Assembly (NCBI GenBank): GCA_015231515.1 | Contig: JADGBM010000028.1 | Span: forward strand, 1-32,704 | Direction: 5' to 3' | Source: Desulfobulbaceae bacterium | GTDB lineage: Bacteria > Desulfobacterota > Desulfobulbia > Desulfobulbales > VMSU01 | DNA length: 32,704 nucleotides | In this document: positions 1 through 32,704 of the stretch, one piece after another | How positions within the stretch are numbered: position 1 is the first letter of the stretch | Layout: every line of letters begins with the position of its first letter | Program-made: the position numbers and the translations under genes | The notes under the pieces: generated by a model | Told to the model about the DNA's origin: nothing | Databases searched by the model: none | Seen by the model: only the letters and a program-made list of their open reading frames with translations

Positions 1-1173
1 CCCTTGAGGACCAGTTGCACCATCACCACCGTTTTTACCATCTGCACCGGCAGGACCTTGAGGTCCAGTATTTCCAGCAGGGCCGGTTAAACCAATAGGA
101 CCTTGTGCACCCACTGCTCCGGCAGGACCAATATCACCTTTTGAACCAACAGGGCCTTGCGGGCCGACAGCACCAACAGCGCCATCGATACCGTCAGTGC
201 CTGGAATACCTTGTGGCCCTAAAGGTCCAGTATCGCCTTTATCACCCTTGTCACCAACAGGACCTTGAGCACCCACTGCTCCAGCAGGACCAATATCACC
301 TTTTGGACCCTGAGAGCCAGTATCTCCAGCGGGGCCGGTTAAACCGATAGGACCTTGAGGGCCAACAGCCCCATCAGCGCCGGGAAGACCTTGAGGCCCT
401 TGTTGACCATCGTTTCCAGGTAAACCTTGTGGTCCTTGTGGTCCTTGAGGTCCAGCATCGCCAGTGTCACCTTTATCACCTTTTATGCCGGGAGCGCCAT
501 CAATACCATTAATACCATCTACTCCAGCAGGACCTTGTGGAGCAGTAAACTCTATCCACTGATCTGATATGGATGGCATTACGTCATCATTGTCCAAGCC
601 ATCTCCTTTGTATATCCACATACTGATACTATCTGGATTGTTGCTGGACTGCGAAAAAACAAAATCGTTAACCTCATAAAATGGTGAAGGGGCAGGGGCC
701 CAGTTGCCACGGTTATTTAAACCAATGCCATCGACACCATCGATTCCAGGTAAACCGTGTGGCCCTTGAAGTCCAGCATCGCCTTTATCCCCTTTGTCAC
801 CCTTTTCACCAATAGGGCCTTGCGGGCCGACAGCACCATCTTGTCCAGGGACACCAGGTAGACCAGGCGTGCCGTCACTACCATCAGTACCGGGTATACC
901 TTGAGGTCCTTGTTGGCCATCGTTTCCAGGTAAACCTTGTGGCCCTTGAAGTCCAGTATCACCTTTATCCCCTTTTTCACCAATAGGGCCTTGAGGACCA
1001 GCAGGACCAACATCACCTTTAGGGCCAGTTAAACCATCAACACCGTTTTTGCCATCTGCACCGGCGGGACCGGTTAATCCAACAGGACCTTGTGCACCAT
1101 CTGCACCGGCAGGACCAGTTTCTCCAGTTAATCCAATTGGACCTTGAGGACCCTCTGGTCCTTGAATACCGCC
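1..1173 (-). repeat. Collagen-coding tandem repeat tract
   Basis: This is low-complexity coding DNA made of 9-base Gly-X-Y units grouped into longer near-identical blocks. The block coding for [12 protein letters not shown] occurs around 405-440 and again around 905-940, and blocks coding for [15 protein letters not shown] recur around 110-150 and 270-310. The tract is interrupted at about 535-720 by the non-repetitive insert. Such repeats are prone to slippage and to assembly collapse. Confidence 0.8.
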
Positions 1174-1620
1174 AGCACCTGATCCTGCGGCACCAATTGT
1201 AAGATCAAAACTAGTTAACTCTTTTAGTGATTTACGATGGGAATCTTTTTTGTCATGATCGGATTCATCGTCATCATCGTCTTTTGACTTATCTTTAAAG
1301 ATCACACGGTTAACCGTTAATCGGTAGTCACTGTCAGGAACTCCTTCGACCGGGAGGTAGGCGACAAGCTGGTTCTTGTTTGACTCTTCAGTATCAATCG
1401 CAAGTTCCCACTGATCACCGATTATAATTGCTAATGTTTCGATATCTTTGAAGTTGTCACCATAAATGTAAATAAATTCACCATATGGATCGACATAAAT
1501 ACTGGAAATGTCGACATCACTGCTGTTGGTCTTTTTAGCACTGATTGGTGGTACCATGAGGATAAAAAACGCAAAGAAAAAAGCCATGAATACGTTTTGG
1601 TAGATTGTTTTTTTTGCCAT
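1..1620 (-). CDS. Collagen-like (Gly-X-Y) secreted surface protein, 3' end beyond window
   Basis: The minus strand stays open for 540 codons from an ATG at 1618-1620 to the window edge, so the C-terminus is missing. AGGAG lies just upstream (about 1627-1631). Residues 1-28 form a signal peptide with a likely cut after ISA. Residues about 30-105 resemble an IPT/TIG-type beta-sandwich ([24 protein letters not shown]). An Asp-rich linker follows (about 111-125). From about residue 150 the chain is nearly uninterrupted Gly-X-Y, rich in GPQGP, GDKGD, GLTGP and GADG. At about residues 300-361 the triplets are broken by a non-collagenous insert containing [17 protein letters not shown], which resembles the W..Y...D.V modules of other bacterial and phage collagen-like proteins. 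The likely role is a trimeric extracellular or surface fibre. It lies downstream of a glycosyltransferase on the same strand. Gene identity is confident; function is inferred. Confidence 0.85.
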
Positions 1621-1895
1621 TGCAATCTCCTGAAGAGTGGTGAGATGTTTGAAAATATAAGGATAAAAATATTGTTTATAAAAAATGTTTGTTATTACCA
1701 ATTTGCAATTAGCAAGCCAAAACTATCAGGTTTAAATGCCATTATGTAACATACTAATATAAAAGACATTATCTGTTTTTTGCTGATAAACAGACTTTTT
1801 TATTTGACAAGTAATTTGTTATCCGAATTACATATGCGTGATTGAAGGGGCATATAACTCAGGTGACATGAGTTAGGGGAGAGGGAAAGCGTATG
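1621..1895. other. AT-rich gap before the collagen-like gene
   Basis: No gene was found here. It holds the collagen gene leader with a good Shine-Dalgarno sequence. A TATAAA hexamer on the minus strand (1675-1680) lies about 55 bases upstream of the ATG, but no well-spaced -35 was seen. A 7-bp inverted repeat, TAACTCA/TGAGTTA (1855-1875), sits just after the TPR glycosyltransferase stop without a T-tract. The gap suggests the collagen gene has its own promoter rather than relying on the gmd operon. Confidence 0.4.
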
Positions 1896-3725
1896 CTAAT
1901 TGGGTATCAAATTCATGGTGTTGGCTGGAGGTAAACGATATGCTTTTTGAAGGTTGCGCCGGGCGGACTCGTATTGGGGATTAATGAGAAGTGCTTTTTC
2001 GAAATGATAAATGGCTTCGATGCGCTCTCCCCGCTTGGCTAGCACAATACCTATGCCATTATGTGACTCAGCAAAGTTAGGATTTAGGGTGAGCGATCGA
2101 ACGTATAGTTCATGAGCCTCGTCAAGATTACCAATTGTATCGTAAGATGCAGCGAGGTTGAAAAGGGCGCTTTGATAGTTTGGATTAATTTGAATTGCAG
2201 TTTGATACAGTGCGATGGCTGCCTCAATTTTGCCTTCGCTCTTTAGTATGTTGGCAAGATTGTTATAGGCCTCAGGGTTTTGCGGATAATAAGTGAGTAC
2301 TTGCTGGAACACCCTTTTAGCCTCAGTGATATCGGTTGCAGCTGACAATACTCCCAGATTAATTAAGGCCTCGATTGACTTTGGATTAATCTCTAAGGCT
2401 TTTTGGTAATGATCAACAGCCAGTGCGGCGTTTTTTTGTTCCTTATATGCGTTTGCTAGATATGTGTGAGCGGTGTCGTTGTTTGATGTTACCGAAAGAG
2501 CGTGTGAAAACAGGCTAACACTGTCATGCCATGTAGAAATTTGTTTTCGGGTCACAAATGGTAGAACAATAAGAACCGAGCAAAGAAGTGTTGTTATACA
2601 TTTTCTTAGAATACTGTTTTTTATAGATAGAACGATCCAACCTAAACAGATGTAGAGGCCGATGGCAGGGATATACATATAACGATCAGCATGCGACTGA
2701 TTACCTACTTGAATAAGACCAATTACCGGAAAAAGAGTGCAGACAAACCAGAGTATGCCGGTGTTGATAAAAGAGAATTTTGGCGTACATTTGTTATAAG
2801 TTACTATGAAGCAAAAAAAGAAAAATGCAGCGGAGAGAGGTATCCAAATCGGGATTTCATGCTGATACGGATAAAAAATTGCGAGTTTAGTAGGCCAAAA
2901 TATATTCAGAAGATAGTGTGAGTATGAAGACAGAGCATTTTCCACCCTCAAGATTAATGGTATTAATGAAATTTGCTTAACGGCGCCGGCTGATTGTTGA
3001 GCAAAAAAAGTGATAATTGCTGATGTGCTACACAAGAAAATCATTAAAGATTTTTCTTTGAGTAAAGGTATCAAAATAGCGGTTCGTGTTGTCTTGGTGT
3101 CTGAAAGAGAAAGACGTTGGAGCGGCCAGAAATCGATGAGCAGCAGTAATAACGGGAAGGTGACTGCCATGGGTTTTGATAAAAGGGCGCAGACCAACAA
3201 GAGATGCGTGCAACCAAAGTAAATCGTTTTATTTGATCTGTACCACTTTAGGTATGAAAGAAGGGCGAGCAGGGTGAAAAAGAGACAGAGAACGTCTTTT
3301 CTTTCTGATATCCAGACGACTGACTCAACATGGATAGGATGTATACCGAGCAGAAAGGCGCATAAAAAACTTGGCCATATTGCTGTGGTTGCATAGTAAA
3401 GGACTGTAAATAGCAGTAACGAGTTGGCTACATGGAAGATTAGATTGCTTCGATGATGACCACCGGCAAAATCAGCGTACAGTTGCCAGTCAAGGGCGTG
3501 AGAGAGCCAGGTTAACGGATGCCAGTTTCCGGCATGAAAGGTAGAAAAGGACCACTGTATTGTTGCCCAGTTAAGGCCATTTTGGATATTGAGGTTATTA
3601 ATGACATAGATTGGATCATCAAAATTAATAAAGTCATAGGTCTGTATCGGCCAATATACAGCCAGTATCGTCAATACGAGGATGCCTGAAAGTATTATAA
3701 AAAAGTATTTGCTATTCGAAACCAT
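1896..3725 (-). CDS. TMTC-like polytopic glycosyltransferase with C-terminal TPR repeats
   Basis: This is a membrane protein of about 609 residues. A first hydrophobic helix is followed by the loop motif NFDDP (D36/D37), the usual catalytic acidic pair position of GT-C enzymes. About ten further hydrophobic segments follow. The motif [16 protein letters not shown] (about 129-144) matches the HPxHxE..xxI..R.D signature of the TMTC/DUF1736 O-mannosyltransferase-like family. Residues from about 417 to 600 form at least five TPRs ([48 protein letters not shown]). The frame is open up to 3773, but the extra N-terminus is antisense-like sequence shared with the end of galE. ATG 3723-3725 is preferred: it overlaps the galE stop by 14 bases, suggesting translational coupling, though no clear Shine-Dalgarno is visible. 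It likely transfers a lipid-linked sugar to exported protein or glycan; the substrate is unknown. Confidence 0.75.
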
Positions 3726-4722
3726 TTGGATTTTCTGACTGCCAGCGCCAGGCGTCTTCACACATCTCTTCAATGCCCCGGGTTGCCTGCCAGCCTATTT
3801 CCTGCTTGGCTTTTAGTGGATCTGCGTAACATATGGCGATGTCACCTGGCCGCCGAGGGACGATTTTATATGGGACCTTGTTGCCGGAAGCTTTTTCAAA
3901 ACCTTTTACCATATCCAGTACACTATAGCCTTTGCCTGTACCGAGGTTATAGGTTACCACACCAGGTCTGGTTATCAGCTTTTCTATGGCTTTTATGTGG
4001 CCTAAGGCAAGATCGACAACGTGGATGTAGTCCCGAACACCAGTTCCATCAGGAGTGTGGTAGTCATTGCCGAAAACAGATAGTTCTTTTAACTTTCCAA
4101 CTGCCACCTGAGCCACATAAGGCATCAGGTTGTTTGGTATATCGTTTGGATCTTCTCCAATGCGACCGCTCTTATGGGCACCGACAGGGTTGAAATAGCG
4201 TAAAAGGGCAACGTTCCAGGTGCTATCAGAGGTGTGCAGGTCTTTTAATATATGTTCAATGAAAAGTTTTGAGTTGCCATAGGGGTTTGTCGCTGATAGT
4301 GGAAACTCTTCGGTGATCGGCACTGTTGCCGGATCGCCATAAACAGTGGCGGATGAGCTGAAAACAATATTTTTTACATTATTAGCTGTCATAACCCGGC
4401 AAAGGACAATTGTGCCGGTGAGATTGTTGTCGTAATATTGAAGCGGCATTGATACGGATTCGCCAACAGCCTTGAGCCCGGCAAAATGAATTACCGCATC
4501 AATTGCATGCTGTTTGAAAACCTTGTCCAACTCGTGCTCATTGAGCAGATCAACCTCGAAAAAAGTAATTGATTTGCCGGTAAGTTGTTCAACACGTCGC
4601 AGAGATTCCTGCTTGCTGTTGACCAGATTATCAACAACGACAACTTCATAGCCCGCATTAAGTAGTTCCAGACAAGTATGACTGCCAATATAGCCGGCAC
4701 CGCCGGTAACAAGAATTTTCAT
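3712..4722 (-). CDS. galE: UDP-glucose 4-epimerase GalE
   Basis: The product has 336 residues, the usual length for GalE. It interconverts UDP-glucose and UDP-galactose using tightly bound NAD in the cytoplasm, supplying galactose for polysaccharide. An N-terminal Rossmann motif is present ([10 protein letters not shown], residues 6-15). The catalytic Ser of SSSATVYG (about S124) and Tyr148-x3-Lys152 in [11 protein letters not shown] are intact, as are the substrate-loop motif YFNPVGAH and the region [11 protein letters not shown]. The start is five bases after the fcl stop, with GGGATAA as a weak ribosome site, so it is almost certainly cotranscribed with gmd and fcl. Its 3' end overlaps the next glycosyltransferase. 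Confidence 0.95.
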
Positions 4723-4727
4723 GTTAG

Positions 4728-5804
4728 TTATCCCATGAGGTTAGAGCAATACCAATCGTATGTTTTTTGAAGGCCATCTCTCAATGTGTAACTCGGGTTC
4801 CAGCCCAGAAGGTTAATGCGGTTGCTGTCTAAAAGTTTTTGTGGTGTGCCATCTGGCTTGGAGTTGTCCCAGGCTATTTCTCCGTCATAACCAACGATCT
4901 CCTTAATCATCATTGCTAACTCATAAATTGTCTGATCAGAGCCTGAACCAATATTGTATAAGCAGGAGGCAAATGGCTCAAGGTCAAAATTTAGAGCCCT
5001 GTCAGGCTGGTTCATAATAAAGGTGCAGGCATCAACCATATCTTCAGCATGAAGAAATTCACGCTTAGGAGCTCCGCTTCCCCAGAGAATTACCTTTGCA
5101 GAGGTGTTAGTGGAGAGCGAATGTTCTTTGGATTTATAACCTATAGCATTTTTGATGTCTGGGGGAATTGATCCATAGGTTAATTCGTCTTTCTGTATAG
5201 CTTCAAGATCTCCCTGCATAGCCATTTTTGCAAGATGAAATTTACGTATCATTGCCGGCAGGACATGTGAAGATTCAAGATCGAAGTTATCATTAGTGCC
5301 ATAAAGATTTGTGGGCATAACCGGGATGAATTGCGTGCCATATTGTGAGTTGTAGGACCAGCACATTTCGATTCCGGCAATTTTAGCTGTTGCGTATGGT
5401 GAGTTTGTAGGTTCAAGAGCTCCGGTCATCAGAAACTCTTCTCTGATTGGCTGTGGGCATTCCCGAGGGTAGATGCAGGAACTGCCAAGAAAAAGCAATC
5501 TTTTCACATTGTGAACCCAGCTTTGATGAATGACATTTGCTTGAATCATCAAGTTCTGATAAATGAAATCGGCTCTATAGGTGTTGTTGGCGTTTATACC
5601 CCCGACTCTTGCTGCCGCAAAAAAAACATAATCAGGACTTTCTCTGGCAAAAAAATCAGCGACATCCTGCTGGTTAATAAGGTTTAACTCCTTACTGGTA
5701 CGATAGGTTAAATTTGTATAACCGTCCGTTTGAAGCTTTCGTAAAATTGCTGAGCCGACCAAGCCGCGGTGTCCGGCAATATATATTTTACTATTTTTAT
5801 TCAT
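4728..5804 (-). CDS. fcl: GDP-L-fucose synthase (GDP-4-keto-6-deoxymannose epimerase/reductase)
   Basis: This enzyme converts the Gmd product to GDP-L-fucose with NADPH. The start chosen is ATG 5802-5804 (358 residues), because it places the Rossmann motif [10 protein letters not shown] at residues 11-20 and overlaps the gmd stop by 8 bases. The frame remains open to 5900, but that extension only mirrors the gmd 3' end. Catalytic residues are visible: S108/S109 in GSSCIYP, C110, Tyr137-x3-Lys141 in [10 protein letters not shown], and H180 in LESSHVLPA. Compared with the roughly 320-residue enterobacterial enzyme it carries an insertion of about 37 residues (about 199-235, containing [12 protein letters not shown]) before [12 protein letters not shown]. 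Confidence 0.93.
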
Positions 5805-6954
5805 GGTGATTAAAGGTGTTGAAGCCTTCACGTTTGCACAGTGCATCCCGCTGGGCCTCCTGCAGGTCTGCGCAGACCATCTCTTTAACGAGAGTAGCAA
5901 AGGTTGTTTTGGGCTCCCAACCTAATTTCTGTTTTGCCTTGGCTGGATTGCCTAACAAGGTTTCAACCTCCGTTGGACGATAATAGCGCGGGTCAACACG
6001 GACAATAACATCGCCAGTTTTAAGTGGAGATTTATCCGGCATCAACTGTTTTGCCTTACTACATATCTTGAGCCCCGCCTCGCTAATAGCGTCAATCTGT
6101 GCTGTTTCGTTAGTGCCTTCACCCTGCCATTTTAAGGTAACGCCAAGCTCTTTTGCAGCATAATTCACAAAATCACGAACAGAGTACTGAACGCCAGAGG
6201 CAATAACAAAATCCTCCGGTGTGTCTTGTTGCAGCATTAACCACTGCATCTCAACATAATCTCTGGCATGTCCCCAGTCTCGTTTAGCATCTAAATTGCC
6301 CAGGTGAACGGTGTCCTGTAGGCCAAGGACAATTCGAGATAATGCCCTGGTAATTTTTCGTGTTACAAAAGTTTCACCGCGGATTGGTGACTCATGGTTA
6401 AAAAGTATGCCGTTGCAGGCGTACATTCCGTAAGCTTCGCGGTAATTAACGATAGTCCAAAACGAGTATAGTTTGGCAACTGCATATGGTGACCTGGGAT
6501 AAAACGGAGTTGTTTCGGTCTGGGGCGTTTCCTGAACTTTGCCATAGAGTTCGGAGGTTGAAGCCTGATAGATACGTGTTTTATTGGTCAAGCCAAGGAT
6601 GCGTATGGCTTCAAGGAGCCTTAACGTGCCGAGGGCATCGGAGTTGGCAGTGTATTCGGGTTCTTCAAAGGAAACTGCGACATGTGATTGCGCCGCTAAA
6701 TTATAAAGTTCGTCAGGTTGCACTTTTTCGATAATATGGATCAGACTCGTTGAATCAGTCATGTCGCCATGATGCAGAATGAAATTCCGGCCTTCAATAT
6801 GGGGGTCCTGATAAAGATGGTCAATCCGATCCGTATTAAAAAGTGAAGTGCGGCGTTTTATGCCATGAACTTCATAGCCTTTTTTTAAAAGAAATTCTGC
6901 CAGATAGGCGCCATCTTGACCAGTTACGCCTGTAATTAAAGCTTTTTTTTGCAT
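5797..6954 (-). CDS. gmd: GDP-mannose 4,6-dehydratase
   Basis: The product has 385 residues and catalyses the first committed step to GDP-fucose and related 6-deoxyhexoses. The NADP-binding motif [11 protein letters not shown] (8-18), the catalytic triad region T133/E135 in ASTSELYG, and Tyr157-x3-Lys161 in SPYAVAKLY are all present. So are [14 protein letters not shown] and the C-terminal [16 protein letters not shown]. One oddity is that the motif usually read as HESPRRGE is HESPIRGE here (I191). The ribosome site AAGGAA (6959-6964) lies four bases before the ATG. It is the first gene of the gmd-fcl-galE-glycosyltransferase operon. Confidence 0.95.
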
Positions 6955-6995
6955 GGGGTTCCTTGTATTAGAAATGTAGACAATGTAATTTGGAC

Positions 6996-7001
6996 ATTAT
7001 A
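6996..7001 (-). promoter_or_regulatory. Candidate -10 box of the gmd operon
   Basis: A perfect TATAAT lies on the minus strand about 42 bases upstream of the gmd ATG. No convincing -35 hexamer is found at 16-18 bases spacing. The divergent gap 6955-7094 must hold promoters for gmd and for the SDR gene at 7095. Confidence 0.35.
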
Positions 7002-7094
7002 ACGATTCATGCCAATTAATGCATCATTTTGACGGATTTTATTATTTGCCCTTTTTCTCTAAAAGAATCTGACCCAACTGGTAGATAAATACAT

Positions 7095-8105
7095 ATGAAA
7101 AAAGCTTTGGTGACAGGGGGTGGTGGTTTTGTTGGATCCGCCATTGTTAAACGACTGGTGAGTATGGGTGTTACTCCTGTAATAGTTGGGCGAAGTGAAT
7201 ATCCCAAATTCAAACGACTTCCAGTTGAAATTTGTATTGGCGATATTCGGGACTCTGAATTTCTGGTTAAGGCAAGTGCCAATTGTGATACGGTGTTTCA
7301 TGTTGCTGCGAAGGCTGGGGTGTGGGGAAGTCGTGATGAGTATTTCTCCATCAACCACGGCGGCACAAAAAATGTTATTTACGCCTGCCAGAAAAATAAC
7401 ATTTCAAACTTGATCTACACAAGTACGCCAAGTGTAGTCTTTAATGATGCCGATATTATTAATGGTGATGAAGCACTCCCTTATAGTTCCAGGCCATTAT
7501 GTCATTACGCTGAAAGTAAAATTGCCGCCGAAAAAGAGGTTTTGTCTGCCACCTCAGATCTGCTGAAAACTGTTTCTCTTAGACCGCATCTCATATGGGG
7601 GCCAGGAGATACGAATCTCATTCCCCGATTGGTGATGCGAGGCAAAAAAGGGTTAGTAAAACAGGTGGGGGCGGGGGATAATAGTGTTGATATTGTCTAC
7701 ATTGACAATGTGGTCGACGCGCACATTCAGGCAGCTTTAAGTCTTGAAACAGACAACGCTGTTGCTGGAAAGGCATATTTTATCTCACAGGGTGAACCGG
7801 TGAATCTTTGGCAGTGGATTAATTGCCTTTATGAAAGGCTGGGTATTCCGCAAGTATCAAATACAATCAGTTTTCGCAGGGCCTATTACGTCGGGATGTT
7901 GATGGAATATGTTTTTGCGGCCTTTCGTATAAAAAAAGAGCCGTTGATGACGAGATTTGTGGCTCAGCAGTTGGCTAAATCACATTGGTTTTCTATTGAG
8001 GCTGCCAGGAAAGATTTTGGCTATGCTCCTCTGGTTTCAACGTCTGAAGGAATGGATCGACTGGCGCTCTGGGTAAAAAAACAAGAATGGTTTAAATTAA
8101 AATGA
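7095..8105 (+). CDS. NAD(P)-dependent SDR, 3-beta-HSD/OleD-like epimerase-reductase
   Basis: This is an extended short-chain dehydrogenase of 336 residues. The Rossmann motif TGGGGFVGSAI (7-17) and the catalytic YAESKIAAE (Tyr-x3-Lys) are present. HLIWGPGDTNLIPRLV and VDIVYIDNVVDAH are typical of the 3-beta-hydroxysteroid dehydrogenase/OleD branch, which reduces 3-keto groups on large hydrophobic substrates. No oleA, oleB or oleC partner and no sterol genes are in the window, so the substrate is unknown. A sugar-nucleotide role cannot be excluded given gmd/fcl/galE next door. No strong Shine-Dalgarno precedes the ATG. Its last 9 bases overlap the convergent TPR gene. Confidence 0.75.
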   Translation: MKKALVTGGGGFVGSAIVKRLVSMGVTPVIVGRSEYPKFKRLPVEICIGDIRDSEFLVKASANCDTVFHVAAKAGVWGSRDEYFSINHGGTKNVIYACQKNNISNLIYTSTPSVVFNDADIINGDEALPYSSRPLCHYAESKIAAEKEVLSATSDLLKTVSLRPHLIWGPGDTNLIPRLVMRGKKGLVKQVGAGDNSVDIVYIDNVVDAHIQAALSLETDNAVAGKAYFISQGEPVNLWQWINCLYERLGIPQVSNTISFRRAYYVGMLMEYVFAAFRIKKEPLMTRFVAQQLAKSHWFSIEAARKDFGYAPLVSTSEGMDRLALWVKKQEWFKLK

Positions 8106-9245
8106 GGCAGCCATTGATTTGACGGTCTCATTCTCAGGATCAATCGTCAGGTAATTTTTCAAAATATTCTGTGCTTCAGGGCTACGGCCGACACTTTTTA
8201 AGACATTGGCAAGTGAGATTGAGTAGTCGGGATTGCCTGGTGATAATGAAACACACTTCTGTAGTTGCTCTATCTGAGCGTCGCTATTTCCTTCTTTTTC
8301 AAGCAAATCTGCATACATCTTAAATATATAGGCTGTTCCTGGCAGTGGTCGCACCGTTTTGTCGAGAAATTTTGAAGCGTCCTCAAGCCTATTTTTCTTT
8401 AGCAGTGCTTTGCCGATTTTTATTAAATTAAAATCAGTTGGGCTAGAGCTAAGGATGTCGTTAAAGACTTCATCTGCTTTCTCATCCATTCCTGTTTCAA
8501 GATAGAATTTGCCAAGATCAATTTGGAGATCTTTATTTAAAGGGGTTTGGCGTTGTGCACTTGTCAGGTATGTGAAGGCATCACCACAATCAGACTCGAA
8601 CTGGCAAAGTTTACTGAGTAAATGCAGCGCTTTGCAGTTGTGTGAAAATTTTTTCAAAATAAACTTCAGATGCTTACGGGCAGCTTCAACATTTCTTTGT
8701 CGGTATAGGCATTCACTTAGTATTAGCAATGCCTCGATATTCTCAGGTTCGTGGCTAAGGATCTCATTAACAATAGCTATTGATTTGTCATATTCGCGTT
8801 TAAGGAATTGAATTCTGGCTTTACGGATCATGACTTGTAGGTTGGATAATGATGAAATCTTTTGCTGTATGCGGATTATGGCGCAAAGAAACTCTTCGCC
8901 GCTGTAGGGGGTTAAAAGATATCCGTCGGCTAATTCGTCGAGAGCGTACTTGATCATGTCCATTTGCTTGTCTTTGGAAACCAATAAGAATGGTGTGGCC
9001 ATGAAAAAAGGATGTCGACGAATCAGTTTCAGAAATTCAATACCGTTCATATTCGGCATTTCAAGTTCTGAAATTACAAAACCAACATGTGACGATGTGA
9101 GAGTGTTATTGGCGAGAATACCGTCGTCTGCAAACTGAACGTTTCGATAACCTGCCTTCTGAAGTAAGGCGATGTCATTTTTAAATGTTTCAACTGATTG
9201 GCCAACTATAAGAAAATCGACCTTTGCTCTTTTTGTGCTCGGCAT
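8097..9245 (-). CDS. TPR protein with degenerate N-terminal response-regulator receiver domain
   Basis: The product has 382 residues. Residues about 8-130 fold like a CheY receiver (FLIVGQS, FVISELEMPNMNGIEFL, PFLLVSKDK, DGYLLTPYSGEEF). The phosphorylation site is altered: the acidic pair is G15/Q16, the phospho-acceptor Asp is E60, and the conserved Lys is T112. S90 occupies the Thr/Ser switch position. Residues about 140-380 contain roughly seven TPR-like helical pairs. It probably acts as a constitutive or binding-only scaffold rather than a phospho-switch. The ribosome site is AGGGGGT (9251-9257). It stands alone, convergent with the SDR gene, with a possible -35/-10 pair TTGCCA/TATAAT-like at 9288-9293 and 9264-9269, which is weak. 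Confidence 0.8.
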   Translation of the reverse strand: MPSTKRAKVDFLIVGQSVETFKNDIALLQKAGYRNVQFADDGILANNTLTSSHVGFVISELEMPNMNGIEFLKLIRRHPFFMATPFLLVSKDKQMDMIKYALDELADGYLLTPYSGEEFLCAIIRIQQKISSLSNLQVMIRKARIQFLKREYDKSIAIVNEILSHEPENIEALLILSECLYRQRNVEAARKHLKFILKKFSHNCKALHLLSKLCQFESDCGDAFTYLTSAQRQTPLNKDLQIDLGKFYLETGMDEKADEVFNDILSSSPTDFNLIKIGKALLKKNRLEDASKFLDKTVRPLPGTAYIFKMYADLLEKEGNSDAQIEQLQKCVSLSPGNPDYSISLANVLKSVGRSPEAQNILKNYLTIDPENETVKSMAASF

Positions 9246-9351
9246 AATATACCCCCTATTTTTATATTAGTGGTATTTTCAACTAGTTGGCAATTTTTTT
9301 TGAGAAAAATTAAAGAAAAACTAAGGGGAGGAGCACAACTGATAAAGAGTT

Positions 9352-10515
9352 TTATGAAGCGAGAGATAATATCTCTTCGATGATCTCTGGATTGTACTCT
9401 TTTAATCGCCAGATTTTTGCCTGGATCAAACTGTGCTCGGTAAGTTTTGTGATATCGTTCGTGTCGATTGAGCAATGCGAAAGTTTAATCGGACAGTGAA
9501 CCGTTGCAAACCAGTCTGTAAGCCTTTCAATGCCAGTTGCGGCTTTACTGCCGGAAGTCCCGGTGTGTATCTGGAAAACACGTTCAGCAAACTGGGCAAG
9601 TTTTTTAGTGTGGGAATTTTGAGCCCAGCGCATCCAGGCAGGGATGATAATAGAAAGACCAGCGCCATGGGCAATATCGTAATACGCACTTAGCGAGTGC
9701 TCAATCATATGCATCGGGAATCCTACCATGCCGAGTCCGGCAGCTGTCCAACCGTTGAGTGCCATTGTGGCACACCACATGATATTGGCTCGAGCCTCGT
9801 AGTTATCTGGTTCAAGCATAAGGGTATTGCAGGCCTCAATGATGTTAATTATAAGGCCCTCAATAAAACGATCCTGCACCGGAGAGTTGACCAGTTGGGC
9901 ATTGAAATAAAACTCAAGACAGTGGGCGATAGCATCGACTGCTCCGTAGGCTGTATAGTTAGCTGGTACAGAAAAGGTTGCTGTCGGGTCTAGAATAGAG
10001 ACCTTTGGGCAGAGTTTTTTATTGCCAGTTCCCAGTTTTGCAGAAGTCTGTTCATTGGTTATCACCATGCCGCCATTCATTTCTGAACCAGAGGCAGCAA
10101 GAGTAAGCACAGTACAGACCGGTAAGGGATTGGTGATACCTTTTTTGCCTCTGAAGAATTGCCAGACATTGTGATCAACAACGGCACCGGCCGCAATCGC
10201 CTTGGCTGAATCAATCACACTGCCGCCACCAACGGCCAACACAACATCAACACTGTGATTCTTGGCAAGATCTATTCCACGTCGTACGTCAGAAAGCAGG
10301 GGGTTGGAGCGAATCCCATTAAGTTCGGTTACATGCAGACAGGCATCACCAAGAGAGGCGGTAACCCTGTCGTAAATACCATTGCGCACAATACTGCCGG
10401 AGCCGTAGACCAGTAAAACATTTTTGCCAAACAGGCTGACCTCAGGGCCGATCTGTTTGATGGTGTCTTGACCAAAAATGATTTTGGTCGGGTTCTCAAG
10501 GACGAAATTATACAT
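9352..10515 (-). CDS. Iron-containing alcohol dehydrogenase (YqhD/BDH-like)
   Basis: The product has 387 residues from ATG 10513-10515. The frame is open to 10635, but the extra 40 residues mirror the rsmA 3' end, and MYNFVLENPTKIIFG is a classic family N-terminus. The NAD(P) motif GGGSVIDSAKAIA is at about 96-108. The metal ligands match the YqhD pattern: D194 and H198 in GAVDAIAHCLE, then H269 and H283 in HMIEHSL...IAHGAG. It likely reduces aldehydes or oxidises small alcohols in the cytoplasm with NAD(P)H. It is the last gene of the pheA operon and overlaps the rsmA stop by 8 bases, so it is probably translationally coupled. The physiological substrate is not evident. Confidence 0.9.
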   Translation of the reverse strand: MYNFVLENPTKIIFGQDTIKQIGPEVSLFGKNVLLVYGSGSIVRNGIYDRVTASLGDACLHVTELNGIRSNPLLSDVRRGIDLAKNHSVDVVLAVGGGSVIDSAKAIAAGAVVDHNVWQFFRGKKGITNPLPVCTVLTLAASGSEMNGGMVITNEQTSAKLGTGNKKLCPKVSILDPTATFSVPANYTAYGAVDAIAHCLEFYFNAQLVNSPVQDRFIEGLIINIIEACNTLMLEPDNYEARANIMWCATMALNGWTAAGLGMVGFPMHMIEHSLSAYYDIAHGAGLSIIIPAWMRWAQNSHTKKLAQFAERVFQIHTGTSGSKAATGIERLTDWFATVHCPIKLSHCSIDTNDITKLTEHSLIQAKIWRLKEYNPEIIEEILSLAS

Positions 10516-11389
10516 TGTGCGATGAGGATGAATGGGTGGAGTAGCTCTGGGCAATTTGAATATATTGCTCAGGTGATAGTTGGTCTGGTCGAATTGATTG
10601 CTCAATGCCGGCTCCATGAAGAATCTCAATGACATCGGCTTTGGTTGTATTGTTTATGCTGGCAGAGGACAGGGCGTTCAGCAGGGTTTTTCGACGCTGT
10701 TGAAAGGCGTTTTTAACTATGGTAGTGAATATCTTGCGTTCAAATAGAGGAAGGCATTTTACTCTATCTGAGACGGGTAAAAAAGAGATTTTGACAACTA
10801 CCGAGTCTACTTTCGGTCTGGGGTGAAACTGGCCAGGACCAATTTTGAGCAGTGGTTTTATCTCAGCGCAAGTGCCAAGTATGACGGATAACACTCCATA
10901 AGCCTTGGTTCGTGGTGATGCGCATAGGCGGTCGGCGACTTCTTTCTGCAGCATCAGTGTGGCTGAATGAATGTACTCAATATCTTCAATAAGCTTAAAA
11001 ATAACGGGATTGGAGATAGAGTAGGGCAGGTTAGCAATAATTTTAAGTGGGCCGCCTGTGCTGGAAGCCAATTTAGAAAAATCCGATTTCAAGAGATCCT
11101 GGTGGATGAGTTCAACGTTGTCCGGAAGAGTATTCTGTTCACGATGCCATCTGACAATTCCGGCATCAATCTCAATGCCAATAACTTTCTTGACACGTCG
11201 TGCCAGGGGCAGGGTTAAGGAGCCGAGCCCCACTCCAAATTCGACGATTATATCTTCCTTACCTGGTGCAGCCCGGTCAAGGATGGTTTCAATGGTCTGC
11301 TCATGAATAAGAAAGTTTTGCCCAAAACGCTTCTTTGGGGCAAGATTCTGGTCTTTGAGAATTTCTTTAATCTTATGAAGATTTGGCAT
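10508..11389 (-). CDS. rsmA: 16S rRNA dimethyladenosine transferase RsmA/KsgA
   Basis: This SAM-dependent enzyme dimethylates the two adjacent adenines in the 3'-terminal hairpin of 16S rRNA during small-subunit maturation. The product has 293 residues, slightly longer than usual because of a Ser/His-rich tail. Diagnostic motifs are KRFGQNFL near the N-terminus, the SAM motif VEFGVGLGSLT (usually EIGPGLG), the adenine-binding IANLPYSIS, and the C-terminal NAFQQRRKTLLNAL. It sits between DUF2062 and the alcohol dehydrogenase in one operon. No strong Shine-Dalgarno is visible. Confidence 0.96.
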   Translation of the reverse strand: MPNLHKIKEILKDQNLAPKKRFGQNFLIHEQTIETILDRAAPGKEDIIVEFGVGLGSLTLPLARRVKKVIGIEIDAGIVRWHREQNTLPDNVELIHQDLLKSDFSKLASSTGGPLKIIANLPYSISNPVIFKLIEDIEYIHSATLMLQKEVADRLCASPRTKAYGVLSVILGTCAEIKPLLKIGPGQFHPRPKVDSVVVKISFLPVSDRVKCLPLFERKIFTTIVKNAFQQRRKTLLNALSSASINNTTKADVIEILHGAGIEQSIRPDQLSPEQYIQIAQSYSTHSSSSHNV

Positions 11390-11418
11390 GGGTCATGTCG
11401 TAGGAAAAATTCAGTAAC

Positions 11419-11922
11419 TTAATTTAAGATCTGTTTTTCGCGTTTTTTCTGGCGCAGGGCAATTAAGAATTTCAGGGAAAAAAAGTATGCTGCAATCGTA
11501 AAAGGGGTTGCCAGGATAAATCCTCCAACCACAAGGACAATGGCAGTGTCGGCACCAAGTTGAGAAAACGAACGGAGAATATCTGTGATGCCGGCATCTG
11601 AAAAAACAATATCCATCACCGAGCTAATACGGTCCCAGGACAGGTTTGCTGGAATTAAAGCATTGCCAATGAGCCAGGAGAGATAATATTGCGGAAAATA
11701 GGTTAAAGGGTTGCTCATGAGCGCACTGGATAAAAAAGCAGCAACAAAATTTGCCCGAAAGATGGGTATGAGTACCAAAAGGGCAACAGTTTTCAATGGC
11801 ATTGTTGGAGTAATGCCGACAAAAGTCCCCAGGGCGATACCCCTGGCAATGGTTCTAGGGTCACCCTTTAAGCGAATCAACTTTACATAGTAATATTTAA
11901 GGAGTCGTTTAGGGGCAAGCAT
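11419..11922 (-). CDS. DUF2062 membrane protein
   Basis: The product has 167 residues. After a basic N-terminus, the motif ARGIALGTFVGITPTMPLKT and the later SSALMSNPLTYFPQYYLSW are hallmarks of DUF2062 (COG3216). At least three hydrophobic segments place it in the inner membrane. The biochemical function of the family is unknown. The start codon shares one base with the tsaD stop (TAATG), so the gene is translationally coupled to tsaD. Confidence 0.85.
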   Translation of the reverse strand: MLAPKRLLKYYYVKLIRLKGDPRTIARGIALGTFVGITPTMPLKTVALLVLIPIFRANFVAAFLSSALMSNPLTYFPQYYLSWLIGNALIPANLSWDRISSVMDIVFSDAGITDILRSFSQLGADTAIVLVVGGFILATPFTIAAYFFSLKFLIALRQKKREKQILN

Positions 11923-12929
11923 TAAGGTGCTATCTGCGATCTGGAGTAGACATCCATGTCGTAGGTTAGAGTTTTGTTGGCTTCAAACTGGAATGAACCC
12001 GCTAGTGCAATCATGGCTGCATTGTCAGAACAAAAACTGGTGGGGGTGAGAAAGAGATTCAGCTCGGTATCTTTACAGCGCTGGGAAAAAAGTTCACGCA
12101 GTCTCGGGTTGGCGGCGACTCCGCCAGCAACGACTACTGATGCTATTTTGTTCAGTTGTGCAGCTCTGATTGTTTTATCAACCAGAACATCACAAACTGC
12201 TTCCTGGAAAGAGGCGCAGATATCTTCGAGCGCCGGTTTCGTATTTTTTTGTTGGCATTGATTAACGTGATTGGCAACAGAGGTTTTAACCCCGCTGAAA
12301 GAAAAATCCAGACTGTCTTTGTCGAGCCAGGCACGCGGGAATTTAATCGAACAGGGATCTCCCGACTTGGATATTTCACTGATAACAGGACCACCTGGAT
12401 ATGGAAGTCCCAGTAACTTGGCTACTTTATCGAAAGCTTCTCCAGCTGCATCGTCTCGAGAACGGCCTAAAAGGGTAAATGAAGACCACGAATCAACCTT
12501 AAATATACTGGAATGGCCACCAGAGGCTACCAGGGCGATATACGGAAATTCGGGGTGAGAATCACCCAAAAAAACTGAAAGTAAATGCCCGGAAAGATGG
12601 TCAACGCCGACATAGGGAATCTTCGTGACATAGGATATGGCCTTTACAAAGGAGAGCCCGACCAGAAGCGAACCGATAAGTCCGGGGCCCTGTGTAACGG
12701 CTAAACCGTCGAGATCTGAAATGCTGATGCCGGCTTGAACCAAGGCCTCATTCACGACAGGGTAGATGTTTTCTACATGGTGTCTTGAGGCAAGTTCAGG
12801 CACAACACCACCGTAAAGACTGTGGATCTCAATCTGTGAGTTGATTACGCTCGACAAAAGTGTGGTATTGTCGGCAATAACAGCAGCTGCAGTTTCATCG
12901 CATGAGCTTTCAACACCGAGTATGAGCAT
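11922..12929 (-). CDS. tsaD: tRNA threonylcarbamoyladenosine transferase TsaD
   Basis: The product has 335 residues and transfers the threonylcarbamoyl group from TC-AMP to A37 of ANN-decoding tRNAs, working with TsaB, TsaC and TsaE. The ASKHA-fold motifs are present: ESSCDETAAAVI at the start, GGVVPELASRHH, TQGPGLIGSLLVG, and the metal ligands H111 and H115 in VDHLSGHLL. FDKVAKLLGLPYPGGP, VAGGVAANPRLR and SDNAAMIA complete the set. It follows pheA with a 39-base gap and overlaps DUF2062 by one base. Confidence 0.97.
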   Translation of the reverse strand: MLILGVESSCDETAAAVIADNTTLLSSVINSQIEIHSLYGGVVPELASRHHVENIYPVVNEALVQAGISISDLDGLAVTQGPGLIGSLLVGLSFVKAISYVTKIPYVGVDHLSGHLLSVFLGDSHPEFPYIALVASGGHSSIFKVDSWSSFTLLGRSRDDAAGEAFDKVAKLLGLPYPGGPVISEISKSGDPCSIKFPRAWLDKDSLDFSFSGVKTSVANHVNQCQQKNTKPALEDICASFQEAVCDVLVDKTIRAAQLNKIASVVVAGGVAANPRLRELFSQRCKDTELNLFLTPTSFCSDNAAMIALAGSFQFEANKTLTYDMDVYSRSQIAP

Positions 12930-12968
12930 AAGTATTTACAATTGTGAATTGAGGGGCCGAAGGCCTGG

Positions 12969-14063
12969 CTATTCGTCTTCAGTCTGAGGGTAGGAACCAA
13001 GGCATTCAAAACTGGCACACGACTCTCGCAGCTGATCGTTAGCTTTTTTTATAACAGGGTCGTCAACATGACCGAGGACATCAATGAAAAAGATATACTT
13101 TCCAGCTTCGCCCTTGACTGGTCTTGATTCGATTTTGCTGAGATTAATATTATGATCGGCCAGAATGCTCAAAATGCTGTGCAAGGCTCCTGGGCGATCA
13201 AGTAAGCTCAATAGTAGCGATGTCTTGTCTTTACCGCTACGTGCAGGAGAGTGTGGGCCAATAACCAGAAAACGGGTTGTGTTGCCGCGATAATCTTCAA
13301 TGCCTCGTGCAACAACCTGCAGGTCGTATGTTTTAATAGCAAGGTCACTTGCAACTGCAGCTAAATCGTGATCCTTACTGGCCATTTGAGCTGCAACACC
13401 GGTACTGAATACCGTTTGGGTGGGCACATCTACTAAATTTTCCTTTAGCCAGCCACGGCATTGGGCAAGTGGTTGCGAGTGAGAAACTACAAGTTTAATG
13501 TCCTCAATGGAACCGGAATGATTAACCAGGTTATGTTTTATGCCCAGATTAACTTCGCCACTGATTTTCACTCGATATTTAATAAATGAATCAAGCGTTG
13601 AGGTGACAGACCCTTCAATAGAGTTTTCGACCGGCACAATTCCATAGCCTATTCTGCCATGTTCAACATCATGGAAGATATCGTCAATGGTCTGGAGAGG
13701 CTTGAATTTGGCTGAGTGACCGAAGTACTTGACTCCAGCAAGATGCGAAAAAGTGGCAGCAGGGCCAAGATAACCCACCTCAACAGCCTTTTGGGATAAC
13801 CTGCAGGTTGTTATAATCTCACGAAAAATGCTGATCATGGGGGACTCAGGAAACTCGCCATTGTTGATAGCTTTGAGGCGTTCAAAGATTTGTCGTTCTC
13901 TGAGTGGGTCCCATTTTGCACGATTTTCCTTGTTTTTAAGATGGCCGATCTCTTTAGCGCAATTGAGGCGATCTTTCAGTAGTTGTAAAAACTGGTCGTC
14001 AATTGCATCGATTTTGTCACGTACTTTTAAGAGGCTGTCTTTGGTAGAATCTTGTTTTGTCAT
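12969..14063 (-). CDS. pheA: Bifunctional chorismate mutase/prephenate dehydratase
   Basis: The product has 364 residues and makes phenylpyruvate from chorismate in phenylalanine synthesis. An AroQ-type chorismate mutase is at residues about 8-92 (VRDKIDAIDDQFLQLLKDR). Prephenate dehydratase follows from about 96 to 275 (GYLGPAATFSHLA, VPVENSIEGSV, and the catalytic NTTRFLVIG). An ACT regulatory domain is at about 283-355 (DRPGALHSIL, and the Phe-binding SKIESRPVKG). The architecture predicts feedback inhibition by phenylalanine. It is the first gene of the pheA-tsaD-DUF2062-rsmA-ADH operon, with a candidate promoter about 70 bases upstream and no clear Shine-Dalgarno. Confidence 0.96.
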   Translation of the reverse strand: MTKQDSTKDSLLKVRDKIDAIDDQFLQLLKDRLNCAKEIGHLKNKENRAKWDPLRERQIFERLKAINNGEFPESPMISIFREIITTCRLSQKAVEVGYLGPAATFSHLAGVKYFGHSAKFKPLQTIDDIFHDVEHGRIGYGIVPVENSIEGSVTSTLDSFIKYRVKISGEVNLGIKHNLVNHSGSIEDIKLVVSHSQPLAQCRGWLKENLVDVPTQTVFSTGVAAQMASKDHDLAAVASDLAIKTYDLQVVARGIEDYRGNTTRFLVIGPHSPARSGKDKTSLLLSLLDRPGALHSILSILADHNINLSKIESRPVKGEAGKYIFFIDVLGHVDDPVIKKANDQLRESCASFECLGSYPQTEDE

Positions 14064-14093
14064 CGGTTGTCACTGGGGTCATATACTTGGAAA

Positions 14094-14122
14094 TGCTGTG
14101 TTTTACAGCAACATGAGTTGCT
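14094..14122 (-). promoter_or_regulatory. Overlapping alternative hairpins in the pheA leader
   Basis: Two perfect 6-bp stems share bases and cannot form together: AGCAAC/GTTGCT with a 4-base loop (14107-14122), and TGCTGT/ACAGCA with a 5-base loop (14094-14110). A minimal ATG-TTG-CTG-TAA frame lies in the same stretch on the minus strand. No T-tract follows, so a classical attenuator is not demonstrated. Confidence 0.3.
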
Positions 14123-14135
14123 CTGTTAAGTGTCC

Positions 14136-14164
14136 ATACTATGCCTGGAGATTTAAACTGGCAA
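14136..14164 (-). promoter_or_regulatory. Candidate sigma-70 promoter of the pheA operon
   Basis: On the minus strand TTGCCA (14159-14164) and TAGTAT (14136-14141) are separated by 17 bases. Transcription would start near 14129 and give a leader of about 65 bases before the pheA ATG. Confidence 0.4.
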
Positions 14165-14260
14165 AGCTCACGACTCTAAAGCATATTAACTAACTTTCAA
14201 AGTTAAATTCGCTATTAATTTATTTTCATGGGCTAATTTCCCGAAGGTAGTCCTTCTTTG

Positions 14261-14289
14261 TTGCATTATTTAAGAAAGTATTCTAATTA
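14261..14289 (+). promoter_or_regulatory. Candidate promoter of the CBS/COG1900/LarE operon
   Basis: TTGCAT (14261-14266) and TAATTA (14284-14289) lie 17 bases apart, about 80 bases upstream of the CBS gene, in the gene-free divergent gap 14064-14369. A small hairpin GAAGG/CCTTC (14243-14256) lies just upstream. Nothing else was seen in this gap besides the pheA leader. Confidence 0.35.
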
Positions 14290-14369
14290 ACAGTGACTAT
14301 CATTGGGTATTGGTTGTAGGTAAAAATACTCAGTCTTTAAAGCGACTTAGAGTCAAAAGTGAGTGAAAC

Positions 14370-14969
14370 ATGAAAGTAAAAAACTGGATTTGTAAGAACC
14401 CCATTACAGTAACGCGTAGTACTCTTTTGCATGAAGCAAATCAACTTATGAAAAAGCACAATATCCGTCATCTTCCAGTAGTTGAAGACGGGGAGCTTGT
14501 TGGTTTTATTACCGAGAGTGACTTGAGACAATTTTCCTTTCCATCTATGGTTGAAGAGATACCAGTTCACCAGGTTATGTTGACCAACCCGATGAAAATT
14601 GATGCCAATGAAAGCATTGAAACTGCAGCGAAGATTATCCACGATAATAAAATTGGCGGGCTTCCTGTCATGTCAGCCGGAAAACTTGTGGGGGTGATTA
14701 CTGCCTCGGATCTGTTGTCTGCTTTCATTGAAGTCATGGGATTGTTAAAAGCAACGACGCGTATTGATGTTATTGTGAATGAAGATAAAGGCAGCATTGA
14801 TATGGTAACCAAGATTATCAACGATTGTGGTAGTGATATTATTAATGTGGCAATGGATAGTCAGTCCAAGAAGAAAATATACTATTTCAGGCTTGAAAAT
14901 TGTGATTCTGAACTGGTAGTCAACTCACTTAAGAAGGCTGGTCACGAGGTTTTGTCTGTTATGGAATAA
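14370..14969 (+). CDS. CBS-pair protein with C-terminal ACT-like domain (AcuB-like)
   Basis: This is a cytoplasmic protein of 199 residues. CBS motif 1 is at about 7-56 (NIRHLPVVEDGELVGFITESD) and CBS motif 2 at about 72-122 (KIGGLPVMSAGKLVGVITASD). Together they form a Bateman module that usually binds adenine nucleotides or SAM. Residues about 130-199 (TRIDVIVNEDKGSIDMVTKI) resemble an ACT/NIL-like small-molecule domain. It is the first gene before the COG1900 homocysteine protein, whose archaeal relatives often carry CBS domains fused at the C-terminus. A regulatory or sensor partner role is therefore plausible but inferred. GTGAG precedes the ATG as a weak ribosome site. Confidence 0.8.
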   Translation: MKVKNWICKNPITVTRSTLLHEANQLMKKHNIRHLPVVEDGELVGFITESDLRQFSFPSMVEEIPVHQVMLTNPMKIDANESIETAAKIIHDNKIGGLPVMSAGKLVGVITASDLLSAFIEVMGLLKATTRIDVIVNEDKGSIDMVTKIINDCGSDIINVAMDSQSKKKIYYFRLENCDSELVVNSLKKAGHEVLSVME

Positions 14970-15039
14970 CGATTCTGTCTGGCTTTCCCCTTGTGCTTAA
15001 GCCGTCAGTACACTAACTACGAACTATTTTGAGAGTCAA

Positions 15040-16209
15040 ATGAGTAAGTTTAAAGTTGTCAAATCATACGATGATATAAATGCCAAAATAAAGGCTGGTA
15101 AGGCTGTTGTTGTTACAGCAGAAGAGATGGTTGATATTGTACGTAAGGAAGGCAAGGTTAAGGCGGCTGCGCGAGTTGATGTTGTGACAACCGGAACCTT
15201 TTCTCCTATGTGTTCATCAGGGGCCTTCTTGAATTTTGGTCAAACTACGCCAACCATAAAAATGGCAGAGGTTACCTTAAATAATGTTCCCGCCTATGCC
15301 GGGTTAGCCGCTGTTGATGTCTATATTGGTGCTACTGAACCATGTCGTGAAGATCCATTAAATAAGGTGTTTCCTGGAGAGTTCCTGTACGGCGGAGGCC
15401 ATGTCATCGAAGATCTGGTTGCGGGTAAGAAAATTTTCTTGAAATCTTCAGGTTATGGGACCGATTGTTATCCCAATAAGACCTGGGAGAAAGAGGTGAC
15501 TCTTGATGAGATTCCATACGCCTTGCTCTGTAATCCTAGAAACGCCTACCAAAATTACAATTGTGCCGTGAACCTTTCCGACAAGACCATATACACCTAT
15601 ATGGGAACCTTAAAATCAAACGGCAGAAGTGCGACGTACTGTAGTGCAGGAGAGTTAAGCCCTTTGCTTAACGACCCCTATTATCATTCTATCGGGCTTG
15701 GCACCAGAATATTTCTTGGTGGTGGCGTTGGCTATGTAACCTGGCACGGCACTCAGCATAATCCGGCGGCGCTGAGATCTGAAAATGGGGTGCCTCGTCG
15801 TCCTGCTGGTACACTTATGGTGCAGGGCGACCTTAAACAGATGTCATCAAAGTGGCTTAAAGGTATCAGTATGCAGGGCTATGGCAGCTCGATGGCTGTC
15901 GGGCTTGGCATTCCCATACCGATTCTTAATGAGCAAATGGCGGCTTATACGGGTGTTTCAGATAAAGAGTTGTTTACTCAAGTTGTTGACTATGGCTTTG
16001 ATTATGCCAATCGTGTTACACGAAATTATGGCGAAGTCAGTTATGCAGAGCTGAAAAGCGGCACAATTGAGGTTAACGGTCAGAGCGTGGTTACAGCCCC
16101 GCTGTCCAGTGTTGTTCGTGCCCGGGAGATAGCTGAGACCTTAAAGCAATGGATCCTTGATGGTGAGTTTTTAGTTCAACAACCCGTGAATACAATTCCA
16201 GACAAGTAG
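15040..16209 (+). CDS. Homocysteine biosynthesis protein (COG1900/DUF39), probable L-aspartate semialdehyde sulfurtransferase
   Basis: The product has 389 residues across the full HcyBio/DUF39 domain. The family member from methanogens (MA1821 type) incorporates sulfur into aspartate semialdehyde to give homocysteine in anaerobes. Visible features are FSPMCSSGAFLNFGQ with C58, ATEPCREDPLN, the Gly-rich LYGGGHVIEDL, SSGYGTDCYPNKTWE with C143, and GTRIFLGGGVGYVTWHGTQHNP. C58 and C143 are the best candidates for the two persulfide-relay cysteines, by position rather than proof. It sits between the CBS gene and larE, five bases before the larE start. The ferredoxin-like partner (NIL/4Fe-4S, MA1822 type) is not in the window. 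Confidence 0.88.
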   Translation: MSKFKVVKSYDDINAKIKAGKAVVVTAEEMVDIVRKEGKVKAAARVDVVTTGTFSPMCSSGAFLNFGQTTPTIKMAEVTLNNVPAYAGLAAVDVYIGATEPCREDPLNKVFPGEFLYGGGHVIEDLVAGKKIFLKSSGYGTDCYPNKTWEKEVTLDEIPYALLCNPRNAYQNYNCAVNLSDKTIYTYMGTLKSNGRSATYCSAGELSPLLNDPYYHSIGLGTRIFLGGGVGYVTWHGTQHNPAALRSENGVPRRPAGTLMVQGDLKQMSSKWLKGISMQGYGSSMAVGLGIPIPILNEQMAAYTGVSDKELFTQVVDYGFDYANRVTRNYGEVSYAELKSGTIEVNGQSVVTAPLSSVVRAREIAETLKQWILDGEFLVQQPVNTIPDK

Positions 16210-16214
16210 AAAGT

Positions 16215-17009
16215 TTGACCAGTCTGCCGGAAGATCTTGCGTATAAATTAGATCAGCTGAGAACTATCATCGCTGGTTACGAAAAAGTTGCAGTGGCTTT
16301 TTCAGGTGGTGTTGATAGCTCACTCCTTTTAAAAGTTGCCTATGACCAGGTGGGTGATGATGTAACCGCCTATTTTGCCGATTCAATAGTACAGTCAGCA
16401 GCTGAGAAAAATTCAGCTTTTGCTTCGGCCCACGAGATTGCTGCTCCCCTCGTAGTTCTCCAATTTGACCTTCTCTCTTTTCCTGAATTCGTTGCTAATC
16501 CAAAAGACCGCTGTTATTTTTGCAAAAAGAAGATTTTTTCCGAAATTTTAAGAGAGGCCAATCAGCTTGGAATCCACAACCTTGCCGATGGTACAAATCT
16601 TGATGATCTTAAGCAGTTTCGTCCCGGCGCCAAGGCTGTTCAGGAATTGGGGGTTAAAACTCCATTGGTTGAAGCAAAATTAACCAAGAAAGATATCCGT
16701 ATACTAAGTAGATATTTGGGACTTTCCTCTTGGGATAAACATTCTGCCTCCTGTCTTGCTACTCGAATTGCCTCAGGGCAATCTATTACCTTACAGCACC
16801 TGAATATAATAGAGAGGGCTGAGCAGCATTTGTCAGGCAAAGGTTTTGGTGGCTGTCGAGTTCGGCTTGACGGATTATCGTGCACCTTGGAGTTGGCAAG
16901 AGGTGATGTTTACTTATTTATAACTCAAGGGCATAATGATGCTTTCGTATCGTTGATGAGTTCACTTGGTATCGATAAAATATCTCTTGATCTCAAGGAG
17001 AGAATGTAA
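16215..17009 (+). CDS. larE: LarE-type ATP-dependent sulfur transferase (PP-loop)
   Basis: The product has 264 residues. The PP-loop SGGVDSSLLLKVA (30-42) marks the adenylating N-type ATP pyrophosphatase fold of LarE, which thiolates the pyridinium cofactor of lactate racemase-type enzymes. Three cysteines are present: C100 and C103 in DRCYFCKK, and C180 in HSASCLATRIASG. The last aligns with the sacrificial cysteine of the single-Cys enzyme. The three-Cys form is the one reported to hold a 4Fe-4S cluster. The only possible start before the PP-loop is TTG 16215-16217, five bases after the COG1900 stop, so translation is probably coupled. No larA, larB or larC is in the window, so the acceptor may differ. 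Confidence 0.88.
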   Translation: MTSLPEDLAYKLDQLRTIIAGYEKVAVAFSGGVDSSLLLKVAYDQVGDDVTAYFADSIVQSAAEKNSAFASAHEIAAPLVVLQFDLLSFPEFVANPKDRCYFCKKKIFSEILREANQLGIHNLADGTNLDDLKQFRPGAKAVQELGVKTPLVEAKLTKKDIRILSRYLGLSSWDKHSASCLATRIASGQSITLQHLNIIERAEQHLSGKGFGGCRVRLDGLSCTLELARGDVYLFITQGHNDAFVSLMSSLGIDKISLDLKERM

Positions 17010-17134
17010 TCCAGAAATATTTTGAAATTTATCGGTGAAATGTGATACCATTTGACACATACTGTGGTGCAAAACACATTCAACCAAAATGATACTTTTG
17101 AATTTTCAGGCCGAATTATATTTCCTGTAGTCCA

Positions 17135-17159
17135 TTATCTCCGACGCGGTCGGAGATAA
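17135..17159. promoter_or_regulatory. 11-bp perfect palindrome covering the ribosome site of the binding-protein gene
   Basis: TTATCTCCGAC and GTCGGAGATAA are perfect inverted arms around GCG. The right arm contains GGAG four bases before ATG 17160, paired with CTCC in the left arm. No T-tract follows. It could be a repressor operator, an SD-masking RNA hairpin, or the end of the larE transcript. Confidence 0.6.
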
Positions 17160-18248
17160 ATGCGCCAGTTTGACAATCATTGGCGTGATATCAATTTGTG
17201 TGCATTGGTGGTTTTAATGTTTCCAGATCAAGAATTTTTTCGTTTGAAAAAAGATAAAAGAAGGTCGCGATTTTCTAAAAAAATCATAGGTTGTTTTTCT
17301 TTAATTTTCATGATGCTATTGTTCTTTATTGAAACGAGCAATGGCGAAAAAATTTCTAAACCCCAAATAGCCTATATTGTTTCTGACCAGAACATTCCGT
17401 TCTGGGACATCATTTGGCGCGGCATCAGATCGAGAGCAGAAGATCTCGGTTATGAGGCGAAGGTTTATAGCGCAGAAAACAGTGCAAAGGCTGAATTGCA
17501 GAATTTAGTCAAGGCAATAAGAGATGGTGTCGCCGGCATTATTGTGTCTCCTACCAATTCTTCGGCCTGCGTTACGTTACTCAAACTCGCCCGGAATGCT
17601 GATATCCCTGTAGTGATTGCTGATATTGGCACAGAAGAAGGCGAATACGTATCCTATATCACTTCCGATAACCGAGATGGAGCTTATCAATTAGGCAAAT
17701 TGCTTGCAAGGGAGCTAAAAATTCATGGTTGGCAAAATGGTCAGGTAGGCATTATTGCCATTCCACAAAGGCGTGAGAATGGCAAGCAACGCACAGCAGG
17801 ATTTATCAAAGCGATGAATGAAGAGGGTATTCAAGACATGAAAATCAAGCAGCAGGAAACGTTTTCGCATCAGGAGACCTATAATTTCACCGCCGATATG
17901 ATTGAAACAAACCCCGATCTGCGAGCGATCTGGCTCCAGGGATCAAACCGATATCAGGGAGCTTTGGACGCCATCCATGCCGCTGGCAAAAAAAACGAAA
18001 TACTTCTCGTTACCTTTGATGCGGAACCGGAGTTTATCGAGTTGATCCCTGAAGGGATCCTGGTGGGGGCAGGCATGCAGCAGCCGTTTTTGATAGGAGA
18101 AAAGGCCTTTGACGCAATGGATAATCATCTCAAAGGCCGACCTGTTACGAAAACTCAACAGCTCCCGGTTCTCGTCATCTCAGCGAAAAATATTGCCGAG
18201 CAACTGCCAATGATTCGGAAGAAAGTGTTCGGTCTCGAAGGCCATTAA
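17160..18248 (+). CDS. Periplasmic sugar-type binding protein (RbsB/LuxP/TorT-like) paired with a sensor kinase
   Basis: The ORF has 362 residues. A basic n-region and a hydrophobic run (KKIIGCFSLIFMMLLFF, about 40-56) give an export signal. The mature part is a type I periplasmic binding fold (PQIAYIVSDQNIPFWDIIWRG, GVAGIIVSPTNSSACV, IPVVIADIG, TSDNRDGAYQLGK, and VTFDAEPEFIELI near the C-terminus). The start is uncertain. ATG 17160 has GGAG inside the palindrome, while ATG 17217 has GGTGG and gives a more normal n-region. No ABC permease or ATPase genes are nearby. The next gene, 19 bases on, is a hybrid kinase, so it probably presents a ligand to that kinase as TorT and LuxP do. The ligand is unknown. 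Confidence 0.85.
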   Translation: MRQFDNHWRDINLCALVVLMFPDQEFFRLKKDKRRSRFSKKIIGCFSLIFMMLLFFIETSNGEKISKPQIAYIVSDQNIPFWDIIWRGIRSRAEDLGYEAKVYSAENSAKAELQNLVKAIRDGVAGIIVSPTNSSACVTLLKLARNADIPVVIADIGTEEGEYVSYITSDNRDGAYQLGKLLARELKIHGWQNGQVGIIAIPQRRENGKQRTAGFIKAMNEEGIQDMKIKQQETFSHQETYNFTADMIETNPDLRAIWLQGSNRYQGALDAIHAAGKKNEILLVTFDAEPEFIELIPEGILVGAGMQQPFLIGEKAFDAMDNHLKGRPVTKTQQLPVLVISAKNIAEQLPMIRKKVFGLEGH

Positions 18249-18267
18249 CCTTTTACAGGGTGAGCAG

Positions 18268-20736
18268 ATGAACTATTCACTTTGCCGGATACTCGGCTTC
18301 ATCGTCGTCATTACCGTGATATCAGTTCTGGTGTTGGATTCGTTTGTTTTTTATCACTTGCAAAAAGGCAAGATTGTCGAGCATATGAAATTCCATGCAG
18401 ATTTATCACTGGAGACCTTAACCAATAACGTTCAAAATCTTGTTGAATCCTATTCCATCAATGAATATGAAAAACTTGTGTTGAGCGAGATGGCTCATGA
18501 AGAGTTCTTAGCCATTATCGTTCGCGATTTCCATATGGGCATGATTCTTGGGCAGGAAGCATATTTAACCGGCAAAATCAGAAATGAGGACGGCAGTGTT
18601 ATTGATTATGATCCGGAAAATCAAACTTTAACTGCTCTTTTGGAGTCATGTTTTCTCTCTGTAACTTCACCTCTGACCTCTGCTTCCGGGAAACCGCTCG
18701 GAGAAATCACCATCTGCTGCTCAGACGAAATCATCAAACCGGAACTTGTCAGAATCATCAGAGAGAGTCTGCTCAATATGGTGATTTTATCAACGCTGCT
18801 CATCGTATTGCTCTTTTTCGCCATCCAATATTTTGTCTTGAAGCCCATTTCAGAGATTATCATTAGCCTGAGCAGAACAGATAAAAACGGGATTCCTTCG
18901 GGAGAGTTTGTTGCTCACGGCGCCGTCGAAGTCAGAAATCTATGCATGTCACTCCAGAAAATGATTCATGCGGTCAAGAAATATCAGCAGGATTTGAAAC
19001 GCAACGAGGAAGAGCTTGAACTGCGTGTCGAAGACCGAACGACCGAACTCATATGCATGAACGATAATATGCAGTTGGAAATAGCAGAGAGAATGCATGC
19101 AGAGAGAGAACTTACCGAAGCAAAGAAGAAGGCCGAGGCGGCAAGCGAGGCAAAGAGCATGTTTCTAGCCAATATGAGCCATGAAATAAGGACGCCAATG
19201 AATGCGGTTTTAGGGATGATCAGGCTGGCCCTTGAGTCATCGAGAAATCCAGAACAGCGACGGTACCTGGAAACAGCCTTTCAATCAGCAGAGTTATTAC
19301 TGAGCATCATTAACGAGATTCTGGATTTTTCGAAAATTGAAGCGAATCAAATGGAACTCGATGAGGTTCATTTTGAATTAGAAAACCTGCTTCAATCGGT
19401 GGTGAAAACCTTTGACATGAAAGCCAGGGAAAAAGGGCTGGATTTGCGATATCATTTTCCGCCAGGCATAAACACGCAGTTGCTGGGCGATGAATACAGG
19501 TTGCGGCAAATATTGCTCAATTTAGTTGGCAATGCACTCAAATTTACCGAAACCGGAGAGATCAGCATTCATGTGCAAAGTGCCTCTGACGGCGCAAAGG
19601 ATGAAGGCATTATACTGCAATTCTCTGTGCAGGATACGGGCATCGGCATATCCGCAGAGGCACTGCCTGATATTTTCACCCAGTTCAGCCAGGCAGACAA
19701 CAGCATAACCCGAAAGTTCGGCGGCACAGGTCTTGGGTTGGCCATCTGTCAAAAGCTCACCAAGCTTTTTGGAGGTGATATCTGGGTTGAAAGTGAGCCG
19801 GGCAGAGGAGCCGCTTTTTATTTCACAGCGCGATTTCTCCAGGGTGACGCCGATCTTATTCAGAAAAAAGATGAAGCATTATCAATAAAAATTGTGCTGC
19901 CTCATATGCACATCCTGCTGGTCGAAGATAACCAGTTTAATCGTGATTTGGCGCAGGCCATTTTGGAAAGGCATAACCACACTGTCGCTCTGGCGGAGAA
20001 TGGCCTGGAGGCCCTTAAAATGCTGTCATCCAGCACGTATGATGTCATCCTTATGGATGTTCAAATGCCTGAGTTGGATGGCATCAGTGCCACCAAGCTG
20101 ATCAGGGCATGCGAGAGGCCAGCGCCTGTTGTGTCAGAAGACTACCGGGAGCTTCTTATTCAAGTCCAGAATAACCTGAAGGGGAAAACGATTCCGATTA
20201 TCGCCATGACAGCTCGTGCCATGGCCGATGACCGCAGGATATGCATTGAGTCTGGCATGGACGGTTATATTACGAAACCGTTCGCCCCCCTGGAGGTTTT
20301 CCGAACCATCGCTCAAGTTACAGGAGGAAAGGTCATTACTCAAGAAGTGAATGATGCCTCTGTAGATGGAGAAATTAAAGAAGGAAACATCGTGAATAAA
20401 CCGGGCCCCGTTGAAAAGGTTGAAAACATTAGAGCCCATTTAATGTCGACCTATAAAATATCGCCCGAAAAGGTTAACACACTTATAAACGCGGGCATAC
20501 AATCGCTTCTCGAATATTTGTCGCAGGCTGAAAATGCTTTGAAAAACGAGGATTTTGAATCACTTAAACGATCCGCCCACACCATGAAAGGCTCCCTTCG
20601 TAATATGGGGCTTGATGCTCTTGCTAACCTTGCTGAACGTATAGAAAATTTCCAAACAAGAAAAGGAGAGGAATCTCTGCAAGGTTTAACTCAGCAGCTA
20701 CAGTTTTTACATGAAGAGTTGGAGTGTATGCGATAA
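18268..20736 (+). CDS. Unorthodox hybrid histidine kinase (HK-REC-HPt), TorS/LuxQ-like
   Basis: The product has 822 residues. TM1 is at about 8-28, a periplasmic sensor region at about 30-168, and TM2 at about 169-190. A HAMP-like linker and a coiled coil lead to HisKA with H305 (ANMSHEIRTPMN). The HATPase domain has N-box LLNLVGNALKF, G1 DTGIGIS and G2 GGTGLGLAI. The receiver has phospho-acceptor D597 (VILMDVQMPELDG) and K670. The C-terminal HPt has H771 (RSAHTMKGSLRNMG). The full intramolecular H-D-H relay therefore looks intact. It is coupled to the upstream binding protein. The final HPt should pass phosphate to a separate receiver, and none with a DNA-binding domain lies in the window. 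Confidence 0.93.
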   Translation: MNYSLCRILGFIVVITVISVLVLDSFVFYHLQKGKIVEHMKFHADLSLETLTNNVQNLVESYSINEYEKLVLSEMAHEEFLAIIVRDFHMGMILGQEAYLTGKIRNEDGSVIDYDPENQTLTALLESCFLSVTSPLTSASGKPLGEITICCSDEIIKPELVRIIRESLLNMVILSTLLIVLLFFAIQYFVLKPISEIIISLSRTDKNGIPSGEFVAHGAVEVRNLCMSLQKMIHAVKKYQQDLKRNEEELELRVEDRTTELICMNDNMQLEIAERMHAERELTEAKKKAEAASEAKSMFLANMSHEIRTPMNAVLGMIRLALESSRNPEQRRYLETAFQSAELLLSIINEILDFSKIEANQMELDEVHFELENLLQSVVKTFDMKAREKGLDLRYHFPPGINTQLLGDEYRLRQILLNLVGNALKFTETGEISIHVQSASDGAKDEGIILQFSVQDTGIGISAEALPDIFTQFSQADNSITRKFGGTGLGLAICQKLTKLFGGDIWVESEPGRGAAFYFTARFLQGDADLIQKKDEALSIKIVLPHMHILLVEDNQFNRDLAQAILERHNHTVALAENGLEALKMLSSSTYDVILMDVQMPELDGISATKLIRACERPAPVVSEDYRELLIQVQNNLKGKTIPIIAMTARAMADDRRICIESGMDGYITKPFAPLEVFRTIAQVTGGKVITQEVNDASVDGEIKEGNIVNKPGPVEKVENIRAHLMSTYKISPEKVNTLINAGIQSLLEYLSQAENALKNEDFESLKRSAHTMKGSLRNMGLDALANLAERIENFQTRKGEESLQGLTQQLQFLHEELECMR

Positions 20737-20741
20737 GTGCG

Positions 20742-20849
20742 GCCAGGCAAGGTCGCATATTTTAGCGGGTGCGAACCCCGCCCCGGAAGGGCTAGCCACT
20801 CACCGGGTAGAATAAGCGACATTTTTTTGACTTTTGTCGGTGGCCTGGC
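20742..20849 (+). other. Nested structured element ending in a T-tract; possible terminator or regulatory RNA
   Basis: Nested complementary arms lie between two kinase genes: GCCAGGC (20742-20748) with GCCTGGC (20843-20849), and GTCGC (20752-20756) with GCGAC (20816-20820). Inside are GCGGG/CCCGC with a 7-base loop (20765-20781) and CCCGG/CCGGG (20782-20807). The last encloses the self-complementary GGCTAGCC (20790-20797). Seven Ts (20822-20828) follow the GTCGC/GCGAC closing stem, as in an intrinsic terminator. The multibranched layout is more elaborate than a simple terminator. I cannot match it to a named RNA family. Confidence 0.5.
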
Positions 20850-20854
20850 ATTAT
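20827..20854 (+). promoter_or_regulatory. Candidate promoter of the second hybrid kinase
   Basis: TTGACT (20827-20832) and CATTAT (20849-20854) are 16 bases apart. The start point would be near 20861, only about 9 bases before the ATG, which fits the absence of a Shine-Dalgarno sequence but is otherwise unusual. Confidence 0.3.
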
Positions 20855-20869
20855 TGAATATGTGAATAT

Positions 20870-22765
20870 ATGAAAAAACAATATATATATTTTCTCCTGA
20901 CAGTAACCAGTGCCTTTGTCCTCTCTTTTTATTGGGAGTTTGTCATTGAGCCACTCGAATCACTCTCTTTATTGAATACAGGTGCTGAGGTATCTAACAG
21001 AGAACGCTGGGAGCATGTTGTTATTGTTACCATTTTTTGTTGTATAGCGTTAATTTTCCCTACCTATTGGCTTGGTAAAACAGAAAAGGAGAAAAATACG
21101 GCCATTGGGGCATTAGACCAGCAAACTAAATTTTCACGGAAGAGCGAACAGGAATATAGGACTCTTTTTGAGCAGGCGGGTGACTATATCGTTGTATTAG
21201 AGCTTTCAGAAGAAGAAGGTCCCGTCATTGTTGATGCAAACCAGGCTGCTTGTGATATGCACGGATACCGCCGTGAAGAATTATTGGGCACTCCCATTAA
21301 GGACATTGATAAAGGGCTGAACAAGGAACAGATGCGAGTCCGCCTGGACAGGGTGATGTCCGGTGAAACCATTATATTCGAGACCGCACACCAAAAAAAG
21401 GATGGAACAATCTTCCCTGTTGAAGTCTCTACCAGACTTATGGAAACAGACGAAGGTCCACCTCGCCTTATCTCAATAGAACGTGACCTCACGGATCGTA
21501 AACAAAAAGAAATAGAACTGTGTAAGGCAAAAGAGGCAGCGGAGAAGGCCAATAAGGCAAAGAGTGATTTTTTGGCCAACATGAGCCATGAGATTCGCAC
21601 CCCCATGAACGCAATAATCGGTTTGAATCGTCTAGCGCTTGATACAGATCTTACCGATAAACAACGTCATTATTTAATCACCGTCCAGGATGCTGCTAAG
21701 TCATTACTCTACCTGTTTAATGATATTCTTGATTCCGACAAGGTCGAGGCTGGCCTGATGGAGTTAGAGAATAAAATCTTTGATTTGTCCCGCGTTCTTG
21801 ATTCAATTATTGATATTTTCATTGGAACAGCTAGGGAAAAAGGCTTGGATTTACGTCTTGAACTCTCTGGTAAGGTGCATACCTCTCTCGTTGGTGATGA
21901 ACTGAGGTTACGGCAGGTTCTTATAAATCTTCTTAGCAATGCAATCAAATTCACTGAAAGTGGTCATATAATTATTTCCTGTGAAATGATTTCCCAAAAT
22001 GAAAGTGAGGTGTTCATAAAAATTCGAATTGTTGATTCAGGGATTGGTATTCCTCAACATGCCCAGAAACTGATTTTTGATAATTTTTCACATGCCAACA
22101 GCAGCATGACCAGAACTCATGGCGGTACAGGACTAGGACTCTCCATTAGCGAACAAATAATTAAACTTATGGGTGGTGAAATGCGGGTTGAAAGTAAAAT
22201 AGGTAAAGGAAGTACTTTTTCCTTTACCGCCTCCTTCAAAAAATCCCAGGTTTCCCCAGCATCTGAAGTTCGCGAACAGGATAAAACTTTTTTGACATGG
22301 GCCGGCCCCCCGCTGAAAATCCTCTTGGCTGAAGACAACCCGTTTAACCAGGACCTGGCAAAGATTATTCTTGAAAAACAAGGTCATCACGTAGAAGTTG
22401 CCCAAAATGGAAGGGAAGCTTTAGGATTCCTTATTGATGCTGATTTCGATGTTATTCTGATGGATGTTCAAATGCCGATAATGGATGGTTTAACCACTAC
22501 CAGACTTATCCGTCGTTGTGAGACCACAAAAAATCCCATAGCCGGAGAGCAGCAGGAATTGCTCCAAAAATTGTCAAGAAAAATTTGTGCCGGTCATATT
22601 CCTATTGTGGCAATGACTGCCTATGCTATGAGTGAAGACCGAAAAAAATGTCTCGACGCGGGAATGGATGATTACGTCGCCAAACCTTTTGAGGAAGAGG
22701 AAATCTATCGTGCCTTGGCAAAAGTAACAACTCCCCCGGACCAGCAGAAACAGAGCCAATCGTAG
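20870..22765 (+). CDS. PAS-domain hybrid histidine kinase (PAS-HK-REC)
   Basis: The product has 631 residues. Two TM helices (about 5-22 and 48-68) flank a short periplasmic loop. A PAS domain is at about 95-210 (EYRTLFEQAGDYIVVLEL, HGYRREELLG, KKDGTIFPVEVSTR). HisKA has H240 (ANMSHEIRTPMNA). The HATPase has N-box LINLLSNAIKF, DSGIGIP and GGTGLGLSIS. The receiver has D532 (VILMDVQMPIMDG) and a Lys in AKPFEEEE. Unlike the kinase upstream it lacks an HPt. Kinase core and receiver resemble that neighbour, including a similar insertion of about 25 residues before PIVAMTA, suggesting a duplicated core. The first in-frame ATG is used and no ribosome site is visible. Confidence 0.92.
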   Translation: MKKQYIYFLLTVTSAFVLSFYWEFVIEPLESLSLLNTGAEVSNRERWEHVVIVTIFCCIALIFPTYWLGKTEKEKNTAIGALDQQTKFSRKSEQEYRTLFEQAGDYIVVLELSEEEGPVIVDANQAACDMHGYRREELLGTPIKDIDKGLNKEQMRVRLDRVMSGETIIFETAHQKKDGTIFPVEVSTRLMETDEGPPRLISIERDLTDRKQKEIELCKAKEAAEKANKAKSDFLANMSHEIRTPMNAIIGLNRLALDTDLTDKQRHYLITVQDAAKSLLYLFNDILDSDKVEAGLMELENKIFDLSRVLDSIIDIFIGTAREKGLDLRLELSGKVHTSLVGDELRLRQVLINLLSNAIKFTESGHIIISCEMISQNESEVFIKIRIVDSGIGIPQHAQKLIFDNFSHANSSMTRTHGGTGLGLSISEQIIKLMGGEMRVESKIGKGSTFSFTASFKKSQVSPASEVREQDKTFLTWAGPPLKILLAEDNPFNQDLAKIILEKQGHHVEVAQNGREALGFLIDADFDVILMDVQMPIMDGLTTTRLIRRCETTKNPIAGEQQELLQKLSRKICAGHIPIVAMTAYAMSEDRKKCLDAGMDDYVAKPFEEEEIYRALAKVTTPPDQQKQSQS

Positions 22766-22790
22766 TTGTGGCCCTGGTTCTGAAAACAGT

Positions 22791-22925
22791 ATGAATCCCG
22801 AAGCGGATAACAAACGACCGGAGGATTTCAACGGCAAGAACTACTTCGAACTTTACCCTGACGCCGACAATGAGGCAATTTTCCGGAAGGTTGTGGTTCA
22901 AACATGCAAAACTAAACGAATATGA
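22791..22925 (+). pseudogene. Orphan PAS-domain fragment (44 codons)
   Basis: A short frame reads MNPEADNKRPEDFNGKN and then YFELYPDADNEAIFRKVV before ending in TGA. The stretch GKNYFELYPDADNEAIFRKV is typical of the mid-portion of PAS domains in sensor kinases, which normally continue with further sheet and helix. Here it stops after about 24 recognisable residues. The stop overlaps the next gene's start (ATGA). It looks like the remnant of a deleted sensor gene. If translated, it could couple the heme-sensor gene. No Shine-Dalgarno precedes its ATG. Confidence 0.6.
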
Positions 22926-24475
22926 TCAAAAAAAACGAGTGGAGTGTCAGCAACAGAATTGCTGCAATTGTCGGGATTATTTTTGCCTTTTCGTCCATCG
23001 CTATGATTTTCAGCCTTAATTACTGGATGAAAAAAGATGCTCTTGATGAAGCGAGAACTCAGGCCCGGATCATTATCGACCAGAACCTGGCTGTGCACAC
23101 CTATTTCAGTAAACGACTGAAACCACCGCTTCTTAAGCTCCTTGATGCAGAAATTAAAAATGGCTACTTTGAGCCGTCATGGATGTCCTCCACCTTTGCC
23201 ATTGGCGAGATTAATAAGTACTCTGATATTTTCAGCGGCAACAACTATTACTATAAGGAATGTGCAATAAATGCCCGCAGTTCAGAAAACGAAGCCGATG
23301 CTTACGAGCGGGAGTTTATCGAAAAACTCAATATCGACCCTGACTTGATAGAGAACACTTCTGTTCGCACCGTTGACGGACATCCTTATTTTGTCGTTCT
23401 CCGGCGCGGGGAAACTATGCTGAGCTCTTGTCTTCGCTGTCATAGCACTGAAGACGCGGCTCCTGTCGGTTTATTAAAGTATTACAGTGAGAACAGGAGT
23501 TTTGGACGGCATGAAAACGAAGTTGTCTCCGCTATCTCAATCCGTGTGCCGCTCGAAATACCATTTGCTCATGCAAATACTATCTCTCGAAATCATTCCA
23601 TTTTTTTAGTTCTGATCTTGACCGCCCTATACGCTGTACAACTTTGGCTGCAAAAACGGCTACTCTTCTGGCCAATGAGGTATATAAGTGAAAAGGCCCA
23701 ACAAATTGCCGACGACCCTGACAAGCTTGGCCAAAAGATTCAAATCTCCGGCGGACGAGAATTGCACGAATTGGCATCGACCTTCAACGCCATGTCACTC
23801 AGTTTAAAGCAAATTATCGAGGTGCTGCAATCTAAGTCATCTGAACTCCTTGCCAAGAACAGTGAATTGCAGGAGAGCGAGGAAAAGTACAGGACACTCA
23901 TTGCCAATATCCGTGCAGCAGTGCTAGTCCATGACAAGGATACCCGTATCCTGAGTTCTAACTCTATGGCACAGCAGCTGCTCGGGCTTACAGAAGATCA
24001 GATGTTAGGTAAAGAGGCAACTGATCTAGACTGGCATCTTCTCCGGGAGAACGGCACGAAAATGCCTGTAGATGAGTACCCGGTCAACCTGGTGTTATCC
24101 AGCCGTCAGCCATTACGAGATTACCTCGTTAAAATATTCAGGCCCGAAATAAATGGGCTTTCCTGGCTCTTAGTTCATGCCGATCCGGTGTTTGATGACT
24201 CGACTGCCCTCAAGCTTATTATTGTAACCTTTATGGACCTCTCGGAGCAAAAAAAGATCGAGACATCATTGCGGGAAAATGAAGAAGAGCTTCGTATACT
24301 AAACGAAGAGTTGGAACAGCGGGTTTGTGAACGAACCAAAGAACTGGAATCGAAAAACGTTGAACTGGCTAAAGTAAATAAAATTTTTGTAGGCCGGGAA
24401 CTACGCATGGTTGAACTGAAGAAGAGAATCAGCGATTTGGAGATGAAAATCATGGAAGGGAGTGATGTAGTGTGA
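22922..24475 (+). CDS. Membrane sensor with periplasmic c-type heme domain (DUF3365/Tll0287-like), HAMP and PAS; no kinase domain
   Basis: The product has 517 residues. TM1 is at about 13-33. The periplasmic domain at about 40-220 contains the heme attachment motif C170-L-R-C173-H174 in SSCLRCHSTEDAAP, as in DUF3365/Tll0287-like sensors. TM2 is at about 224-243, HAMP at about 245-298, PAS at about 320-440 (YRTLIANIRAAVLVHDK), and a long coiled coil runs to the end. HisKA, HATPase, GGDEF and methyl-accepting domains are all absent. The stop overlaps the GTG of the following kinase by 4 bases. A redox or ligand sensor delivering its signal through a partner protein is the likely reading. Covalent heme needs a cytochrome c maturation system, and a CcsA is encoded at 31274. 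Confidence 0.88.
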   Translation: MIKKNEWSVSNRIAAIVGIIFAFSSIAMIFSLNYWMKKDALDEARTQARIIIDQNLAVHTYFSKRLKPPLLKLLDAEIKNGYFEPSWMSSTFAIGEINKYSDIFSGNNYYYKECAINARSSENEADAYEREFIEKLNIDPDLIENTSVRTVDGHPYFVVLRRGETMLSSCLRCHSTEDAAPVGLLKYYSENRSFGRHENEVVSAISIRVPLEIPFAHANTISRNHSIFLVLILTALYAVQLWLQKRLLFWPMRYISEKAQQIADDPDKLGQKIQISGGRELHELASTFNAMSLSLKQIIEVLQSKSSELLAKNSELQESEEKYRTLIANIRAAVLVHDKDTRILSSNSMAQQLLGLTEDQMLGKEATDLDWHLLRENGTKMPVDEYPVNLVLSSRQPLRDYLVKIFRPEINGLSWLLVHADPVFDDSTALKLIIVTFMDLSEQKKIETSLRENEEELRILNEELEQRVCERTKELESKNVELAKVNKIFVGRELRMVELKKRISDLEMKIMEGSDVV

Positions 24476-27147
24476 AAAACCTGTCACCTCATATTAGAGC
24501 CAATCGCACTTTCTACATTCGGTGTGACTGGATGGTATTGATGACAGCACTGGTCATTTTTCTCTCGCTAGGAGTCCATGCCCAAGCGCAGGATAACGGC
24601 AAGGTAGGAGCCAGAGAAGTAGTCGCGGCCTTTCCCAAAAATTTTCCTCCCCACTGCTTTCTGGACGAAAAAGGGGAGCCGGCCGGGTTTGCCATTGATG
24701 TCCTGAATCGTGTCGCAAGTATGATAAACGTAACGGTTAGGTATAAACCGGAACATAGCTTTGTTGAGGCGGTCAACTCATTAAATGACGGAACAGCAGA
24801 CCTCATCCCTAACTCAGGGGTCACAGCTGAACGAGCACTTGAATATGATTTTACCATTCCTGTGGAGACCCTTAATGTTGTACTTTTTATTCGGAAGACA
24901 TCCCATGACATTAAGGGTTTAGATGATCTGGAAGGTCGGAAAGTTGCCGTACTCCCTACCAATGTTGGTGAACAAATTGTCCGTGAACGGGGAAATATCA
25001 CAGGTGTGGTCTACTCTGAAATATCGACTGCTCTTTTTGATCTGCTGGCCGGACATGTGGATGGATTCATTTATCCAAAACCGGCGGTCCTGAAACTGGC
25101 AAGACAAGCGAGAATCGATGATCATTTTACAATTGTCGGGCCACCGCTTGCTGAGATCAAGAGGGCAATCAGGTTGCGCAAAGGTGATCCGCTGTTGGAC
25201 CAGCTTAATCCGGCTTTGAAACAATTCCTCCGGACCAAAGACTACCAGAACATTTATATGAAATGGTATGGGAAACCGCAACCTTTTTGGACAACGACTA
25301 CAGTTGCCTTGACAATGGGAGCTATCTTATCTCTTCTGTTGTTTTGTATGTTTGTCTGGCGCTACAAAAGTTTAGCCCATTTGAATATCCTGTTAAATAA
25401 AGAAGCTAGTATTCGGAAAGAGGTAGAGGGAGAGCTCCGGACTCATCGAGACCGTCTTGAGGAATTGGTGTCTGCACGAACCAGCGAGTTAACCGAAAGT
25501 GAAGAGCGTTTCCACAATCTTTCTGATGCCGCTTTTGAGGGAATTGTTTTTACTGAAAAGGGAAGAATTCTTGAAACCAATGAAACTTTTTGCTCAATGT
25601 TTGGTTATCAATCGTCTGAACTTCTTAGCATGGATGCCAGCGACTGTGTAACTTTTGAAGAAAGAGAAAATGTTAAAAATAAAATACTTTCAGACTACGA
25701 ACTTCCTTATGAGACAGAAGGTTTAAAAAAAGACGGAACCACCTTCCCCATAGAGGTTCGAGCCAAGATGTTCACTTACCAAGGGCGTTTAGCAAGTGTT
25801 TCAGCAATCCGTGATATCTCTGACAAGAAGAAAGCCCAAGAGAAACTTGCCGTAAGCGAAGCCCAGCTCAAGAATGCTCAGCGTTTAGCTCATGTTGGCA
25901 ATTGGTCACTCAATCTGCAAACCAATTACCTGGAGTGGAGCGATGAGATATATCGGATCTTTGAGATAGAGAAGAAGAAATTTGCAGCATCATACGAGGC
26001 ATTCCTCGATGCCATTCACCCAGATGATCGTGAGATGGTGAATAAGGCATATAGCGGATCTCTCACCTCGAAAATACCTTTTTCGGTAGAGCACCGTCTG
26101 CTCATGAAGGACGGCAGAATCAAATATGTCATTGAACAATGTGAGTCTTACTATGATAATAACGGAGATCCAACAAGCTCTGTTGGGACAGTTCAGGATA
26201 TTACAAAGCGCAGAACGGCCGAACTTGAGCTTGAAAAACTCAACGAGGAACTCGAAAAGCGAGTCACAGAACGTACAAGGCAACTCCAGATAACAAGCAA
26301 CGATCTACAGGACACCCAGCGTTCCCTAATGAACATTGTGGAAGATCTCAATGAAAAAAGTAGGGAGCTTGAAATTTCTAATGCCAAACTTCAGGGACTC
26401 GATAGACTGAAATCCTTGTTTATTGCCTCCATGAGCCATGAATTACGGACCCCGTTGAACTCCATTATTGGATTTTCAACCATAGTTCTTGACGAATGGT
26501 TCGGACCCTTGAATGAAGAACAGAAGACAAAGTTGGCCATTGTTCTCAGGACCGGCAAACACCTGCTGACCTTAATCAATGATGTTATCGATGTCTCTAA
26601 GATCGAGGCGGGAAAAATGGATTCCACGATCGAAGAGTTTGATATTCGTGATCTTGCCAACGAGGCCCTTGAACTGGTTAAAAAAGACATTGATGACAAG
26701 GGCCTTTCCCTACAGATTGAGGTGAAGCCTAAAAAACTTCATGTTGATCGGCGTCGACTTTTTCAATGTTTGTTGAATCTGTTTTCAAATGCCGTCAAGT
26801 TTACCGAGCAAGGGACTATTACCATGAAAACCTCCCTGCTTAAAGGAAGCTCTACCTTTAATGGCAAGGATTGTCTGCAAATTACCGTCAGTGACACCGG
26901 TATCGGGATAGCAGAGAAAGATCTGCCCAGGTTGTTTACTCCATTTTACCGTCTTGATACACCCTTACGAGTGCGAGAAAAAGGGGCCGGTCTTGGCCTC
27001 TATCTGGTCAAAAAGATAACAGAGGAGATCCTCCAGGGCGAAGTCGGCATGGAAAGCATTTACGGCAAAGGGAGTTCATTTTTTATGAAAATTCCACTTG
27101 TTGCACAAACAGGGGAGGAAAACGATGAAAACAGTTCTGGTGGTTGA
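24472..27147 (+). CDS. Sensor histidine kinase with periplasmic SBP_bac_3 domain and two PAS domains
   Basis: The product has 891 residues, starting at GTG 24472 with AAGGGAG seven bases upstream; the start overlaps the preceding stop (GTGA). A signal sequence is followed by a type II periplasmic binding domain at about 45-270 (FPPHCFLDEKGEPAGFAIDV, GTADLIPNSGVTAERA, and YMKWYGKP at its end). TM is at about 278-298. PAS1 is at about 345-460 and PAS2 (PAS_3-like, WSDEIYRIFEIE, IHPDDREMV) at about 465-590. A coiled coil leads to HisKA H656 (SMSHELRTPLNS). The HATPase has LLNLFSNAVKF, DTGIGIAEKD and GAGLGLYLVK. It lacks its own receiver; the stand-alone receiver that follows is an obvious partner. 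The periplasmic domain probably senses an amino acid or similar small ligand. Confidence 0.93.
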   Translation: MKNLSPHIRANRTFYIRCDWMVLMTALVIFLSLGVHAQAQDNGKVGAREVVAAFPKNFPPHCFLDEKGEPAGFAIDVLNRVASMINVTVRYKPEHSFVEAVNSLNDGTADLIPNSGVTAERALEYDFTIPVETLNVVLFIRKTSHDIKGLDDLEGRKVAVLPTNVGEQIVRERGNITGVVYSEISTALFDLLAGHVDGFIYPKPAVLKLARQARIDDHFTIVGPPLAEIKRAIRLRKGDPLLDQLNPALKQFLRTKDYQNIYMKWYGKPQPFWTTTTVALTMGAILSLLLFCMFVWRYKSLAHLNILLNKEASIRKEVEGELRTHRDRLEELVSARTSELTESEERFHNLSDAAFEGIVFTEKGRILETNETFCSMFGYQSSELLSMDASDCVTFEERENVKNKILSDYELPYETEGLKKDGTTFPIEVRAKMFTYQGRLASVSAIRDISDKKKAQEKLAVSEAQLKNAQRLAHVGNWSLNLQTNYLEWSDEIYRIFEIEKKKFAASYEAFLDAIHPDDREMVNKAYSGSLTSKIPFSVEHRLLMKDGRIKYVIEQCESYYDNNGDPTSSVGTVQDITKRRTAELELEKLNEELEKRVTERTRQLQITSNDLQDTQRSLMNIVEDLNEKSRELEISNAKLQGLDRLKSLFIASMSHELRTPLNSIIGFSTIVLDEWFGPLNEEQKTKLAIVLRTGKHLLTLINDVIDVSKIEAGKMDSTIEEFDIRDLANEALELVKKDIDDKGLSLQIEVKPKKLHVDRRRLFQCLLNLFSNAVKFTEQGTITMKTSLLKGSSTFNGKDCLQITVSDTGIGIAEKDLPRLFTPFYRLDTPLRVREKGAGLGLYLVKKITEEILQGEVGMESIYGKGSSFFMKIPLVAQTGEENDENSSGG

Positions 27148-27499
27148 AGACAACCAAGATAATCTTGAACTAATCAGCATAGCTCTGAAAAGAAGCGGCT
27201 ACAAGGTCATATCTGCTGAAACCGGGGAAATGGGTGTTGAAATTGCTGTTCAGGAAAGACCATATTTTATTGTCATGGATATTGACCTGCCCGGCATAGA
27301 CGGCTTTGAAGCTACACGAAGACTGAGAGCGTCCGAAGCCAATTGCGATATACCTATCATAGCCATCACCTCTTTTGCCATGTCTGGGGATAAAGATAAG
27401 ATTATTGGGATCGGTTGCAACGGATATTTTGAGAAACCGATCAACCCCCTGACCATCGTTGATGATATCAATAAGATACTGGAGGAACTTGGCAAATGA
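27125..27499 (+). CDS. Single-domain response regulator (CheY/DivK-like)
   Basis: The product has 124 residues from ATG 27125, preceded by GGGGAGG. An upstream in-frame start at 27098 lies inside the kinase gene and is unlikely. All receiver residues are present: E8/D9 in VVEDN, phospho-acceptor D52 (FIVMDIDLPGIDG), the Thr of AITSFA and the Lys of FEKPINP. There is no output domain, so it works as a phosphate shuttle or by protein contact. It overlaps the upstream kinase by 23 bases and the downstream kinase by 4 (ATGA), implying a fixed stoichiometry. Confidence 0.93.
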   Translation: MKTVLVVEDNQDNLELISIALKRSGYKVISAETGEMGVEIAVQERPYFIVMDIDLPGIDGFEATRRLRASEANCDIPIIAITSFAMSGDKDKIIGIGCNGYFEKPINPLTIVDDINKILEELGK

Positions 27500-29535
27500 A
27501 GATCCTAATTGTTGACGATAACATTGATGACCGAGTCCTGTTGCGGCACATTGTTGAAAGAAATGGACATGAGCCTATCGAGGCCAAAGATGGAAAGGAA
27601 GGCCTTGAAATTGCCGTACACCACCATCCTGACCTGATTATCTCAGATGCCCTGATGCCTGTTATGGATGGATTTGTCTTTCTCAAAAAAATAAAAGAGG
27701 ATGAAGTCCTGCGAACCATCCCTTTTATCTTTTACTCTGCCACCTATCAAGAAGATAAGGACGTGGCACTTGCTAAAAGGCTAGGCGCTCGCGCTTATAT
27801 TTTTAAACCCAAAGATCCCATTGAGTTGTGGGCTGAAGTTGAGCAAACACTTTTTAGTTGCCAGCAAGAGACCGCAGTTTCGTCCAAATTACTCAAGGAA
27901 GACGAAGTTGAATGTCTTGAGCAGTACAGCGAAATTGTTGCAACTAAACTCGAAGAAAAAGTTGCTGAACTGGAAAATGCCCTATGCCTTTGCGTGGAGT
28001 CTGAACGAGAGATACAAGAACAACATGAATGCCTGCAAAATGTCCTGGATGCCCTGACCCATCCATTTTACATCATCAATGCCAGCGACTATACAATTGT
28101 TCTGGCAAATAAGGCTTCTCATTTGTCAAGATATAAGGCCGGGATCACTTGCTACCAGCTTACCCACAATCAGAGTAAACCTTGTACGGGACAAGATCAC
28201 CCATGCACCATCATTGAAATAAAGAAGAACCTGGGTCCGGTTGTACTGAAACACACTCATTTAAACGCTGAGGGCGAGGCGAGAACTGTTGAAGTGCATG
28301 GGTATCCGATTTTCGCGTCCGACGGTACAGTCGAGCGGGTGATTGAATATTGTATCGATGTGACAGAACAGGACGAACTGAAGAGGCAGTTACAACAAGC
28401 TCAGAAGATGGAAGCAATTGGTACTCTCGCTGGAGGAATTGCGCACGATTTTAATAACATTTTAACTGCTATTCTCGGGTATTCGGAAATGGTTCTTGAA
28501 CAATTGCCGGATGGGAGCATGCTTCGGATGCAACAAGAACAAGTCATTAAAGCTGGAGATCGGGCAAAAGAGCTTGTTCGGCAGATTTTAGCTTTCAGCA
28601 GACAAGACAATCAGGAAAGGATACCAATGCAAATCCATATGATCGTCAGAGAGGCACTGAGCTTATTGCGATCCTCAATTCCAACTACAATAGAGATAAT
28701 CACAAACATCGATACAAAAGCGGGTATGGTGCTGGTGGATCCAACGCAGATTCATCAGGTAGTAATGAATTTGTGCACTAATGCGTATCATGCAATGCGG
28801 ATAACTGGCGGAACCATGACGATTAATCTGTCTGCTTGCCAGATTGGGAAAGAAGAATTACTTGCTCAAACTAAGATTTTATCTCCCGGTATCTACGTGA
28901 AACTTGAGGTGAGCGATACCGGTTGTGGTATAGACAAAAATACATTGGGAAAAATATTTGATCCGTACTTCACAACTAAAAAGAAGGGTGACGGTACCGG
29001 ACTTGGCCTGTCTGTAGTTAACGGTATTGTAAAGAACTATGGCGGATATGTCTCAGTGTCAAGTGCGTTAGGGATAGGTTCAAAATTTGAGGTGTATATC
29101 CCGAGTATTCATGCCGTAGGAGATGTCACAAAAACTGAGCAAAAAGGATACCCATATGGAACAGAAAATATTCTTATTGTGGATGACGATGATAGTATTG
29201 TGAACTTGCAGCAGTTGATGCTTGAAAACCTCGGGTATCATGTGCGTTCTTTCACAGATAGCAATGAACTTTTACAGGCCTTTAAAAGTCTGCCTGGTGA
29301 AGTTGATCTGGTGGTTACGGATATGACCATGCCCGAGATGACCGGTGCGAAACTTAGCCAAAAACTCATGGCGGTGCGGCCTGATATTCCTGTGATTATT
29401 TGTTCCGGGTTCAGTGAGTTGATCGATGCAGGAAAAGCTGAAGCTCTTGGAATCAAGGCATACCTCAAAAAACCTGTCTCAAAAAGAGATTTGGCAGAGA
29501 CAGTTCGCCGGGTATTGGATGAGAAAAATGGTTGA
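27496..29535 (+). CDS. Soluble hybrid kinase REC-PAS-HK-REC with Cys-rich PAS
   Basis: The product has 679 residues and no TM segments, so it is cytoplasmic. The N-terminal receiver has D51 (LIISDALMPVMDG). A coiled coil (about 140-190) leads to a PAS domain (about 185-297) with C219, C230 and C237 in CYQLTH...KPCTGQDHPC. HisKA has H317 (GGIAHDFNNILTAILGY), the NtrB-like variant. The HATPase has MNLCTNAYHAM, DTGCGID and GDGTGLGLSVV. The C-terminal receiver has D609 (LVVTDMTMPEMTG) and a Lys in LKKPVSK. An input receiver before the kinase suggests it is modulated by phosphorylation from another kinase, probably its operon neighbour. The Cys set may bind metal or respond to redox; that part is inference. 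Confidence 0.93.
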   Translation: MKILIVDDNIDDRVLLRHIVERNGHEPIEAKDGKEGLEIAVHHHPDLIISDALMPVMDGFVFLKKIKEDEVLRTIPFIFYSATYQEDKDVALAKRLGARAYIFKPKDPIELWAEVEQTLFSCQQETAVSSKLLKEDEVECLEQYSEIVATKLEEKVAELENALCLCVESEREIQEQHECLQNVLDALTHPFYIINASDYTIVLANKASHLSRYKAGITCYQLTHNQSKPCTGQDHPCTIIEIKKNLGPVVLKHTHLNAEGEARTVEVHGYPIFASDGTVERVIEYCIDVTEQDELKRQLQQAQKMEAIGTLAGGIAHDFNNILTAILGYSEMVLEQLPDGSMLRMQQEQVIKAGDRAKELVRQILAFSRQDNQERIPMQIHMIVREALSLLRSSIPTTIEIITNIDTKAGMVLVDPTQIHQVVMNLCTNAYHAMRITGGTMTINLSACQIGKEELLAQTKILSPGIYVKLEVSDTGCGIDKNTLGKIFDPYFTTKKKGDGTGLGLSVVNGIVKNYGGYVSVSSALGIGSKFEVYIPSIHAVGDVTKTEQKGYPYGTENILIVDDDDSIVNLQQLMLENLGYHVRSFTDSNELLQAFKSLPGEVDLVVTDMTMPEMTGAKLSQKLMAVRPDIPVIICSGFSELIDAGKAEALGIKAYLKKPVSKRDLAETVRRVLDEKNG

Positions 29536-29603
29536 GTTGTCCAACAAAAAAACTTTTGCTTTTTGAGATATTAAGACGGAATTCCACGGCTGAAACTAAC
29601 AAG

Positions 29604-29829
29604 CTCAACTTTCCGGGTTAATGTATTGTATGCACTTAATGGTATTTTTCGTAGGTTGGGTTACATTTCAATGGCCACCGGAATTGTTGGGTTTGAGGAA
29701 ATACAGACTATTTACTGATTTCCCAGCACCTCAAACCCAACAAACTTGGCAGTATGAAATAAAATCAACCCAACCTACGCGACAATAATCACGAAACAAC
29801 AACGGGTTATGCCACCCCGGAAAGTTGAG
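29604..29829. mobile_element. Nested inverted-repeat element (MITE-like, no ORF)
   Basis: Outer perfect 14-bp arms CTCAACTTTCCGGG (29604-29617) and CCCGGAAAGTTGAG (29816-29829) enclose a second element. That inner element is bounded by 13-bp arms CGTAGGTTGGGTT (29650-29662) and AACCCAACCTACG (29767-29779). Inside it are 15-bp arms TTGTTGGGTTTGAGG (29684-29698) and CCTCAAACCCAACAA (29729-29743). No reading frame of note lies within. The GTAGGTTGGGTT motif is a widespread dispersed repeat in bacteria. The layout fits a non-autonomous element, possibly one inserted into another, and it may also terminate the kinase operon. The rest of gap 29536-29868 shows nothing. Confidence 0.7.
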
Positions 29830-29868
29830 TAACAAGCGAAATACAAGATAAATGGGTGCCAAATTTCC

Positions 29869-30084
29869 TTATACAAGGCCCCTATCCTTTGCTGCTTGGT
29901 AATAGATACAACCTGAATTGATACATGCGGCTGGTTTATCTCTGCCGAGTTTTTCCTTCATAAGTAGAATGCCATCATGGTTGCATAATGTTCTTTCAAC
30001 TTCCCAACAATGCTTATTATCTTTTCGCTGAAACATTGGGCAGTCTTGGTTTTTGCATCCTAAGTACTCATAGCATGTTTCCAT
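29869..30084 (-). CDS. Small Cys-rich protein, CW-type motif
   Basis: The product has 71 residues with a good ribosome site (AGAGG, six to seven bases before ATG 30082-30084). Seven cysteines stand out: C4 and C10 in CYEYLGC, C15 in DCPMF, the Cys of HCWEVERTLC and its partner, and the pair in AACINSGCIYY. Similar CWE...C...C stretches occur as small proteins or N-termini of signalling proteins in Desulfobacterota. Metal or Fe-S binding is plausible. No signal peptide is seen, so it is probably cytoplasmic. It stands alone, facing the kinase island. Function is unknown. Confidence 0.7.
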   Translation of the reverse strand: METCYEYLGCKNQDCPMFQRKDNKHCWEVERTLCNHDGILLMKEKLGRDKPAACINSGCIYYQAAKDRGLV

Positions 30085-30223
30085 GGTGAACCTCTTTTTA
30101 AGCTACGTTGCGGTGGACTGTCAGAGAAATTGTTACTGCAGAACGCTGCCAATAACCGGCGGCCATAGCCGTCCGCGTTAATTGGCCTTGTTATTTTAAC
30201 CTTTACCCGATCGCGCCAGTTGT

Positions 30224-30229
30224 TGTCAA
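30224..30229 (-). promoter_or_regulatory. Candidate -35 box upstream of the Cys-rich gene
   Basis: A perfect TTGACA lies on the minus strand in gap 30085-30247, with only weak -10 candidates (TAAAGG at 18 bases spacing). An imperfect GGCGGC/GCCGTCC inverted repeat is also present near 30163-30177. No gene was found in this gap. Confidence 0.25.
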
Positions 30230-30247
30230 TTTAGACATTTTTTTTCT

Positions 30248-31165
30248 CTACACTTCTTCTTGTGACGTTCCAAAGATAAAGCGACAAGCAGCATTCTGTA
30301 TTGCAACGACAGCTGGGTGCTTTATTATTCGCTCAATAGATATCGCATAAAATTGTTCTTTAACAGCATCTGCCCTTCCAACAATTTTTACATTGTGTTG
30401 CAGTTGAACTTCTTTTTCAATTATTGAGGGAGCTGCAAAAAAACCGTCACCAGCCTGACCGAAAACCTTTAGCAATGCCGGGTCATCAAATTCGCCTGAT
30501 ATATTTGGTCGAATATCTATAGAATCAAACCATTGATCAAGGGAACCTCGCAAGGCAGACATAGGACTGGGAAGTAACATCGGCATGCGATCTAATGATT
30601 GGGGGAACTCTCCCTCTAATCCAGCGACAAGATGATCACTTCCAAAAAAACTCACTCCGCATTCGCCAAGTAAATGGCTGTAAGCTTTAACGCTTAGGCC
30701 AGGTTTCACTGGTGTATCAGTTAGCACAATATCAAGACTATGAACGGAGAGTTCCGCCAGAAGCTGATCCGCCTTCCCTTCATGGCACACAAGGCGTACC
30801 TGCTCAGGAAGATGCAAGGCTGGTTCTAAAAGTTTACGGACTACCAATTTGGGCAAAGCATCTACGACACCAACAATTAAGCGCAATGGGCCAAACATTG
30901 GTCTCCCCTTAACCGTGTCCATCATTTCTCGGCCAAGGGCGAAAATCTCATCTGCGTATCGCAAGGCAACTCGCCCCATCTCGGTCAGCTCTAGGTTGCG
31001 ACCAACTCGGTGGAAGAGTTTGCCGCCCAGCGTCTCTTCAAGTTTACTAACTTGGGCACTAATAGTGGAAGGTGCCAGGTGCAGCCGTTCACTAGCTCGG
31101 CTTATGCTTTCCTCCCTCGCTACTGACCAGAAATAGTATAAATGGTGATAATTAAGCCACTCCAT
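30248..31165 (-). CDS. LysR-family regulator of the NhaR type
   Basis: The product has 305 residues with an ideal ribosome site (AGGAG) before ATG 31163-31165. The N-terminal winged helix starts WLNYHHLYYFWSVAREES and continues SRASERLHLAPSTISAQVSKLE. The effector domain carries stretches shared with E. coli NhaR: ADALPKLV, GECGVSF, GEFDDPALLKVFG and IIKHPAVVAI. NhaR activates the Na+/H+ antiporter gene nhaA in enterobacteria, but no antiporter is in this window. It is divergent from ccsA across 108 bases, so ccsA is a candidate target along with its own promoter. Confidence 0.88.
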   Translation of the reverse strand: MEWLNYHHLYYFWSVAREESISRASERLHLAPSTISAQVSKLEETLGGKLFHRVGRNLELTEMGRVALRYADEIFALGREMMDTVKGRPMFGPLRLIVGVVDALPKLVVRKLLEPALHLPEQVRLVCHEGKADQLLAELSVHSLDIVLTDTPVKPGLSVKAYSHLLGECGVSFFGSDHLVAGLEGEFPQSLDRMPMLLPSPMSALRGSLDQWFDSIDIRPNISGEFDDPALLKVFGQAGDGFFAAPSIIEKEVQLQHNVKIVGRADAVKEQFYAISIERIIKHPAVVAIQNAACRFIFGTSQEEV

Positions 31166-31193
31166 AATTCTCCTTTCGCTATTTACGAACGAT

Positions 31194-31212
31194 AATAGCT
31201 AAATTTTCTATT
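31194..31212. promoter_or_regulatory. Candidate LysR operator in the nhaR-like/ccsA gap
   Basis: AATAG (31194-31198) and CTATT (31208-31212) form a short dyad around nine AT-rich bases, in the style of LysR sites though not an exact T-N11-A. It lies about 30 bases upstream of the regulator ATG and about 60 upstream of ccsA. No convincing full promoter was recognised in the gap. Confidence 0.3.
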
Positions 31213-31273
31213 TGTTGCAACTGTGTTCTTGTCTTATCTTAGTTTTAACGAAATAAAACATTAAGGTGTAATT

Positions 31274-32107
31274 ATGGATAGTTCACAATTTCTCGGTATC
31301 ACAACATTTGCCTATTTACTATCAGCAGTTGCCTATGTAGGGATTTTTGTTTTTCGAGCCCGAAATCTTGGAATTGCGGCAACTGTGGTAACAGCCCTGG
31401 CTTTTATAATCAACACAACCGGAATAGGACTCCGGTGGGTTGAGTCTCACCAGATGGGGATTGGTTATGCCCCATTGTCAAACATGTATGAATCGCTGGT
31501 CTTTTTCTCCTGGTCGATTGCTATCTTTTATCTATGGGTCGAATATAAATACAAAAATCGCTTTCTTGGCGCTTTTGCCATGCCATTTGCGGCGCTGGCA
31601 ATGATACTGGCTGAAATGAAAAACCCTGCAATTACGCCTCTTGTACCTGCCTTACAAAGCAACTGGCTTATCGCTCATGTTGTAACTTGCTTCATCGGTT
31701 ACGCTGCCTTTGCAGTGGCCAGCGGCTTTGGCGCCATATATCTGATAAAAAATAGAGAAACGACAAATAATACGACTGGGAAATTTCTGTCACAATTGCC
31801 TCCTTTAAAAGCCCTTGATGACATTCTGAACAAGACTCTTGTTTTTGGATTTCTTTGGCTATCGGCGGGAATAATAACTGGTGCTATTTGGGCTAATTCT
31901 TCATGGGGAACCTATTGGAGTTGGGATCCTAAAGAAACCTGGTCGCTAATAACCTGGTTTATTTATGCTGCAGCCATACACTTCCGTTTCACAAAAGGAT
32001 GGACAGGCCAAAGAGTTGCATGGTTTTCCATCATTGGCTTCGCTTCAGTTATGTTCACTTACTATGGGGTTAATTATGTCCTTTCCGGACTACATAGTTA
32101 CGGGTAG
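31274..32107 (+). CDS. ccsA: System II cytochrome c assembly protein CcsA (CcmC/CcsA family)
   Basis: The product has 277 residues and about eight hydrophobic segments. The heme-handling tryptophan-rich WWD motif is present (SSWGTYWSWDPKETWSLITW). Conserved His residues occur in SNWLIAHVVTCFIGYAAF and AAIHFRFTKGW. With ResB/CcsB this protein exports heme and attaches it to CxxCH apocytochromes in the periplasm. No resB neighbour lies in the window, so the partner must be elsewhere. The ribosome site AAGGTG precedes the ATG. The window encodes one CxxCH client, the heme sensor at 22922. Confidence 0.9.
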   Translation: MDSSQFLGITTFAYLLSAVAYVGIFVFRARNLGIAATVVTALAFIINTTGIGLRWVESHQMGIGYAPLSNMYESLVFFSWSIAIFYLWVEYKYKNRFLGAFAMPFAALAMILAEMKNPAITPLVPALQSNWLIAHVVTCFIGYAAFAVASGFGAIYLIKNRETTNNTTGKFLSQLPPLKALDDILNKTLVFGFLWLSAGIITGAIWANSSWGTYWSWDPKETWSLITWFIYAAAIHFRFTKGWTGQRVAWFSIIGFASVMFTYYGVNYVLSGLHSYG

Positions 32108-32373
32108 AGAAAAATATTAGTGAGGTGGGCCAAACACAAAACTTTTTAACGATGGGTCAAGTGAGAAAAACAGTTCTGGAAACGATGACAGTGATGATAG
32201 CGGTAGCCGTTAATGATGGTACGGCGCCCCTGATGACGGTGATAAATCACAAGGAGAAATGGATCGCATGCCTCTTATAAAAAGGGCAAGAAACGAAAAA
32301 GTCTCCCAGGTGAACTCCTGGACTATTAATCGACTTTTCATAACCTAATTTTAGTGAATTGAAAGGATAACAA
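32108..32373. other. Gap after ccsA with possible decayed coding sequence
   Basis: No convincing gene. One plus-strand frame (about 32146-32212) reads an acidic Ser-rich stretch, NDGSSEKNSSGNDDSDDSGS, and then hits stop codons at 32213-32218. The same frame resumes as APDDGDKSQGEMDRM. A small CCAGG/CCTGG hairpin (about 32311-32326) has no T-tract. AAGGA (about 32363-32367) serves the next gene. Confidence 0.3.
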
Positions 32374-32577
32374 ATGAAGAAACCAAGTTTATCAGCAACA
32401 GACCTTAAACACCTTATTAATCACGCAATTTCCGATCTGGAAATAACAAACACCGAATACCAGGAAATCATGAACCTGGCGCATGCTGACGGTGTTATCG
32501 ACAAAGAAGAAAAAGCACTGCTTTCTCACTTTCAGCAAATGATCAGTAACGGCACTGTAAAAAGAGTGCGAGGTTGA
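32374..32577 (+). CDS. Small TerB/EF-hand-like protein
   Basis: The product has 67 residues with an AAGGA ribosome site upstream. It is predicted all-helical and soluble. The central AHADGVIDKEEKALL resembles the D-G-x-I-D-x-x-E loop of EF-hands and the ADGxxxxxE motif of TerB-like proteins. The first two canonical calcium ligands are missing. The tail MISNGTVKRVRG looks conserved-style rather than random. Function is unknown. It stands alone between ccsA and a palindrome cluster. Confidence 0.65.
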   Translation: MKKPSLSATDLKHLINHAISDLEITNTEYQEIMNLAHADGVIDKEEKALLSHFQQMISNGTVKRVRG

Positions 32578-32594
32578 AGGTAAATATTCGGTTT

Positions 32595-32671
32595 GCCCTG
32601 AAAGGGCCAGAACATACCAGCCCAGGGCAACGCCCTGGGGACTGGAATAGTACAGATAGCCCTGAAAGGGC
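32595..32671. repeat. Cluster of short palindromic repeats
   Basis: Two identical 13-base palindromes GCCCTGAAAGGGC (32595-32607 and 32659-32671) flank a longer hairpin. That hairpin has arms CCCAGGGC/GCCCTGGG and loop AAC (32621-32639), extended by CCAG/CTGG across a 2-base bulge. The pattern resembles dispersed REP-like palindromes, often linked to REP-associated transposases. The array may continue beyond the right edge. Confidence 0.7.
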
Positions 32672-32704
32672 GTGACATCTAAGCTGACCCTGCCGGTTTT
32701 AAGC

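Follow-up and report, generated by a model that had tools for sequence, protein, structure and literature searches.

Four overlapping genes of a Desulfobulbaceae bacterium encode what we interpret, with a probability of roughly 0.6, as one example of a widespread kind of split receptor/kinase system, apparently not described before, in which a membrane receptor without a kinase domain would pass its signal to a separately encoded histidine kinase and onwards into a phosphorelay. This division between receptor and kinase most likely works in the way that chemoreceptors work with CheA, here feeding a relay of receiver and hybrid kinase. The genes are intact and span positions 22922-29535 of the window, the whole stretch of 32,704 nucleotides that was analysed. 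The successive overlaps of 4 (GTGA), 23 and 4 (ATGA) bases are present as described in the initial annotation, and its domain assignments for all four proteins were borne out by Pfam. The features are as follows.

22922..24475, + strand: P1, kinase-less receptor, 517 aa (TM, heme-c Cache domain of the Tll0287-like type, TM, HAMP, PAS, long helix, tail)
23033..23551, + strand: Tll0287-like / sCache_heme domain of P1, residues 38-210 (Pfam PF11845, E 2.3e-32; genome match 6.7e-33)
23429..23443, + strand: CLRCH of P1, residues 170-174, covalent heme c attachment motif (from sequence)
24377..24442, + strand: conserved C-terminal tail core of P1, residues 486-507, NKIFVGRELRMVELKKRISDLE, closing the unbroken helix 441-511
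24472..27147, + strand: P2, histidine kinase with SBP_bac_3 periplasmic input, 891 aa, GTG start, H656
26296..26421, + strand: signature helix preceding the DHp domain of P2, SLMNIVEDLNEKSRELEISNAKLQGLDRLKSLF, putative docking site for the tail
27125..27499, + strand: P3, lone receiver, 124 aa, ATG start, D52
27496..29535, + strand: P4, REC-PAS-HisKA-HATPase-REC, 679 aa; D51, H317, D609

P1 contains Tll0287-like, HAMP and PAS domains, and a Pfam scan of the protein found neither HisKA nor HATPase, so that it does not qualify as a sensor histidine kinase. P2 does qualify: alongside SBP_bac_3 and two PAS domains it has HisKA and HATPase_c with intact H, N, G1 and G2 boxes, forming a complete kinase core with no REC domain. 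P3 consists of a single REC domain. P4 combines REC, PAS, HisKA, HATPase_c and a second REC, with the D/H/D residues intact, and is a hybrid kinase with an input receiver. The phosphotransfer residues originally proposed (H656 of P2, D52 of P3 and D51 of P4) are correct in sequence. No DNA-binding output is encoded within the four-gene cassette, and there are no Rfam elements in the window.

The key feature of P1, overlooked in the initial annotation, is its C-terminal tail (about residues 486-507). The protein ends with the conserved motif NKxFVGRELRMVELKxRIxxLE, followed by the stop codon, and a search for relatives of P1 returned two PAS proteins from a different genus, whose match to it is confined to this tail. 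Among 62 tail sequences that had not been selected by pattern, the R and E residues are conserved in 100%, an L in 98% and a further E in 95%. An AlphaFold2 model of P1 built from a 35-sequence alignment, good for the PAS domain and tail helix and poor for the heme-Cache part, predicts residues 441-511 as one unbroken helix with pLDDT of 90-98 across most of its length. The ERT of the S-helix and RE(LRM) are spaced by 22 in 137 of about 150 tail proteins and mostly by 29, 36, 43 or 50 in the remainder; as these variants differ mostly by multiples of seven, the coiled-coil register is kept. The corresponding spacing in kinases is mostly 11 or 18.

Comparison of the tail with Pfam, NCBIfam and the PDB gave no significant or relevant match, and literature searches covering kinase-less sensors, split sensors, Tll0287, Esn and multi-sensor kinases turned up no account of it. 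A degenerate DHp domain or H-box was considered, given the resemblance of FVGRELRM to FLANMSHELRT, and was ruled out by an hhalign probability of 0.1% against HisKA. When P1 was aligned with the kinase by hhalign, the match was confined to the S-helix and PAS-coil segment.

The tail is not peculiar to this organism. Within the order it occurs in 25 of 194 genomes with a single query and in 33 of 194 with a profile. The candidate sites from a scan of GTDB genomes, at least 431 of them, fall in Desulfuromonadales, Syntrophaceae, Nitrospirae, Bacteroidetes, Treponema, Ignavibacteriae, Elusimicrobia, Omnitrophota, Patescibacteria and archaea including Methanoperedens, and come mostly from MAGs, such that single taxon assignments may reflect contamination. 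We collected 202 distinct complete tail proteins from Desulfobacterota, Nitrospirota, Bacteroidota, Spirochaetes, Patescibacteria and archaea; in these, a median of 4-5 residues separates the end of the tail from the stop. HATPase is absent from 198 of the 202; of the four proteins that do have it, two are false tail matches, and L211 and L219 are genuine kinases bearing an additional PAS-tail. For 100 tail proteins analysed with Pfam, HisKA and HATPase are not among the 25 commonest families, and the inputs are varied: PAS in about two thirds, HAMP in 22, GAF in 14, dCache in 13, receiver in 11, SBP_bac_3 in 5 and Tll0287 in 3, with CHASE, MASE3, 5TM-5TMR and more besides. Separate periplasmic binding protein genes were also observed directly upstream of several tail genes, some with a 4-base overlap.

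We propose to define the class by a variable input, a coiled coil, RE(L/F)(R/K)(M/I)xELK no more than about 20 residues from the stop, and no kinase; P1 has each of these features. It is conceivable, though quite improbable, that the tail is a mere coiled-coil cap giving stability to the receptor homodimer, and that the genes are co-transcribed without forming a common complex. The tail is indeed a helix that closes a coiled coil, and signalling genes cluster anyway. However, the invariant RE and the nearly invariant E, L and K side chains go beyond what a coiled coil needs, the tail is almost limited to kinase-less proteins, and a receptor without coupling would be left with no output.

The input domain of P1 scored 112.9 bits against PF11845 (cut-off 24.1) and carries the CxxCH heme c motif. 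According to a recent preprint (PMC12889525), Tll0287 domains are now classed as Cache domains that bind heme; a HAMP-linked member showed NO-sensor-like behaviour, with NO binding reported, and a stand-alone member behaved like a redox protein. P1 shares with this sCache_heme / DUF3365 / Tll0287-like group the Pfam match, the CxxCH motif and the HAMP-linked membrane type. The formats named in the text consulted are domains standing alone or fused to kinases, MCPs and GGDEF/EAL outputs; a HAMP-PAS-tail receptor with no output domain is not among them. The periplasmic heme-c Cache domain of P1 probably senses NO or redox state and, since P1 is HAMP-linked, NO is our first guess for the ligand.

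The nearest P1 paralog in the same genome, C121 (996 aa, 41% identity over 318 residues), is a full-length fusion of the heme sensor to a hybrid kinase, which indicates that the Tll0287 domain moves between formats. C121 also raises the question of whether P1 is itself a locally truncated heme-Cache histidine kinase, which the initial annotation had named as a potential objection. We consider this reading extremely improbable and have rejected it: P1 ends in the native tail that 200 other proteins carry a few residues short of their stop codon, and heme-Cache receptors with this tail are also found at five or more further loci (L060/L103, L062, L068, L079 and L121).

The genomic context of the tail genes points to a kinase partner. 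A kinase gene lies downstream in the same operon for 116 of 163 tail genes (71%), against 5 of 155 random genes (3%; Fisher p 7.5e-41), the controls being drawn from the same or related genomes as a null unmatched for signalling genes. The kinase is immediately next in 58 cases against one. For 60 tail genes the kinase has no receiver and a lone REC gene comes after it, and for 35 there is a receiver-first protein in addition, neither arrangement occurring among the random genes; a second Fisher p value for the neighbourhood comparison was 5.7e-21. When the pattern-selected set was left out, a kinase was still downstream in 39 of 54 tail genes (p 1.8e-24). For the other 29%, no kinase lies nearby; some of these tail genes form orphan arrays, as in L121.

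The order of all four genes is likewise conserved. The gene-neighbourhood search identified 21 distinct triads of kinase, REC and REC-first protein, and in 18 of them a tail gene lies no more than three genes upstream, many with similar short overlaps; the doubt raised earlier, that these neighbours might be absent from other genomes, is thereby removed. The full order of tail receptor, receiver-less kinase, lone REC and REC-PAS-HK(-REC) was seen at about 20 loci across phyla. Closest to the window is L062, from another genus of the same family, which encodes a heme-Cache-PAS-GAF-tail protein, a kinase, a REC and a REC-PAS-HK-REC protein, with 4-base overlaps on either side of the kinase. The initial annotation had proposed a putative fixed complex and a layered relay integrating periplasmic heme or redox state with a small-molecule ligand. 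This reading is supported in part. The gene order is a conserved unit, but the pairing of a heme sensor with an SBP_bac_3 kinase proved to be one of many combinations and not specific: the input of the kinase itself varies, although tail receptors with SBP_bac_3 kinases recur (L076, L109 and L209), and the heme sensor and SBP_bac_3 kinase of the window are one local choice among interchangeable inputs.

Many of the partner kinases that lack a receiver have a signature helix in common, located ahead of the DHp domain. This signature is present in 45 of 74 partner kinases and in 7 of 73 control kinases (p 3.8e-11), five of the seven being in tail loci as well. Across the 194 genomes, the tail occurs in 33, the signature in 30 and both in 20, where 5.1 were expected, although related genomes are not independent and a p value is only a guide here. 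A tail gene lies on the same contig for 17 of 34 signature kinases, and for 14 of the best 15. The genome of the window has about 70 HisKA kinases, one tail and one signature kinase, the last two being the overlapping P1 and P2. A distance-matrix test for co-evolution between the tail and the signature helix was positive initially, but the signal proved not to be specific, the partial r of 0.33 (p 0.001) falling to 0.12 (p 0.09) when the DHp domain was controlled for.

Together, the lack of a known output domain in P1, its 4-base overlap with P2 and its conserved helix end led us to propose that the two proteins are coupled. The tail might instead dock on another partner: the lone receiver, the REC-PAS-HK-REC hybrid kinase or, in a lattice, further tail receptors. 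We regard this as unlikely, though it deserves some weight: the signature is missing from about 40% of the partner kinases, among them many hybrid or Patescibacteria kinases, and such docking would accommodate both the orphan arrays and the REC-PAS-TAIL proteins that adjoin hybrid kinases without the signature (L078 and L085). Against it, no other neighbour is as constant as the kinase, and tail genomes coincide with signature-kinase genomes. The REC-PAS-TAIL proteins beside hybrid kinases also suggest that phosphorylation is one possible input to receptors of this kind.

A different form of contact is known from RetS/GacS multikinase networks, in which a second sensor protein acts on a kinase through coiled-coil/DHp contacts. 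Tail receptors could similarly be antagonists that silence the kinase through mixed coiled-coil dimers, as receptors and kinase have a common S-helix and PAS-coil framework and the receptors have no enzyme. This seems rather unlikely to us, because RetS-like inhibitors retain their DHp and catalytic domains, whereas the P1 tail is unrelated to HisKA, and because a kinase served by several receptors would be silenced all the time. Such multiplicity is found at several loci, which hold arrays of three to seven tail genes; in Geobacter sp. OR-1, on contig NZ_BAZF01000016.1, one kinase-REC-REC-HK-REC triad stands behind several tail receptors. These multi-receptor loci fit an MCP/CheA-like division of labour.

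The likeness to MCP-CheW-CheA systems, such as EsnABC of Geobacter sulfurreducens (PMC5585712), lies in many kinase-less receptors, with variable inputs and one conserved C-terminal part, that feed a kinase with a gene of its own and receivers that stand alone. The cassette differs in having no MCP signalling hairpin, CheW or CheA, in a tail of about 22 conserved residues, and in a kinase, P2, that is of the ordinary HisKA type with its own sensors. No Pfam match to the MCP signal domain, CheW or the P1, P4 and P5 domains of CheA was found in the four proteins, and MCPsignal is not among the Pfam families listed for the 100 tail proteins. Esn of G. sulfurreducens was ruled out as an already described member of the tail class, being of the chemotaxis type.

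Split histidine kinases (Hik36-Hik43, PMC7656254; modelled in PMC3591291) likewise spread kinase function over several proteins, but they divide the kinase core or the phosphotransfer parts, with DHp and catalytic domains on separate proteins; P2 holds both domains in a complete core, and the sensor alone is separate. Short LOV proteins (PDB 7r5n and 5j3w) resemble P1 in that a C-terminal helix follows the PAS domain and an effector is lacking; P1 for its part has the tail motif, a membrane input and a linked kinase.

We favour coupling of P1 to P2, and envisage the following mechanism. P1 would serve as the membrane receptor subunit, its signal running from HAMP through PAS and the continuous coiled coil to the tail. 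The tail most likely packs in register against the pre-DHp signature helix of P2, in a hetero-oligomer of homodimers, and this packing would shift the kinase/phosphatase balance of P2, control thus passing from receptor to kinase. P2 may contribute its own small-molecule input through SBP_bac_3. Beyond P2, where the proposed order follows general two-component knowledge, phosphate would pass from H656 to D52 of P3 and/or to D51 in the input receiver of P4, which could then gate a second hybrid kinase reaction from H317 to D609.

More tentatively, and at slightly under even odds in our view, the tail receptors may represent a third general transmembrane signalling design in prokaryotes, next to fused sensor kinases and chemoreceptor/CheA arrays. 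They would form a receptor superfamily marked by its short C-terminal coupling tail, found in several bacterial phyla and in archaea, in which many kinase-less receptors share one kinase-REC-hybrid kinase relay. Their inputs would then be interchangeable, covering heme/NO, solutes, periplasmic binding proteins and even phosphorylated receivers. Proteins like P1 match sensor families only, with no known output. If the tail is the coupling element, hundreds of such orphan sensors would gain a predicted partner, and the sharing of one ordinary histidine kinase would be testable with small coiled-coil peptides. The tail would also offer a plug-in format for sensor engineering, and heme-c Cache sensing of NO or redox state would enter the multi-input relays of anaerobes and methane-oxidising archaea.

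The heme-c sensor cassette (window 22922-29535, + strand) is preceded by a run of signalling genes, and a palindromic repeat of about 130 bases (29650-29779, within the region 29604-29829) was observed directly 3' of it.

17160-22765, + strand: Peripla_BP_4 binding protein, HK-REC-Hpt (822 aa), PAS-HK-REC (631 aa)
29604-29617 / 29816-29829: larger 14-base inverted repeat, enclosing the palindromic repeat
29650-29779: MITE-like palindromic repeat, inverted ends perfect over 13 bases, CGTAGGTTGGGTT

Gaps across the upstream run and the cassette are 19, 133 and 156 bases, and the two may be carried on one transcript; the run also contains the one Hpt domain observed at this locus. The palindromic repeat is MITE-like, with five genome copies at 99%, two of the five full-length, and looks as if it had been inserted into a hairpin formed by the outer inverted repeat. 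A CcsB-like cytochrome c assembly gene (PF01578; 31274-32107) also lies near the heme-c sensor gene, probably by coincidence.

The same genome encodes a fused version of the cassette's kinase-less sensor at a paralogous locus.

L011:3718-8490 (G000 C121): REC-NMT1-like protein, heme-Cache hybrid kinase (996 aa; the fused version), lone REC

The conserved tail known from the kinase-less sensor is, as part of a C-terminal PAS-tail, joined to a HATPase-bearing kinase core in two exceptional proteins (L211:9470-12700 and L219:2832-5525), whose cores appear NarX/LiaS-like by eye. Elsewhere, in loci L146, L083, L090 and L121, from MAGs that include Patescibacteria and archaea, between four and seven tail genes form an array ahead of one kinase or, in L121, with no kinase within reach. 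Finally, REC-PAS-tail proteins adjoin hybrid kinases in L078, L082, L085, L059 and L060, which suggests tail receptors that take a phosphorylated receiver as input, and hence kinase-to-kinase cascades.
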